Source: Bacillota bacterium (GTDB lineage: Bacteria; Bacillota; SHA-98; UBA4971). Taken from it: a stretch of DNA of 59,201 bases. Each line of letters begins with the position of its first letter. Positions within the stretch are counted from its first letter, which is position 1. Shown here one piece after another: positions 1 to 59,201 of this stretch. The DNA lies in NCBI GenBank assembly GCA_012516125.1, contig JAAYXB010000021.1, forward strand, positions 1-59,201. Reading direction: 5' to 3'. The position numbers were made by a program, and so were the translations under genes. Under the pieces are notes generated by a model. The model made no database searches. It was not told where the DNA came from and was given only the letters and a program-made list of their open reading frames with translations.

Positions 1-201
1 CGCCTCCCCACGCCCCCCACGCCGCCAAGCCGCCCGCATCCTTCAATCCTGGGCTTGGGTATCTGTAACGCTCCTACGCACGCGGCCTGCCGCTGCCTGG
101 GATACGCTCAACGCTCAACATTCTTGAGAAGATCTTGACATTCGCCTCGCAGGTTCTTGAAACACACGAGCTACAATGGGCTTGAAAGGAGGTGCCGGAT
201 A

Positions 202-930
202 ATGCTCCGGTCAAGGATACACAACGTAGTCATTGCAAGCGCACTCGCCCTCTCGGTGGCATTGACGGGCGTCGTGGGCGCGGCTTTCGCACAGGAAACC
301 GCAGCGCCCCCCGAGCAGCCCGCGGCGAAGGGCATAGCGCCAGTAGCACCCGCGAACCCGTGGTTCGGCGGTGCCCAAAGGACGGGCTGGCCCGGCCCAC
401 TCGTGGCGAAGATCGCAGACATACTCAAGATGAAGGTGGAGGACCTCGTCGCAGCAAGGGAGGCGGGCAAGTCGTTCGCTGACATCGCAAAGGAAAGAAG
501 CGTGAGCGAAGCTGAGCTCCTGGACGCCCTCATGGCGCAGGTCAAGGCCAACGTTGACAGCCTCGTGGCGAGCGGCAGGATGACCCAGAGCCAGGCTGAC
601 CAGGTCCTCGCGAACGTCCGCGCGAACCTCAAGGCTGCGATCACCCGGACGGCCATAGGCCCGCTGGGAGCCGGGCTCCGGACGGGGATGGGCCGCGGCC
701 CGGGTGCAGGTCAGCGTGCTGGCGCCGGTGCCGGCCCTGGCGCCTTTGGGCGCGGGGCCAGCGCGGGATTTGGTACGGGCTATCGTCAGGGCTGGAAGCA
801 CGGGTTCAGGTGTGGCTTCGGAATGGGCCTCGGGCTCGGCCAGGGGCCGGCAGGCTGCCCGTTCTGGCAGCAGAATCAGAATCAGACTCAGACTCAGACT
901 CAGACTCAAAACCAGAACACCAGCAACTAA
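202..930 (+). CDS. secreted Gly-rich protein with Q/N/T-rich tail
   Basis: The start is the ATG at 202, behind AAAGGAGG at 186-193; an in-frame ATG at 157 has no such site. The 242-residue product opens with a signal peptide ending near AFAQ. Residues about 55-130 are helical and resemble the small DUF2680-like domains of Bacillota secreted proteins (KMKVEDLVAAREAGKSFADI, then an SEAEL-type repeat helix). A Gly/Arg/Ala-rich stretch follows, then a tail of Gln, Asn and Thr encoded by a hexamer repeat. The function is unknown; an envelope or matrix role is only a guess. A hairpin follows the stop. The family assignment is tentative. Confidence 0.75.
   Translation: MLRSRIHNVVIASALALSVALTGVVGAAFAQETAAPPEQPAAKGIAPVAPANPWFGGAQRTGWPGPLVAKIADILKMKVEDLVAAREAGKSFADIAKERSVSEAELLDALMAQVKANVDSLVASGRMTQSQADQVLANVRANLKAAITRTAIGPLGAGLRTGMGRGPGAGQRAGAGAGPGAFGRGASAGFGTGYRQGWKHGFRCGFGMGLGLGQGPAGCPFWQQNQNQTQTQTQTQNQNTSN
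871..906 (+). repeat. hexanucleotide repeat inside the gene 202-930
   Basis: Six tandem hexamers (CAGAAT twice, CAGACT four times) encode alternating Gln-Asn and Gln-Thr. The repeat is in frame, so copy-number change would alter tail length without a frameshift. Confidence 0.85.
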
Positions 931-967
931 CCTGGTCCACCTGGTCCACGCAACATCATCTCCTCTC

Positions 968-993
968 AAGGGAAGGCCTTCCGGCCTTCCCTT
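968..993 (+). terminator. hairpin after the gene 202-930
   Basis: A perfect 11-bp stem, AAGGGAAGGCC with GGCCTTCCCTT, closes a TTCC loop 37 bases after the stop codon. The stem ends in TT but no long T run follows, so it may be a weak or stabilising terminator. Confidence 0.7.
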
Positions 994-1064
994 GCAACTT
1001 TGGGCCTGATCGGGCACAATTATCCCGGACGGACCCGCCGGAGACGGGGCGTAACAAGCCAACT

Positions 1065-1241
1065 ATGGGTGCACAGATCGCGGCCGCTTTGCCAGAAGCT
1101 TGCGGCGTCACACCCCAGAGACGGCGCCCGAAACCAAGCGCCCGGACGCTGGCGGGCTTGTCCGGCGGGGCAACTCCTGGCCCTGGTGGTCCTGGTGGTC
1201 CTGGCGGTCCTGGTGGCCCTGGTGGCCCTGGTGGCCCTTGA
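1065..1241 (+). CDS. possible small protein with Gly-Gly-Pro tail
   Basis: This 58-codon frame starts MGAQIAAALPEACG and ends in about seven Gly-Gly-Pro triplets just before TGA. No good ribosome-binding site precedes the ATG. The opposite strand reads the same DNA as Gly-Pro-Pro, a collagen-like pattern, within a 121-codon open frame (1321-956). Either frame or neither may be real. I see no catalytic domain. Confidence 0.25.
   Translation: MGAQIAAALPEACGVTPQRRRPKPSARTLAGLSGGATPGPGGPGGPGGPGGPGGPGGP
1176..1238. repeat. 9-bp minisatellite (CCTGGTGGT-type)
   Basis: About seven tandem 9-base units vary only at the third base of codons: Gly-Gly-Pro on the plus strand, Gly-Pro-Pro on the minus strand. 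Synonymous variation in both readings gives no clear sign of which strand, if any, is translated. Confidence 0.85.
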
Positions 1242-1242
1242 C

Positions 1243-1670
1243 CGTGCAGTTTCAGGAAGACCGTTCTCGGAAGATCCGTGATGTACGCAACGGGTGGGAC
1301 GGAAAGAGTGACGCGTAGCACCGGTCCCCTTGCATGCGTGACACAGGGAACGAGTAGGGCCGTGACACGTGATGTATGTCACCCGATAACACTTAATGAT
1401 GACGTGGGGGACGCTTGACGAAAAACCGGCGACCTACGTCAACTATCAGCTCGAGCGACTCAATATAGTCAAGCGACGGCAATACCATGAGATCCACTCG
1501 TAACAGGGTGGTACCACGGATGGCCGACTCAAGAGTTGAGGGATAGCTGAGGGATGATGCCGTCATGCCACCGCTTGGCGACCGAGCGGACCGCCTACGG
1601 CCCGCATATGGTTCAACTCTGAGCTTGGCCGTGTGTAGAAGCCACACTTGGCAGCGGAGGTGGACCGCCT
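1243..1670. other. intergenic stretch before the response regulator
   Basis: I see no credible gene here. The only structure noted is an inverted repeat, GTGACA at 1362-1367 with TGTCAC at 1377-1382. It could be an operator for the regulator that follows, but a single copy is weak evidence. Confidence 0.4.
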
Positions 1671-2381
1671 GTGGACAGGCCGCACATTCTCGTGATAGAC
1701 GACGAAGCCGCGATAGGCACCGTGGTCAGGGATTACCTGGAGGCGCAAGGGTATCGGGTGGACTGGGCCTCTGATGGGCTGTCCGGCCTGGACCTCTTCC
1801 GCAGGACGCACCCCGATTTGATCGTCCTCGACCTGATGCTTCCGGGAAAGAGCGGGCTCGACGTTTGCCGCGACATCAGGGCGGAAAGCGACGTGCCGAT
1901 TATCATGCTTACCGCGAAGTCCGAGGAGATCGACCGCGTTGTCGGGCTGGAACTCGGCGCGGATGACTACGTCACAAAGCCATTCAGCCTGCGGGAGCTT
2001 GCTGCGCGCGTGCGGGCGGTCCTCCGCAGGGCCGGCAAGGCCGCCGCGGACGAGAAGAGCGCCGTACTGGAGGCGGGCGACATAGTCATCGACACCGATC
2101 GCCACGAGGTCACCGTAGGGGGGCGCCCCGTAGCGCTCACTCCGACGGAGTTCGCCATCCTGAGCTTTCTCGCGGAGCGCCCGGGAAAAGTCGCAAGCCG
2201 CCTTCAGCTTGTGAACGCGGCGCTCGGGGAGGCCTACGCAGGCTATGAACGGTCCATCGACACGCACGTGAGCAACCTGCGGAAAAAGATCGAGGAGGAC
2301 CCGTCCAACCCCAAGCGTCTTCTCACGGTATACGGCCTGGGTTATAAGCTTGCGGAACCAGGCGAACGGCGCCAGACGTGA
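1671..2381 (+). CDS. OmpR/PhoB-family response regulator
   Basis: This is a DNA-binding response regulator of 236 residues, a typical length. The receiver domain (about 4-118) shows the acidic pair D10/D11, the phosphoacceptor D54 in IVLDLMLPG, and the conserved Lys in YVTKPF. A winged-helix effector domain (about 140-232) ends with YGLGYKL, as in PhoB and OmpR. The start is GTG, with GCGGAGGTGG about 10 bases upstream. The kinase gene follows on the same strand after an unusually long 310-base gap, so the two are likely partners but may have separate promoters. The signal sensed is unknown. Confidence 0.93.
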   Translation: MDRPHILVIDDEAAIGTVVRDYLEAQGYRVDWASDGLSGLDLFRRTHPDLIVLDLMLPGKSGLDVCRDIRAESDVPIIMLTAKSEEIDRVVGLELGADDYVTKPFSLRELAARVRAVLRRAGKAAADEKSAVLEAGDIVIDTDRHEVTVGGRPVALTPTEFAILSFLAERPGKVASRLQLVNAALGEAYAGYERSIDTHVSNLRKKIEEDPSNPKRLLTVYGLGYKLAEPGERRQT

Positions 2382-2691
2382 GTTCATAGACGTCTTTCAC
2401 TTGTCCACAGGCCCGGAGCAGCGCGCCGCCCATCGCTCGCGACTCGCCGCTCGCCGCTCGGACGGGACGGTACGCTTGGCTTGGAGTGCGCCTCCGGGAA
2501 ATCCTGGCGCCTGGGCTCGCCGAACCTTAGAGGACCCGAGGTCCAGGCAACCCAGAACGCGCCGTCAAACCGGCCTGGACTTCTAGACTGACGAACCTCC
2601 AACCTCCGCGCAGAGCGCAGGGACCGACTGCGCTGTGCCGCGCCCTAAGGAGGATGCTACAACATAGAAGCGTAGAGAGGACGGCGGTGCA
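2382..2691. other. gap between response regulator and kinase genes
   Basis: Cognate regulator and kinase genes usually touch or overlap, but here 310 bases separate them. I see no gene of useful length. The stretch includes a GC-rich direct-repeat patch (CTCGCGACTCGCCGCTCGC) near 2436-2460. It may hold a promoter for the kinase. Confidence 0.4.
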
Positions 2692-4095
2692 ATGACCATT
2701 GGACGGAAGATCTCCATAGCATTTGCGGCTGTGGCTGTGTGCGGTGCCCTTCTTACCGCGGTCGTGGCGAACACCGCGACGCGATCCGTGTTCGATTGGT
2801 ACGTCCGGGGGGCCACAGCGGCCCGCGCCGAGCAGTGGCGCGACCTCTTCGCGGCCTACTATGCGCAGCGAGGTTCGTGGTCCGGCGTCGACGTCCTCGT
2901 GCAGTCGGCGGCGCCAGGACCCATGCACGGCATGGGGTTCGGCAGGCGATGGGCGGGCACCCCCGCGGCGGCAACCAGGGGGGAACGGGTGGTCCTTGCC
3001 GACGAGACCGGCAGGATCGTAGCGGACTCTGAGGGGACTGCCACGGGTTCGTTCCTCGGTCAGGAGGCCGCCAGGTTCTCGCTGCCCATCGTCGTGAACG
3101 ACCGACGCGTAGGCACCGTAGCCCTGGTAACCCCGCTCCAGAAGGGACTCGTGACGCTGGAGGCAGAGTTCCTGCGCCGCGTGACAGCTTCGACCATCCT
3201 TGGAGCGGTCCTTGCCGCGCTCCTCGGGGCCGCGCTTGCGTCTACCTTCTCACGGCAGATATCCGCGCCCCTCGCCGAGCTTGCGCGCGCGGCGCGCCGG
3301 ATAGCGCGACGCGACTTCAGCGCGAAAGTCGAGCCCGAGCCTGAGGGAGAGATCGGGGACGTTGCCCGGGCGTTCAACCTCATGCAGGACAGCCTCAAGG
3401 CCAGTGAGGACGCCCGCCACAAGCTCATGGCGGACATCGCGCACGAGCTTCGCACGCCCCTCGCCGTGCTGCGCGGCAACCTGGAGTCCCTCCAGGAGGG
3501 GGTGGCCGATCCCACCCCTGAGATGTTCGTTTCCCTGCACGACGAGGTGATTCGGCTATCCAGGATCGTGCAGGATCTCCTGAACCTCGGACAGATGGAG
3601 TCAGGCGGCTTTCCGCTCCACCTCGTGCCCACACGCGTCAGCGAAGTCGTCGCACGCGTGGCCACGGTCTTCGGCCCGGAAGCCGAGTCGCGCCGGATCC
3701 AGCTCGAGACGACTGCAGAGCCAGAGCTTCCGCCGGTCCAGGCAGACCCGGACCGGATAGCCCAGGTGCTCGTGAACCTCCTCGCCAACGCCATGCGCCA
3801 TACGCCCGACGGCGGCCTCGTCGCCGTGTCCGTGCGTCGCCAGGAGGGCGGCGGCATCGCCGTCTCCGTCCGCGATACGGGTCCGGGGATAGCCGAGAAG
3901 GATCTCCCCCACGTGTTCGACAGGTTCTACCGAACGGACGAAGCCCGCGACCGCTCGGCAGGCGGTGCGGGCCTCGGGCTGGCTATCGCCAAGGGCATCG
4001 TGGAGGCCCACGGCGGCTCCATCTGGGTCCAGAGCTCGCCGGGCCAGGGCGCGATCTTCACCTTTACCCTCCCCGCGCTCCCCGCAACACGCTGA
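2692..4095 (+). CDS. membrane sensor histidine kinase (HAMP)
   Basis: This 467-residue kinase has two membrane segments (about 5-27 and 163-187) flanking an extracytoplasmic region of about 135 residues. A HAMP linker (about 188-240) and a HisKA domain follow, with phosphoacceptor H251 in DIAHELRTPL. The HATPase domain shows the N box (NLLANAMRHTP), G1 (DTGPGI), F box (FDRFYR) and G2 (GAGLGLAI). The ATG at 2692 follows GGACGGCGGTG. It presumably phosphorylates the regulator at 1671-2381. The sensor region contains a GMGFGRRWAG-like stretch that I do not recognise. Confidence 0.93.
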   Translation: MTIGRKISIAFAAVAVCGALLTAVVANTATRSVFDWYVRGATAARAEQWRDLFAAYYAQRGSWSGVDVLVQSAAPGPMHGMGFGRRWAGTPAAATRGERVVLADETGRIVADSEGTATGSFLGQEAARFSLPIVVNDRRVGTVALVTPLQKGLVTLEAEFLRRVTASTILGAVLAALLGAALASTFSRQISAPLAELARAARRIARRDFSAKVEPEPEGEIGDVARAFNLMQDSLKASEDARHKLMADIAHELRTPLAVLRGNLESLQEGVADPTPEMFVSLHDEVIRLSRIVQDLLNLGQMESGGFPLHLVPTRVSEVVARVATVFGPEAESRRIQLETTAEPELPPVQADPDRIAQVLVNLLANAMRHTPDGGLVAVSVRRQEGGGIAVSVRDTGPGIAEKDLPHVFDRFYRTDEARDRSAGGAGLGLAIAKGIVEAHGGSIWVQSSPGQGAIFTFTLPALPATR

Positions 4096-4131
4096 CCCGG
4101 CGCCCCGGCGGCGACGGGGTGGTCAGCGCAA

Positions 4132-4156
4132 GACCAGCCTTGGGGCTGGGCTGGTC
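4132..4156. terminator. hairpin between convergent genes
   Basis: GACCAGCC and GGCTGGTC form a perfect 8-bp stem around a 9-base loop, in the space between the convergent kinase and bactofilin-like genes. There is no T run on either side, so it is only a candidate bidirectional terminator. Confidence 0.35.
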
Positions 4157-4328
4157 GGCGAGCGCCCACGTTCGCTCGTGACCTTGTCGCGGCAGGACCA
4201 GCCTCCCGGCCGATCACATCGCGGCGTTGCCTGCGCCTGCCAGGGCGGCCCGACGTTCGCCTAACATCCGCCCGACCAGGAGGAGGCGGCGATGACCTCT
4301 AGGCGCCACAATGGCTGCATGCGCCCTT

Positions 4329-5549
4329 CTACCGCTCCTCCCGGGCATCTGACGGGCCAGGCCCCTCCGTCGGCTCTGTCGGCTCCCCGGCCTGGGCCAG
4401 TTCCTCGGGCTGGGCTGGCTCCGCAGGCGACACAGGTTGCTGCGCCGGCTGCGCCTGTCGTGGTGCAGTCTCCGTCGGCTGGGCGGCCTGCGTCGGTTGC
4501 GCGGCTTGCGTCGACTGTGGCCCTCCCTGCACCACCGGCTGCGGCACTGGACGCACCGGCTGCTGTGGCTGATGTGACGGGAACCAGGGCCTGTTGGTCC
4601 CGAATCTCGTGTCCAGGACGGCGCCAAGCCCGATGACTGCCACCGCGATGGCGACGACCGCCCCGAGACCCGACACCAGGCCCAGCGCAGCGAGGACAAG
4701 CGCGCCGACGAGGACTTTGACCAGGATGGTCATGTTCGCGTTCGCCAGCCGCCCCACTCTATCGCCCACGACCACCGAGATGGCCGCGTGGCCGAATGCC
4801 GCGGCCGCCACATAGAACACTATCCACACCGGCACCAGCGGTATGCCTATGAGCGTGATCGCAAGGAGTATCATGCCAGGGACGAACAGCAGCCACGCCA
4901 CGAGGCCGACGACCACGGCTCGCCCCGGCTTCGTCTCGACGGAAGCACCCACGGCGGCCACATGGTTCGGCCAGATGGCCACGATGACAAGAGCCAGCAC
5001 CAGCGCGCCCACAAGCCTCAGGATCCACATGAAACCGAAGTACGCCCAGGACATGTGCCACGGTCCCCAGCGCATCGGCCAAGTCACGCCCCGGAAGTCG
5101 AACCTGAACGGGATCCTGCCGCTATGGATCGAACCACGGACGATGGCGCCAGGAGATCTCTGTACCGATCCGCCGATGCTCGTCACATCCCCGCCAACTC
5201 TCGCGTTATCGCCGAGGAAAACCGTTGATCCAACCGATACCACGTCGCCGTCCACCTCGCCGTTGACCTCGACCACGGACCCGATGGAGACGGCATTTCC
5301 TCTCACCCGCCCGTCCACGGTGACCTTGTTACCCAGGGAGACCACGTCGCCTTCAACAACCTCGTCTGCCTGCACGTGAACCGGGCCGCCGAATATGACT
5401 AGACTCCCGCTCCGCCTTTCCTCGGCGGACGCGGACCCGGTGAAGCCCACCAGCGCGATCGCGACAGCCAGGGCCAGCACGACCACGACCGCGCCGAACC
5501 TGTTCGTACTTCTCAGCTTTGACGTGCTCAACCCGACTTCGATGCCCAT
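4329..5549 (-). CDS. bactofilin-like membrane protein
   Basis: The product has 406 residues. The ATG at 5549 follows GAGAGGTG; further in-frame starts (GTG/TTG) lie just upstream. A signal-like segment (about 20-42) is followed by a repeated beta pattern (VEGDVVSLGNKVTVDGRV, NGEVDGDVVSVGSTVFLG) typical of the right-handed beta helix of bactofilin/polymer-forming proteins. Several hydrophobic helices come next, then a Pro/Gln/Ala/Glu-rich tail with repeated QAAQPT. Bactofilins form scaffolds at the membrane; this version with several membrane helices resembles uncharacterised Bacillota proteins. The exact role is unknown. Confidence 0.8.
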   Translation of the reverse strand: MGIEVGLSTSKLRSTNRFGAVVVVLALAVAIALVGFTGSASAEERRSGSLVIFGGPVHVQADEVVEGDVVSLGNKVTVDGRVRGNAVSIGSVVEVNGEVDGDVVSVGSTVFLGDNARVGGDVTSIGGSVQRSPGAIVRGSIHSGRIPFRFDFRGVTWPMRWGPWHMSWAYFGFMWILRLVGALVLALVIVAIWPNHVAAVGASVETKPGRAVVVGLVAWLLFVPGMILLAITLIGIPLVPVWIVFYVAAAAFGHAAISVVVGDRVGRLANANMTILVKVLVGALVLAALGLVSGLGAVVAIAVAVIGLGAVLDTRFGTNRPWFPSHQPQQPVRPVPQPVVQGGPQSTQAAQPTQAAQPTETAPRQAQPAQQPVSPAEPAQPEELAQAGEPTEPTEGPGPSDAREER

Positions 5550-5719
5550 TTTCAACACCTCTCACCCATTCTCTAGTTTTCTCCCGGTCGCTCGCGCCAC
5601 TCCACCGCTTTCCGTAATGCCTCGTAACGCAGCATGACGCCACATCGCCCCGCACAACGCTTCGCGACCCTCGTAATCAGGCTAGGACAGCGCGCCGACG
5701 GCCAACGGCCGACGGATCG

Positions 5720-5941
5720 TCAACCGACGGCGCTTGCTTCGTCCAGACCCGACCTTGCGAGGAGTCCCGCAAGAAGGAGGCCCATCACGAGCGTGAGCGC
5801 TACAAGGATGAGCATCGGCGCCGCGCAGGGTTCAAGACCGCCGGCCGCCGGGCCAGTCCCCGTCGTCACATCCCCCTCAGGAACCTCGCCCATAGACACG
5901 CTCGACGGCACACCCTCCATCGCCGCAGAGCATCTACGCAC
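5720..5941 (-). CDS. possible small single-span membrane protein
   Basis: A 73-codon frame sits upstream of and on the same strand as the bactofilin-like gene, 170 bases away. Its C-terminal half has one convincing membrane segment (PMLILVALTLVMGLLLAGLL) followed by a short charged tail. The N-terminal half is low complexity and no strong ribosome-binding site is visible, so the true start may lie further in. No family recognised. Confidence 0.35.
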   Translation of the reverse strand: MRRCSAAMEGVPSSVSMGEVPEGDVTTGTGPAAGGLEPCAAPMLILVALTLVMGLLLAGLLARSGLDEASAVG

Positions 5942-5990
5942 AAGTCTGACACTATCCAGTCCAGCCGTGAACGAAACGGGTATGTCATTC

Positions 5991-6019
5991 TTGCTTTCGG
6001 CGCCCTCTCAGGGTAGAAT
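5991..6019 (+). promoter_or_regulatory. sigma-A-like promoter of the Phd/VapC pair
   Basis: TTGCTT at 5991-5996 and TAGAAT at 6014-6019 are 17 bases apart and lie just upstream of the antitoxin start at 6043. A ribosome-binding site, GGGGGTGG, precedes the ATG. Confidence 0.6.
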
Positions 6020-6042
6020 ATAGTCATCGGGGGTGGTCATAG

Positions 6043-6297
6043 ATGTTGACCGTGAACGTAAGCGAAGCTAAGGCCAAGTTCCTGGAGTTGATTCGGCAAG
6101 CTCAGAACGACGAGAGCATCGTCGTCCAAAAGAACGGCGCCCCTGTGGCGGCTATCCTCTCATACAAGGATTACGTCAACCTTGAGAGAGTGAAAGCCTA
6201 CATCGCTATGCAAGAGCTTAGCCGCGTTACGAAGGAGTCGGGCGTCACTGCTCAGGAGGTCTACCAGGAGTCTCGCCGCCAGCTCGAGAGGAGATAG
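6043..6297 (+). CDS. Phd/YefM-family antitoxin
   Basis: This 84-residue protein opens MLTVNVSEAKAKFLELIRQA, the standard Phd/YefM DNA-binding fold in which the antitoxin also represses its own operon. IVVQKNGAPVAAILSYKDY is the typical central motif. The C-terminal part (about 55-84) would wrap the toxin. The PIN toxin gene begins 7 bases after its stop, so the two are co-transcribed. Pairing of a Phd-type antitoxin with a VapC toxin is well known. Confidence 0.92.
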   Translation: MLTVNVSEAKAKFLELIRQAQNDESIVVQKNGAPVAAILSYKDYVNLERVKAYIAMQELSRVTKESGVTAQEVYQESRRQLERR

Positions 6298-6304
6298 CGC
6301 AAGA

Positions 6305-6766
6305 ATGGACATAGTGGTCGATGCCAGTGTAGTTCTCGCGGCGTGCCTGCCCGACGAATCGACACCTCAGGCCCAACGGTTGATGAGAGATTACGCTCTG
6401 GGCACGGTCGACCTTTGGGCCCCGAGGCTCTTACTTCTCGAGCTCTCGAATGCATGTCTCGTGGCTGCGAGGCGCGGACGGCTTGAACAGAGTGTGCTTG
6501 ATGGTCTAGCCACGTACATTGCGGCGCTGCAAATAAACTGGGTCAACGTAGAGGAACAGCCCAAGCGAATACTCTCTGTCGCCAGGCAGCTCGGTCTTAC
6601 AGCTTACGACACTGCTTACATCGTCGCGGCTCAGGTGAGAAACGACTGCATGCTGGTTACAGCGGATAAGCGGATGTTCGTGTCTGCCAAAGAGGCTTTC
6701 CCTTTCGTCGTTCTCCTGGAAGACTACAAGGGTGCCTCCGGTACTCGCTCACAGCCTCCCAACTAA
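6305..6766 (+). CDS. VapC-family PIN ribonuclease toxin
   Basis: This 153-residue PIN-domain protein carries the four acidic residues of the Mg-dependent nuclease site: D6 (VVDAS), E46 (LLELSNA), D102 (TAYDTAY) and D121 (VTADKR). VapC toxins cleave tRNA or rRNA to arrest growth until the antitoxin rebinds; the target here is unknown. The stop codon TAA at 6764-6766 overlaps by two bases the edge of the 132-bp repeat that follows. Confidence 0.93.
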   Translation: MDIVVDASVVLAACLPDESTPQAQRLMRDYALGTVDLWAPRLLLLELSNACLVAARRGRLEQSVLDGLATYIAALQINWVNVEEQPKRILSVARQLGLTAYDTAYIVAAQVRNDCMLVTADKRMFVSAKEAFPFVVLLEDYKGASGTRSQPPN

Positions 6767-6896
6767 GTAGATCGCCATGAGTAATCGCCGGTTCCAGAGA
6801 GCGCACGCGCCGTGCAGGGTTGCCGGTGTTGCACTCTCTCTTTGAGTCACTGGCAACCCAAGACCTCGGAAAACGAGAGAAAACTAATGACCTCAT
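6765..6896 (-). repeat. 132-bp intergenic repeat, copy 1
   Basis: Read on the minus strand, this matches 39556-39687 over all 132 bases with about six differences. Its centre is a hairpin, GGTTGCC with GGCAACC around a loop carrying ACTCAAAGAGAGAGTG. The same hairpin recurs at 30506-30550 and 53709-53744. No gene lies inside. Confidence 0.92.
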
Positions 6897-7090
6897 ACTT
6901 GGGTAAGTTTACCGGTCATGAACGCAGACGTGAAGCCTGGACGGGTGACTCCTTCGCGGAAAGGAGGCCGCATGCATCTTGTCTTCAGCAGCTAGCCCTA
7001 ACCGGACTGGCGAAGCCAGGGAAGCCAGGGAGTTGAGGCTGAGGCTAAGAAACATTGGAATGGACATCGACACCTTCAGGCCGGGCAGAT
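6897..7090 (+). other. stretch before the DmpA fragment
   Basis: No complete gene is seen. An open frame from about 6980 reads through RELRLRLRNIGMDIDTFRPG to a stop just after 7140, overlapping the DmpA fragment in another frame. It has protein-like composition but no start signal, so it may be the end of a decayed gene I cannot name. Confidence 0.3.
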
Positions 7091-7204
7091 ATGAAGCGAT
7101 ATGGAGCGATTACAGATGTGAACGGCGTCAAAGTCAGCCACTGCACGCTGGTTGAAGGAGAAGGAATCCTGCTCCCTTCTCCAGTTTCGCCCCTCAGGCT
7201 TTGA
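7091..7204 (+). pseudogene. N-terminal fragment of a DmpA/P1-family peptidase
   Basis: A 37-codon frame starts MKRYGAITDVNGVKVSHCTL, followed by VEGEG. This matches the usual N-terminus of DmpA-family L-aminopeptidase/D-esterases (GAITDVPGVxVGH). Similarity ends after about 25 residues and a stop follows at 7202. A complete enzyme needs over 300 residues, including an internal Gly-Ser/Thr autoprocessing site, so this is a remnant. The frame was too short for an ordinary gene call. Confidence 0.6.
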
Positions 7205-7351
7205 GAAACGCGAGGAACGGCGCCGCGGTATCGCGAAAAATGGTATGCGAGGCAGGGAACGGCAGGGCTTTGGAGAAGACAGTCTCGTCGCCGACATGGG
7301 GACACGCACTGCCGAGCACGTTTCCTGGATGGTGAGGAGGTGCCAGGCAAG

Positions 7352-8104
7352 TTGGACTGGAGCAGTGCTGTCAGTATGCTCAGAACGCTTACCGCGTCCG
7401 GCGTAATCACAGGGGCAGCTCTGGCCGTGGCTGCCCTGATCTTGTTCCTTGCGCTGGGGAGGCAAAGGCTTGCCAGTACCCAGGTTGCCGGCGGAGTGCT
7501 CGGGTTCGCGCTTGGTGCGGCACTGTTCGCGCCGTCGATAGCGGAGGTCCAAGTGCCGCTGCAGTCCCTCGCGACCCGCTGGGCGATGGGCCATCTCGCC
7601 ACCGCCAACAGCCTCGTCCTATCCATCCCCGCCATACTCCTCACGGGCATCGTCCAGGAGCCAGCCAAACTCCTTGCCGCCGGCCTTGGGATGTGGACGG
7701 TCAGGCGCGGGACACGGCGGGCGGCACCTACGATCGGCGCTCTCGCCGGGGCCGGGTACGGGGGCATGGAGGCTGCGATCATTCTGTCGTATGCCCTAAC
7801 CATAGTGCCACCCGGGGTATTTCCGTGGTTGGCCACGGTTGAGCGGGCAAGTGCCGTCATATTCCATTTGAGCCTCCCCGGCATCGTGATGTTCTGGTGG
7901 GCGCGAGGCGCTGCGCGCGGGCTCCTTGGCCTCCTCGGAGCCGTGCTGGCACACGCCGCCCTTGATTCGCTGCCCGTCCTACTCGGGATGGGGTTGGTTG
8001 GGGTCGCCTGTGCCGAGGTTATCGTGGGGATACTATCTCTTGCGCTCTTCGCGTACTTGATATTCCTGGTGAGAGGGGTGAGACGTGGTGAAGAGAACGA
8101 TTAG
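7352..8104 (+). CDS. YhfC/PrsW-like intramembrane protease
   Basis: This 250-residue protein has about seven membrane segments. Conserved polar motifs lie within them: QEPAKLLAAG, GYGGMEAAI, a His in VIFHLSLPG and HAALDSLPVLLG. These fit the YhfC branch of the PrsW/CPBP-like membrane metalloproteases, where Glu and His side chains form the site. GGTGAGGAGG at 7331-7340 points to the TTG at 7352; GTG at 7340 is an alternative. Its last 20 bases overlap the lipoprotein gene that follows, so the two are probably translated together. The substrate is unknown. Confidence 0.7.
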   Translation: MDWSSAVSMLRTLTASGVITGAALAVAALILFLALGRQRLASTQVAGGVLGFALGAALFAPSIAEVQVPLQSLATRWAMGHLATANSLVLSIPAILLTGIVQEPAKLLAAGLGMWTVRRGTRRAAPTIGALAGAGYGGMEAAIILSYALTIVPPGVFPWLATVERASAVIFHLSLPGIVMFWWARGAARGLLGLLGAVLAHAALDSLPVLLGMGLVGVACAEVIVGILSLALFAYLIFLVRGVRRGEEND

Positions 8105-8828
8105 GAAGCTGGCAACATCAGCCGTGCTTGTGGGGTCTGGGGTAGTAGTTGCGTTGGCGCTCTCGGTGATCCTCCCAGCGGGCTGCGGGGCTGGGCAGGG
8201 TCTGCAGTTAACCCCCCCGTGGGCAGTCGGCGAGGTGAGCCGCCTCGAGGTACGCAGGGCTGGGATCTTGCTGCTCCAATGGGAACTGCGCGTCGAGGAG
8301 GAGGACTCCCAGGTCGTGCTGGTATCGGAGCAGAAGACTGAAGGGTATCGCGAGTACAGCGCCGTATTCGTAGACCCCGAAACCCTCGTTCCGAGCAGGA
8401 CGGAGTTCGAGCTCGAGACGGCTCAGGGGCGGGTTGCCTACACAGCCGCCTACGCCGACAAGGATGTCGTCATAAACGCCCAGACACCCGGAGGTCCGCA
8501 GGAAGTCAAGGTGAAGCTGCCTGCCCGTCCTTACTTCGACAATGAGGAGTTCATCATGGTCCTGCGAACGTTGCCACTCGCGGAGGGCTTCAAGGCGACG
8601 CTCAACGACATCGTCACGCGCACCGCATCGAAGGCCGCTATCACGGTCCAGGTCGTCAGGAGAGAGAACGTGACGGTGCCGGCAGGCACTTACGACGCCT
8701 GGGTGGTCGAGCTCAAGGGCACGTCCCAGTTCGCCTGGATTTCAACGTCGGCCCCGCACGAGCTTGTCAGGTACGAGAACAAACAAGCAGGCACAGTGAG
8801 CGAGCTCGTGGAGTACAGGCGGCGGTGA
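8085..8828 (+). CDS. lipoprotein, DUF3108-like
   Basis: The 247-residue product starts at GTG 8085 inside the previous gene. A signal peptide ends in a lipobox, LPAGC, with Cys about residue 34. The mature part is beta-rich, with a DPETLVPSRTEF strand pair and a late VPAGTYDAWVVEL motif, as in DUF3108-type proteins of lipocalin-like fold. The partner protease may act on it or work beside it at the membrane; this is inference from overlap only. Confidence 0.7.
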   Translation: MVKRTIRKLATSAVLVGSGVVVALALSVILPAGCGAGQGLQLTPPWAVGEVSRLEVRRAGILLLQWELRVEEEDSQVVLVSEQKTEGYREYSAVFVDPETLVPSRTEFELETAQGRVAYTAAYADKDVVINAQTPGGPQEVKVKLPARPYFDNEEFIMVLRTLPLAEGFKATLNDIVTRTASKAAITVQVVRRENVTVPAGTYDAWVVELKGTSQFAWISTSAPHELVRYENKQAGTVSELVEYRRR

Positions 8829-8998
8829 GAATACGCCGACGCTTGCCTGCCCAGCGCACTTACGCATGGACGTAACGTATGCCACCACTATGACGACCGG
8901 CAACACAGACACACGAACGCCGCGGCTTGGTCCCCCCTCAGCCCTGTGCGGGCCTGCGTGGCTACACATCGCGTATACACATCAATTACATATAATAC

Positions 8999-9027
8999 TT
9001 GATACATCGCAGTGGGTGCGATATGAT
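8999..9027 (+). promoter_or_regulatory. promoter with inverted repeat in the spacer
   Basis: TTGATA at 8999-9004 and TATGAT at 9022-9027 are 17 bases apart. The spacer and the edge of the -10 box hold a perfect inverted repeat, ATCGCA (9006-9011) and TGCGAT (9017-9022). A repressor bound there would block the polymerase. The CopG-type antitoxin encoded just downstream is the natural candidate. Confidence 0.65.
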
Positions 9028-9075
9028 AGGTCTGGAGCTAATCATCACGGGAACGAGAAGGAGGTCGGAGCCGCT

Positions 9076-9420
9076 GTGGATCCGGCCGCCATGGCAGGCC
9101 GATCACAGCGCTTGAGTATGGCACGCGAGAAGGACCTGGTCCGCGTGAACGTGATGCTTTCAAGGCATGACCTGGCGGAGCTTGACCGCATGGCTGAGGT
9201 GTGGGGGCTTTCGCGTAGCGCCCTGCTGCGCGACTTAGTCTCCCAGGCAGCCCGAAAGGAGCGAACGAGAGATGGCGCACTGCCACCGCTCCCTGAGCTT
9301 GGGATTCCCGTTCGGCGCATGACATTCGAGCAAGCTCTTCAGGTAGCCCGCAGCGCGGCAGCGAGGCTCAAAGGATTCGATGGGGTTGCAGAAATACGAA
9401 GGTGGCGAGAGCAGCGATGA
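9076..9420 (+). CDS. ribbon-helix-helix (CopG-like) antitoxin
   Basis: The core VRVNVMLSRHDLAELDRMAE, then WGLSRSALLRDLV, is a ribbon-helix-helix DNA-binding domain, with a beta strand, helix A and helix B in about 45 residues. The C-terminal half (about 75-114) would bind the toxin. GTG at 9076 follows AAGGAGG; ATG at 9091 and 9118 are alternatives. The stop TGA at 9418-9420 overlaps the toxin's ATG at 9417, giving translational coupling. It probably represses the promoter at 8999-9027. Confidence 0.85.
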   Translation: MDPAAMAGRSQRLSMAREKDLVRVNVMLSRHDLAELDRMAEVWGLSRSALLRDLVSQAARKERTRDGALPPLPELGIPVRRMTFEQALQVARSAAARLKGFDGVAEIRRWREQR

Positions 9421-10031
9421 ATGAGGGGCGTTCCGCAGTGTCGGTCAGCAACCCCGGTACACGCTGGGAGATCCCGCCCGCAAGCCCCCGAAGCGACGCG
9501 GAGGACGTACCTGACGCCGTCTGGGCTGCCCCGTCGCTGGTCGCGCCGGTCTACGTGGTCGATGCGAGCATCGGGGTAAAGTGGTTCGTGGATGAGGAAG
9601 AATCACGGCTTGCGGAGCGTCTCCTCATAGAAGCTCACGAGGGACGAAGGCGGCTCATGGCACCTTCGCTCTTCTGGTACGAAGTAGCAAACGTTCTCCG
9701 GCGATCCCCAGAGAGCGATGAGGATCTCTTTCGTGACCTCGAGGCGCTAGCCGTATGCCCGGTCGAGCGTCTCGACCTCTCGCCCGCCGATCTGCCTGTC
9801 CTGGGAGCGCTCGCACGCAGGACAAAGCTCACGGTGTACGATGCTGTCTACCTCATGCTCAGCTCAAAGTGGGCAGTCCCCCTGCTGACCCAGGACCGCG
9901 AGCTTGCCGCGGCGTGCGCCGGCCTCACGCCAGTGCTCACCCTCAAGCAGCTCTTCGGGAGCGTGCTCATGGAAACAACCGAGCCGTACATTGCGAGAGG
10001 CATGAAGGAGCGAGAAGACGAGCGTAGCTGA
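9417..10031 (+). CDS. VapC-family PIN toxin with N-terminal extension
   Basis: The PIN domain begins near residue 45. Acidic residues D49 (VVDAS), E89 (WYEVANVL), D142 (VYDAVY) and D160 (TQDREL) match the VapC nuclease site. The first 44 residues are extra and low in structure; an internal start is possible but no ribosome-binding site supports one. The ATG overlaps the antitoxin stop by four bases. The RNA target is unknown. This is the second toxin pair in 4 kb. Confidence 0.88.
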   Translation: MNEGRSAVSVSNPGTRWEIPPASPRSDAEDVPDAVWAAPSLVAPVYVVDASIGVKWFVDEEESRLAERLLIEAHEGRRRLMAPSLFWYEVANVLRRSPESDEDLFRDLEALAVCPVERLDLSPADLPVLGALARRTKLTVYDAVYLMLSSKWAVPLLTQDRELAAACAGLTPVLTLKQLFGSVLMETTEPYIARGMKEREDERS

Positions 10032-10104
10032 AAGTCCTGAATCCTTTGCTCGCCGAGCGTTCTCCGCATGAATTTGTTCGCCCTGCCAATAGGTGCAACC
10101 AGTC

Positions 10105-11160
10105 CTATTCCCCCTCGGAGATTCCCAGCATGCTTTGACGCAATTTGGTGGCCCACTCGTTCAGCATTTGCACGCGCTGCCTCAACGTGTCACCAGTGAG
10201 AGTGCTGTCTTCGGTAGTACCATACCGCCATATGCTTCTTATGAGCTCGTTGTATGCTCTCAAGAACTCCGGATCGATTTCTCGTCCCGTCCAATCGGAT
10301 AGCCAGCTCAATGACAACAAATCAACCCGAAGCCCCTCACGAATGATGAGAGAGTCGACGAAGCGCTCATCGACTTCGACTGTACGAAGGACCTCGCGCC
10401 ACTCCTCTTCTAAGCGGTCAAGCGAGGTGCGCGTGCAGTCTTCTATCAAAGAGAAGAGACTCTCTCCAGTGTCCCTCGCTGACGAAGGGGCACAACCCGG
10501 TAGATTCCTGAAGATACGAAGTAGAGTGTGGCGCCCGTGTCTCTGTTCTATGAAACTGAGGAATGAAGCGTTGCCGTTGTACATCACAAACGCGCCGAAT
10601 CCCGTGCCCCCCCAGCGCATCATCAGCAGCTGCCTCAGAGATGGCAGCCGTCCTGAGGCGAGTAAGCCAGCAGCTACAAAGTGATCAGGGGCCAAGATGG
10701 CTCGGTTCCCGACGAGTGTTGCCATACCTTCGTGTACAGATGGTGGAGCCGCTCCCCCGAAACTCTCGTACGCGATTAGGTGCACGAATTCGTGAGCGAA
10801 CCGGCCTTTATAGCGCTGCGCTTCCTCCACAGTCAGTGGCGGGGCTGCGTGTATGATCACCCGGCCTGGCTTCGCAAACGCGGGCACGCCTCCTGACGCA
10901 GAGCCGACCCACGAGATCGTTACCGGTTTGTGGAGCGTATGTTCGAGAAAACCTTCCGCGAAGCGTACATCATCAGTGGCCACCGTCAGTAGGGTGGACA
11001 CGACGTCGCCAGCCACGGTTGTCCCCGGCGGGAAGTCCAACACAACAACCCCGTTCCCAATGAGCGTTGACGAGCCTAAGACGGGTGCACTCTGTAACAA
11101 CGCGCAGACCACCGCAGTCAACGCCAGTATCCGCACCCTGACTACGCGCGTAACCCACAT
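10105..11160 (-). CDS. secreted peptidase MA-like metalloprotease, paralogue A
   Basis: The product has 351 residues. ATG 11160 follows GAAAGGAGG and a second GGAGG. After a signal peptide (to about 30), the catalytic region has H113-E114-F-V-H117 and a downstream HEGMA with E134, the HExxH...E arrangement of gluzincin zinc proteases (peptidase MA-like). The C-terminal half (about 190-351) is helical and charged and has no domain I know. The nearby genes at 11830 and 12945 are clear paralogues, sharing a FLSFI(E)...HGRHTL-type stretch and a LSxWLSDWxGxEIDPEF-type motif. The substrate is unknown. Confidence 0.75.
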   Translation of the reverse strand: MWVTRVVRVRILALTAVVCALLQSAPVLGSSTLIGNGVVVLDFPPGTTVAGDVVSTLLTVATDDVRFAEGFLEHTLHKPVTISWVGSASGGVPAFAKPGRVIIHAAPPLTVEEAQRYKGRFAHEFVHLIAYESFGGAAPPSVHEGMATLVGNRAILAPDHFVAAGLLASGRLPSLRQLLMMRWGGTGFGAFVMYNGNASFLSFIEQRHGRHTLLRIFRNLPGCAPSSARDTGESLFSLIEDCTRTSLDRLEEEWREVLRTVEVDERFVDSLIIREGLRVDLLSLSWLSDWTGREIDPEFLRAYNELIRSIWRYGTTEDSTLTGDTLRQRVQMLNEWATKLRQSMLGISEGE

Positions 11161-11713
11161 TGGCCTCCATGGCCTCCTTTCCCGCGTATATGTGAACGCC
11201 GAGGGGCCCACCAGACGAGCGGGTCAATCAGCCCGGTTCCAGCAACGCACTGTAACCAACTCCGGGCGCGCGCACCATTGCACCCATGGAGCCTGGTCGT
11301 GGCGCCACGCGCTACCACTCGCATGGGTCGACATTCTCGAGCGACAGAAGGATCGTGTGGCTTTCCATCTCTAACAGATCGTTCATGCAACACGCCCCGG
11401 GCAAGCTGGCAAGCGCAAACGTACCTTCACCTGGAGAGGAGCCGGAAGCAGTCCGATCCTCTCGCTCGTCCCAGAGCCGTGGTACATGTCCGCATGTCGT
11501 CTAGTGCTCCGGGACGCCGCTGGCGCTAGCCAACCGGTCAGGGTTGAACCCAATGCGGCGGTTGCCGAGCCGAGAGATGCAAGGGACAACACAGACCCTT
11601 GTCGACTTGGCACGTGGAATGGCCGGAATCGAAGCGCCTGCACCTTCGTATTATGCAGCTGGTTGGGACAGACCTCGTGCTCCGAATGTGGGCGAAACCA
11701 ACGGACCCCCGCT
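11161..11713. other. gap between paralogues A and B
   Basis: No convincing gene is visible in these 550 bases apart from the promoter region expected for paralogue A. Open frames on both strands have shuffled composition and no ribosome-binding site. Confidence 0.4.
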
Positions 11714-11857
11714 CTAGTACTTACCGACGCTGGCGTCTATCCTTGCCCCATTGAACCCCCACCGAAACACCGCCAGCCCAATTGGAAGGGTTAGTGCAGT
11801 GAGGGCCAGCAGGGCCAGGGCCTGGCTTCTCACCTCCCCAAGCCCGGCATGAACCAT
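11714..11857 (-). CDS. possible 47-residue membrane protein
   Basis: An ATG at 11857 lies inside the end of paralogue B, overlapping it by 28 bases in another frame. The product, opening MVHAGLGEVRSQALALLALT, has one membrane helix (about 11-31), an Arg/Trp step and a short polar tail. Position and hydrophobicity suggest translational coupling to the protease gene. No family is recognised and the ribosome-binding site is weak. Confidence 0.35.
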   Translation of the reverse strand: MVHAGLGEVRSQALALLALTALTLPIGLAVFRWGFNGARIDASVGKY

Positions 11858-12948
11858 GATGGTCTCATGCAGCGCGGTGCCGACATGGCGCGGCGTATCT
11901 CCTCAGCCCATTCGCAAAGCCTCCTGATGCGGCGCGACAATTCCTCGCGACTTACAGGTTCCCCCCGGCCGTACCGGTCTATGTCAGCCACAACGGATTG
12001 CAGTTCCTCCTGGAATGCTGGGTCTATCTCCACACCTAGATGGTCGCTCAACAGACGCAACCGGAACAGCCCAGCATGGCCAAGTTCATCCCACAACTCG
12101 ATGGCAGCAATGAACCGCTCGCTTACCTCGGTAGCACGGAGCGCCTGACGCCACTTTAACTCAAGTTCCTCCAGGGAGGTTGCGGTACACTCTTCAATGA
12201 GAGAGAAGAGTTTCGCGGTGCTGGCGCTGGCTGTATAGGGAGGGACATTGTTGTATATACGAATGAGGGTGTCGTGGCCAAACTTCTCGTATATGAAGCC
12301 CAGAAAAGATGGGGTGCAACTGTACAGGAGGACAACCCGTTCGGACTCCGAGAGCGACAGTCCTGTTGTAAGCAATGTGCGCAAAGACGGAAGCCTGCCC
12401 ATTGCGTGCAGCGCTGCTGCAGTATCGTGGGGCGGGAGTTGTGAGCGCAGTATCTCTACGAGTTGCGCAAAACCCTCACTCATCGAGGCAAATGAATGAT
12501 CGCCCCACACGCCGTAACTGTGCAGGTGCACGAGTTCGTGAGTGGCAGTGGTTATGCAGCGTCGTCTCGCCTCCTCAAGAGTCATTGGAGGTCCCAGCTC
12601 GTCGATGATGTGGTGAGGAGGGCTTGCCCTCGGCACAGGGAAGAACCTCTTGCTCCCCGTGAACACGTACTTTACGGGCTTGGGAAGGCAGCTTCCGAAA
12701 AACCCCTCGACGTACTCGATAGAGTCCGTTAAGCATTCGAGGAATGCCCTTTGTATGTCAACGGGAACGTTGACGTCCCCAGGAAAATGGACGATCACCC
12801 AGTCGTTGGATACCTCGACTGGTGAAGGTTGCCCAGCCGCCCATGCAGAACACCCGAAGAGGCCGAAGAGGTTGATAAGAAGCAGAATCCATCCGGCAGC
12901 CCTCAGTACTCTAGCGCTCAGACAGCAGCACCTCCTGGTTTCCCTCAT
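11830..12948 (-). CDS. secreted peptidase MA-like metalloprotease, paralogue B
   Basis: This 372-residue paralogue has a Cys/Arg-rich N-terminus, a hydrophobic segment (about 17-37) ending LFGLFGCSAWA (possible lipobox), and the site H127-E128-L-V-H131 with E148 in MSEGFAQL. SLPKPVKY and EIDPAFQEEL-like motifs are shared with paralogues A and C. Its ATG overlaps the stop of paralogue C by four bases, so the two form an operon. It is probably an exported or anchored zinc protease; the target is unknown. Confidence 0.75.
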   Translation of the reverse strand: MRETRRCCCLSARVLRAAGWILLLINLFGLFGCSAWAAGQPSPVEVSNDWVIVHFPGDVNVPVDIQRAFLECLTDSIEYVEGFFGSCLPKPVKYVFTGSKRFFPVPRASPPHHIIDELGPPMTLEEARRRCITTATHELVHLHSYGVWGDHSFASMSEGFAQLVEILRSQLPPHDTAAALHAMGRLPSLRTLLTTGLSLSESERVVLLYSCTPSFLGFIYEKFGHDTLIRIYNNVPPYTASASTAKLFSLIEECTATSLEELELKWRQALRATEVSERFIAAIELWDELGHAGLFRLRLLSDHLGVEIDPAFQEELQSVVADIDRYGRGEPVSREELSRRIRRLCEWAEEIRRAMSAPRCMRPSWFMPGLGR

Positions 12949-13997
12949 GCGGGCGAACCCGTTGTGTGGCGATCAGAGATTCCTCGACGTATCTCCTCGG
13001 CCCACTTGACGATCTGCTCAATGCGCGCCCTCAGTTCTTCCTCGTTCAAGGACTCATTATTGACGTAGCTCCATATGTCTGAGTTAAGGCTCCGTACCTC
13101 AGCCATGAACGCAGGGTCGATCTCCACGTCGAGCCACTCACATTGCCTGACCAGACGGAGGAGGTCGGCCTCATCATACTCCTTGTACAACCGGAGTGCT
13201 GTAAGGTATCGGGGATGCACTTGGATAGCTCGCAACACCTTGTGCCATTCGACCTCAAGTTGAGCTATCGGCGTAGAAGTGCACTTCTCAACGAGGGATA
13301 TCAGGTTGTCACTAAACCTCCCTTCGCCACATATCTCAGCCAGACCTCTATGGAGACGTATGACGCTGCGGTGGCCAAACCGTTCGTAGAGGAACCCTAA
13401 GAACGAAGAGTTGCCCCGCGACGCCACAAGGTACCGAAACCGAGAGATCTGGCTCGACTCAAGCAACAAAGTCCGTAGAGGTGGGAGCTCACCTAGCGCC
13501 AAGAGACCCGAGGCTTCATAATGCAGCGGACGACCGAGATACAGATTCTGAACCAACCATGCAAAGCCCTCGTCCATGGAATCAACTGCGCAGAGGTGCC
13601 ATATGGCATGGTTGACCAGATGAACAACCTCGTGGGGGTTGAAGGGCCTACAGAGACTTGGATCTTCGATGCTCGTCGGCACGGGCCATGGGTCTCGCAC
13701 TATGTTCGGGTAGCCGGCTGACCCAATGCCCCAATACCGACTCTCTATGAACTGATACTCTATCCGGCGAGGGAAAGCGTAGCCGAAGAAATCCTCCACG
13801 TAGCGAATGGACTCGGTCACTCGTTGAAGTAAGAGTTCCTGGACCTCCCAAGGAACGTCAATGCCATCGGGAAAACGAATCACTACGGTATCATTGGCGG
13901 TCTCCTTCGAAGATGCACCAGCTGGCGGTGAACCCGCCAAGAACCACGTGACTATAGCAAGCAAGACAACCGTTTTCACAGCCGAGTGGGTCCGCAA
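12945..13997 (-). CDS. secreted peptidase MA-like metalloprotease, paralogue C
   Basis: The product has 350 residues. TTG 13997 follows CGGAGGTGA; a longer frame begins at 14033. The signal peptide (to about 28) ends PPAGASS. The site is H122-E123-V-V-H126, with E143 in MDEGFAWL as likely third zinc ligand. The mature protein opens DTVVIRFPDGIDVPWEVQ, close to paralogue B (DWVIVHFPGDVNVPVDIQ). It is the first gene of the B-C operon. The DNA here is less GC-rich than the flanking housekeeping genes, as in acquired islands. Confidence 0.75.
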   Translation of the reverse strand: MRTHSAVKTVVLLAIVTWFLAGSPPAGASSKETANDTVVIRFPDGIDVPWEVQELLLQRVTESIRYVEDFFGYAFPRRIEYQFIESRYWGIGSAGYPNIVRDPWPVPTSIEDPSLCRPFNPHEVVHLVNHAIWHLCAVDSMDEGFAWLVQNLYLGRPLHYEASGLLALGELPPLRTLLLESSQISRFRYLVASRGNSSFLGFLYERFGHRSVIRLHRGLAEICGEGRFSDNLISLVEKCTSTPIAQLEVEWHKVLRAIQVHPRYLTALRLYKEYDEADLLRLVRQCEWLDVEIDPAFMAEVRSLNSDIWSYVNNESLNEEELRARIEQIVKWAEEIRRGISDRHTTGSPA

Positions 13998-14033
13998 GCT
14001 GCTGTCACCTCCGAACTGACTCCTCACGATCAA

Positions 14034-14215
14034 TCAAGCGCAGTCCCCCTGAGTCGGTCGGGCCCATTCTTGACGAGGGCGTGGCGGCAGATGTCGCTGA
14101 GGCCGGAGGTCTCCGCGACGAGGGAGATGCCATACTCCTCCACGTAGTGGTTCTTCGCCACGTCCCCGGTGATTACTTCAGGCCGTAATCTGCTTCTCCT
14201 GGCGTGTCGACATGG
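14034..14215 (-). pseudogene. possible gene remnant of unknown family
   Basis: An open frame without a start signal reads PEVITGDVAKNHYVEEYGIS, then VAETSGLSDICRHALVKNG, before TGA at 14034. The composition is protein-like and unlike random GC-rich frames, but upstream the reading is broken by stops. I do not recognise the family. Confidence 0.3.
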
Positions 14216-14736
14216 TCAGCCCACCGGCTTCCGGGCGTGCTCCGAAGAGCCTCTTATCAAGCTTCTGCTCCCCAATGTGGAAGGCCCGTTCTCCAGAGCG
14301 AGCCTCGTCGTTCTCTCGCCCACGTCTTACTCATATTCGCCCAGGCGTGTCTCCCGTCGCTCAGGCTAGAACCCATCGACTCCTCAGCATGCATCCCCTG
14401 CCGGGTGAACACCTGAGTCGACCGCGCCGCGGCCCTCACCAATAGTGAGCGTCCCTATCGCAGAGACGTCCGCCAAAGGCGCTGTGCCTTATAGCGTGTC
14501 GGAAGCCGCCGAAGAAGGCGGATCTTCTGGAACCCGTCTCCGAATGGACGTTCGTCGCAGCTACGGTCCAGTGCTTGGACCCAAGGACAGGGACAAACCC
14601 TTTGTGCGGAATCTTGGCAAGGATGTTTGTGGAAGCAGGGCCAGGAAGAGCCGTGTTGCGGGCGAAGGATAGCGAAGCCTTACCCGGCCATGTGTCGTCA
14701 CCACTATGAAACGCACAGTAGCCCTTGCCAGACCCA
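14216..14736. other. intergenic stretch without recognised genes
   Basis: Both strands are broken by stops, and the open frames present lack start signals and domain motifs. It separates the protease island from the EamA gene and may contain decayed coding DNA. Confidence 0.35.
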
Positions 14737-15699
14737 TCACGGGTGGCGGCCTACATCCCGCCCGTCCCCCGGGCGCTTCCGTGGAAACTCCACTTCGGAG
14801 GCAAGCATGCCTGCGAGGATGAGCGCGGCGCCGACCTGCTGGGCGGCTGTCAGCCGCTCGCCGAGGAGCAGCCACCCGAAGAGCCCTGCGAATACAGGCT
14901 CCGTCGCAAACACGATGGCCACGTGGGTGGGGCTGGTGAACCTCTGGGCGACGTTCTGGACGAAGAACGCCAGCGTCGTCCCGAAGACCGCGAGAAACGC
15001 GACCCCGCCGAGATCTCGCACCGAAACGGGCATCGCCACGTGTTGGCCGAGCCCCAGCACTCGAACGCCGAGGACCACGAAAGCCGCGACGGAGACAGTG
15101 GCAAGCTGGACCGTCACGAGCAATGGCACATCGAACATGGGAGCGAACTTGCCCACCGCCACGATGTGAAGGCCGAATGCCACCGCTCCCACAAGAACGA
15201 GGAGATCGCCTATCTCGAAGAGTGGCCCTCCTCCCAGCTTAAGCGTGAGAAGGGCAAGGCCCACGGTGGCGCACGTTACCCCTACGATGGCCGCCGGCTC
15301 CGGCGGCCTCCTGAGGATGATCGTTGACAGGATCGGGACGAGCACCACCGATAGCCCTGTGATGAACCCCGCCTTGGACGCGCTCGTGTACTGGAGCCCC
15401 ATGGTCTGGAAAGCGTACCCAATGAATAGCGCGAGCCCGACCAGGACGCCTGCTCCCGCGAGCCTTGGCGTTATACGCCTGAGCCGGGGCGCGACCGCCA
15501 CCGCCATGAGCGCAGCGGCCATGAGGAAGCGCACCGCGACGAGGGCAACGGCGTCCACCCTCGCGACAATGTCCTTGACCACGACGAAGGTGGCGCCCCA
15601 GATGAGCGTCGTCACAATGAGCGATCCATCGGCAACCCATTGCCGATGGATCGGGCTTGCCCAAAATCCCTTGAAGTGCAGATATCTCATCTCCTTCAT
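14737..15699 (-). CDS. EamA/DMT-family transporter
   Basis: This 320-residue protein has ten hydrophobic segments in two EamA repeats. The first opens SLIVTTLIWGATFVVVKD and the second follows near FEIGDLLVLVGAVAFGLHIV. GEVLTAAQQ-type (LGERLTAAQQVGAALILAG) is the usual EamA C-terminal motif. Such proteins export amino acids or other small metabolites; the substrate cannot be told. ATG 15699 is chosen, but TTG 15708 overlaps the gatB stop and would also work. It is probably the last gene of the gatCAB unit. Confidence 0.88.
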   Translation of the reverse strand: MKEMRYLHFKGFWASPIHRQWVADGSLIVTTLIWGATFVVVKDIVARVDAVALVAVRFLMAAALMAVAVAPRLRRITPRLAGAGVLVGLALFIGYAFQTMGLQYTSASKAGFITGLSVVLVPILSTIILRRPPEPAAIVGVTCATVGLALLTLKLGGGPLFEIGDLLVLVGAVAFGLHIVAVGKFAPMFDVPLLVTVQLATVSVAAFVVLGVRVLGLGQHVAMPVSVRDLGGVAFLAVFGTTLAFFVQNVAQRFTSPTHVAIVFATEPVFAGLFGWLLLGERLTAAQQVGAALILAGMLASEVEFPRKRPGDGRDVGRHP

Positions 15700-15704
15700 C
15701 CCGC

Positions 15705-17252
15705 TCAACCCGACGAAAGCCGCTCTCGAAGCAGCCTGTTCACGGCCTGCGGGTTCGCGCGTCCCCGCGTCTTCTTCATCACCTGGCCGACGAGGAAGGT
15801 GATGGCCCTGTCTTTCCCCGCGCGCACTTCGTCGGCGACATCGCGGTTTTCGGCTATGACCTCGTCAACGATCCTCGCAAGCTCGCCCTCGTCAGCTATC
15901 TGCACGAGGCCCTTCTCGGCGACCACCTGGCGAGGTTCCTTTCCTGTGGCGAACATTTCCTCGAAGACCGTCTTGGCTATCTTGCCGCTAATCGTTCCGT
16001 CATCTATCATCTTCAACATGGCCGCGAGCGCGGTCGGCGCCACGCGCACGTCGCGTATGTCAGTGCCGGTCGCGTTCATGAGCCTCGCAAGCTCGCCCAT
16101 GACCCAGTTGCTCACGGCTTTCGCATCGCCGCCGTACGCCGCGACCGCCGCCTCGAAGTAGTCCGCGAGGTCCTTCGACTCGGTCAGGATGGCCGCGTCG
16201 TAAGCGGGGAGCCCATACTCCCGAATGAACCTTTCGTGGCGCACACCCGGAAGCTCAGGGAGCGTGCTTCGCACCTCGGCCACCCATGCCTCATCGATCT
16301 CAAGCGGAACGAGGTCGGGCTCTGGGAAGTACCTGTAGTCGTCGGCCTCCTCCTTGCGCCTCATGAGCACAGTCACCTGGCGGGATTCGTCCCAGTGACG
16401 GGTCTCGCGCGTAACACGCTCGCCCCTCGCCAGGATCTCCGCCTGGCGCCTGAACTCATACGCGAGAGCCTTTTCCACGGCTCTGAAGGAGTTGAGGTTC
16501 TTGAGCTCGATGGGCGTCCCGAGCGCGGACGACCCTTTCGGCTTCACCGAGATGTTCGCATCGCACCTGAGCGAGCCTTCCTCCATCTTGCAGTCGGACA
16601 CGTCCAGGTAGCGAAGGATGCTCCGTAGCATTGAAAGATACGCGTACGCTTCCTCAGGCGACCTTAAGTCTGGCTCGCTCACGATCTCAAGGAGCGGCAC
16701 CCCGGTGCGGTTGTAGTCCTCCAGCGAGAAGCTGGACCCCGTGATGGTCCCGCTCTCGTGCACGGACTTTCCGGCGTCTTCCTCAAGGTGTACCCGCTTT
16801 ATGCGCACCCGACGCATGCCGCCGTCTACGGAGACGTCGACGTAACCGTTGGTGCCGAGAGGCAGGTCATACTGGGATATCTGGTAGTTCTTCGGTAGAT
16901 CGGGATAGAAGTAATTCTTCCTGTCAAACTTGGAGAAGCTTGCCACCTCGCAGTTCAGCGCGAGCGCTGTCTTTATTCCGAATTCCACAGCCTTGCGGTT
17001 GAGGACCGGCAACACCCCCGGAAGCCCCAGGCACACAGGGCAGGTGTGGCTGTTCGGAGGCGCATTGAACGCCGCCTGGCATCCGCAGAACAGCTTCGAT
17101 TTCGTCGAAAGCTCTACATGGACCTCAAGGCCGATCACAGGCTCGAATTCCGAGGCGCAAGCGACGGCACCGGCCCCTCCGTCTTGCGCGGGCCCGGGCC
17201 CCCCGGCCGCTTCCGCCGCCCAGGCCGTGCTCACCTTTGCCCTCTCAGGCAT
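15705..17252 (-). CDS. gatB: Asp/Glu-tRNA amidotransferase subunit B
   Basis: GatB binds misacylated Glu-tRNA(Gln) or Asp-tRNA(Asn), phosphorylates the side chain and receives ammonia from GatA. The 515-residue product has the core [13 protein letters not shown] from about residue 33, zinc-type cysteines (CGC and CPVCLGLPG), and the HLEEDAGKS and YRYFPEPDL motifs, with a C-terminal YqeY-like tail. ATG 17252 follows GGAGGTGA and overlaps the gatA stop by eight bases. A longer open frame upstream lies inside gatA and is not the gene. The order is gatC-gatA-gatB. Confidence 0.96.
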
Positions 17253-18840
17253 CCGCTTCACCTCCAGCCGCTTTGCGGGTGGGTCCTCCCCCGGCCTCTC
17301 CCGAACCATCGCCGCTCGCAGCCGCGCCACGCGCCGCCGCACCACCCATCGCGGCGCCGCCCGCTCCGGCGTCTCGGAGGACGGGTTTCGCTTTATGGAA
17401 GTCCGTGGCCTGCTCGAAGGCGTACGCCACGCGCAGTACAGTGGCCTCGTCATAGTGTTTCCCCAGGATCTGAAGGCCAACTGGCATCCCGTCTTCACCG
17501 AAGCCGCACGGGATCGATACCGCTGGTATGCCCGCAAGGTTAGCGGTTACGGTGTAGATATCTGATAGATACATGGCGAGTGGGTCATCCATCTTCTCGC
17601 CGAACCTAAACGCCACCGTCGGCGAGGTGGGTGAAACCAGGCAATCGCACTTCTCGAAGGCGCGGTCGAAGTCGCGGGTAATGAGGGTGCGTACCTTGAG
17701 CGCCTTGAGATAGTATGCCTCATAATACCCTGCGCTCAGAGTATAAGTGCCCAGCATTATTCTCCGTTTCACCTCAGCGCCGAACCCCTCGCTCCTCGTC
17801 TGCGTCATCATGGTCACAGAATCTGGGCACCCCGGGGCGCGGTAGCCGTATCTCACGCCGTCGTAGCGCGCCAGGTTCGAGCTTGCCTCGGCCGGGGCCA
17901 CAATGTAGTAAGTGGCGAGGGCGTATTCGGAGTGCGGAAGCGACACGTCCGCGAGGATCGCCCCCATGTCCTGGAGCGTCTTGAGGGCCGCGCCCACGGC
18001 CGCCCTTACTCCCGGAGCCATACCCTCGCCGAAGTACTCCTTCGGAACGCCTATCCTCATGCCGCGAACGTCGGGCACGAGGCCTTTCAGGTAATCGCAC
18101 CGTTTCCGAGGCACGGACGTGGAATCACGTGGGTCGTGGCCTGCGATGACGCCAAGCACAAGAGCGCCGTCGCGCACGTCCTTCGTGATGGGGCCGATCT
18201 GGTCGAGTGATGAGGCGAACGCGACAAGCCCGTATCTCGACACCAGCCCGTAGGTGGGCTTCAGGCCCACCACGCCGCAGAGCGCTGCCGGCTGCCGCAC
18301 CGAACCGCCTGTGTCCGACCCCAGGGCCGCGACGGCCTCGTCGGATGCGACCGCAGCCGCGCTCCCGCCGCTCGACCCCCCCGGGACCCGCCCCAGATCC
18401 CAGGGATTTCGGGTCGGGAAGAATCCTGAGTTCTCTGTGGACGACCCCATGGCGAACTCGTCCATGTTGGTCTTGCCGACGATTATGGCGCCGGCCCGCT
18501 CGAGGAGCTCAACAACGGTGGCGTCGTACGGTGGCACAAACCCCTTGAGGATCTTCGACGAACAGGTCGTCTCGACCCCTCGCGTGCACATGTTGTCCTT
18601 GATAGCGACCGGGACGCCTTCCAGCGGCCTCGCCGGCTCGCCGCGGGCAAGCCTCTCGTCGGCCGCGCGCGCCTTCGCGAGCGCCTGCTCCCGCGCGACC
18701 GTCACGTATGCGCGGACAGCCTCGTCCACCTCGGCTATCCTGTCGAGCAGGGCCCGGACTGCCTGCTCGACTCCGACCTCGCGCCGCTCGATCTTCTCCT
18801 TGAGCTCGTGCGCAGTAAGCTCGTACAGTCTCAACCGCAA
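17245..18840 (-). CDS. gatA: Asp/Glu-tRNA amidotransferase subunit A
   Basis: GatA is the amidase-signature subunit that releases ammonia from glutamine. The triad is visible as Lys in VAIKDNMCT (about 81), cis-Ser in [12 protein letters not shown] (about 156) and Ser in [11 protein letters not shown] (about 180). At 531 residues it is longer than the usual 485 because of a Gly/Ala-rich tail ([17 protein letters not shown]). The start is TTG 18840 with GAAAGGCGG upstream. It lies 44 bases after gatC and overlaps gatB. Confidence 0.96.
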
Positions 18841-18884
18841 CCATCCGCCTTTCCCGCGTCCGCGACTTGCCGTCCGCCGGACGC

Positions 18885-19178
18885 TTACTCGGACTCCAGT
18901 ATCCTCGGTACCCTGAAGAAATCGCCCTCGCGGTCCGGCGCGTTCCGGAGCGCTTCCTCCGGGTCGAGGGATGGGCGTACCTCGTCGTCGCGCAGCACGT
19001 TACGGAGCGGCACCGCGTGGGCCATTGGGCTTACGTCCCCGGTGTCAAGCTCGTTCAGCTTCTCGACATACTCAACAATGCGCGAAAGCTGTTCCGCCAT
19101 GCCGGCCTTCTGGTCCTCATCAAACCTGAGCCTCGCAAGCATGGCCACGTGGTCAACATCAGCAATGGTGATCTTCAA
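18885..19178 (-). CDS. gatC: Asp/Glu-tRNA amidotransferase subunit C
   Basis: This 97-residue protein has the usual GatC length and sequence ([17 protein letters not shown], then the [20 protein letters not shown] belt that wraps GatA and GatB). TTG 19178 follows GGAGGGGAT. The longer open frame upstream is Arg/Ala-rich noise. It is the first gene of gatCAB and follows ligA on the same strand after 202 bases. Confidence 0.95.
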
Positions 19179-19380
19179 GCCCCATCCCCTCCGATGTCTC
19201 CAGGTAAATAAGCCCGCCCTGGCCGCAGGCCCGGCCCGCACGGTGTGCGCCACCCGCCGGCGCGCAACTCGTGGAGCCGCCCGTGCGTCCGTGACGGTTG
19301 GCGTGCGGACGCAAGCGCGTCGGATCCTCGCCCGCACGGCTCATCCGCCATGCCTGCCGCCGCGCTCCAACCACGCGGGA

Positions 19381-21441
<2,061 letters not shown>

Positions 21442-21565
21442 CTATCTTATGGATCCCACGGCTAAGTGGGGTGCGTTCGTTCTTGTCCCTTTTCTGTTGT
21501 ACCCTCATTTCTGTACCCTCAGTCAGTGCTCCCTCCGCGCCCCCTCGGCCAGGAGGGATCACCCC

Positions 21566-23926
21566 TCACAGCGCAGGCTCGAGGGGCGCATAAGCCACCG
21601 CCAGCCTCTTGACGCCCACGTCCGGGAACGCCACGGTCACTATGGCGTTTCTGCCCTCGCCTTCCGCGCTCACGACCGTGCCGACCCCCCACTCACCGTG
21701 TTTCACCCTGTCCCCCGGGCGATAAGAGGTGGCCGTCTCCGGATCTCCAGGCACAGGCGGCATGGCGCTGCTTTTCGACGGCCGCGGCACGCGCGGCAGG
21801 GAACCCCCGGGCCCGAGACCCCGCACATCCTGGCGCGGCTCGAACCGCCTCTTCGGTCGCCGCACCGTCTCCTCCTCGTCCGGCTCCGACTGAGAGTCGA
21901 GCCACCGCTCGGCGCCCCCTCCGCCGCCCCCATACCACGCGGGCTCCGCAAGGACCCTCCTTACCAGCCCCCAGCCCGAGCCAGGCCTCCTTGTCACGTT
22001 GCGGCACAGGTCCTCGGGGACGTCTTCGAGGAAGCGGGAAGGCTCGTTCGCCACGATCTCCCCATATAGCAGGCGCTGCCTGGCGCGGGTGAAATACAGA
22101 GCTTCCTTGGCCCGCGTTATCCCGACGTAGCAGAGCCGTCGCTCTTCCTCGAGCTCATCCTCGTTGTCAAGGGTCCGGGAGTGAGGAAACAGCCCCTCCT
22201 CCATGCCAACGAGAAACACCACGGGGAACTCCAGGCCCTTGGCGGCGTGGAGCGTCATGAGAGTGACGCCCTCCTGCTCTTCGTCGAGGAGGTCAACGTC
22301 AGTCGCCAGGGTGACTTCCTCGAGGAATCCGGCGAGGCCCCTGTGTTCGCTATCTCTTGCGTCAAACTCCCGCGTCACGGAGAGAAGCTCCTTGATGTTC
22401 TCTGCCCTTGTGTCAGCTTCGACCGTGCGTTCTTCCCGGAGCGCCTTCAGGTACCCTGAACCATCGATAACCTTCCTTGCGATCTCGGAAACCGGCAACT
22501 TGTCGGCGATCTCCGCAAGACCACGGATGAGAGACGCGAATTCCGAAAGGGCGCCCCTTGCCTTTGCGGTGACCCCGGACACCGCCCCGGCCGGGTCGTC
22601 GAGCGCAAAGACCAGCGGCACCCGGGCCTCTTTGGCGTAGCTCACATACTTCGCCAGGGTGGCCTCGCCGACCCCGCGCCTCGGCACGTTGACCACCCTT
22701 GAAAGGCTCACGAGGTCGTCGGGGTTCAGGACGAGCTTGAGGTAGGCAAGGATGTCCTTGATCTCCTTCCTCTCGTAGAACTTCAGCCCGCCCACGACCT
22801 TGTAGGGGAGGCCCATGCCCAGAAACGTCTCCTCAAATACCCTGGACTGCGCGTTCGTGCGGTAGAGGATCACGAAATCGTCGGGGCGCCGCCCCTTGCG
22901 CACCGCCTGCTCGATCTCGGACGCAACGAACGCGGCCTCATCCCGCTCGTCCCACGCCTCATAGTACACGGCCTCGCGCCCACGACCGTTGGTGGTCCAG
23001 AGATTCTTCTCCTTGCGCGACCTGTTCCTCGCGATCACCTGGTTCGCTATGTCCAGTATCACCTGCGTGGACCGGTAGTTCTGCTCGAGCTTGATCACGG
23101 TGGCGTCGGGGTAGTCGTGCTCGAATTCCAGGATGTTGCGGATGTCGGCCCCGCGCCAGCGGTAGATGGACTGGTCCGGATCGCCGCATACGCAGATGTT
23201 GCGGTGCTCGGCGGCAAGTAAGTTCACAAGTTCGTATTGCGCGTGGTTGGTGTCCTGGTACTCGTCCACGAGGATGTATTTGAGCTGCTTCTGATACCAC
23301 TCGAGCACGGATGGGTGCTCCCTGAACAGCCTCACCGCTTCGACGAGGAGATCGTCGAAGTCGAGAGCGTTGCTCTCGCGCAAAACCCGCTGGTAAACAG
23401 GATAGATGCGCGCCACCGTCTCCTGCCAGAACCCGTGCGCCTGCTTCCTGTATTCCTCTGGGCCGATAAGCTCGTTCTTCGCGGCGCTCACCGCGGCGAG
23501 CACGCCCTCTGGCTGGAACCTGGTCTCGTCGATGCCAAGCTCGCGCAGGGCACGCTTCATGGCCGACCTCTGGTCTGCTTCGTCAAAGATGGTGAAGCTC
23601 TTAGGAATGCCGAGCCTGTCGATGTCGCGCCTGAGGACCCTCGCGCAGAACGCGTGGAAGGTGCTTACCCAGACGCTGCGGCTCCACGGCCCCACGAGGC
23701 GCGCGACGCGGTCGCGCATCTCGTTCGCGGCCTTGTTGGTGAACGTCACGGCAAGGATGTTATCGGGGAAGACCCCCTTCTCGCCGATGAGGTAAGCGAT
23801 GCGGTGAGTGAGCACCCTGGTCTTGCCCGACCCGGCGCCCGCCAATATGAGTAGCGGCCCCTCGGTGTGGCAGGCCGCTTGCCTCTGCACAGGGTTGAGG
23901 CTTTCCAGGATGACGCTAGTCGTCAT
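21566..23926 (-). CDS. pcrA: UvrD/PcrA-type DNA helicase
   Basis: This is a superfamily-1 3'-5' helicase of 786 residues. The Walker A motif GAGSGKT is at 30-36 and motif II is DEYQDTNH. Motif Ia (TFTNKAANEM), motif III (GDPDQSIYRWRGAD), motif IV (EQNYRS), motif V (TLHAAKGLEFPVVFLVG) and motif VI (VGITRAKEALYFTRA) are all present. The C-terminal KHGEWGVGTVV is the PcrA domain that binds RNA polymerase. ATG 23926 follows AGGAGGGTGA. It acts in repair and replication restart. Confidence 0.96.
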   Translation of the reverse strand: MTTSVILESLNPVQRQAACHTEGPLLILAGAGSGKTRVLTHRIAYLIGEKGVFPDNILAVTFTNKAANEMRDRVARLVGPWSRSVWVSTFHAFCARVLRRDIDRLGIPKSFTIFDEADQRSAMKRALRELGIDETRFQPEGVLAAVSAAKNELIGPEEYRKQAHGFWQETVARIYPVYQRVLRESNALDFDDLLVEAVRLFREHPSVLEWYQKQLKYILVDEYQDTNHAQYELVNLLAAEHRNICVCGDPDQSIYRWRGADIRNILEFEHDYPDATVIKLEQNYRSTQVILDIANQVIARNRSRKEKNLWTTNGRGREAVYYEAWDERDEAAFVASEIEQAVRKGRRPDDFVILYRTNAQSRVFEETFLGMGLPYKVVGGLKFYERKEIKDILAYLKLVLNPDDLVSLSRVVNVPRRGVGEATLAKYVSYAKEARVPLVFALDDPAGAVSGVTAKARGALSEFASLIRGLAEIADKLPVSEIARKVIDGSGYLKALREERTVEADTRAENIKELLSVTREFDARDSEHRGLAGFLEEVTLATDVDLLDEEQEGVTLMTLHAAKGLEFPVVFLVGMEEGLFPHSRTLDNEDELEEERRLCYVGITRAKEALYFTRARQRLLYGEIVANEPSRFLEDVPEDLCRNVTRRPGSGWGLVRRVLAEPAWYGGGGGGAERWLDSQSEPDEEETVRRPKRRFEPRQDVRGLGPGGSLPRVPRPSKSSAMPPVPGDPETATSYRPGDRVKHGEWGVGTVVSAEGEGRNAIVTVAFPDVGVKRLAVAYAPLEPAL

Positions 23927-24122
23927 CGATCACCCTCCTGGCAGCATTGTAGCGCAACCCGGCGGGCGAGACAAGCCGCTTACGAACGAGGCTCGCGGCC
24001 ACGAGCAGTGGAGCGAGCCTCAAGCCTCAGTCCCTCATCCGGTCCAATCCTCGCGCGCCCCATTCCGTCCTGGAGATGCCTTCGCGCGCAACGAGGACCG
24101 TCACCCTTGGTATCGGCAGCCT

Positions 24123-24322
24123 CCAAGTGAGGGTGCAGAAATGCTCCCGACTTTTGGGAGAGGTTGGCGGTGATTGCACGAGGGGTGTCAAAATCCGGCT
24201 GCCTAGCCAGACGGGCCGGATCTTGGCGAAGCGCGCCCCGCTTGCGGCGCCGCCCCCGAGTGCAACACCGGCAACCCGGCAACTACTGGAAGAGGGGCGA
24301 GGACTAATGCACCCTCACTTAG
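24123..24322 (-). repeat. 200-bp element, full copy 1
   Basis: Read on the minus strand from 24322, this copy begins CTAAGTGAGGGTGCA and ends in an inverted copy of the same end. It matches 28632-28831 without gaps, differing at about 22 of 200 positions by eye. Inner parts form GTTGCCGG-type pairing and a GATCCGGC...GCCGGAT hairpin. It fills most of the 392-base gap between pcrA and tldE. The TAA stop of tldE (24321-24319) lies in its end. Confidence 0.9.
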
Positions 24323-25680
24323 TATTCGGTGACGCCCGTAAACGTGAACTTGCTCACCTTCACCGCCGGGGCCCTGATGCCGCCCAGCGAGTAGAGGGGA
24401 AGGAGCTTCGTCTCCCTCGAAATGAGCTCCGCCGATGACAAGGCGCCGAGTATGCTTTCGGTAAACCGGAGATTCTTGACAGGCCGCACGATCCTGCCGT
24501 TCTCCACGAGGAACGTGCCGTCCCTGGTCATGCCCGTCAATAGCGACTTGGCCGGATGGACGGGGTTCGTGTAGTGCAGCCGCTTCACGTAGATGCCACG
24601 CTTCGTGGAGGCAATCATCTCCTCGATGCTGGAATCGCCTCCCGCCATGAAGAGGTTGACGGCAGAGGGTCCCGCTGAAGGCAGAGGTGATACGGCATGG
24701 CCTGTGGACTGCTTCCCCTCTCGCGCCGCCGTGTATGAGTCGTACACGACACCCCGCGCCATGCCTTCTTCGATGAGCACCACCTTCTGCTTGGGCACGC
24801 CCTCGGTATCGAAAGGCAGCGGCACCCCGGCAGGGTCGAGGCCGTCATCCCAGATGGTGATGTTCGTCCCCGTTATCTTCTGCCCTATGTTGCCCGACAT
24901 GAAGCTGCGGCCTTCCTGGAACGCGAGCGCCCCGAACCCCATGTAGGATAGCATTTGGATCATGTCGGCCACCGCGTACTCTTCGAAGATGGCCTCGTAT
25001 TCCCCAGGTTCGATGTCTCCGGGATCGGCGTCCGCGAGACACCCCTCTACCGCCTCCTCGGCCACCTGGCGCGGGTCTATGTCGTCGACGCACACCGAGA
25101 ACCGCTCCGCGTACCCCGAGCCTGTCCCAGACATGACCACCGTGAGGAGGTTCGCGCGGGTGAACAGCACCTCCGCGAGAAGCCCACGCGAGTTCACAAC
25201 CATCGTCTCGTGTGCCGCCGTGGAGAACGAGCCGGAGGCCACAAGGCCCTCTTTCACTGCGAGCCTGCAGATTTCACCGACCGCAGCGGCCCGCCTCTCG
25301 GGCGAGCACGTCGCCGTCTCCTCGGAATAGCCATCGACCGCCTCGTACTCAGCCGGACCCGGCAACCCCGGGAACCCAGGGTTCTCGGGCTGCAGCTTCG
25401 CGATGTCCTCAGCTCGCTTCACCGTCGCCTCGACCGCCTCCCGGTCGAAGCTGGTAGTGGAGGCCACGCCTACTCTCTGGCCGAAGACAGACCTCACCAC
25501 CACCTCTGTCGTGTGCTCGCCGGTGTTCTGGTGGATCTCTGAGTTAGCGAAGCGCGTGAGGTAGGTGTCGGCTGTCTCAATGGCCACCTCAACCTGGTCG
25601 GCCCTGGACTTATTCAGCACTATATCGGCCACGCGCGCGTGGTCCCTGCTTCGCAAGGCCCTCCCCTTCGCTCCTACCAT
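24319..25680 (-). CDS. tldE: TldE/PmbA-family protease subunit
   Basis: TldE pairs with TldD to form a heterodimeric metalloprotease that degrades unfolded or short peptides and, in some bacteria, trims peptide antibiotics. The 453-residue protein lacks the HExxxH metal site, as TldE does, and has family features such as QNTGEHTTEVVVRSVFGQRV, FEGRSFMSG-like and the GDSSIEEMIASTKRGIYV end motif. ATG 25680 overlaps the tldD stop by seven bases. No obvious peptide precursor gene is adjacent. Confidence 0.92.
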   Translation of the reverse strand: MVGAKGRALRSRDHARVADIVLNKSRADQVEVAIETADTYLTRFANSEIHQNTGEHTTEVVVRSVFGQRVGVASTTSFDREAVEATVKRAEDIAKLQPENPGFPGLPGPAEYEAVDGYSEETATCSPERRAAAVGEICRLAVKEGLVASGSFSTAAHETMVVNSRGLLAEVLFTRANLLTVVMSGTGSGYAERFSVCVDDIDPRQVAEEAVEGCLADADPGDIEPGEYEAIFEEYAVADMIQMLSYMGFGALAFQEGRSFMSGNIGQKITGTNITIWDDGLDPAGVPLPFDTEGVPKQKVVLIEEGMARGVVYDSYTAAREGKQSTGHAVSPLPSAGPSAVNLFMAGGDSSIEEMIASTKRGIYVKRLHYTNPVHPAKSLLTGMTRDGTFLVENGRIVRPVKNLRFTESILGALSSAELISRETKLLPLYSLGGIRAPAVKVSKFTFTGVTEY

Positions 25681-27125
25681 TTCCCAACACCTACCCTCAC
25701 ATTGCGGAATCTCGCGGGCGCGGAGCCGTGACCCACATGCGCCGCCTGCGGCGGCTCACCCTTGCCGCAATTCGGAAGGCCCCAAAGGTGCCATTCACCC
25801 CTGCCCGCGACGGCGTCGCAACTCCCCCAGAACTCCGGCGTGATCCCGGTGTAAGTCGGGTTCTTCACCAGCCCGGCGATGGCGCCGTCCTTGATGAGGT
25901 ATCCTACCTCCGTGCCAAACTGGAAGTTCAGGCGCTTGTCGTCGATGCTCCAGCTCTTGTTGGTATCGAGGAAGATGCCCTCCTTCGTGTCCCGGATCAT
26001 CTCTTCGAGCGTCCAGTCACCGGGTTCAAGGTTGATATTGGTCATCCTGATTATGGGCATCCGGTGCGGGCCGTCGGCGCGCATGGTGCCGCCGCTCCTC
26101 TCGCCGAACCTCGCAGCGGTCTCCCTCGACGTGAGGTAGTTGGCGAATATCCCACCGTCCACGAGCGGCGTCCTCTGGGCAGGCACGCCCTCGTCATCGT
26201 ACCCGAAGCTGCCCAGGCCTCCCGGAATCGTCGCGTCCGCGGTGATGTTCACAAGCTCCGAACCATACCTGAACTTGCCCCGCTTCTCGGGGGTCAGGAA
26301 GCTGGTGCCCGCGTAGCTTGCCTCGGTCCCCAGCACCCTGTCGAGCTCCGATGGGTGCCCACAGGACTCGTGGATTTGCAGGGCCATCTGATTGGTCCCC
26401 AGGATCACGGTGGTAGTCATTGACGGACACTGGGGAGCTTCGAGAAGATCCCCCGCCTCCCGGCCCACTTGCTCCGCATGGCCCGGAAGGTCGAGCGCCT
26501 CCACGAACTCATACCCAGCGCACGCGAAGTCGCCCCCGAACGCCGCCGGGTATGACCGCCTCTGCACCTCCCCTTGGCCGACGGCCAACGCGGAAATCCC
26601 GGCGCCGCTTTCGACCCTCTTCTGCTTGATCCTTGCCCCTTCCGTCGAAATGAAGGTCTTCTCCTCCTCGAAAAAGCTCATCGACGCGGTGGACACCCTG
26701 ACCCTCTTGTCCTCGCGCGCCAGCTTGTCTGCGTCGAGCAGAAGCTGGATCTTCTTATCCACCGGGACCTCGAACGGGTCCACCTTGCACGGCGTCACGT
26801 GCGAGGCGGTGACCGGCTTCACAGGCGCCAGCACAACATCGCGCTGCTTTACCCCGGCGCTCGCCCGAGCTATTCTGACCGCGTCGCCCGCAACGCGCAG
26901 GGCTTCGTCGAGATCCAGCTTCGAGCTGGACGCAAAACCCCAGGCGCCGTCCACGAGGACCCTCACACCAAAGCCCTGGTCCTCGCTCATGGACACTCCC
27001 TCGACCGTCCCGTTCTTGACGGAGATCGACTCCCGCCGTCTTCGGACTGCCCTGATGTCGGCATAGCTAGCCCCTTTCGCCACCGCGAGATCAAGGGCGT
27101 CTTTGAGTTCCGGCACATCCAACAA
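25674..27125 (-). CDS. tldD: TldD-family metalloprotease subunit
   Basis: This is the catalytic partner of TldE. The zinc motif HESCGH (252-257) followed by PSELD is the HExxxH signature of the family. SYADIRAVRRRRESISVKNG is the N-terminal beta region. TTG 27125, behind GGGGAGGGA, gives 483 residues, the normal length; the open frame continues upstream to 27194. It is divergent from the DegT gene, with a 272-base promoter region between. Confidence 0.93.
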   Translation of the reverse strand: MLDVPELKDALDLAVAKGASYADIRAVRRRRESISVKNGTVEGVSMSEDQGFGVRVLVDGAWGFASSSKLDLDEALRVAGDAVRIARASAGVKQRDVVLAPVKPVTASHVTPCKVDPFEVPVDKKIQLLLDADKLAREDKRVRVSTASMSFFEEEKTFISTEGARIKQKRVESGAGISALAVGQGEVQRRSYPAAFGGDFACAGYEFVEALDLPGHAEQVGREAGDLLEAPQCPSMTTTVILGTNQMALQIHESCGHPSELDRVLGTEASYAGTSFLTPEKRGKFRYGSELVNITADATIPGGLGSFGYDDEGVPAQRTPLVDGGIFANYLTSRETAARFGERSGGTMRADGPHRMPIIRMTNINLEPGDWTLEEMIRDTKEGIFLDTNKSWSIDDKRLNFQFGTEVGYLIKDGAIAGLVKNPTYTGITPEFWGSCDAVAGRGEWHLWGLPNCGKGEPPQAAHVGHGSAPARFRNVRVGVGKW

Positions 27126-27397
27126 GACCGGTCCCTCCCCTGGCCGCCTAACTTTCCGTTCGCCTCGTCGTCGAGTCGCGCCGTCTGGCGGCATTCACGT
27201 GCTATCGGGAATTCTACACACCGCTACCGTATCCCTTCACAACGAGGTCCGATTTTCCAGTCCCGTACCGCCCACGCGGCCACCCTGTCAGGAAGGAAAT
27301 CGGCGGGTCGTGCAGAATACGGTGTGGCGTGTGCATGAGAGCGACCTCGCAGAACGCGTGACACCCAGGCAAATGTCGTCACATGAGGAGAGATACA

Positions 27398-28552
27398 ATG
27401 GAGCCTGAATCGCACAGTGCAACAAGTCTCAAGTTCCGGCGGGTCCCCATAGCGAGACCCTACCACAGCTCCGATATAGAGGAGGCCGTCCTCGCGGCGC
27501 TCCGGTCAGGAATGCTCATCCAGGGGCGGGTGGTCGAAGAGTTCGAGGCGCGTCTTGCCGACTACCTGGGCGCCAAGCACGTGATCGCCGTGGGCAGCGG
27601 CACGGCCGCGTTGCACCTGGCGTTCCTGGCCCTCGGGGTCGGCCCCGGGGACGAAGTCATCACGACGCCTTTCAGTTTCGCCTCCTCAGCCTACGCCATC
27701 CTGTATTGCGGCGCGACGCCGGTGTTCGCGGACATTGACCCCAGGACGTTCAACATAGACCCGGCATCCATCGAGGAGAGGATAACCCCGCGCACGGTGG
27801 GCATCGAGCCGGTGCACTTGTACGGGCAGCCGGCGGAGATGGACGCCATCCGCGCCATCGCCGTCCGCCACGGCCTCTTCATCGTGGAGGACGCCGCTCA
27901 GGCCATCGGGGCGGAATACCGGGGCAGAAAGATCGGAACCATCGGCGACGTGACGTGTTTCAGCACTTACGCGACGAAGAACCTCCACACCATGGAAGGG
28001 GGCTTCGTCACGACAGCAAGCGACGACACAGCGGCGAAGATCCGCCGCCTGCGTAACATCGGTCAGGAAAGGAAGTACCATCACACGATGATCGGGTTCA
28101 ACTACCGCATGACCGAGGTCGCCGCTGCTATCGGACGAGCACAGGTAGGTCTCATAGACGAGTTCTCGCGGGTCCGGCGCGAAAACGCGGCGTACCTCAC
28201 CGCAGCGCTGTCGTCGCTTCCAGGCGTTACACCACCTTATGTTGCGCCCCACGTGACTCATGTCTTCCACCAGTACACCGTAAGCATAGACGAAGAGAAG
28301 ACGGGACTCACGCGCGATGAGATCGCCGCAGCAATGAAAGCGGTCGGCGTTGAGACGGGGGTGCACTACCCGGAGCCGATCTATGCTCAGCCCGCGCTCC
28401 GGGACCGGTTCGGCACACAGGCCGCGTTCTGCCCCGTAACAGAGCAGGCCTACCGACGGGTCCTCTCGCTCCCCGTCCACTCTGCGCTCACAAGGGACGA
28501 CCTCGATCACGTCGTATCCGCGCTCGCGACATCCATCGACGTCAAGCCGTAA
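27398..28552 (+). CDS. DegT/DnrJ/EryC1-family aminotransferase
   Basis: This is a PLP-dependent sugar aminotransferase of 384 residues. The glycine-rich start of the cofactor fold (VGSGTAALHLAF), EDAAQAIGAEYRGRKIG and the Lys in CFSTYATKNLHTMEGG, which forms the internal aldimine, are all visible. ATG 27398 follows GAGGAGA. Such enzymes make amino sugars for surface polymers or glycosylated metabolites. No other sugar genes are nearby, so the pathway is not evident. Confidence 0.93.
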   Translation: MEPESHSATSLKFRRVPIARPYHSSDIEEAVLAALRSGMLIQGRVVEEFEARLADYLGAKHVIAVGSGTAALHLAFLALGVGPGDEVITTPFSFASSAYAILYCGATPVFADIDPRTFNIDPASIEERITPRTVGIEPVHLYGQPAEMDAIRAIAVRHGLFIVEDAAQAIGAEYRGRKIGTIGDVTCFSTYATKNLHTMEGGFVTTASDDTAAKIRRLRNIGQERKYHHTMIGFNYRMTEVAAAIGRAQVGLIDEFSRVRRENAAYLTAALSSLPGVTPPYVAPHVTHVFHQYTVSIDEEKTGLTRDEIAAAMKAVGVETGVHYPEPIYAQPALRDRFGTQAAFCPVTEQAYRRVLSLPVHSALTRDDLDHVVSALATSIDVKP

Positions 28553-28631
28553 GCCAGGCATGGCCAGCATGACCTGCGGCGCAGAGATTAGCCGCGCGCC
28601 AAGGAGGTCCTTCGGGGGATACATCGAAATA

Positions 28632-28831
28632 CTAAGTGAGGGTGCATCAATCCTCGCCCCTTTTCCAGGGGTTGCAGGGTTGCCGGTGTTGCACTCGGGG
28701 ACGGCGCCCCAAGCGGGGCGCGCTTCGCCAAAATCCGGCCCGTCCGGCTAGGCAGCCGGATTTTGACACCCCTTGCGCAAGCAGCGGCAACCCCTCCCAA
28801 AAGTCGGGACCGTTTTCGCACCCCCACTTAG
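28632..28831 (+). repeat. 200-bp element, full copy 2
   Basis: The ends are CTAAGTGAGGGTGCA and its near-inverse CGCACCCCCACTTAG. Nested inside are a 9-bp long-range pair (GGGTTGCCG with CGGCAACCC), a GCGCCCC-AAGC-GGGGCGC hairpin (28704-28721) and a perfect 10-bp AAAATCCGGC/GCCGGATTTT hairpin (28730-28764) that looks like a terminator. There is no open frame of note. It lies between the DegT and NCS2 permease genes. Confidence 0.92.
28730..28764 (+). terminator. terminator-like hairpin in the 200-bp element
   Basis: AAAATCCGGC pairs perfectly with GCCGGATTTT around a 15-base loop. The A/T ends make it usable in either direction, so it may end transcription of the DegT gene. Confidence 0.6.
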
Positions 28832-28997
28832 AACCATGACGCGGAAGTGCCCGAGGCTCCGGCCAGGGCTTTCTGAAGAAGGGAGGGAACGCCCGGAGCA
28901 AACAAGCGAACAGCTCTCTGGTGTAATGGAGCACGGTCAGGTAGACAGCAGGTACACCCATGTGACTCGCATGTTATGCACCTAGGGAGGTTCGGGT

Positions 28998-30344
28998 ATG
29001 GCAGAAGTGAAGTTGCAGAGTGCAGATGGCGGGTTCCTTGAGAGCGTGTTCCACCTGAGAGAGAACCGAACCAACGTAAGAACCGAGATCATAGCGGGTA
29101 TCACGACATTCATGACAATGGCCTACATCATCATCGTCAACCCCTCCATCCTCGGAAACACGGGCATGGATGTCGGAGCCGTGATGGTCGCGACCATCCT
29201 CGGCGCCACCCTGGGCACGCTCATTATGGCCTTCTATGCGAACTACCCGTTTGCGATGGCACCGGGAATGGGCTTGAACGCCTTTTTTGCATTCACGGTG
29301 GTCCTCGGAATGGGCATAAGCTGGCAAACGGCCCTTGCTGCAGTGTTCGTTGACGGTGTGATCTTCCTGATACTGACGCTCCTCCCGGTCCGAAGGGCCA
29401 TCATCAACGGCGTGCCGATGACCCTGAAGCTCGCAGTGAGCGTGGGCATCGGCCTCTTCATCGCGTTCATAGGGATGCAGGAGGCCGGGATAATCGTAAA
29501 GAACCCGGCCACGCTCGTGGGCCTCGGCGATATAACCTCTCCCAACGTCCTTCTCTCTCTGTTCGGGCTCGCGGTGATGGGCCTCTTGATCTCGCGGCGC
29601 GTCAAAGGGTCGCTCCTCCTCGGTATCCTCATCACCACGGTCGTGGGGATGATATTCAAGTTGAACCCCGCGCCGAGGAGCCTTGCGGACATTGTCGGCG
29701 CCCCGCCGAGCCTCGCCCCGACCTTCCTTCAGATGGACTTCCGGGGCCTGCTCGATGTGGGTCTCATAACCGTGATCTTCACCTTTACCTTCGTTGACCT
29801 CTTCGACACAGCGGGCACTCTCATCGGTGTCTCAACGAAGGCCGGCTTCCTGAACGAAAAAGGCGAGTTGCCCAGAGCTGACCAGGCGCTCCTTGCAGAC
29901 GCGGTGGGCACCATCGGCGGAGCGGTCTTCGGGACCAGCACCGTAACCACCTACATCGAGAGCGCATCGGGCGTCGCCGAGGGCGGCCGCACGGGCCTCA
30001 CGGCGGTCACGGTGGCGGTGCTGTTCCTGCTGTCGCTGTTCTTCGCACCGCTCGTGAAGCTGATCCCGGCCGCCGCCACGGCTCCGGCCCTCATCATCGT
30101 GGGCATCTTCATGATGGAGCCGGTCATGAAGATCGATTTCACCGACTTCACCGAGGCGATCCCCGCGTTCCTAGCAATCGCGATGATGCCGTTCGCGTAC
30201 AGCATAGCGGAAGGCCTGGTGTTCGGGGTCCTAGGGTACGTCATCATCAAGCTATTGGCCGGCAGGGCGAAGGAGATAAGCGTGACCATGTGGGTGCTTG
30301 CGGTGCTCTTCGTCATCAGGTTCATCCTGCCGCTTATAACCTGA
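28998..30344 (+). CDS. NCS2/AzgA-type purine permease
   Basis: The 448-residue protein has about 12-14 membrane segments and the AzgA/PbuG motifs: EIIAGITTFMTMAYIIIVNP at the start, GMGLNAFFAF, DLFDTAGTLIGVS and the GTSTVTTYIESASGVAEGGR signature. These proteins import adenine, guanine or hypoxanthine with protons. ATG 28998 follows TAGGGAGG. It converges on guaA-hpt, consistent with purine salvage. I saw no purine riboswitch core in the 160 bases between the 200-bp element and the start. Confidence 0.93.
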   Translation: MAEVKLQSADGGFLESVFHLRENRTNVRTEIIAGITTFMTMAYIIIVNPSILGNTGMDVGAVMVATILGATLGTLIMAFYANYPFAMAPGMGLNAFFAFTVVLGMGISWQTALAAVFVDGVIFLILTLLPVRRAIINGVPMTLKLAVSVGIGLFIAFIGMQEAGIIVKNPATLVGLGDITSPNVLLSLFGLAVMGLLISRRVKGSLLLGILITTVVGMIFKLNPAPRSLADIVGAPPSLAPTFLQMDFRGLLDVGLITVIFTFTFVDLFDTAGTLIGVSTKAGFLNEKGELPRADQALLADAVGTIGGAVFGTSTVTTYIESASGVAEGGRTGLTAVTVAVLFLLSLFFAPLVKLIPAAATAPALIIVGIFMMEPVMKIDFTDFTEAIPAFLAIAMMPFAYSIAEGLVFGVLGYVIIKLLAGRAKEISVTMWVLAVLFVIRFILPLIT

Positions 30345-30468
30345 TGCGAGGACGGTCGGAAGCCAGAAGCACGCCCGAGGAAAAGGCACTTGCCGCTTCG
30401 GCTGCGGCTGCAGCTGGCGAGGCTCCTGCATCCTGAGACAGGGCACTTCGAGGTCCGTCAGAGGAGCG

Positions 30469-30550
30469 CCAAGTGAAAGTGCAGGAATGCTCCTGACTCC
30501 TGGGAGGGGTTGCCGGTGACTCAAAGAGAGAGTGCAACACCGGCAACCCC
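30469..30550 (+). repeat. short element copy with 13-bp hairpin
   Basis: CCAAGTGAAAGTGCAGGAAT resembles the end of the 200-bp element. It is followed by a perfect 13-bp stem, GGGGTTGCCGGTG (30506-30518) with CACCGGCAACCCC (30538-30550), around a 19-base loop. The hairpin lies between the converging permease and guaA genes and may separate their transcripts. Confidence 0.85.
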
Positions 30551-30670
30551 ACAAACCGCAAGTCGTTTGCGAATTGTCGACGCCACAAACCGCAAGCTCC
30601 TGTGGGATTGTAACCGCCACAAACAACAAATCATTTGCCGATTGTGAGCCTTACAAACCGTAGACCTCGT
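30549..30670. repeat. 34-bp palindromic tandem array, 3.5 units
   Basis: Three units of exactly 34 bases (30549-30582, 30583-30616, 30617-30650) and a partial fourth start CCACAAAC or TTACAAAC. Each is an imperfect hairpin: ACAA...TTGT arms enclose CGCAA/TTGCG, CCGCA/TGTGG or CAAA/TTTG. The inner bases differ between units but still pair. It is not a CRISPR, since there are no unrelated spacers. Confidence 0.85.
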
Positions 30671-30681
30671 CGACCGGAACT

Positions 30682-32211
30682 CTACTCCCACTCGATCGTG
30701 GCTGGCGGCTTCGTGCTTATGTCGTAGACCACACGGTTCACGCCTTTGACCTCGTTGACAATGCGCGTGGAGATTCTCTCGAGCACCTCGCTCGGCAGCC
30801 TCGCCCAGTCGCATGTCATGCCGTCCTCGCTCGTCACGGCGCGAATTACCACAGGCCGCTCGTAGGTGCGCATGTCCCCCATCACGCCCACGCTTCGCAC
30901 GTCCAGGAGCACCGCGAACGCCTGCCAGACCCTGGTGTAGAGCTCGGCGGCCTTCGTCTCTTCCTCGACGATGGCATCCGCCTCACGCACGATCTCAAGG
31001 CTCTCGGGCGTTACCTCGCCCACCACCCGCACGGCGAGTCCGGGCCCTGGGAAGGGGTGGCGGTCGATTATCGAGTCGGGAAGCCCGAGGTTGCGCCCGA
31101 TTATGCGGACCTCATCCTTGAAGAGATAGCGCAACGGCTCGATGAGCCGAAGCCGCATGGTCTCCGGAAGCCCGCCGACATTGTGGTGGGACTTGATCTT
31201 GGCAGCGGGGCCGAGGTGGGATCCTGCGCTCTCGATAACGTCTGGATAAAGCGTGCCCTGGACGAGAAAGTCAACTTCCCCGCACCGCCGGGCCTCTTCT
31301 TCGAACACGCTGATGAACTCCCGGCCGATCCTCTTGCGCTTTTCCTCGGGATCCACCACCCCTCGCAGCGCTGCGATAAACCTCTCCCGTGCGTCAACAA
31401 CGCGAAGGTTCATGTTGAAGTGCTCACCGAACGTGGCCTTCACCTGCTCGGGCTCACCCTTCCGGAGCAGGCCCGTGTCAACGAAAACGCAGGTAAGCCT
31501 GTCCCCGATTGCCCGGTGAACCAGGACCGCGGCTACCGACGAGTCCACCCCGCCTGACAGCGCGGCGATGGCGCGCCCGTCGCCCACCTCTTTCCGGATT
31601 CGGTCCACCTGGTCCTCGATGAACCTACCGGGAGTCCACGACCTCTCGCACCCGCACACCTTAAAGAGGAAGTTCGCCAGGATCTCCTTACCGCGCTCGG
31701 TGTGGACCACCTCGGGATGGAACTGGAGCGCGTAAAGCTTTCGCCCGCGGTCGCGCATGGCCGCGATGGGGGTGCTGGCGGTGTGAGCAATGACGTCGAA
31801 CCCACCAGGCGGCGTGTTCACGCGATCCTGGTGGCTCATCCACGAGGTGAAACTGGACCCAATGCCAGCAAAGAGGTCGGATGGGTCGTCCACGAAGACC
31901 GTGGTCTTGCCGTACTCCCGCAGGCCCGAGCGGACCACGTCCCCTCCAAGCACGTGCGCCATGAGCTGCATCCCGTAGCAGATCCCGAGTACCGGAACGC
32001 CCATCTCGAAGATCCGCCGGTCGCAGCCGGGGGCGTTCTCCTCGTACACGCTTGACGGCCCACCCGAAAGGATGATGCCCTCGGGCTCTAGCGCCGCGAG
32101 CCGGGGTGCGGGCGTGTCGTGCGGAAGGATCTCGCAGTATACCGAAAGCTCCCGCACCTTGCGGGCGATGAGCATGCTGTACTGTGAGCCGAAGTCCAGG
32201 ATCGCTATCAT
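30682..32211 (-). CDS. guaA: GMP synthase (glutamine-hydrolysing)
   Basis: GuaA converts XMP to GMP. The 509-residue protein joins a class-I glutamine amidotransferase ([10 protein letters not shown] with the catalytic Cys, FHPEVVHT) to an ATP pyrophosphatase (PP-loop SGGVDSSV) and a dimerisation domain ending in [22 protein letters not shown] 32211 overlaps the hpt stop by four bases (ATGA). The longer upstream frame lies inside hpt. The gene is coupled to purine salvage. Confidence 0.96.
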
Positions 32212-32801
32212 TTCTTGTATACTTCCGGTTTCAACACGCCAACCTGGGGCAGGTTGCGGTAGTACTCGGCGTAGTCCAGGCCGTACCCCACCACGAAGTG
32301 GTCGGGGATGGAAAACCCGCAATAATCGGGCACGATGTCTACTTCCCTGCGGCTCGGTTTGTCGAGAAGAGTGCACACCTTCACCGAGAGAGGCTTCCTC
32401 GCCTTGAAGTTGTTGATGAGATAGTGCATGGTGAGACCGGTATCGATGATGTCTTCGACGATGAGCACGTGCTTGCCCTCGATGGGCTGGTCGAGATCCT
32501 TGAGGATCCGCACGACACCCGAGGTCGTCGTCGCCGCGCCGTAGCTCGAGACCACCGCAAAATCCATTATCACAGGAATGGAGAGATGGCGTATGAGGTC
32601 CGCCATGAATACGAGGGCGCCTTTTAGTATGCCCACCACCACAAGGTCGCACCCGCGGTAGTCTCGGGAGATCTGCTCGCCGAGCTCTTTGACTCTCTTT
32701 GCAATGACTTCCTCGCTCAGGAGGACCTGCTCAAGGTCGTTTACCACTTCATCCGCCTCCCGCAGTGTGCTGTCGCTCGCCCCGGCTAAGTGAGGGTTCA
32801 T
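32208..32801 (-). CDS. hpt: hypoxanthine phosphoribosyltransferase
   Basis: Hpt makes IMP or GMP from free base and PRPP. The PRPP-binding motif is [14 protein letters not shown], and the N-terminal [19 protein letters not shown] and the C-terminal [20 protein letters not shown] are typical. ATG 32801, behind GGAGGG, gives 197 residues. GTG 32747, behind GGGAGG, gives 179, nearer the family length. The ATG start (MNPHLAG) lies in a sequence resembling the end of the 200-bp element. It overlaps guaA by four bases. Confidence 0.93.
32779..32801 (-). repeat. possible element end at the hpt start
   Basis: Read on the plus strand from 32786, CTAAGTGAGGGTTCATTGAT differs at three of 22 positions from the end of the 200-bp element at 28632. 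The CAT inside it is the complement of the hpt ATG. It may be a decayed element end. Confidence 0.5.
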
Positions 32802-32987
32802 TGATCCCTCCACTCTCTCTTGGTCCGTCGGCTGGAACAACGTGTACATTATACAGCCTCCGTCTCCCGGGGACAAGCGCCATGCAGCACGTCACACGTC
32901 AGCGCATCAGCATGGCAGCACGGCAGCGCGGCGCCATGAAGGGCAGGCGGCGTAGAGTGCAAAGCAACGAGGCGGTGGGGTGGACCC

Positions 32988-33920
32988 TCAGCCACTCTTG
33001 CCGCGCGCGCACTCGCCGGCGATTCCCCGCAGGGTCTCCACCGCGTGAGGGATGGCCGGAAGCACCACTCTCAGGCTCTCTTCGACGCCCTTCGGGCTGC
33101 CGGGCAGGTTAACGATAAGGGTTTTCCGGCGGATCCCCGCCGCAGCCCTGCTCAGCATGGCGTGGGGCGTTTTGGCAAGGCCTGCAGCGCGCATCGCTTC
33201 GGGAATGCCGGGGACGAGCCTGTCGATGACCGACCTCGTGGCCTCAGGCGTGACATCACGCGGGCTGAACCCGGTACCACCCGTAGTCAGGATTACGTCG
33301 ACCCCGAGCTTATCCGCCATACAGCGCAATTCTTCCACGATCATATCATATTCGTCGGGGACAATGCGCCTTTCCACGACCCTGCCGACGGCCGACACCA
33401 TCCGCTCGATAACATCGCCGCTCTCGTCGTGCCTCTCGCCCCTCGATCCCTTATCGCTCACCGTCAGGATGGCGAACTCGATCGGCGTTTTCACCCGTAT
33501 CTCATCTCCCCGCTTGATCTCTCCCCCACGCACCACTTTCGCGAAAATCCCCTCTCGCGGCATCACGCACTCCCCAACCTGCCGGAAGATGGCGCACCCC
33601 GTGTGGCACTCCTTGCCTATCTGAGTGATCTCCAGCACCACCTCGGGACCCACCTCGAGACGAGTGCCCACCGGCAGGTGGTAAAGGTCGATACCGCGCG
33701 TGGTGATGTTCTCCGCAAACGCCCCGGGCCCGACGTCGATGCCTTTCGTCCGCATCTTCTCGATGCTCTCCTCGGCGAGCAGGCTCACTTGCCGGTGCCA
33801 CGGCCCCGCGTGGGCATCGCCCTCCAGGCCGTGCCCCTCCACAAGCCTGGCCCGGCCAACGTCGCGCTTACTCACACCTTTCGTCTCGCTCATGCATACC
33901 GCAACGACTACTCCCCCCAA
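32988..33920 (-). CDS. MOSC-MogA fusion protein
   Basis: The first domain (about 1-150) is a MOSC domain (VVAVCMSETKGVSKR, LEGDAHAGPWHRQVSLL, ENITTRGIDL, with Cys in IGKECHTGCAIF). The second (about 155-310) is MogA/MoaB-like (FAILTVSDKGSRGERHDESG, TTGGTGFSPRDVTPEAT, VNLPGSPKGV), which adenylates molybdopterin. TTG 33920 follows GAGAGGAG and overlaps moaC by 13 bases; ATG 33893 would cut into the MOSC strand. It is the last gene of the cofactor operon, in total 310 residues. Confidence 0.88.
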   Translation of the reverse strand: MGGVVVAVCMSETKGVSKRDVGRARLVEGHGLEGDAHAGPWHRQVSLLAEESIEKMRTKGIDVGPGAFAENITTRGIDLYHLPVGTRLEVGPEVVLEITQIGKECHTGCAIFRQVGECVMPREGIFAKVVRGGEIKRGDEIRVKTPIEFAILTVSDKGSRGERHDESGDVIERMVSAVGRVVERRIVPDEYDMIVEELRCMADKLGVDVILTTGGTGFSPRDVTPEATRSVIDRLVPGIPEAMRAAGLAKTPHAMLSRAAAGIRRKTLIVNLPGSPKGVEESLRVVLPAIPHAVETLRGIAGECARGKSG

Positions 33921-34423
33921 GGCTCCTCTCCCTCCCGGACGAACTCGCCGCTCTTGCCACCGGATTTCCGCACGAGCCTCACGTCGCCTATCACCATGGA
34001 CCGGTCCACTGCCTTGCACATATCATAGATGGTGAGCGCAGCCACGCACGCCCCGGTAAGAGCCTCCATCTCAGCCCCCGTCTTCCCGAACGTACGCACC
34101 GTGACCTGGATGTCAACGACCCCGCTTGCAACATCGGTCCGGAAGGCCACATCAACCCCGGTTATCGGGATGGGATGGCACATCGGGATGAGCGAAGACG
34201 TGCTTTTCGCGGCCATCACCGCGGCCACCCTGGCCACGCCGAAGACATCGCCCTTCGGCCCCTCGCCCCTCTCCGCCATGGCGAGAGTCTGGGGAGCCAT
34301 CTGGACCCTGCACCTCGCCTGTGCTTCGCGAGGAGTGTCGGGCTTGCAGGTCACGTCGACCATCCGGGCCTTGCCCGATTCGTCGAGATGCGTCAGGATC
34401 GCGCCGGACATTTCCTCCTTCAT
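33908..34423 (-). CDS. moaC: cyclic pyranopterin monophosphate synthase
   Basis: MoaC closes the pterin ring after MoaA in molybdopterin synthesis. The signature motifs are MCHPIPITGVDVAF and KTGAEMEALTGACVAALTIYDM, with the lysine-containing CKAVDRSMVIGDVRLVRKSG. ATG 34423 gives 171 residues, slightly over the usual 160; ATG 34411 is close to AAGGAGG and also possible. The acidic tail GEFVREGEEPWGE overlaps the next gene. It lies 28 bases after moaA. Confidence 0.94.
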   Translation of the reverse strand: MKEEMSGAILTHLDESGKARMVDVTCKPDTPREAQARCRVQMAPQTLAMAERGEGPKGDVFGVARVAAVMAAKSTSSLIPMCHPIPITGVDVAFRTDVASGVVDIQVTVRTFGKTGAEMEALTGACVAALTIYDMCKAVDRSMVIGDVRLVRKSGGKSGEFVREGEEPWGE

Positions 34424-34451
34424 CTCGTCACCACCGGCTTTGGATTTCGTC

Positions 34452-35606
34452 TTACCCGCCGATATCTGATAGGGGCGGCGCCGTGCGAGACGCGCCACCG
34501 CTTCCAGCGCACCCCGCGCCACTCTCCGGCTTCAGGCTCACCGCCTCCCGGATGAGCCCCGCGATGGCGCCGTCGTTGGCCCCCCCGCGAAGCGGGTCCC
34601 GCAGGTCCACCGCGAGTCCCGAGAGAAGGCACGGCAGCAGCTTCCCATCAGCGGTGAGGCGCAGCCTGTTGCACCTCGCGCAGAAACCATCGCCCTCCCT
34701 GGATATGAAACCCACCCGTCCCGCGGCGCCAGGAAGCTGCAGGTAAGTCGCAGGGCCAGCGCCGCCTGGCCACTGGCGTGCGCCGGCTTCTGTCTTGGCT
34801 TCCGTCTCCAGCACTGCGCCTGTGTCTGCGCCCATAGCCAACCCCGAGCTTGAGCCTGCTGACTCCTCTGCCGCTCCGACCGCTTCCATGCCCGATCGGC
34901 TCCCCGCCCCTGCCGATCCAGGCGTCGGGTAAGTCACTGGGAGCGCGCCAAGCGCCCTCACCCTTTCCCTGATCTCCTCGATTGGGACCACGTGCGAGGG
35001 CCCGAAGCCCCCGCCGTTCCCCCAGAACGGCATGAATTCTATGAATCTCACGTCCCAGGCGTGCTCCAGCGTGAGCCTGGCCAGATCCTCGATCTCCCCG
35101 TCGTTCACGCCGCGAACCACGACGGCGTTAAGTCTGATCGGGCGAAGCCCCGCCGCCTCGGCGGCCGCAATTCCCTCGAGCGCTGCCCGAAGGTCGCCAC
35201 GCCGCGTGATCCTCGAGTAAACGTCGGGCTTCAGTGTATCGAGGCTGATGTTCGCCCGCCTGAGCCCGGAAGCGGCAAGGTCGCGAGCGCATTGGGCGAG
35301 GAGAGTCGCATTGGTAGTCATTGACAGGTCGCGTACCCCCGGGGTCACAGCGATCATCCTCACGAGATCCACAAGGCCCTTTCTCACGAGGGGCTCTCCG
35401 CCCGTGATCCTGACCCTCTCGATGCCGAGACCCGCCGCTACCCGGACCACGCGAGCGATCTCCTCGAGTCTCAGTATCTCGTGGTGCGACCGGGTCTTCA
35501 CGCCCTCCTCGGGCATGCAGTACACGCACCGGAGGTTGCACTTATCCGTCACGGACACGCGAAGGTAGGTTATCTTGCGCCCGAACCTATCCCAGAGCCC
35601 GGTCAT
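34452..35606 (-). CDS. moaA: GTP 3',8-cyclase (radical SAM)
   Basis: MoaA starts cofactor synthesis by rearranging GTP with two 4Fe-4S clusters. The N-terminal cluster uses C23, C27 and C30 in CNLRCVYC; the C-terminal one shows CARCNRLRLT and a later PCL Cys. ATG 35606 overlaps the upstream moeA stop by four bases. At 384 residues it exceeds the usual 330: an insert of about 60 Gly/Ser/Ala/Glu-rich residues lies before YLQLPGAAGRVGFI, just ahead of the second cluster. The rest aligns well with the family by motif. Confidence 0.94.
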   Translation of the reverse strand: MTGLWDRFGRKITYLRVSVTDKCNLRCVYCMPEEGVKTRSHHEILRLEEIARVVRVAAGLGIERVRITGGEPLVRKGLVDLVRMIAVTPGVRDLSMTTNATLLAQCARDLAASGLRRANISLDTLKPDVYSRITRRGDLRAALEGIAAAEAAGLRPIRLNAVVVRGVNDGEIEDLARLTLEHAWDVRFIEFMPFWGNGGGFGPSHVVPIEEIRERVRALGALPVTYPTPGSAGAGSRSGMEAVGAAEESAGSSSGLAMGADTGAVLETEAKTEAGARQWPGGAGPATYLQLPGAAGRVGFISREGDGFCARCNRLRLTADGKLLPCLLSGLAVDLRDPLRGGANDGAIAGLIREAVSLKPESGAGCAGSGGASRTAPPLSDIGG

Positions 35607-37537
35607 CCTTGCCACACGACCTTTCCCGTGTCCGTGACGTCGTACCCGCCAAGCGCCACGACTGCCTCCTTGAAGTCCTCGGACCTTATCACGGCAAGAA
35701 GTCTCTCCATCATCGGAGACTCGAAGAATCCCTTCGTGGTGAGGAGATCGTACCGTTCCTTCGCCACCGGGACAAAACCGAGACCGAGCGCCACCGCCGC
35801 GCTGCGTATGCCGAGGCCCGTATCGGCCGCTCCGCTCGCCACACACGCCGCGACGCCCATGTGCGTGTACTCTTCGCGCTCGTAGCCTGCTATCCTGCAT
35901 GGGTCCACGCCGAGCTTTGCAAGCTCGAGGTCCAGCAGTATCCTGGTCCCGGCGCCCCTCTGCCTGTTCACGAACACTACCCCAGGCCTCGTAAGGTCGC
36001 CGAACCCGGCGATCCCCTTCGGGTTTCCCTTCGCAACGATGAACCCTTGCTCGCGGTGGACGAGGTTTACGAGGACAAAGCCCTCCGACCCGAGGAAGCG
36101 TTTGACGTAAGGAACGTTGTACTCCCCCGTCTCCTCGTCGATGAGATGGACGCCTGCGAGGTGCGCCTCGCTCCTCCGGATCGCCATGATCCCGCCCATG
36201 CTTCCCACATGGGCGGAAGAGAGGTTCATGCCGGGGTGCGCGCGTGCCAGATGGCTCGCGAGGACGTCGAGAGCGAGGTCGTGGCTTCCTATCACGACTA
36301 TGGTGTCCGCTATCTCATCGGGGCCGCGTAAGAGCTCGACCTCGACGGTGGACGACTCCTCCACGCCCTGAGCAGAAGGTGTGATGCGGACTATGCCGTC
36401 CGCCCTCACCAGGGACATTATCGCCCCCGCTCCCCGTGCAAGCGGTGTGACCACGCGCTTTCCGCCTACCTCGCCCACCTTGACCCTGACGAACTCGTCC
36501 ACGCCCGGCGTCGAGACGATGCGCCGGGTGGCCACTGCGGATATCCTCGTCCGCTCCCGCACCGGGCGTCCCAGCATCCTCGCCACAAGCGGCCTCAAGA
36601 AGAGCTCGCACGCAAGCGACGCGGACACCGGGTACCCCGGAATCCCCAGAAACGGCCGCCCGCAGACGATGCCAAGAACGGTAGGCTTGCCGGGCTTGAT
36701 GGCCACCCCATGCACCAGGAGCTCGCCAAGGGATCTTGCGACGTGGCTCGTGTAGTCCTCGCTTCCCGCTGAGGACCCGGCGTTCACGATAACGATGTCG
36801 GCCCCGGCGGCCGCAGCGCGCACGGCCCGCGCGATGGCGTCGTAATCGTCCCTCACAATGTCGCAGAAGACCGGCTCGCCGCCCCACTCGTGGACGAGAC
36901 CGCCGATGACCCTCGAGTTGAATTCGACAATGTCGCCAGGCGAAAGCCTGGTCCCCGGCAAGACAAGCTCGTCCCCTGTAGGAATCACGGCCACCCTGGG
37001 CTTCCTCCGGACGCTCACTTCCGTCACGCCAGCCGCGAGCATGGCCCCGAGGTCCGCCGGGCGGATGATGTGATTCTCGGGCACAACAAGCTCGGTGGCC
37101 ACGATGTCCTCACCCACGGTGCGCACGTGCTGCCAGGGCTTTGCGGGAGCTATGACCGTGACGGAATCGTCGCGGACCTCCACGAGGTCTTCGACCATGA
37201 TGACGGCGTCGAACCCGGGGGGCAGAGGATCGCCCGTATCAACCCACACAGCGTCCTCCCCGAGGCGCAGCGTGATGGGGTTTCTCTCGCTTGCGCCAAA
37301 GGTAACCTGGGCGCGCGTGGCAACGCCGTCCATGGCACACGAGTGGTAATGCGGCGATGAAATGCGCGCGAACACGGGCGAAGCGGTGATGCGCCCGAGC
37401 GCCGGGATGTCCACAGGAATCACCTCGCCGTCTCGCGGGCCCGCGATCCCCCTCGCGTCAAGAGCTGAAAAGAACCTCCGCAGCGCCTCATCGAGAGGCG
37501 TCTCTTCCAGGTATACGTTGCGCTTCGTCGTGTCCAC
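35603..37537 (-). CDS. MoeA with C-terminal PBP-like domain
   Basis: The first 400 residues are MoeA (SSPHYHSCAMDGVA, DTGDPLPPGFDAVIMVED, VIPTGDEL, NAGSSAGSEDYT, GIPGYPVSA), which inserts molybdate or tungstate into adenylated pterin. The last 240 resemble a periplasmic-binding/LysR ligand domain (VIGSHDLALDVLASHL, GSMGGIMAIRRSEAHLAG, PGVVFVNRQRGAGTRILLD). MoeA-PBP fusions are known in anaerobes, where the extra domain may sense or supply the oxyanion. At 644 residues it is far longer than MoeA alone. The GTG at 37537 abuts CTGGAGG, so the start is uncertain. Confidence 0.9.
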   Translation of the reverse strand: MDTTKRNVYLEETPLDEALRRFFSALDARGIAGPRDGEVIPVDIPALGRITASPVFARISSPHYHSCAMDGVATRAQVTFGASERNPITLRLGEDAVWVDTGDPLPPGFDAVIMVEDLVEVRDDSVTVIAPAKPWQHVRTVGEDIVATELVVPENHIIRPADLGAMLAAGVTEVSVRRKPRVAVIPTGDELVLPGTRLSPGDIVEFNSRVIGGLVHEWGGEPVFCDIVRDDYDAIARAVRAAAAGADIVIVNAGSSAGSEDYTSHVARSLGELLVHGVAIKPGKPTVLGIVCGRPFLGIPGYPVSASLACELFLRPLVARMLGRPVRERTRISAVATRRIVSTPGVDEFVRVKVGEVGGKRVVTPLARGAGAIMSLVRADGIVRITPSAQGVEESSTVEVELLRGPDEIADTIVVIGSHDLALDVLASHLARAHPGMNLSSAHVGSMGGIMAIRRSEAHLAGVHLIDEETGEYNVPYVKRFLGSEGFVLVNLVHREQGFIVAKGNPKGIAGFGDLTRPGVVFVNRQRGAGTRILLDLELAKLGVDPCRIAGYEREEYTHMGVAACVASGAADTGLGIRSAAVALGLGFVPVAKERYDLLTTKGFFESPMMERLLAVIRSEDFKEAVVALGGYDVTDTGKVVWQG

Positions 37538-37550
37538 CCTCCAGTCCGCT

Positions 37551-38792
37551 TCAGAACAGAGTGACCGTGACGGGCGCCCCTTTCTCGATGCCCTCGACCT
37601 CCGCGGGGACCCTCACAACGCCATCGGAGGCCACAAGGCCGGATATGAGGGCGGATTTCGTGAATACCGGGTCCGCCCACCTCACCCCGTCCCGCACGGA
37701 GATCTTCACCCCGATGTAATCCTCCCGGCCGGCCACCGACGCCACGTTTGCCCCGAGCCGCGCTTCCACTTCCCGCCTCTCAGGAGCGGTGCCCATCCAC
37801 CTTGCTATGGCAGGCTCCACGAACAGCCTGAAGATGGTGAGGCACGACACGGGGTGGCCTGGCAGGCCGAAGACAGGCTTCCCACCAGCCACCGCAAGGA
37901 TGGTCGGCTTGCCCGGCCGCACCGCGACGCCGTGCACCAGCACCCCGGGCGGTCCAAGGGAGTCTATGGCGTCGCGCGCGAAGTCCCGCGTGCCAATGGA
38001 GCTGCCACCCGAGATGACCAGCATGTCCGCGCCGGCAAGCTGCTCGCGCATGGCCGAGGCGACCTCGCGGTAATCGTCCCTCACGATCCCGGCCGCCACA
38101 GGCCTCGCGCCCGCGGCCAGCGCCGCCGTGTACAGGGAGTACGAATTCGTGTCGCGCACCTTCCCGGGGAGAAGCGCGTCGGAGACCTCCACGAGTTCGT
38201 CCCCGGTGGACATTATCGCGACCTTAGGACCTGCCGCCACCCTTACGCGGGAAACGCCTGCGGCCGCGAGCGCCCCGATGTCTTGAGGACGGAGCCTGCG
38301 GCCCCTTTGCAACAGCACGTCGCCCTTCGCCACATCCTCCGCCGGGCCGACCACGTTCTCGCCTGGGGCGACAGGCCTTGCCACAGCGATAAGCCCGCCA
38401 CCCATATCCTCACTGGTCTCCACCATGACCACGGCGTCCGCGCCCTGGGGCAGCATCGCGCCTGTCGCGATGCGAGCGCACTTCCCGGGGCCCAGGGCGA
38501 AGCCGACCGCTTCCCCCATTCGCACCTCGCCGGCAATAGTAAGAAGCGCGGGCAGGGAGTCGGTCGCGCCGAACGTATCCCGGGCGCGCACTGCGAAGCC
38601 GTCCACCGTTGACCTGGGGAAGCCCGGCAAATCGCCCGGGGACGTCACGTCCTCCGCAAGCACGCGACCGCAGGCCTCGAGAAGGCCGACCGTCTCGACC
38701 TCGTGTGGCCCTCGATCGAGGTGTTGCTCGAGCCTCCGCCACGCTTCAGCGGGAGGCACAAGCGACAGGAAAAGCGGCAATGCCATCACCAT
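37551..38792 (-). CDS. moeA: molybdopterin molybdotransferase
   Basis: A second, stand-alone MoeA of 413 residues (LPGFPRSTVDGFAVRARDTF, IATGAMLPQGADAVVMVE, AIMSTGDELVEVSD, SGGSSIGTRDF, FGLPGHPVSCLTIF). Two MoeA copies in one operon are common where both Mo and W cofactors are made. The start may be ATG 38792 or 38786; both lie inside the end of tupC. It ends 13 bases before the fusion MoeA gene. Confidence 0.94.
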   Translation of the reverse strand: MVMALPLFLSLVPPAEAWRRLEQHLDRGPHEVETVGLLEACGRVLAEDVTSPGDLPGFPRSTVDGFAVRARDTFGATDSLPALLTIAGEVRMGEAVGFALGPGKCARIATGAMLPQGADAVVMVETSEDMGGGLIAVARPVAPGENVVGPAEDVAKGDVLLQRGRRLRPQDIGALAAAGVSRVRVAAGPKVAIMSTGDELVEVSDALLPGKVRDTNSYSLYTAALAAGARPVAAGIVRDDYREVASAMREQLAGADMLVISGGSSIGTRDFARDAIDSLGPPGVLVHGVAVRPGKPTILAVAGGKPVFGLPGHPVSCLTIFRLFVEPAIARWMGTAPERREVEARLGANVASVAGREDYIGVKISVRDGVRWADPVFTKSALISGLVASDGVVRVPAEVEGIEKGAPVTVTLF

Positions 38793-39540
38793 CCTGAGAC
38801 AAGATCCAGCGAGCCGACCCGGCAAGATCGGCGAGGGCTCGCCGCACGTCCGCGCCGAGCACCTCCCTCACCGGCCCGTCGGCCACGATCCGCCCGCCCG
38901 CCATGACCACGGTCCTGTCGGCGAGGAACGGGATCTCGATGACGTCGTGGGTCACGAACACCGTGGTCACGCGCGTCCTCCGTACCACCTCGCCAAGCTC
39001 GGCGAGGAGTCCCATCCTGGTGGGCACGTCCAGCGAGCTTGTGGGCTCGTCCAGGAACAACACCTCAGGCTCGAGGACGAAGGCCCTCGCGAGGCTCACC
39101 CTCTGGCTTTCGCCGCCCGAGAGCGTTCGGGCGCGCCGACCGGCGAGGTGCTCGATGCCGAAGGTGGCAAGCGCCCGCTCCACCCTGGCGCGGACCTCGG
39201 CGCGCGGGACGCCCCGCATTCGAAGGCCCACTGCCACGTTATCGAACACGGTGCCGTCCAGAAGGTATGGACGCTGAAGCACCATGGCCATCCGGCGCCG
39301 CAGCCTCACGAGATTCATCCCCCGCTCAACTCTCTCGCCGCAGATTGAGACCTCGCCCGCGCCCGGCAGGAGGAGGCACGCCATCACTTGAAGGAGTGTG
39401 CTCTTCCCCGCCCCGTTCGGGCCGACCACGGCCAGGGTTTCGCCGCGCCTTACAACAAGGTGCGGGACGTCCAGCACCAGTCTGGACCCCCGGTGCACCC
39501 TAACATTCTTTAGCTCGAGAACCGCCTCTCTCAAGTGCAC
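38746..39540 (-). CDS. tupC: tungstate ABC transporter ATPase
   Basis: This 264-residue ATPase has Walker A GPNGAGKST, signature LSGGESQRVSLARA, Walker B VLFLDEPTSSLD and the switch His in VFVTHDVIEI. It drives import through TupB. The start is GTG 39540, with AGAGGGGAAT upstream. It is separated from tupB by 253 bases that hold a 132-bp repeat, an unusual break in an ABC operon. Its end overlaps moeA by 47 bases. Confidence 0.9.
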   Translation of the reverse strand: MHLREAVLELKNVRVHRGSRLVLDVPHLVVRRGETLAVVGPNGAGKSTLLQVMACLLLPGAGEVSICGERVERGMNLVRLRRRMAMVLQRPYLLDGTVFDNVAVGLRMRGVPRAEVRARVERALATFGIEHLAGRRARTLSGGESQRVSLARAFVLEPEVLFLDEPTSSLDVPTRMGLLAELGEVVRRTRVTTVFVTHDVIEIPFLADRTVVMAGGRIVADGPVREVLGADVRRALADLAGSARWILSQDGDGIAAFPVACASR

Positions 39541-39555
39541 ATTCCCCTCTTCAGC

Positions 39556-39687
39556 ATGAGGTCATTAGTTTCCTCTCGTCTTCCGAGGTCTCGGGTTGCC
39601 GGTGACTCAAAGAGAGAGTGCAACACAGGCAACCCTGCACGGCGCGTGCGCTCTCTGGAACCGGCGATTACTTATGGCGATCTACTT
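39556..39687 (+). repeat. 132-bp intergenic repeat, copy 2, inside the tup operon
   Basis: This matches the reverse complement of 6765-6896 over the full 132 bases with about six differences. The central hairpin is GGGTTGCC...GGCAACCC. It lies between tupB and tupC, where the operon transcript would carry it. It could lower tupC expression or protect the upstream mRNA. Confidence 0.92.
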
Positions 39688-39793
39688 CAATCCCAAATCC
39701 GGCCCTGGGCAAGTCCAAACCAGTCTTCGAGGTTCTCCTCCTCTATTCGGACCCTCCGCACCACGCGTATGGAACCGGCGGGACGCCTGCACA

Positions 39794-40492
39794 TCAGGCA
39801 TGTCTGCCCTTCTGCTGAAGATGGGTAAGACCGAGCGTGATCCCATACGCGAGCGCGAGCAGGATCACGCTGAGCGCTATGGCCATATCGAAGTGGCCGC
39901 GCGACACCTCCATGGCGGTCGCGGTGGTGAGGATGCGAGTCTGGCCCATCACGTTTCCACCGACCATCATGGACGCGCCGATCTCCGATATCACCCCGCC
40001 GAATCCTGCTATCACCGCGGCGAGGACCGAAAGCCTCGCCTCGCGCAGAAGTATCCAGAGGAGCTGCCACCATGACGCGCCGAGCGCGAGCATCTGCAGC
40101 CGCACCCCCGGGTCGAGCTGGCCTATCCCCGCCATCGTGAACCCGGTCACGATCGGCGTGGCTATCACCGACTGGGCTATCACCATGGCGGCCGGGGTAT
40201 ACATGAGGCGAAGAAACCCGAGCGGCCCGTACCGCCACAGCAGGATGCTCACCCATAGCCCCACCACCACAGGCGGGAGGCCCATGCCGGTGTTCACGAG
40301 GCTCACCGCGACCTGGCGCCCACGAAACGTGCAAAGCGCAAGCACGGTCCCGAGAGGCACGCCCACCACCACGGCTATGAGGGTCGCAAGCCCCGACACG
40401 CGCAGGGTGAGCAGGGTGATCCTCACCACCTCGCGGTCAGCCCTGACAAGGAGCCAGAACGCCTTAACGATCCCCTCGACTACAAGGTCCAA
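39794..40492 (-). CDS. tupB: tungstate ABC transporter permease
   Basis: This 232-residue membrane permease has about five to six segments and the inner-membrane EAA-type loop (MLALGASWWQLLWILLREAR, usual for molybdate/tungstate permeases). GVPLGTVLALCTF and GLPPVVVGLWVSILLW are typical of TupB. It begins 7 bases after tupA and forms the channel for TupA-delivered oxyanion. Confidence 0.92.
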   Translation of the reverse strand: MDLVVEGIVKAFWLLVRADREVVRITLLTLRVSGLATLIAVVVGVPLGTVLALCTFRGRQVAVSLVNTGMGLPPVVVGLWVSILLWRYGPLGFLRLMYTPAAMVIAQSVIATPIVTGFTMAGIGQLDPGVRLQMLALGASWWQLLWILLREARLSVLAAVIAGFGGVISEIGASMMVGGNVMGQTRILTTATAMEVSRGHFDMAIALSVILLALAYGITLGLTHLQQKGRHA

Positions 40493-40499
40493 CCGCGCC

Positions 40500-41384
40500 T
40501 CACCGCCCGAGATCCTCTTCGCTCTTGCCAGCGTCGGCGAAGAAGAGGGGCTCGCCGTACTCCTTCACGCCGAACGAGGCTATGACCTTCTGGGTGCTCT
40601 CAGCCACCATGAAGTCCACGAAAGCGAGGCCCCCCGGCCCGTTCACCTTGTCGAATCTCCGGGGATTCACCTGCATGACATGGTATATGTTGAGGAGCGC
40701 GCCGTCGCCTTGCACAAGGATCTCAAGGCTCAGGCGCTTCTTCAGCGCAAGGCATGTGGCGCGGTCGGTGAGCGTGTAGCCCTGCTTCTCAGAAGCGATA
40801 TTGAGCGTCTGCCCCATGCCGGCCCCGGCCTCCTGGTACCAGCGCCCCTCGGGCTTCACGCCGGCCTTCGCCCAGATCTCCTTCTCTTTCTTATGAGTGC
40901 CGGAGTCGTCGCCGCGCGACACGAACACCGCCTCCGCGGCGGCGATCTTCTTGAAGGCCTCCGCCGCCGACTTGAGGCCGCGTATGCCAGCGGGGTCGCC
41001 TGCCGGCCCCACGATCACGAAATCGTTGTGCATCACGAGCTTGCGGTTTGTCACAGCCCCACTCTGCACGAGTTCCATCTCGGCCGCAGGCGCGTGGCAC
41101 AGGAGCACGTCAGCCTCGCCCCGCGCCCCGAGCGCGAGGGCCTGCCCGGTGCCGACGGCGATGGTCTTTACTATGTACCCGGTCTGGCTCTCGAACATCG
41201 GGATGAGCACGTCGAGGAGGCCGCTGTCCTGGGTGCTCGTGGTGGTGGCCAGGATGACCTCACGGCTCGCGGGCGCAGCAATAGCGGTGGCGCCAGGGAC
41301 CGTAGCGAGGATACCTGTAAGCAGCATGAGCACGAGGAGCTGACGTCTTGTGTGAGAGGACAGAAGGCTCTTGAAATCCGGCAT
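40500..41384 (-). CDS. tupA: tungstate-binding protein
   Basis: The 294-residue product has an export signal (to about 38, ATAIAAPAS). TTTSTQDSGLLDVLIPMF is the TupA hallmark whose Thr/Ser residues bind the oxyanion, and FVSRGDDSGTHKKEKEIW is the second binding motif. ATG 41384 is preceded by AAAGGAGAT, which lies at the 3' end of the riboswitch. TupA binds tungstate far more tightly than molybdate in known cases. It is the first gene of the operon. Confidence 0.94.
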   Translation of the reverse strand: MPDFKSLLSSHTRRQLLVLMLLTGILATVPGATAIAAPASREVILATTTSTQDSGLLDVLIPMFESQTGYIVKTIAVGTGQALALGARGEADVLLCHAPAAEMELVQSGAVTNRKLVMHNDFVIVGPAGDPAGIRGLKSAAEAFKKIAAAEAVFVSRGDDSGTHKKEKEIWAKAGVKPEGRWYQEAGAGMGQTLNIASEKQGYTLTDRATCLALKKRLSLEILVQGDGALLNIYHVMQVNPRRFDKVNGPGGLAFVDFMVAESTQKVIASFGVKEYGEPLFFADAGKSEEDLGR

Positions 41385-41395
41385 GATCTTTACAT

Positions 41396-41518
41396 CTCCT
41401 TTCCAATGATGGGAGGCTTGCCGGTTTCCCGGCAGACCCTCGAGCCGCAAGGGCGGACCCTTCGCGGCTGCCGGTCACGCGCCATCCATGGAAGGTGCAG
41501 GCGCAGTGACTCGGAGTG
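41396..41518 (-). ncRNA. Moco/Tuco riboswitch of the tup-moa-moe operon
   Basis: On the minus strand the leader begins ACTCCGAG and ends GCCTCCCATCATTGGAAAGG, then AG. This 3' block matches the conserved end of the Moco riboswitch (E. coli moaA: GCCTCCCGTATCTGGAAAGG). CTCC pairs with GGAG to close the structure. Inner hairpins are GCGCC/GGCGC, GCCGC/GCGGC and TGCCGG-GAAA-CCGGCA with a GNRA loop. The closing helix contains the ribosome-binding site of tupA, so ligand-bound RNA would block translation. Mo or W cofactor is the likely ligand; which one cannot be told. Confidence 0.85.
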
Positions 41519-41538
41519 TAAGTTCCCAGCTTGACTCA

Positions 41539-41544
41539 AGTATA
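41539..41544 (-). promoter_or_regulatory. -10 box candidate of the tup operon
   Basis: TATACT lies about 20 bases upstream of the riboswitch on the minus strand, at the right distance for a start near 41532. No good -35 hexamer is visible. Confidence 0.45.
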
Positions 41545-41600
41545 GCACATGTCGCGCCAGGTGGTACCCGGAAAACCACCTCCTTTCGCGTCTCCCCACC

Positions 41601-41650
41601 CACCGGCATCCCATTCCGGGGATCGGAAGCATTCCCGTGTTCTCACTTAG
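41601..41650 (-). repeat. decayed element copy
   Basis: Read on the minus strand, CTAAGTGAGAACACGGGAAT and the following 30 bases ending TGCCGGTG align without gaps to 30469-30518 at about 70% of positions. It lies between the lipoprotein gene and the tup promoter. Confidence 0.45.
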
Positions 41651-41670
41651 AGGCCCGCGTCCACTCGCCC

Positions 41671-42474
41671 TCAGGGAAGCTCTATGCGAAGGTCCCGCAC
41701 CGGTTCTAGCACCCTCGTGCTTATCGTGTACTCGTAGACGCCCGACTCCGGCTCCCGGTACACCCACATGTCCTCGATCTTGTAGATGAGCGCGTCGCCC
41801 CTCAGGGTCACCCACGCTTTTGTCTCGTACTTCACGGGCTTCCCCTCGACGCCCGCCTCCGCCAGGTTCGCTTCGAAGCGCTTGAGCCAGGACGGGCTCT
41901 CAAAGCGGAGGACAGCACAGCGCACCCGCTCGACGTCTTCCTCCCCGGTTTTCGTGACGTTCTCCACCTCGCGCAGCCCGCCATCAAGGATGCTCTCCAC
42001 TCCCGTGACTCCAGAGAGCCATTCAAGCTCCGAGCGTACCGCTTCGTCTTTCACATCCGCGGCGCGCTCCACCCGGACCCATCCCTCGCCGCCCGCGTCG
42101 CCGAGTTCATCGCCAGGTGCCTCGAGGTCGATGAGCCGGTATGCCATGGACGAGCCCACGCGGTACGCCTCTATCCCCCCGTCCTCGGACGACGAGGAGT
42201 AGTGAACCCGGTCAGGCGCCACGAATTCCACAACGCGCGTCCATATTCCTGTGCCGAGGGCCTTCGCCTCCCTGGCGGAGAGCAGCTTCTCCGAGGAGGG
42301 AAACGCCGTCTCTTCAACCACCCGCACGCTCTTCAGAGCGAACGTGTTGTCCACCGCGGCCCGCAAGAGATCCGCCGGGTCCCGCGCCTCCTCGCGCGCT
42401 CTTGGAAAGCAGCCGGCGAGCACGGCTGAAGACAACAGGAGAACGACAGCAAACTTGGACGCCGCCCTACCCAC
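41671..42474 (-). CDS. LolA/LppX-like lipoprotein
   Basis: This 267-residue protein has a lipobox, VLAGC (Cys about 22). It lacks catalytic motifs but has the alternating strands seen in LolA/LppX-like outer-surface lipoproteins (SVRVVEETAFPSSEK, RVHYSSSSEDGGIEAY, KAWVTLRGDALIYKIEDMW). GTG 42474 follows GAGGAGGTGG. It is divergent from the APC permease gene with about 110 bases between. The bound ligand, if any, is unknown. Confidence 0.7.
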   Translation of the reverse strand: MGRAASKFAVVLLLSSAVLAGCFPRAREEARDPADLLRAAVDNTFALKSVRVVEETAFPSSEKLLSAREAKALGTGIWTRVVEFVAPDRVHYSSSSEDGGIEAYRVGSSMAYRLIDLEAPGDELGDAGGEGWVRVERAADVKDEAVRSELEWLSGVTGVESILDGGLREVENVTKTGEEDVERVRCAVLRFESPSWLKRFEANLAEAGVEGKPVKYETKAWVTLRGDALIYKIEDMWVYREPESGVYEYTISTRVLEPVRDLRIELP

Positions 42475-42584
42475 GGGTCACCCACCTCCTCTCCGACTCG
42501 GGCCCGGCACAGCGCACCCGCGGCCCGCCGCAATCAGCCACAATCGAATATTCGACGCGCGGCGCGGAAATCCTAGCGTGCGGG

Positions 42585-44081
42585 GTGAATTCCTTGGCCT
42601 CTCCCGGCCGAACCAAACTTCGCCGCGGCCTTGCCTCGCGCCATCTCTCAATGATATCCATCGGCGGAGTCATCGGAGTGGGAATGTTCCTCGGCAGCGC
42701 AGCCACGGTGAAACTGGCTGGCCCGGCCGTCATCCTGTCCTTCGCGCTCGGCGGCGTCATCATGATGATGGTGATGCTCGCTCTCGCGGAGATGTCCGTG
42801 GCCGAGCCTGTGGAGGGCTCGTTTCGGACGTACGCGGCGGAATCCCTGCACCCCTACGCTGGTTACGTGGTCGGCTGGACCTACTGGATCGCCTGGGTGG
42901 TCATTATGGCCGCCGAAATCGTTGCAGCCTCCACATACATGCGCCTCTGGGTGTCGCCCGAGCTTGCGCTCGTCTTCGGCTTCGTGTTCGCCGTGGCCAT
43001 GACACTCGTGAACCTTGCCAGCGTCAGGTCCTTCGGCGAGTTCGAGTTCTGGTTCGCCATGATCAAGGTTATAGCCATAGTGGCTTTCATCCTGATAGGC
43101 GCAGCCGCAATACTCGGAATCGGTCCTTTCACTCCCATAGGCATCAAGAATTACGTAGGGCATGGGGGATTTGCACCGAAAGGCGTCACCGGCGTGCTCC
43201 TCGCCATGGTCATGGTGATGGTGGCCTACGGCGGGACGGAGGTCATTGGAGTAGCCGCAGCGGAGACACAGGATCCGGAGACCAGCGTGCCCCAGGCGGT
43301 GAACGGCGTCGCCCTCAGGACCATCGTGCTTTACATCGGGTCCATGACCGTGCTCGTGGGCACCATACCGTGGTTCGAGGTGGGCCTCGGGGCGAGCCCC
43401 TTTGTGCGAGTGTACCAGCTCCTCAAGATCCCGGCGGCCGCTGACATCATGAACTTCGTGGTCATCACGGCCGCGCTGTCCAGCATGAACTCCGGCCTTT
43501 ACACGAGCTCGCGCATGCTGTACTCGCTGGCCGAAGCCGGGGCGGCCCCGAAATTCCTCACACGGCTCGGGAAAAAGTCCCGCGTTCCGTATCTCGCCGT
43601 CGTCGGCAGCACCTTCTTCCTCTATGTCGGTGTGATCATGTATTACCTGGTGCCCAAGACGGCGTTTCTCTACATCACGGGGATCGGAGGCTTCGGGTTC
43701 CTGTTCTCCTGGCTCATCATAAGCCTGTCCCAGATATACATGCGCCGCCGCATCGTGGCGCGAGATCCGTCGGCGCTCAAGTTCAAGATGCCGGGCTATC
43801 CATACACCTCCTGGATGACCGTGGCCCTCATCACAGGCGTCATCCTGACGCTGCCGTTCGTGCCTGGGCAGCGCATCGGCTTCATCTCTGGGCTGGTCTG
43901 GCTCGGCATTGTCTCCCTTTACTGGCTCGTGTCTTGTAAGAAGCGATTTGCCCCGAGGCTAATCACAACGAGGAGGCTGGTAGGGCTCGAGTTCGCCAGC
44001 CTTGTCGGGCTGCGTTACCCCGAGCGAGACATCCACAGCGGGAACGAAGCTGGAACCGGGACTCGCGGGAGCAATGGGTAG
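42585..44081 (+). CDS. APC-family amino acid permease
   Basis: This protein of about 498 residues has twelve membrane segments. The N-terminal GLASRHLSMISIGGVIGVGM, then FLGSAA, is the substrate-binding motif of the amino-acid transporter branch. MVAYGGTEVIGVAAAETQDP is helix 6, with its usual unwound Gly region. GTG 42585 gives a normal N-terminus, but its ribosome-binding site is weak. The C-terminus runs 123 bases into the oppositely transcribed spoIID gene. The substrate is probably a neutral or basic amino acid. Confidence 0.88.
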   Translation: MNSLASPGRTKLRRGLASRHLSMISIGGVIGVGMFLGSAATVKLAGPAVILSFALGGVIMMMVMLALAEMSVAEPVEGSFRTYAAESLHPYAGYVVGWTYWIAWVVIMAAEIVAASTYMRLWVSPELALVFGFVFAVAMTLVNLASVRSFGEFEFWFAMIKVIAIVAFILIGAAAILGIGPFTPIGIKNYVGHGGFAPKGVTGVLLAMVMVMVAYGGTEVIGVAAAETQDPETSVPQAVNGVALRTIVLYIGSMTVLVGTIPWFEVGLGASPFVRVYQLLKIPAAADIMNFVVITAALSSMNSGLYTSSRMLYSLAEAGAAPKFLTRLGKKSRVPYLAVVGSTFFLYVGVIMYYLVPKTAFLYITGIGGFGFLFSWLIISLSQIYMRRRIVARDPSALKFKMPGYPYTSWMTVALITGVILTLPFVPGQRIGFISGLVWLGIVSLYWLVSCKKRFAPRLITTRRLVGLEFASLVGLRYPERDIHSGNEAGTGTRGSNG

Positions 44082-45968
44082 GTTGTAATTGCCCACGACC
44101 TCCACCCCGGAGTAATAGTGTTTCAGAATGTCCACGTAGGTGTACACGGGCTTTCCCGACTCATCCCGCATGAGCGCCATCCCCTGCGCGCCCCACTGGC
44201 TGAGACCTACTCCGTGGCCATACCCCATGCCGTCGATGATGACGAGGGTCGTGGGAGATAGTTCCCCGGCGCATCCGATCTCGACCGCCCTGCCCGTCAC
44301 GAGCACATCCCTGTCGAGCCTGACCCTGTAGCCGCTCGCAACGGCGCCGTCCCTCACCGGCACGCACGCGCCGACCACGGGGAACACGGGCTTCCCTGGG
44401 GCTCCCACCCCACCCGCCCCATCCGCTCTGACCGCCCCGCTTGCCCCGCTCATCCCGTCCCGCGCCTCGGGCGCGCTGGACACCCCGGACGCACCGGGCG
44501 CAGGTACACCGGGCGCACTAGGCACCACAATTCCGGTCTCCTCCGAACCTACCAACCTTATAGTAAAACGTGGGCTCTTGAGGCCCAGCTTACGCCTGAC
44601 CTGTTCCCGCGTCAGGGTCAGGCTGTTCGCGGGCGTCTTGAAGCGGTAGCTGAGGACTTTCTCGCCGGACACCAGCGCAGGCTCGACCCATGCGGGGAAC
44701 GCCGCTCGGAGCCCGAGCATTGCGAGGAAGTCCGCCGCCCATAGCGCCAGGGGGTTCTGCCAGGCGTAGTGGGGGGAGGCCTGGTCGAAATCGGCCACTG
44801 CCTCGAGGTAGGGCTCGTCGCCCGCGCCGGGCCAGATCTCTTCGTCGCCCTCGGTTGCTCCACCTCCCGACGCAAAGTAATGTGCCTTGATGAGCCTGCC
44901 CTGGTATGTAATGACCTCGCCGCGGGTCTCCGCCACTGCCTGCCGGAACGACTCTATCGCGTGCCCGCCGGAGTATTTCTGGTACGCCACGGTATCGTCA
45001 ACATCGTACCCGCGGTCGTAGCTACTGGCCTTCCGGTACAGCGCGTAGGTCCTTGCCGCGACGGCCTGCGCCTTGAGCGCCTCCATCTCCCAGTTAGGGT
45101 ACACTTCGCCAGCAAGCACGCCCTCCACGTAGGATTCGATGTCGATGCGATTAATGGCCACAAGCTCGACCTTGCCGTCCCAGGAGTCTCTTCTCGTTAT
45201 CTCGAGCTCGCCCCTGTAGCGGACGCCGCCTAACGTAAACGCGATATCAAGGGGATCGCGCGGCACGATGCGCATGCCCCCGCCCAAGAAAGACATAGTC
45301 TCACCGGACGGAGTCGCCAGTATGACCTCACCGGGAAGATCCCCCGCGCGCACTTCGCAGAACCCGCCCGCGGCCGCAAGGCGCGTCCTCTCGGTTGCCT
45401 CTGGCCTCACGATAATGGGAGTGGGTAGGAAGCCCCGCTCTCTCCCCACCCAGGCAAGTGCCGTCCTCAACCTGTACACCGCGTCCGCGTCCCCGGTCCT
45501 TCCGATCCGAAGGAGCCATCCATCGCCATCGGGCACTATGTACGGCAGGTATCGCACCCTGTCGTCGTACGAGAGATGTGCTGCCAGCGCGGACCTGAGG
45601 CCAAGTGCGTCCTCGAGGCGCTCAAGTCTTGCGACCTCAACCAGGTAGGCGTCGTCACCCGCTCCCGAGGCTCCCAGAACAGCGGTAAACGACCTTCCGA
45701 GCGCGGTCTCGCGCGCGACCACTTCGTCCAGGACCTCCATCACCGTCGCGTCCTGTTCCAGTGTGAACCTCACCGGAGACCGAGTCGAGAGACGCACCCG
45801 CATCACGATGTGAGACCCCGCGATCCCGGCACCGACGGCCGCCGGGCTGCTACCAGCCGCGCCGCCGGTAGCACCTCCGGTCCCTGAAGCGAAGGCGCCG
45901 CATGCCCACGCGGCTGCGGCACCCAGCACCAGCGCGCATGCCAGCATCACCCTGCGCAAGTCGCTCAC
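43959..45968 (-). CDS. SpoIID/LytB-family protein
   Basis: SpoIID strips and cleaves peptidoglycan during engulfment in spore formers, and LytB relatives activate amidases. The 669-residue product has a signal segment (about 8-28), the SpoIID motifs IESYVEGVLAGEVYPNWEME and LKAQAVAARTYALYRKA, and the end motif HGVGLSQWGAQGMA. A Gly/Ala/Pro/Ser-rich linker (about 530-580) and a long N-terminal region make it about twice the size of B. subtilis SpoIID. GTG 45968 is chosen; the longer upstream frame lies in comB. Confidence 0.85.
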   Translation of the reverse strand: MSDLRRVMLACALVLGAAAAWACGAFASGTGGATGGAAGSSPAAVGAGIAGSHIVMRVRLSTRSPVRFTLEQDATVMEVLDEVVARETALGRSFTAVLGASGAGDDAYLVEVARLERLEDALGLRSALAAHLSYDDRVRYLPYIVPDGDGWLLRIGRTGDADAVYRLRTALAWVGRERGFLPTPIIVRPEATERTRLAAAGGFCEVRAGDLPGEVILATPSGETMSFLGGGMRIVPRDPLDIAFTLGGVRYRGELEITRRDSWDGKVELVAINRIDIESYVEGVLAGEVYPNWEMEALKAQAVAARTYALYRKASSYDRGYDVDDTVAYQKYSGGHAIESFRQAVAETRGEVITYQGRLIKAHYFASGGGATEGDEEIWPGAGDEPYLEAVADFDQASPHYAWQNPLALWAADFLAMLGLRAAFPAWVEPALVSGEKVLSYRFKTPANSLTLTREQVRRKLGLKSPRFTIRLVGSEETGIVVPSAPGVPAPGASGVSSAPEARDGMSGASGAVRADGAGGVGAPGKPVFPVVGACVPVRDGAVASGYRVRLDRDVLVTGRAVEIGCAGELSPTTLVIIDGMGYGHGVGLSQWGAQGMALMRDESGKPVYTYVDILKHYYSGVEVVGNYNLPIAPASPGSSFVPAVDVSLGVTQPDKAGELEPYQPPRCD

Positions 45969-45972
45969 CCCG

Positions 45973-46698
45973 CTACTCGGCCCTGCGCACGATGTGGCCC
46001 CCGTGCAGCACCGGCACCACGCCAACCCTGTCCACCTGCGCGGCCGCGGCGACGTCGTCGCTGAAACCAATGCGCGCAAGATACCGCGCGTGCTCCGAGC
46101 CTGCGAGCGCAGCCTGGATGTTGTCACGGAAGACGGCATACAGACGGCGGGCGGCAATGCAGCCGTCGGACTCGTCCGCTTCAACCATGGAAGCGATCCG
46201 CTCGCACATCATGCCCGCGCACACCGCATCCTCCAGGGCGAACCTCCTGCCCTCGCCGGCGCACACGATGAGGATGTCCTTGCCGAGCGACACGGCCCGC
46301 TCGCAGGCAGCGGAAAGATTCCAGCAGGACCCGACGATGACGTCGTCTGCGGCTTTCACCGCTCTGATGGCGCCCGTGCCGTTGGTGGTCGTCATGATTA
46401 TCTTCTTTCCTGCCACGCGGTCCTCCGTGTACTCCAGTGGCGAGTTGCCGAGGTCGAAGCCCTCGATCTTCTCCCCTCTTCGCTCCCCGCAGAGAAGATA
46501 GTCACCCCTCGCGTAGGCGCGCGAGATCTCCACGGCCTCCTCCACGGAGATCGTGGGAATGACCTCGTCGCAGCCATTTGAGATGGCGCATGCAATGGTT
46601 GTGCTTGCTCTCAGAACGTCGATGACTATTGCCGTGATCCCGTTGAGGCTTCTTGCCTCAATCTCCTGTGGCACAAGGGCCACGTCGATGCGCACCAT
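45973..46698 (-). CDS. comB: ComB-like 2-phosphosulfolactate phosphatase
   Basis: This 241-residue protein matches ComB, which dephosphorylates 2-phosphosulfolactate in coenzyme M synthesis. Seen motifs are VIDVLRASTTIACAISNGCD, LLCGERRGEKIEGFDLGNSP and MTTTNGTGAIRAV. ATG 46698 follows GGGGAGGTAT. ComB homologues occur widely in Bacillota that make no coenzyme M, and their role there is unsettled. It lies 4 bases before spoIID, perhaps one transcript. Confidence 0.9.
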   Translation of the reverse strand: MVRIDVALVPQEIEARSLNGITAIVIDVLRASTTIACAISNGCDEVIPTISVEEAVEISRAYARGDYLLCGERRGEKIEGFDLGNSPLEYTEDRVAGKKIIMTTTNGTGAIRAVKAADDVIVGSCWNLSAACERAVSLGKDILIVCAGEGRRFALEDAVCAGMMCERIASMVEADESDGCIAARRLYAVFRDNIQAALAGSEHARYLARIGFSDDVAAAAQVDRVGVVPVLHGGHIVRRAE

Positions 46699-46743
46699 CC
46701 CTAGATACCTCCCCCTCACTCTACCCACGGCTTCTTACTCGTT

Positions 46744-47712
46744 TCACTTGTTAAAGCCTTCCTGCATTGTCTTCACAAGCTCGCCGATACGTTCCCGATC
46801 AGGAACCCAGTACAACGGGGAGAACTCCCCGGGCAGCGTCTCGGACACAAGCTCAGCCCTGGTCCTGACAAGAAACCAGCCGATGGATGCCATGTCGCGC
46901 CGGGACATGTCGGTTCTCACGTGCTCCGTCAGGATCGCCAGGATCTCGCGCGCCTTGCGAAGGTTCCGCAGGCTTGTGGCCTGACGGGCGACAGCCTTCA
47001 GCAGGATCTGCTGGCGCCTCACCCGGCTGATGTCCCCGAGGGCGTCCGCGCGGTATCTCACGTACCCGAGCGCCTTCGCTCCGTCCAGGACCTGCCTGCC
47101 CTTTTTCAGGTCAACCTTGAAGCCGCCTGCCCTGTCCACATAGTGCATGTCCTTGTCCACATCGATCTCTACCCCTCCAAGGGCGTCGATGATGCGCACA
47201 AATCCCTGGAAATCAACCTCCACGTACCGGTCGATCGCCATGCCCAGGAGCTCCTCCACGGTTCTGCGCGTGAGGTCCTGGCCTCCATAAGTATGCGAGG
47301 CGTTTATCTTGTTCGTGCCATGCCCCGGAATCCGCGCCTTCGTGTCCCTCGGGATCGACACCAGGTACACCCTGTTCACCCTGGGGTTCACCGATGCGAG
47401 CATTATGACGTCGGCCCGCACCGGGCCTTGCATGGGCTTGCCGTGGTCATCGTAGGTCCTATCCGTTCCGAGGATAAGGACGTTCACCGGCCGGTCCTGC
47501 ACGCCGAAAGTCGCCTCGGGAGCAAGCCACGACGACACGAGCACGTATAGCGTGACGACGAGCGCAGCGATGGCCACAAGGACAACGAAGAGCACGCGCC
47601 AGAACGTAATGTAGCGCGGCCTCTCTACTAGCTCAAACGGGCTTGGGCCTAGAGGCCCGGCGGACCCTCCCCCGAACCCAGGGCCGATATCGCCGCCCCC
47701 CATGCGTTCCAC
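46744..47712 (-). CDS. LytR-CpsA-Psr family wall-polymer ligase
   Basis: This 322-residue LCP protein has a Gly-rich cytoplasmic tail, one membrane segment (about 38-60) and the LCP domain: NVLILGTDR, VYLVSIPRDTKARIPG, KINASHTYGG, GGVEIDVDKDMHYVD and LGYVRYRADALGDISRVRRQQ. LCP enzymes attach wall teichoic acid or other polymers to peptidoglycan. GTG 47712 is chosen; ATG 47703 is possible. A promoter with three DnaA boxes precedes it. Confidence 0.92.
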   Translation of the reverse strand: MERMGGGDIGPGFGGGSAGPLGPSPFELVERPRYITFWRVLFVVLVAIAALVVTLYVLVSSWLAPEATFGVQDRPVNVLILGTDRTYDDHGKPMQGPVRADVIMLASVNPRVNRVYLVSIPRDTKARIPGHGTNKINASHTYGGQDLTRRTVEELLGMAIDRYVEVDFQGFVRIIDALGGVEIDVDKDMHYVDRAGGFKVDLKKGRQVLDGAKALGYVRYRADALGDISRVRRQQILLKAVARQATSLRNLRKAREILAILTEHVRTDMSRRDMASIGWFLVRTRAELVSETLPGEFSPLYWVPDRERIGELVKTMQEGFNK

Positions 47713-47828
47713 GTTTCAACCCCCTCTCCCTCTCGCACCGCGCCACACGCCCACAATCCACAAGGTCGGTGGCGCATCGGAAACTTTTCTCCGGGCGCCG
47801 TCATATTTCCGACGGCCGCTGCATATCC

Positions 47829-47858
47829 ATTATTGGGTGGTCTATCCTGCTTTGCCAA
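47829..47858 (-). promoter_or_regulatory. promoter of the LCP gene
   Basis: On the minus strand TTGGCA (47858-47853) and AATAAT (47834-47829) are 18 bases apart, giving a start near 47822 and a leader of about 110 bases. The DnaA boxes begin 10 bases upstream of the -35. Confidence 0.55.
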
Positions 47859-47868
47859 CCCTTCCCTT

Positions 47869-47898
47869 TTATCCACATTATCCACAAGTTTATCCACA
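47869..47898 (+). promoter_or_regulatory. cluster of three consensus DnaA boxes
   Basis: TTATCCACA occurs three times on the plus strand at 47869-47877, 47878-47886 and 47890-47898, all perfect. The tight spacing and shared direction are like a DnaA oligomer site. It is in an intergenic region, not beside dnaA or dnaN, and just upstream of the LCP promoter. Confidence 0.9.
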
Positions 47899-47975
47899 AG
47901 CTGGCAGCCCCGGCGCGGCACTGCCTCATCGTCTGCTGCGTTATCCCGCCCCGTATCATCCTCATCACCTTGTTC

Positions 47976-49013
47976 TCATGACTCAAGCTCGAGGTCGGGA
48001 ACGGCGGGAAGCTCCAGGGAGCTTCTCTCTCCCCTGGCGAGCCGGAAGTAACCCGCGCACGCCACCATTGCAGCGTTGTCGGTGCATAAGGCAGGCGACG
48101 GGGACACAAACCGCAGCCCGGCTTCGGATGCCCGAGCTGACATCCTCTCTCTGAGCCTGGAGTTGGCGGCCACGCCGCCCGCAAGGGCCACGGTCCTGAC
48201 ACCCCCGGCGAGCGCGGCCCGTATCGTCTTCTCCACAAGGACGTCCACCACGGCCTCCTGGAAACTGGCGGCGAGGTCGGCCAGGCTCGTGTTGAGCTTT
48301 CTCACGTGGCTGACGACGGCGGTCTTGAGCCCGCTGAAGCTGAAGTCGTACGACCCTTCCTCCAGGAACGCCCTGGGAAAGCGAACCGCGTTAGGGTCAC
48401 CGCTCCGTGCCGCGGCGTCGATCGCAGGCCCCCCGGGGTACCCCAGCCCAAGGACCCTCGCTACCTTATCGAACGCCTCGCCCGCCGCGTCGTCGCGCGT
48501 GCGGCCCATTACTTCGTAGCTGCCGTGGTCCTGAAGGTACACGAGGTCTGTATGTCCTCCGGACACCACGAGGCACACAAAGGGAGGGTGAAGGTCTGGG
48601 TGCTCGATGAAATTCGCGTATATGTGCGCCTCGATGTGGTTCACCCCGATGAACGGCACCTGCCGCGCCAGCGCCACGGCCTTGGCCGCGGAGAGCCCCA
48701 CCAGGATGGCGCCCACAAGGCCCGGCCCACGCGTCGCCGCCACCGCCGTCACATCCGAAAGGCCAAGGCCGGCGTCGCGCAGCGCCTGGTCGATGACGGG
48801 GATGATCGTCTCCACGTGCCGCCGCGAGGCGACTTCCGGCACGACACCGCCAAACCGCCTGTGAAGGCTTGCCTGGGACGCAACCACGCTCGAGCGCAGG
48901 CGCAAGCCCGAGGCCTCGCACGACCCGTCGCCCTCCAGCACGGCGCAGGACGTTTCGTCACAGCTTGTCTCGAGCCCAAGGACGCAAAATGCGCCTGCGT
49001 TAGCGTCGCCCAT
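47976..49013 (-). CDS. tsaD: tRNA threonylcarbamoyladenosine transferase TsaD
   Basis: TsaD transfers threonylcarbamoyl to A37 of ANN-reading tRNAs. The 345-residue protein has LGLETSCDETSCAV, the metal ligands in HIEAHIYANF, VSGGHTDLVYL, DDAAGEAFDKVARVLGLGYP and LAGGVAANSRLR. It overlaps rimI by 14 bases. TsaE, TsaB and TsaD work as one complex, and their genes are adjacent here. Confidence 0.96.
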   Translation of the reverse strand: MGDANAGAFCVLGLETSCDETSCAVLEGDGSCEASGLRLRSSVVASQASLHRRFGGVVPEVASRRHVETIIPVIDQALRDAGLGLSDVTAVAATRGPGLVGAILVGLSAAKAVALARQVPFIGVNHIEAHIYANFIEHPDLHPPFVCLVVSGGHTDLVYLQDHGSYEVMGRTRDDAAGEAFDKVARVLGLGYPGGPAIDAAARSGDPNAVRFPRAFLEEGSYDFSFSGLKTAVVSHVRKLNTSLADLAASFQEAVVDVLVEKTIRAALAGGVRTVALAGGVAANSRLRERMSARASEAGLRFVSPSPALCTDNAAMVACAGYFRLARGERSSLELPAVPDLELES

Positions 49014-49497
49014 GGTGGTCCCTCACAGGTCGGTCGCGCGGAGGTTGTTCGTTCTTCCACATTATCATGGCATCCTCGCCGTTGTCGTGGTAGTAACCCG
49101 GTCGTATGCCGACGCTCACGAATCCCAGCTTTTCGTAGAGCTTCTGCGCCCCCAGGTTTGACACCCTCACCTCGAGCGTGATCCTCTTCGCGCCCTTCGA
49201 CCTCGCGTAATCCATGATAGCCCTCATGAGTCTCTCGCCTACGCCACGGCGCCGAAAGTCAGGATGCACCGCAAGGTTGGTGATGTGGCCTTCGTCGAGG
49301 ATGACCCAGATCCCGACGTAGCCTATCACCTTGCCGTTCTGCCGGGCCACAAGGTAACACGCCCTGCTGTTCTCGTAGATCTCTGAAAGGAATGCGTTCC
49401 GCGACCACGGGGTCGGGAAGGAGGCTTTCTCGATGTTCATGACGCTATCAAGATCGCTTTGCCGCATGGGGCTGATCTCAAAGTCCACCTTGCGCAC
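49000..49497 (-). CDS. rimI: ribosomal protein alanine N-acetyltransferase RimI-like
   Basis: This GNAT-family enzyme of 165 residues has the acetyl-CoA motif RRRGVGERLMRAIM and a typical RimI end (LEVRVSNLGAQKLYEKLGFVSVGIRPGYY, then EDAMIM). RimI acetylates the N-terminus of ribosomal protein S18 in E. coli; other targets are possible. GTG 49497 is inside the end of tsaB, and another GTG nine bases later is an alternative. It lies between tsaB and tsaD, as often in Bacillota. Confidence 0.9.
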   Translation of the reverse strand: MRKVDFEISPMRQSDLDSVMNIEKASFPTPWSRNAFLSEIYENSRACYLVARQNGKVIGYVGIWVILDEGHITNLAVHPDFRRRGVGERLMRAIMDYARSKGAKRITLEVRVSNLGAQKLYEKLGFVSVGIRPGYYHDNGEDAMIMWKNEQPPRDRPVRDHHGRR

Positions 49498-50254
49498 GCC
49501 CCCCGCATGACATGGCCCCGCCCTGCACCATCTCGGCGCTAGACCTTCCCAGATAGAACGGCTCGACTTCATACGCGTTCCTGGCCTGGCCAGACCTGAT
49601 CGCAAGCCTTCCCATGGCCGCAACCACGGCAGGACGGGGCCCGATACACCACTCCGGGCCTATTGCAAGCCTATCCCCAGCATTCTCAAGTATAACCTGC
49701 TTGTGGGCCCTCGCACCATCCCCCACAAAGAGGACTTTTGCCCCATTCCCGCCCGGCCCGGCGGCGTCACCAACGGCGGTGCCGTCAGCAACGGCAGCGC
49801 GCAGGCGCTCGACAACCTCGCGGATTCCCTTCACCTCGTAGTCGCTTACCCTCTCGGGATACAGGCCGCGAACACGATAGGTCGCCGTGTAGACGAGGTC
49901 GCGCCTGGCCGAGATGAGCGGGCAGACGAGCGCCTCCGAAAAAGGAAGGTTGGCCGCGATGGCGTCGAGGGTCACGACCGCGCCGACAGGGATGTCCAGC
50001 GCGTAGGCCAGCACCTTTGCCATGGTTACCCCAATCCGCACGCCGGTGAACGACCCCGGGCCTATCGCCACTGCGACGCCGTCGAGGTCCGAGACAGCCC
50101 ATCCGGCCTCGGCAAGGAGCCTCTCACAGGTAGCTGCGACGCTTTCCGAGTTCGCCCTCGTTACAATGGCGCTGTATTCGGCGACCACTTCGTCGCCGGA
50201 TACGAGCGCCACGCCTCCCGTAAACGTGGAAGTGTCAATACCCAGGACCCGCAA
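49478..50254 (-). CDS. tsaB: TsaB, t6A synthesis scaffold
   Basis: TsaB is the inactive ASKHA-fold partner of TsaD. The 258-residue protein starts MRVLGIDTSTFTGGVALVSG, has VAIGPGSFTGVRIGVTMAK and LISARRDLVYTATYR, and a conserved end (VEPFYLGRSSAE). The start is TTG 50254, inside the end of tsaE (20-base overlap). A Gly/Ala-rich insert near 170-185 lengthens it slightly. Confidence 0.95.
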   Translation of the reverse strand: MRVLGIDTSTFTGGVALVSGDEVVAEYSAIVTRANSESVAATCERLLAEAGWAVSDLDGVAVAIGPGSFTGVRIGVTMAKVLAYALDIPVGAVVTLDAIAANLPFSEALVCPLISARRDLVYTATYRVRGLYPERVSDYEVKGIREVVERLRAAVADGTAVGDAAGPGGNGAKVLFVGDGARAHKQVILENAGDRLAIGPEWCIGPRPAVVAAMGRLAIRSGQARNAYEVEPFYLGRSSAEMVQGGAMSCGGRAQGGL

Positions 50255-50837
50255 GCGCCTTCAACTCCTCGACCATGCGGCGGAACCTATCCCCGCGCGG
50301 GAAAAGCACGATCTCCCTGGCGCCGCTGACGTCGCCGTCGCTGTGGCCGTCACCGTCCCCGTCACCGTCGCCTTCGTCGTCATCGAGGCTTTCGCCGTCA
50401 CGCTTGCCTTTGCCGCTCGTGCCACGCCCGCCTCCGCCATCATCGATGCCATCATCGATAGGCATCCTTATCTCCACGTCGAGCCTTTCCTCGGGCAAAA
50501 GCTCACGGATCCTCTCAGGCCACTCGATAGCCACGGCGCCAGCCCCGTAAAGGCACTCCTCGACCCCTGCGCTCTCGGCGTCTGGAACCCCTTCCAGCCT
50601 GTAAGCGTCGATGTGGTACAGGGGGATTTTCCCAGGGTGTTCGTGAATGATGGTGAACGTGGGGCTTACAACCCGCCCTCGAACGCCCATGCCGGCGGCC
50701 ACGCCCTGCACGAACACAGTCTTGCCCGCACCAAGCTGGCCTTCGATGCAAACCACGTCTCCCGGGTCCAGAAGCTTCCCCAGAGCTTCGCCGAGCCTTC
50801 TCGTGTCACGCGGGCTAAAAGCCCGGTACACCAGCAA
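50235..50837 (-). CDS. tsaE: TsaE, t6A synthesis ATPase, with acidic insert
   Basis: TsaE powers the cycle of the TsaBD complex. Walker A is GQLGAGKT, then VVSPTFTIIHEH and YHIDAYRL, with the late Trp in AIEWPERI. TTG 50837 follows GGGAGGTT and gives 200 residues, over the usual 150. The extra length is a run of about 45 Asp/Gly/Lys residues (DDGGGGRGTSGKGKRDGESL and then GDGDGDG) near the end, encoded by a simple repeat. The family end (REIVLFPRGDRFRRMVEEL) resumes after it. Confidence 0.93.
   Translation of the reverse strand: MLVYRAFSPRDTRRLGEALGKLLDPGDVVCIEGQLGAGKTVFVQGVAAGMGVRGRVVSPTFTIIHEHPGKIPLYHIDAYRLEGVPDAESAGVEECLYGAGAVAIEWPERIRELLPEERLDVEIRMPIDDGIDDGGGGRGTSGKGKRDGESLDDDEGDGDGDGDGHSDGDVSGAREIVLFPRGDRFRRMVEELKALAGPGY
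50325..50470. repeat. simple repeat encoding the TsaE acidic insert
   Basis: Trinucleotide/hexamer units of the GTCACC and GTCGTC type encode Asp, Gly and Ser on the minus strand. Such repeats change length readily. Confidence 0.6.
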
Positions 50838-50949
50838 CAGTTGAACCTCCCGCCCGCAGGACAAATTCAAGCAGATTATACCACACGCACGAGCGAAGAA
50901 TCCATAACGACCGTGCGGACCATGCGGAGAGAGGCGGCTATAGACGTCG

Positions 50950-50979
50950 TTGACAGCTTTTCCTGCACGTGTATATAAT
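50950..50979 (+). promoter_or_regulatory. consensus promoter of mazEF
   Basis: TTGACA (50950-50955) and TATAAT (50974-50979) match both sigma-A hexamers exactly, with an 18-base spacer. Confidence 0.85.
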
Positions 50980-50990
50980 CTCGGTGTAGA

Positions 50991-51008
50991 CTATAGTATA
51001 TACTGTAG
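50991..51008 (+). promoter_or_regulatory. palindromic operator after the mazEF promoter
   Basis: CTATAGTATATACTGTAG is an 18-base near-palindrome (16 of 18 matched) 12 bases after the -10 box. It is the natural site for the ribbon-helix-helix antitoxin to repress its own operon. Confidence 0.65.
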
Positions 51009-51033
51009 CGCCCGAGAGAGCGGAGGGGTTGCC

Positions 51034-51327
51034 GTGGCCCAGCAGGTCAGGAGGATCATGATCACCCTGCCGGACAGTCTCTTGCAGGAAGTCGACGGGG
51101 TCGCGAAGCAGGAGAATCGAAACCGGAGCGAGTTCATCAGGGAGGCCATGCGACGCTACATCGAGGAGAAGCGCAGGCTGGAACTCCGCGAGAGGCTGAA
51201 GGAGGGCTACCGCAAGATGGCGGGCCTGAACCTCGAACTCGCCGGCGAAGCTGTCGCTGCGGAGAATGAAGCCCTTGCCCTCTACGAGGAGGTCCTGGCA
51301 CGGGGCAATGGAACCGAAGGAGCTTAA
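51034..51327 (+). CDS. mazE: MazE/NdoAI-type antitoxin
   Basis: This 97-residue protein begins with a ribbon-helix-helix domain ([20 protein letters not shown], then [16 protein letters not shown]) as in B. subtilis NdoAI. The C-terminal part (about 55-97) is acidic and helical and would bind the toxin. GTG 51034 follows GGAGGGG. It overlaps the toxin gene by 20 bases and probably represses the promoter through the palindrome at 50991. Confidence 0.9.
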
Positions 51328-51667
51328 ACGCGGCGACATCTTCTACGCGGACCTCAACCCCGTCATCGGCTCGGAGCAAGGCGGCACGAGGCCGGTGCTC
51401 GTCCTCCAGAACGACATCGGGAACCGCTATAGCCCCACCACGATCGTGGCGGCCATCACGTCGCGCATCGACAAGGCGCGGCTTCCCACCCATGTCGAAC
51501 TGCCCTCAAGCAAGAGCAAGCTGCCCATGGATTCCGTCATCCTTCTCGAGCAACTGCGGACCATAGACCGCCGCAGGCTCATCGAGAAGGTTTCCCATCT
51601 AGACCCTGTCACGATGGACCGGGTTGACAGGGCACTCGAGATCAGCCTGGGCCTGGTAGGAATATGA
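51308..51667 (+). CDS. mazF: MazF/NdoA-type endoribonuclease
   Basis: This 119-residue PemK/MazF protein closely matches B. subtilis Ndo[49 protein letters not shown] and [17 protein letters not shown]. It cuts mRNA at short sites (UACAU in NdoA); the specificity here is unknown. ATG 51308 lies inside the antitoxin gene. In relatives the pair follows alr; here it is divergent from tsaE. Confidence 0.95.
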
Positions 51668-51682
51668 CGGCTGTCGCTTGTC

Positions 51683-51749
51683 GCGCTCTCCCTTTGAGTC
51701 ACCGGCAACCCCTCCCAAAAGTCGGGAGCATTTTTGCACCCCCACTTAG
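51683..51749 (-). repeat. half copy of the 200-bp element
   Basis: Read on the minus strand it starts CTAAGTGGGGGTGCAAAAAT, continues CTCCCGACTTTTGGGAGGGG and ends with TTGCCGGTGACTCAAAGGGA. One hairpin arm is present but the second is missing. Confidence 0.8.
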
Positions 51750-51857
51750 GCACTTTTCCTGAGCTTACCCGGAGGATTTTCCCCCGCGCAGGCGAATATA
51801 ACCTGAGGCGACGCGCCGCTTTGCACCTGTGCACGTATCATGGGAGGGGGATCGGGC

Positions 51858-52580
51858 TTGCGGCCGCTTGTCGGCGTCACCTGTTCGACTTCCAGCTCGA
51901 ATGAGGCAGACGAATCGAAGAAGCACACGTTGCCCCACGATTACGTTTACGCCCTTACCAGGGTTGGCGGCGAGGCCGTGATCCTGCCCGCAGGCGATAG
52001 CGAATCCGCAATCCGTCTCGCCAGCGCCCTTGACGGTATACTCCTCTCGGGCGGGGCGGACCTCGATCCCAGGCACTTCGGCGAGGATCCCCACCCACGC
52101 CTCGGTCACATCGACCCTGAGCGCGACGAATTCGAGCTTGCCCTCGTGCGGGCCGCTGTCCAGGCGGGCACGCCGATCCTCGCGATCTGCAGGGGCATTC
52201 AGGTCCTGAACGTCGCGATGGGCGGCACCCTCTACCAGGACATCCCTTCCCAGGTCAATGGGGCAATCAAACACCGGCAAGACGCGCCGCGATACCACGC
52301 AAGCCATAAGGTCGTTGTAGAGCGCCACTCAAAGCTGGCCGGAATGGTGGGCGCAGGTGATGTGCTCGTCAACTCCTTCCACCACCAGGCCGTACGGGAG
52401 GTCGCGCCAGGGTTTTTCGTCTCGGCACGTTCCACCGACGGAGTGATCGAGGGAATAGAGTCCGCCCACGACCTTTTCGTGGTGGGCGTGCAATGGCATC
52501 CGGAGTGTATGACCGACCAGTACCCGGCGATGCTCGAGATATTCGCGGCGTTCGTGGCTGAAGCGGCCGCAAGGCGGTAA
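51858..52580 (+). CDS. PuuD-like class-I glutamine amidotransferase hydrolase
   Basis: This is a peptidase C26 family protein of 240 residues. The nucleophile Cys is in ILAICRGIQVLNVA, and the His-Glu pair in VVGVQWHPE. GGADLDPRHFGE and NSFHHQAVREVAPGF are typical of gamma-glutamyl-GABA hydrolases. TTG 51858 follows GGGAGGGGGA; ATG 51840 is the alternative. It starts a five-gene run for amide and peptide breakdown. The real substrate is a gamma-glutamyl amide or other small peptide amide. Confidence 0.88.
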   Translation: MRPLVGVTCSTSSSNEADESKKHTLPHDYVYALTRVGGEAVILPAGDSESAIRLASALDGILLSGGADLDPRHFGEDPHPRLGHIDPERDEFELALVRAAVQAGTPILAICRGIQVLNVAMGGTLYQDIPSQVNGAIKHRQDAPRYHASHKVVVERHSKLAGMVGAGDVLVNSFHHQAVREVAPGFFVSARSTDGVIEGIESAHDLFVVGVQWHPECMTDQYPAMLEIFAAFVAEAAARR

Positions 52581-52620
52581 CTGGGAGCACAGAATCGCTC
52601 CCGACTTTGAGGAAGGTGGT
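52578..52620 (+). repeat. decayed element copy before the asparaginase gene
   Basis: TAACTGGGAGCACAGAATCG, CTCCCGACTTTGAGGAAGG resembles the left part of 51749-51707 (read on the minus strand). GAGGAAGGTGG within it is the likely ribosome-binding site of the gene that follows. Confidence 0.5.
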
Positions 52621-52624
52621 TTCG

Positions 52625-53638
52625 TTGTCAGAGCCGGCCGTCAAAGTGACGCGCGGGCCCATTGTCGAAAGCGTCCACAGGGCTGACGTGGCGGTTGCCG
52701 ACAATGCGGGCCGCGTTTTATTTTGGGTCGGAGATCCGGGGAAGGTGACCTACTGGCGATCCAGCGCCAAGCCTATCCAGGCGGTGCCCGTCATCGAGAC
52801 GGGAGCCGCAGAGCGCTTCGGGTTCGAGGACCGCGAGATCGCCGTCATGTGCGCGTCCCATAGCGGCGAGGACGTGCATATCAGGGCGGTAGCAGGCATC
52901 CTGCGCAAGATCGGCCTTACCGACCGCGCCCTCGCCTGCGGGGTGCACCCGCCGCTCAACAGGGACTCGGCGAAGAGGCTCGTGGCCTGCGGCGTGGCGC
53001 CGTGGCAACTCCACTGCAACTGCTCGGGCAAGCACGCCGCCATGCTCGCTATAGCTGTCCATATGGGTTACTCCGTGGAAGGCTACTTCCGTCCGGACCA
53101 CCCCGTCCAGCACCTCATGGTGCGCGAGGTCTCGCTCTTCACGGGCGTGCCCGAGGAGGACATCGCCATCGGAGTGGATGGCTGTGGGGTGCCGGTTTTC
53201 GGGCTTTCCCTCGCAGCCATGGCAAGGGCGTTCGCGACGCTCACGAGTCCCGAGTGCCTCCCTGACGCCGCTTGCGCTGCGGCGGCGCGGCGCGTGTGCC
53301 GTGCCATGCGGGCTCACCCGTACATGGTAGCAGGGCGCGGCAGGCTCACCACCGACCTCATGGAGGCGGCCGGGGACCGACTGGTGGCGAAAAGCGGGGC
53401 CGAAGGCGTGTACTGCGTCGGCATCCTCGGACAGGGCCTCGGCGTGGCTGTCAAGATCGAGGACGGGAACGCAAGGGCCGCAGGTCCTGTGGTGCTCGAG
53501 GTGCTGGCGCGTATGGGTGTCCTGGATGCCGGTCACCTCGGGGCGCTCGCCGCGCACCATCATCCTCACGTGCTGAACCATCGCGGGGAAGTCGTGGGGG
53601 ACATCATTCCCGACTTCGAGCTCAAGTCGCAATGCTAA
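52625..53638 (+). CDS. asparaginase, type II (thermolabile/Rhizobium-like family)
   Basis: This 337-residue protein belongs to the Asparaginase_II family (not the AnsA/AnsB fold). Seen motifs are RGPIVESVHRADVAV, WRSSAKPIQAVPV, CASHSGEDVH, CNCSGKHAAMLA and VDGCGVPVFGLSL, with a GPVVLEVL end. It hydrolyses asparagine or related amides. TTG 52625 follows GAGGAAGGTGG; TTG 52607 and GTG 52616 are upstream alternatives. It follows the C26 gene after 44 bases. Confidence 0.88.
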   Translation: MSEPAVKVTRGPIVESVHRADVAVADNAGRVLFWVGDPGKVTYWRSSAKPIQAVPVIETGAAERFGFEDREIAVMCASHSGEDVHIRAVAGILRKIGLTDRALACGVHPPLNRDSAKRLVACGVAPWQLHCNCSGKHAAMLAIAVHMGYSVEGYFRPDHPVQHLMVREVSLFTGVPEEDIAIGVDGCGVPVFGLSLAAMARAFATLTSPECLPDAACAAAARRVCRAMRAHPYMVAGRGRLTTDLMEAAGDRLVAKSGAEGVYCVGILGQGLGVAVKIEDGNARAAGPVVLEVLARMGVLDAGHLGALAAHHHPHVLNHRGEVVGDIIPDFELKSQC

Positions 53639-53708
53639 CACTACTCTGGCAGATAGGCAGGCACACTCCAGTTCCGACGGTCTGGACGATTGACCCGCAT
53701 CTCACCCT

Positions 53709-53744
53709 TTGCCGGTGACTCAAGAGAGAGTGCAACACCGGCAA
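53709..53744 (+). repeat. solo element hairpin
   Basis: TTGCCGGTG (53709-53717) and CACCGGCAA (53736-53744) form a perfect 9-bp stem around ACTCAAGAGAGAGTGCAA. It is the core of the short element, without the outer ends, 41 bases before dppA. Confidence 0.8.
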
Positions 53745-53784
53745 GAAGGATCATAGCGCAAAGCAGGGCAGGAGGTGTAGACCT

Positions 53785-54609
53785 ATGAAAGTATATATTT
53801 CCGCTGACCTGGAGGGCGTGGCCGGAGTCACACACGCGGAGCACACCATGAGAGACGGCAAGGAGCACGAGCGAGCGCGGCTTCTCATGACCGAGGAGGT
53901 CAACGCCGCCGTCACGGGAGCCATCGAGGCGGGGGCCACCGAAATCGTGGTCAACGACTCCCACGGCACCATGCGCAACATAATCCCCGAAAAGCTCCAC
54001 AGAGACGCCTACCTCATATCAGGGACGCCCAAGCCCCTCAGCATGATGGAGGGCATCGACGAGACATTCGACGCCGCGATGTTCGTCGGGTATCACGCCG
54101 CGTGCGGCACCCAGAACGCCGTGCTCGACCACACCTACGCGGGGCGCGTGGTGTCGCGGGCCGTCATAAACGGCATGGAACTCGGCGAAACGGGCATCAA
54201 CGCCGCGGTGGCCGGCTACTTCGGCGTCCCCCTTGTCATGGTGAGCGGCGACGCCGCCGTCGCCCGTCAGGCCAGGGACCTTGTCCCAGGCATCGTGACC
54301 GTGGTCGTGAAGGAGGCGATAGGCCGCTACGCTGCAAGGTCTCTGCACCCTGAGAAGGCGCAGGCGCTCATCAAAGAGGCAGCGAAGAAGGCTCTCACAG
54401 GCCTGGGGTCCATCAGCTGCTTCGAGGTGCACCCGCCAGTATGCCTCGAGCTGCACGTAAATAATACTGGTATGGCTGACATTGCAGAACTCATCCCCGG
54501 CGTGGACAGGATCGGCCCGAGGGCGATCAGGTTCGTTGCAGACGACTATCTCACGGTATTCAGGGCGATGAGGGCAGCCATCACGCTTGCGGGTGAGACT
54601 TTACAGTGA
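53785..54609 (+). CDS. dppA: M55-family D-aminopeptidase
   Basis: DppA is a decameric zinc peptidase that removes N-terminal D-amino acids, for example from D-Ala-D-Ala. The 274-residue protein has the metal motifs SADLEGVAGV and EIVVNDSHG, GYHAACGT, and the late YLTVFRAM region. ATG 53785 follows AGGAGGTG. It is transcribed with the M20 gene 19 bases downstream. Confidence 0.92.
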   Translation: MKVYISADLEGVAGVTHAEHTMRDGKEHERARLLMTEEVNAAVTGAIEAGATEIVVNDSHGTMRNIIPEKLHRDAYLISGTPKPLSMMEGIDETFDAAMFVGYHAACGTQNAVLDHTYAGRVVSRAVINGMELGETGINAAVAGYFGVPLVMVSGDAAVARQARDLVPGIVTVVVKEAIGRYAARSLHPEKAQALIKEAAKKALTGLGSISCFEVHPPVCLELHVNNTGMADIAELIPGVDRIGPRAIRFVADDYLTVFRAMRAAITLAGETLQ

Positions 54610-54628
54610 GTGGAGGTAGTGGCCGGTC

Positions 54629-55882
54629 ATGACAGATGGCAGAGGGAGGTCCAGGAGACGCGCGCTTCTCGCCATGGCGCACGAACTGCTCCCCCAGATG
54701 ATCGCCGTGCGCCGCGACCTTCATATGAACCCCGAACTTGGGGGCGAGGAAAAACGCACCGCCGGGATGGTCGCCTCGAAGCTGTGCGAGCTTGGGGCGA
54801 GCGTCAGAGAAGGGATCGGCGGGACGGGTGTGGTCGGCGTAATCCGGGGGCTTGGCACCAGCCCCGGTCTCGCCGGGTCCGGCCCTGGCCGCACCTCCGC
54901 TCCAGGTCCCTGCGTTGCGCTTCGCGCGGACATGGACGCCCTGCCCATCGAGGACCGCAAGGACGTGGACTACAGGTCCCGCGTGCCGGGAGTGATGCAC
55001 GCCTGCGGTCACGACGGCCATGTGGCGATGCTGCTCGGGGCGGCCAAGCTCCTCTCGTCGCTTGCGGGGGAGTTTTCCGGAAGCGTGAAGCTGATATTCC
55101 AGCCTGCCGAGGAAGGGCCGGGCGGCGCGGAGCCGATGATAAAGGACGGCGTGCTGTCGGACCCTGATGTGAGCGTCGTTGTGGCGGCGCACCTCTGGCC
55201 CGATCTCCCCACTGGCGTCGTCGCGATCAGGGGCGGCCCTGTCATGGCGGCCGCGGACAGCATAAGTATAACGATCAGGGGCGAGGGAGGCCACGGCGCC
55301 GCGCCCCACAGGTCGGTGGACGCCGTTGTCGTGGCGGCCCAGGCAATAACGGCGCTCCAGACCATCGTGAGCCGCCAGGTGAACCCCGTTGATCCCCTGG
55401 TCGTCACCATCGGGACCATTTCAGGCGGCTACCGTCATAACGTCATCGCGGACCAGGTCACGATGAGCGGCACGGTCCGGACTTTGAACCCGGCGCTGCG
55501 AAAGACCATCCCTGACATTATCAGGCGCACGCTTGACGGGGTCACCCGAAGCGCCGGCGCTACGTTCGACTTCACGTATTCCCCAGGCTATCCGCCCCTT
55601 GTGAACGACGAGAGGGTGGCGGCGGTCGTGGCCGACTGCGCCAGGAAGATGCTCGGCAAAAGGCACGTCATCGAGGACGTCGAGCCTTCCATGGGAGGGG
55701 AGGATTTCGCGTATTTCCTCCAGGAGGTACCGGGCGCCATGTTCATGCTCGGTGCCGGGAACCCCGACAAGGGAGCCCGCTACCCGGCGCACCACCCGAA
55801 GTTCGACTTCGACGAGGACGCCATGGCCATCGGGGTCGCGCTGATGGTTGACGTTGTCCTGGAGTTGCTTGAGAGGAGGTAG
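54629..55882 (+). CDS. M20-family amidohydrolase
   Basis: This 417-residue M20D enzyme has RRDLHMNPELGGEE, the metal ligands in HACGHDGHVAML and FQPAEEGPGGAEPM, a dimerisation domain (GGHGAAPHRSVDAVVVA) and the final HHPKFDFDEDAM. Relatives cut N-acetyl or N-acyl amino acids (hippurate, aminoacylase-like). GTGGAGG lies upstream of ATG 54629. Together with DppA and D-aminoacylase it would release free amino acids from modified peptides. Confidence 0.93.
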   Translation: MTDGRGRSRRRALLAMAHELLPQMIAVRRDLHMNPELGGEEKRTAGMVASKLCELGASVREGIGGTGVVGVIRGLGTSPGLAGSGPGRTSAPGPCVALRADMDALPIEDRKDVDYRSRVPGVMHACGHDGHVAMLLGAAKLLSSLAGEFSGSVKLIFQPAEEGPGGAEPMIKDGVLSDPDVSVVVAAHLWPDLPTGVVAIRGGPVMAAADSISITIRGEGGHGAAPHRSVDAVVVAAQAITALQTIVSRQVNPVDPLVVTIGTISGGYRHNVIADQVTMSGTVRTLNPALRKTIPDIIRRTLDGVTRSAGATFDFTYSPGYPPLVNDERVAAVVADCARKMLGKRHVIEDVEPSMGGEDFAYFLQEVPGAMFMLGAGNPDKGARYPAHHPKFDFDEDAMAIGVALMVDVVLELLERR

Positions 55883-55888
55883 GGGGTC

Positions 55889-57487
55889 ATGCGGGAAGAG
55901 AGGCTCGTCATCCGAGGCGCGAGGATCGTTGATGGGACCGGCGCCCCGTGGTTCCTGGGGGACGTAGAAATCGCGGGCGAGAGGATAGCTCGCGTCGGAA
56001 GGCATCTCGACGTGGCGCCAGGTGCCCGCGTAATCGACGCCGACGGACGCGTCGTGGCCCCGGGGTTCATCGACATCCACTCCCACTCCGACGATACGAT
56101 CCTCATGAACCCGCGCGCCGAGAGCAAGGTCCGCCAGGGAGTGACCTCTGAGGTCGTCGGCAACTGCGGGTACTCTCTCGCGCCGCTGGAGGGCGAGGCA
56201 CTCACTGACATAAAGTGTGACCTCGAGGATGCCGGGATCGACGTAGAGTGGAGGTCGTTCGGTGAATACCTGAGGTTCATCGAGAAGTCGACCACAGCGG
56301 TGAACATCGTGTCCCTCGTCGGCCACGGCACGGTAAGGCGCGCGGCCATGGGGTGCGTGGAGCGCGCCCCGTCGCGCGAGGAGATGGGGCGCATGAAGTC
56401 CCTGGTGGCACAGGCCTTGGCTGAGGGCGCATGGGGCCTATCCACCGGCCTCATCTACCCGCCGTCGTGCTACGCGTCCACCGACGAGATCGTCGAGCTT
56501 GCGCGCGTCGCCGCCGATGCGGGAGGCATCTACGCAAGCCACATACGGTACGAGGAAGACAGGGTAATTGAGGCGGTGGAGGAGGCCATCGCCATCGGCG
56601 AGAGGGCCCGGGTACCGGTCCAGGTATCCCACCACAAGTCAGGGGGCGCCCAGAACTGGGGCAAGGTCCGCACGACCATCGACCTCATGCGCAGGGCAAG
56701 GGAACGCAGCGTAGACGTCGCCTGCGATGTATACCCTTACACGGCGTCATCCACGGGCCTCTCTGTCATACTGCCCCAGTGGATATTCGACGGCGGGCTC
56801 GATAGGGCCATCGAAAGGCTCAAAGACGGGGCCGTGCGCGAGAGCATCCGCCCGCTCGTGGAGGAAGAAGAAGGCCTAAAGCGCGGCTGGGACAAGACGG
56901 TGATATCGTCTGTCACGAAGGAGCACAACAAGCGCTTCGAGGGGAAAAACCTGGTGGAGGTCGCGGCGATGACCGGGAAGGATCCGTTCACCGCTGCGCT
57001 GGACCTTATCATTGACGAGTCGGCGGCCGTGCAGACGGTGCGGTTCGGCATGTGTGAGGAAGACGTTGAATACGTGCTGGCCTGGCCCGAGTCCTCCATC
57101 GGGAGCGACGCTTCGGTGCGAGCGCCTTACGGTCCGCTCGGCAGGGGCAAGCCTCATCCAAGGAGCTATGGGACGTTCCCGAGGGTGCTGGCGCGATATG
57201 TGAGGGAGCGTCGCGTCCTGCGGCTGGAGGAGGCTGTCCGGAAGATGACGTCGCTTCCCGCCCAGCGCATCGGCATCTTCGACCGGGGCGTCATCCGCCC
57301 AGGGATGGTCGCGGACCTCGTCGTTTTCGACCCGGAGAGAGTGGCCGACACCGCCACCTACGATGACCCCCACCGCTATCCCGTTGGGATAGACTGGGTG
57401 CTCGTAGCCGGAAGCCCCGTTATCGAGCGCGGCGAGCACACGGGCCTTGCGCCCGGCCGGGTCCTCAGGCGCGGACACACCGCATAA
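55889..57487 (+). CDS. N-acyl-D-amino-acid deacylase
   Basis: This amidohydrolase-superfamily enzyme of 532 residues has the metal site in DIHSHSDDT, NCGYSLAP, then HVS-type ligands in SHIRYEED and QVSHHKSGG, and the C-terminal VRKMTSLPAQRIGIFDRG. D-aminoacylases split N-acyl-D-amino acids (D-Glu, D-Asp or neutral). ATG 55889 follows GAGAGGAGG, six bases after the M20 stop. It ends the run. The side-chain preference cannot be read. Confidence 0.92.
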   Translation: MREERLVIRGARIVDGTGAPWFLGDVEIAGERIARVGRHLDVAPGARVIDADGRVVAPGFIDIHSHSDDTILMNPRAESKVRQGVTSEVVGNCGYSLAPLEGEALTDIKCDLEDAGIDVEWRSFGEYLRFIEKSTTAVNIVSLVGHGTVRRAAMGCVERAPSREEMGRMKSLVAQALAEGAWGLSTGLIYPPSCYASTDEIVELARVAADAGGIYASHIRYEEDRVIEAVEEAIAIGERARVPVQVSHHKSGGAQNWGKVRTTIDLMRRARERSVDVACDVYPYTASSTGLSVILPQWIFDGGLDRAIERLKDGAVRESIRPLVEEEEGLKRGWDKTVISSVTKEHNKRFEGKNLVEVAAMTGKDPFTAALDLIIDESAAVQTVRFGMCEEDVEYVLAWPESSIGSDASVRAPYGPLGRGKPHPRSYGTFPRVLARYVRERRVLRLEEAVRKMTSLPAQRIGIFDRGVIRPGMVADLVVFDPERVADTATYDDPHRYPVGIDWVLVAGSPVIERGEHTGLAPGRVLRRGHTA

Positions 57488-57552
57488 GCACGCAGGCTTA
57501 GTGGGACCGGGTGGTGGAGCAGACCCGACCCGCGATGTCTGGCACGGTCCTG

Positions 57553-58785
57553 TCATGTTGCGCAAGCGCGCGTCGGCTTCGCGTTGTACATCGCGTCGTC
57601 GGCACACTTGAATAGCTCGGCCATGCTCATGTCCACGGTCTCCCTGGTCGCCGCACCAAGGGAAAGGCCGGTCAAAAGGTCGCTTGCCGCTGCGGCATGC
57701 TGCCGGATACGCTCGCGGATCGCTTTCGCCGCGTTGGCGCTCGTGTTGGGGAGGAGCACGGCAAACTCGTCGCCGCCGATCCTCGCCACGATGTCGGAGG
57801 CACGTACGGCGCCTCTAACGATCTCCGCGGTGCGCTTGAGAACAGTGTCGCCGGCCGCATGCCCGTGGACGTCGTTCACTTTCTTGAGGCTGTCCACATC
57901 GCAGATTATCATGGAAACCGGAAGGTAGCGTTCGGCGTCAAGCCGCCTCATCTCGTGCTCGAAGTGGGCCCGGTTGTACACACCCGTAAGCCCGTCGTGC
58001 ATGCTCAGGTACTTGAGTTTCTCTTCCTCTTTCTTACGGTCGGTGATGTCCCAGAAAACCCCGATGGTGCCCTTCACGGTCCCGTCCGACGCCACAAATG
58101 GCGTACCCGAGACCAGCACGTCCACGACCTCGCCGTCCCTTCTGAACATCTTCGACTCGTACCTGTCGGAGCGGCCTTTCTTGCGCCACTTCGTCTTCTC
58201 CCTATACACCCGGTATTGCTCCGGCGAGGTAAGCTCGGCAAGGTTCCTCCCGACAAGCTCGTCGGCGGTGTACCCTAGCATCTGGGCGAAGGCGTTATTG
58301 GCGAAGAGGATGTTCTCCTTGAGGTCTACCAGGACCATTCCTTCCTGCATAAGGTTCACAAGGGCGTCGTACGCCTGCTGCCCCCCGTGCTCCTCAACAC
58401 TCAGGCCTGCACGGCTGCGGGTCGTGTCCACCAGGCTCCCGAACACGACGGCAAACACGGCAAGCAACAGGGCGTCCCCCAGAAGGGTGCTCGGCAGCCT
58501 GCCGTACCGCAGAAGTCCGACTATGCCTGCCTGTGCCGCCATGGTCGCCGCGAACGCGAGGCCGCTCCGCACGCCGCCACGAACGCACCCCGCCAGCACC
58601 GCGAGTGCCCCCGAGATCAGCGCGACCTCGCGCGGGACGAAACATGCGGCCGCCAGCAGCAGCACGAGCACAAGCACCGCCCGGCGCCCGCTGCGAAGCA
58701 ATCCCTCGACCTTACGCCACACGGTCGCAGAAACGTTAGAAGGGTAGACCCCTGATTCACGTAGCGAACCTCGGGCCGCGCCCAT
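57553..58785 (-). CDS. membrane PAS-GGDEF diguanylate cyclase
   Basis: The product has 410 residues. About four to five N-terminal membrane segments (to about 130) are followed by a PAS domain (QEGMVLVDLKENILFANNAF, then GYTADELVGRNLAEL) and a GGDEF domain: MHDGLTGVYNRAHFE, IARIGGDEFAVLLP. RASD five residues before GGDEF is the c-di-GMP feedback site. It should make c-di-GMP. ATG 58785 is chosen; the open frame continues upstream with low-complexity residues. No effector or EAL gene is in the window. Confidence 0.9.
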   Translation of the reverse strand: MGAARGSLRESGVYPSNVSATVWRKVEGLLRSGRRAVLVLVLLLAAACFVPREVALISGALAVLAGCVRGGVRSGLAFAATMAAQAGIVGLLRYGRLPSTLLGDALLLAVFAVVFGSLVDTTRSRAGLSVEEHGGQQAYDALVNLMQEGMVLVDLKENILFANNAFAQMLGYTADELVGRNLAELTSPEQYRVYREKTKWRKKGRSDRYESKMFRRDGEVVDVLVSGTPFVASDGTVKGTIGVFWDITDRKKEEEKLKYLSMHDGLTGVYNRAHFEHEMRRLDAERYLPVSMIICDVDSLKKVNDVHGHAAGDTVLKRTAEIVRGAVRASDIVARIGGDEFAVLLPNTSANAAKAIRERIRQHAAAASDLLTGLSLGAATRETVDMSMAELFKCADDAMYNAKPTRACAT

Positions 58786-59201
58786 TTCCTGTCCCCACCC
58801 CCCTGCTCTTCCGGGAACGTGCTTCTCGGTTGTCCCCGCCTTGCCAAGCATGCTTCCCTGTACCCCGCCCGCCCAGCACGGCCTGGACCCAGCTCGCTCC
58901 GGAACCCCGGGCACACACGCCGCAACCACCCGTGAGGTTTGCACGTCGGGCAACTGAGACTACTCCCCGCCTCGCCAATGGCCCGCCCGTTACCCGCGCG
59001 CCCATTGCCCGGGACCGGCCTCGCGGAGAGCATGCCCCGGGGAGCACGCGCTGAGAACTGCCTAGAAGCCTGCTCCAAAACGCCCACCGAATGGTGGTAG
59101 AGACGGCGGTGGAGGGCGAGTTTCCAGTTTTGGACCGGAGGATCTGGCCAGTCTGGCAGTTTTAGCCTTGTAATGTAGAGCAAGTAGTAGTATCCTCAAG
59201 A
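58786..59201. other. right edge, no recognised gene
   Basis: The sequence upstream of the GGDEF gene keeps an open frame on the minus strand but is rich in Gly, Arg and Pro and lacks a start signal. A small direct repeat (CAGACTGGCCAG-like on the minus strand) lies near 59150. Nothing else is seen. Confidence 0.35.

Follow-up and report, generated by a model that had tools for sequence, protein, structure and literature searches.

Peptidases of the gluzincin clan MA(E) are defined by an HExxH motif with a downstream Glu as metal ligand, a two-lobed fold, and a Tyr or His which stabilizes the transition state. Among described families of this clan, Peptidase_MA_2 (PF13485) shares the HExxH-x16-E arrangement and a similar second lobe with the products of the three genes considered here (A, B and C), although A, B and C have an additional helical tail of 80 residues. 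The M30 peptidase lugdulysin (7bb8) is the best structural match to the model of B and has a similar spacing between its Glu and Tyr residues, but it is only 12% identical to B, and C does not carry the Tyr. With respect to BSP (PF04450), a family of plant and bacterial peptidases, a weak likeness to A was limited to the HExxH region. M1 and M61 gluzincins process ribosomal peptides, and those encoded in ribosomal-peptide clusters, AplP and MfuP, use the gluzincin fold to process modified peptides (PMC10885120). In contrast to AplP and MfuP, no maturase or precursor was recognized beside A, B and C, and the three proteins are far smaller than M1 enzymes.

The window, which is the whole stretch of 59,201 nucleotides analyzed here, carries the following features at this locus.

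10038-14762, strand not applicable: low-GC block, missing at the same site in genomes G001, G002 and G005
10105-11160, minus strand: gene A, predicted exported gluzincin peptidase with a likely ATG start at 11160, giving 351 residues
11714-11875, minus strand: remnant of an ABC-2 exporter permease gene (its 3' end), including a 47-codon frame at 11714-11857
11830-12948, minus strand: gene B, predicted exported gluzincin peptidase, 372 residues from the ATG start at 12948
11883-11884, strand not applicable: point at which 193 bp have been deleted by comparison with the sister species G004
12945-13997, minus strand: gene C, predicted exported gluzincin-like peptidase, TTG start at 13997 with GGAGGTGA upstream

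The initial annotation had described three paralogous secreted HExxH proteases, two of them overlapping in an operon, and the three paralogous frames and the overlap were confirmed at these coordinates. HExxH-x16-E was present in all three proteins, none of which has lost the HExxH residues (A carries HEFVH and the third Glu), and pairwise identity among them was 32-38%. B begins within the last codons of C, with which it shares 4 bp (ATGA), while the start of A has GGAGG close upstream of the ATG. Export-type N-termini were called by reading the sequence, and each of the three proteins appears to begin with a signal-like hydrophobic stretch. B was also considered as a lipoprotein, and this was rejected because the motif is not conserved, two species reading LFGC or FFGC and G010 reading FLGW.

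No Pfam or NCBIfam family accepted A, B or C, and no Pfam match to Peptidase_MA_2 was obtained even at E 1 when nine members were scanned. Profile comparison with two Peptidase_MA_2-type proteins gave a probability of 92.5% (E 4.9e-7). The likeness of A to BSP (E 0.039, 14.2 bits) was below the cut-off of 23.8 and covered 47 residues around HExxH. A sequence search of the PDB returned no match for the peptidases, and the M1 motif G-x-M-E-N, which precedes HExxH, was missing from all three translations by reading.

Structure prediction had been proposed as a check for the C-terminal halves, which were said to match no known domain, and it was run on B using AlphaFold2 with an alignment of nine family members as input. 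The model had a mean pLDDT of 82, and in this model of B alone residues 40-275 aligned with solved gluzincin catalytic domains as one complete domain with the two-lobed thermolysin/M1-like catalytic fold. The top structural match was lugdulysin (Z 15.1, rmsd 3.4 over 216 residues), tied with M1 aminopeptidases and M9 collagenases at Z 14-15, so that the fold class is clear and the peptidase family is not. Foldseek with the B model returned nothing below E 0.001. Since the gluzincin fold of B is complete by residue 275 or so, the portion after HExxH would be the second lobe of the peptidase, and the C-terminal half is, in the B model, mostly this lobe followed by an extra helical tail of about 80 residues (277-356). 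The tail folded alone at pLDDT 91 and resembled only generic helical bundles, with a best Z of 10 to designed proteins; Foldseek gave no match for it below E 0.001, and a viral structure library gave no match below E 0.001 either.

In lugdulysin, the residues altered in entry 7bb9, E242 and Y315, lie 73 residues apart, and the distance from the HExxH Glu to a later Tyr is 71 residues in B and 70 in A. By alignment and spacing, this putative catalytic Tyr is present in A and B and may take the transition-state role. In both species the corresponding column of C holds Ser, and C may be weakened or altered because Ser replaces the putative catalytic Tyr. The identification of A, B and C as predicted zinc peptidases, from their sequences together with the model of B, is strong, and judged by sequence they form a single new family restricted to this lineage, which adds an unrecognized, lineage-restricted family to the gluzincin peptidases. 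Profile comparison also linked to A, B and C four relatives in which HExxH is changed to LEYTR or LEYSR and which are presumably inactive.

L065:6331-7614, LEYTR/LEYSR relative
L066:11050-12294, LEYTR/LEYSR relative
L067:4200-5492, LEYTR/LEYSR relative
L058:4280-5320, LEYTR/LEYSR relative

The 47-codon frame at the end of B had been taken for a tiny membrane protein. It was found to match the C-terminal 47 residues of an intact ABC-2 permease at 81-85% identity. This permease, of 265-267 residues, has the ABC2_membrane domain and occurs elsewhere in this genome and in relatives. The DNA around the frame (11714-11875) was 86% identical to L066:2056-2217, within an intact permease gene. In the sister species G004 a scrap of the exporter ATPase gene is retained right after B; in the window, the 193-bp deletion removed DNA which included this ATPase relic, replaced the final residues of B, and fused the end of B to the permease relic. 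Given the permease identity and the deletion, the membrane frame is debris, and so is its overlap with B. The overlap itself was correctly observed, but it is a product of the deletion, and the spurious small membrane protein can be struck from consideration.

On one side of the block lies a PIN-domain gene (9402-10031), on the other a gene for an EamA-type transporter (14737-15708). Compositional analysis supported the claim that the block is less GC-rich than its surroundings, with GC of 0.55-0.57 and GC3 of 0.62-0.64 for A, B and C compared with GC3 of 0.72-0.82 for the other measured neighbor genes, the exception being a flanking antitoxin-like gene at 0.60. In three of five congeners (G001, G002 and G005) the block was absent from the same site, and the sequence runs from the EamA gene into other conserved genes; one-to-one orthologs are thus not found at this place in all relatives. 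The missing stretch in these genomes also takes in the flanking RHH-PIN pair, and G003 gives no verdict at the site owing to a contig break. From the absence in three of five congeners and the low GC, insertion of the block in two sister species is the most likely history, the alternative being loss from the other congeners. Searches for mobile relatives gave no tblastn match for A in phages, no tblastn match for B in plasmids, and no relative of B among the viral contigs scanned.

Presence and absence were examined in genomes which were mostly drafts with contig breaks, and occurrence was patchy. Matches were obtained in 5 of 13 genomes of the family, the same five being the only ones among 17 of the class, and a sample of 398 genomes of the phylum added strong relatives in just two more genomes, from another class, which share the helical tail. 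Full-length genes were found only in G000, G004 (sister record JACIXY010000034.1, a Bacillota MAG) and G010, where they lie at a contig edge which truncates C; G011 holds part of B, and G001 holds relics only. Orthologs of A were 99% identical in G004 and 61% in G010, and the gene order is A-B-C in G010 versus C-B-A in the window. In the tree, A, B and C each formed a strongly supported clade which included G010, and the paralogs therefore predate the split of the two genera. The peptidases are 56-64% identical to those of G010 whereas GatB is 71% identical, which does not favor recent transfer between the two genera and fits better with old shared descent and loss. Relative to G010, dN/dS was 0.15-0.24 for A, B and C, consistent with purifying selection. 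For A, dN/dS was about 0.11-0.15. Between the sister species, A and C were under purifying selection and B had a dN/dS of about 0.7. With such deep, separately conserved lineages it is plausible that A, B and C have different targets.

Relics of B or C were detected in three species, at G000:C57 and C75, G001:C8, C13 and C25, and G004:C34 and C70; in some of them the order is B then C, matching G010. The decayed pieces consist chiefly of the last 50-75 codons, and some are chimeras of B and C.

L025:6212-6620, decayed B/C piece
L026:5456-5787, decayed B/C piece
L066:4318-4490, decayed B/C piece
L069:4865-5037, decayed B/C piece
L068:4475-4693, decayed B/C piece
L070:7409-7740, decayed B/C piece
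L071:6270-6473, decayed B/C piece

A standalone function for these dispersed pieces was considered, as the tail folds alone and several frames are open. It was set aside since stops occur in those at G001:C8 and G004:C34 and the pieces represent either 3' ends or chimeras of B and C; the pieces held too few changes for an estimate of selection, and the C57/C70 pair was left out. What emerges is three old paralogs kept together through rearrangement while copies elsewhere decay.

At two of these loci, G001:C8 and G004:C34, the B relic has a CPBP-type protease gene on one side and, on the other, an intact pair of exporter ATPase and permease genes facing an ECF sigma/anti-sigma operon. At G000:C45 and G001:C25 this pair comes after a radical SAM/SPASM protein, which at G001:C25 is truncated by the contig end.

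L109:3639-6772 (G000:C45), radical SAM/SPASM gene, then ABC-2 ATPase and permease

The best NCBIfam match of the G000:C45 radical SAM protein was the Clo7bot maturase model, under the strict cut-off; a literature search on Clo7bot found nothing, and upstream of the gene no precursor peptide stood out convincingly. Among the ORFs around the block, neither a RiPP precursor nor a maturase was recognized, just exporter debris. DNA downstream of A shares 36 bp with the end of the radical SAM gene, a match too short to be relied upon.

With a probability of roughly 40%, we propose that A, B and C, exported across the membrane as zinc-dependent gluzincin-type peptidases, would cut peptides on its outer side, and that the likeliest targets would be peptides which are handled by an ABC-2 exporter like the one found beside the radical SAM/SPASM maturase elsewhere in the genome, cleavage serving either to trim or to clear what is exported. 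The exporter debris directly behind B and the B relic upstream of an intact ATPase-permease pair at two loci argue for this role, and together with the M1/M61 precedent (PMC10885120) the exporter and maturase neighbors favor trimming or clearing, with feeding as the main rival. On the other hand, the link of the exporter to A, B and C rests on relics, the full-length copies in G010 have other neighbors, and the high dN/dS of B and the missing Tyr of C count against it. If the radical SAM link is true, processing or clearance of modified peptides would be a candidate role for the peptidases in a little-known group of Bacillota. Somewhat doubtful is the use of the same enzymes in general extracellular digestion, breaking down environmental protein and peptides for import as food, as the suggestion of nutrient capture implied. 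The export-type N-termini would suit it, and its only support from gene neighbors comes from one distant genus: relatives in G234 and G160 lie near a gene for an oligopeptide-type binding protein (SBP_bac_5), and in G160 transporter permease genes were also seen. This context is one locus common to two congeneric genomes, however, and neither the window nor G010 has an importer next to the genes; loss in most relatives also argues against a core feeding function. Both trimming or clearing and feeding are readings which we infer from neighboring genes, some of them relics.

The block may instead be declining and dispensable, the remnant of a once larger set with little present function. Several loci with B and C relics, exporter debris inside the block, the recent dN/dS and replaced C-terminus of B and the absent Tyr of C all point that way, but three open frames with metal ligands kept in two species, and purifying selection on A and C, make this unlikely. 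Trimming or clearing by A, B and C could also be the extracellular arm of an undescribed peptide system in this class, in which radical-SAM maturase loci and peptidase loci share exporter cassettes and catalytically dead members bind the product instead; at G001:C8 (L066) an inactive-type member does sit directly behind a PqqD-radical-SAM-SPASM gene (9314-11110), yet a system of this extent is decidedly improbable. Least probable is an attack of the exported peptidases on neighboring bacteria. Divergent exported peptidases in tandem within a patchy block, with an adjoining RHH-PIN pair, would be in keeping with such competition, but the small membrane frame, which could be mistaken for an immunity gene, is what remains of a permease, the peptidases showed no targeting or cell-wall-binding domain, their fold matches are to peptidases generally, and nothing was found to indicate killing or competition by the proteins themselves.

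Additional genes were observed near the peptidase loci. A PIN-domain-like gene (6305-6766, by eye) and the RHH-PIN pair (8866-10031) lie within 4 kb of each other in the window, and PIN genes also neighbor the peptidase loci of G010 and G234:C117; a partnership was rejected, as PIN genes adjoin three loci yet this genome holds 19. At 7340-8104 of the window, a polytopic membrane protein with no Pfam or NCBIfam match at the thresholds applied appeared PrsW-like by eye (QEPAKL motif). At L056:5287-7880 (G234:C117), a distant family member is split between two frames, and the gene just upstream of it, in the same orientation, encodes an S41-type peptidase.

Follow-up and report, generated by a model that had tools for sequence, protein, structure and literature searches.

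What are three perfect DnaA boxes doing between a tRNA-modification gene and a cell-wall gene? The question is raised by a 59.2-kb stretch of DNA (the window), in which a first-pass annotation had singled out the boxes, placed them just upstream of the promoter of a wall-polymer ligase gene, and proposed that DnaA either couples wall-polymer attachment to replication or is titrated at the site.

Three DnaA boxes behind tsaD

The three perfect TTATCCACA boxes lie on the + strand, all in one direction, at 47869–47877, 47878–47886 and 47890–47898, with starts 9 and 12 bases apart. Boxes 1 and 2 abut, forming a tandem pair without spacer, and box 3 follows after 3 bases, at a distance of 77 nt from the tsaD stop. 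Each box reads TGTGGATAA on the strand that carries the flanking genes, so that the array becomes TGTGGATAA-ACT-TGTGGATAA-TGTGGATAA, with box starts at 77, 89 and 98 nt counted from the tsaD stop. No further perfect box occurs elsewhere in the window. The genome is a draft of 98 contigs and 3.24 Mb, with the window boxes on contig C2; it contains 20 perfect boxes, three of them in the window cluster and four beside dnaA on contig C86, and apart from the window cluster the assembly has no close pair or triple of TTATNCACA on one strand. An RNA element was considered at the boxes and rejected, as folding of the strand is no better than that of shuffled sequences (z 0.34) and a comparison with Rfam gave no match at this place. 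Elsewhere in the window, a Moco (molybdenum/tungsten) riboswitch is found at 41379–41528 on the − strand (RF01055, 59.3 bits).

On one side of the array lies a gene for an LCP family glycopolymer transferase (46744–47712, − strand; PF03816, 157.5 bits; TIGR00350, 144.9 bits). A promoter-like TTGGCA-18-AATAAT site is located between the boxes and this gene, running from 47858 to 47829 on the − strand, and 10 bases separate it from the nearest box. On the other side are four overlapping genes of one direction, all on the − strand, that look like a single operon for the t6A modification: tsaE (50235–50870; TIGR00150, 105.1 bits), tsaB (49478–50254; TIGR03725, 158.9 bits), rimI (49000–49623; TIGR01575, 160.1 bits), which overlaps tsaD, and, as the last gene, the tRNA t6A transferase gene tsaD (47976–49013; TIGR03723, 422.9 bits). 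We take tsaD to be the gene also named gcp, in agreement with the Gcp/TsaD naming in paper titles. The local description given by the first-pass annotation was thus accurate: the arrangement of the three boxes, the promoter-like site 10 bases away and the wall-polymer ligase gene behind it were all recovered. Its statement that no replication gene is near holds as far as tested, since the only Bac_DnaA match of the genome is on contig C86, and the boxes, whose conservation in relatives it had proposed to check, are present in 5/5 relatives examined within the genus.

Position of the boxes across the phylum

Pairs of perfect boxes no more than 30 bp apart were found in 22 of 41 genomes (our own and 40 relatives), many of those in relatives lying just behind tsaD, even without an LCP gene. 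A TsaD match is present in 396 of the 398 genomes of the phylum. From the best approximately 155 of these matches we chose, by family, 80 tsaD loci representing 68 families, with second picks favouring complete genomes; boxes did not enter the selection, though those of a few genomes were previously known. Counted in 250-bp bins around the tsaD stop, TTATNCACA boxes number 133 in the first bin after the gene, 16 in the next and 0–7 in the others, while a reversed-pattern control gives a single match in the first bin. The corresponding first-bin count is 48 boxes in 30 loci of relatives. Within 500 bp of the tsaD stop, 47/80 loci have at least one box, 42/80 at least two and 27/80 at least three, leaving 33/80 with none; control windows with at least two boxes amount to 6/1329. 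The boxes share one direction in 131 of 147 cases, and a spacer-free tandem pair occurs at 24/80 loci.

The enrichment persists when intergenic DNA only is considered: 38 of 57 segments after tsaD bear boxes, against 6 of 263 elsewhere (odds ratio 86), with densities of 8.44 and 0.39 boxes per kb, respectively. All six exceptions are located 408–1954 bp behind tsaD, in loci without a box within 500 bp. The distance from tsaD to the gene that follows has a median of 264.5 bp in loci with at least two boxes, compared with 79 bp in the other loci. Taken globally, the conserved anchor of the boxes is the 3′ end of tsaD, not the LCP gene.

A search independent of tsaD points to the same place. The tandem 18-mer TTATCCACATTATCCACA is present in 138/398 genomes of the phylum, and its reversed control in 0. 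Among the 73 genomes with both the tandem and TsaD among the matches listed, the 18-mer lies within 600 bp behind tsaD in 44 and up to 2.5 kb behind it in another 3; no genome has it in the 2.5 kb upstream (0/73), and in the remaining 26 it is found only elsewhere. Among 80 named TsaD loci, 12 carry at least two boxes within 500 bp, including Sporomusa malonica, Thermovorax subterraneus, Kroppenstedtia, two Brevibacillus, Paucisalibacillus, Halolactibacillus, Amphibacillus and a Bacillus sp.; the many loci titled Lachnospiraceae in this set have no boxes. In a thin comparison outside Bacillota, loci assigned to other phyla by their titles show boxes within 500 bp in 0/19 cases, two of these having less than 250 bp of downstream sequence. 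In a TsaD tree, built from 78 of 110 loci (one for each combination of family and state) together with 19 others and having many weak branches, the trait extends throughout the phylum and is yet clustered, with 19 state changes against 31.7 in shuffles and 0/500 shuffles as low as 19. The simplest reading is an old trait, lost repeatedly, on a weakly supported tree that is blind to gain versus loss.

The gene that follows the boxes varies. According to our neighbour calls, which are longest-ORF guesses, it may encode an LCP protein, a radical SAM-PDZ protein, Lgt, 5-FTHF cyclo-ligase, a Mur ligase, an AMP-ligase or Lit, and the convergent genes encode an ABC-F protein (ydiF-like) or a GNAT protein; at least eight families other than LCP stand behind boxes. 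At L278 (G028:C1 near 2139544), roughly 20 kb behind tsaD, a cluster adjoins a 5-FTHF cyclo-ligase gene, which suggests that an insertion split tsaD from boxes and a cyclo-ligase gene that are adjacent to it elsewhere.

The arrays themselves have a recurrent architecture. Same-direction boxes are most often spaced by 9 bases (33 times), followed by 12 (10 times) and by 21 and 52 (5 times each). A comparison of the surroundings of the tandem pair, including 24 loci (one per family, with the pair present and enough upstream sequence), shows a degenerate, TGTTGATAA-like third box at +21 of the pair, common to many families. At a near-fixed distance of 26–29 nt before the tandem pair there is also a LexA-like GAACnnnnGTTT motif (L059, L075, L081, L083, L092, L097, L110, L124, L150, L160 and others). 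Over the 80 loci, the first 250 bp after tsaD contain the pattern [AG]AACnnnnGTT[CT] 13 times and other bins 0–3 times. A link to the SOS response is possible.

Clusters were also observed beside other genes. Two families have a tandem box cluster upstream of hpf, the gene of the S30AE ribosome hibernation factor (L274 in G348, 4459–4476; L281 in G162, 4356–4398; perhaps also L275 in G214), and the f85 genomes examined have no boxes at tsaD. At L286 (G151), a box pair adjoins a Sua5/TsaC gene, a second instance of a DnaA cluster next to a t6A gene; it resembles the ywlC cluster of B. subtilis, where ywlC is presumably TsaC.

Candidate readings of the array

Lone boxes are dispersed over the genome, as one would expect if the cluster had arisen by chance or from drifted motif copies. 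However, 20 boxes in 3.24 Mb predict only about 2e-8 same-strand triples within 30 bp, 0/200 Markov-simulated windows contained even one box pair, and the arrangement recurs across the phylum with nearly empty controls, which leaves the accidental reading with a next to negligible probability. A second or cryptic replication origin at the tsaD side would account for the likeness of the clusters to oriC arrays, and the cumulative GC-skew of the window does reach its minimum around 51–52 kb, approximately 4 kb from the boxes. But this minimum falls on a change of gene direction and not on the boxes, where the first-pass annotation had wished to see an origin excluded by GC-skew, and dnaA (15380–16732) and dnaN (13829–15025) sit on contig C86 with box-rich flanks, the usual bipartite arrangement. 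In addition, tsaD is 0.08–0.48 of the genome away from dnaA in 56 relatives with near-complete assemblies. We therefore consider such an origin very improbable, and the window boxes were rejected as the oriC, with dnaA on another contig; the oriC of this genome likely lies on contig C86. The DnaA encoded there is a full-length equivalog match (564.6 bits) that aligns to domain IV of E. coli DnaA (1j1v) and retains the GRDHTTV segment; its DNA-binding domain is of the standard kind.

The proposal that DnaA acts as a transcription factor, activating or repressing the LCP promoter from the three boxes and so tying wall-polymer ligation to replication, has local features in its favour. The promoter-like site adjoins the boxes, and in an alignment of the genus both the boxes and parts of the promoter are retained in 6/6 members while the remaining spacer has diverged; three relatives in the class (L145, L146 and L148) have a similar geometry by eye, again with the LCP gene next. 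In B. subtilis, DnaA is reported to regulate sda, ywlC, vpr and others (PMC4447404). On the other hand, the cluster remains at tsaD beside unrelated or convergent genes, and in the sister genus the LCP gene follows tsaD within 12–45 nt with no boxes at all (6/6 loci with a TsaD match). As the gene behind the boxes varies, control of wall polymers cannot explain their conservation; LCP as their conserved partner was rejected as a general rule, and we regard this coupling as unlikely. What survives of it is a possible local effect, in which the LCP promoter of this genus may make use of the array and be additionally controlled by bound DnaA.

Two further readings start from transcription of the t6A operon. 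The boxes could form a roadblock that ends this transcription or insulates the next gene, in line with their position after the last gene of the operon, their single orientation and the finding, by a simple scan of the 55/80 loci with a gap of at least 100 bp, of a terminator-like hairpin in just 4 of 39 box-bearing gaps. Hairpins are few in box-poor gaps too (3 of 16 with fewer than two boxes), so that this crude scan reveals no visible difference; boxes as a replacement for terminators were rejected, and the roadblock seems decidedly improbable. Alternatively, the cluster could be an ancient equivalent of datA in Bacillota, sensing translation capacity, with read-through from the t6A operon stripping DnaA, or being blocked by it, and DnaA being released when the operon is busy; the E. 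coli datA would then be convergent and the LCP promoter a later user. We offer this as a speculation with rather little probability, prompted by the parallel with datA (a tRNA operon and read-through) and by the few terminator-like hairpins in the gap.

The reading we prefer, at a probability of about 0.62, is that the window boxes are an extra-oriC DnaA-box cluster of the B. subtilis type that buffers free DnaA from a position of long standing behind the t6A operon. Mechanistically, DnaA would bind the same-direction boxes cooperatively, and the boxes would hold part of the cellular DnaA away from oriC. Passage of the fork would duplicate the site and thereby reduce free DnaA once initiation has taken place. 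Binding of DnaA here in the cell, and an effect on the timing of initiation, are proposed by analogy with B. subtilis. Of the two ideas put forward by the first-pass annotation, titration fits best because the tsaD-side cluster is a strong DnaA region in B. subtilis and removal of six such clusters leads to early initiation. The proximity to oriC that titration predicts was not confirmed, since box-bearing tsaD genes are not significantly nearer to dnaA. In 56 of the 57 genomes in which dnaA was sought (all except G041, which has three contigs), the mean tsaD–dnaA distance is 0.193 of the genome for 25 loci with at least two boxes and 0.233 for 26 box-free loci (P = 0.15; five single-box loci excluded, about half of the genome lengths rounded to 0.1 Mb), and collapsing by family gives P = 0.45. 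One box-bearing tsaD is even at 0.475 of the genome from dnaA. The trend had been suggestive in 27 genomes and, given the larger set, is not used as support. Since 33/80 loci and the sister genus are boxless, the site is dispensable or movable.

If correct, the buffering reading bears on how Bacillota that have no datA, DARS or Hda restrain DnaA. The B. subtilis clusters have so far been regarded as minor. That 36 of 68 sampled families retain a cluster at one gene (at least two boxes within 500 bp after tsaD), next to very different neighbours, implies that the place is under selection. The tsaD side also provides one corresponding site that can be compared across many species, and it cautions against taking DnaA boxes as regulators of whichever gene adjoins them. 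Our literature search, whose reach did not extend to Okumura 2012 and Ishikawa 2007, found no account of the conservation of the tsaD-side cluster.

Comparison with known DnaA-binding regions

The bipartite oriC of Bacillota shares with the window cluster the identical box sequence and the direct-repeat arrays, but it flanks dnaA, which is here on C86. The promoter of the sporulation checkpoint gene sda, regulated by DnaA in B. subtilis, is similar in having boxes near a promoter; the gene in the window is instead an LCP gene, whose regulation by DnaA is only putative. We claim no shared ancestry with datA of E. coli, which requires an IHF site and drives hydrolysis of DnaA-bound ATP, while B. 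subtilis is without IHF; datA follows a tRNA operon, and read-through transcription governs it (PMC10950094).

The closest counterpart is the gcp–ydiF region of B. subtilis. PMC4447404 describes it as “downstream of gcp; downstream of ydiF”, counts it, with 10 sites, among the eight regions that bind DnaA most strongly in vitro and in vivo, and gives a Kd of 0.15 uM for ATP-DnaA and, at 55 nM, a 16-fold higher recovery with ATP-DnaA than with ADP-DnaA. Strains lacking six extra-oriC clusters initiate early (PMC5295017, PMC13220808), a phenotype that is strong only when all six are deleted, and a 2017 review assigns the clusters no significant role in initiation control compared with E. coli. 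Like this region, the window cluster comprises several intergenic boxes of the TTATNCACA type, outside oriC and behind the 3′ end of tsaD. They differ in the number of sites, 10 predicted in B. subtilis and three perfect boxes in the window, and in the neighbour, a convergent ydiF in the former and a co-directional LCP gene with a promoter-like site in the latter.
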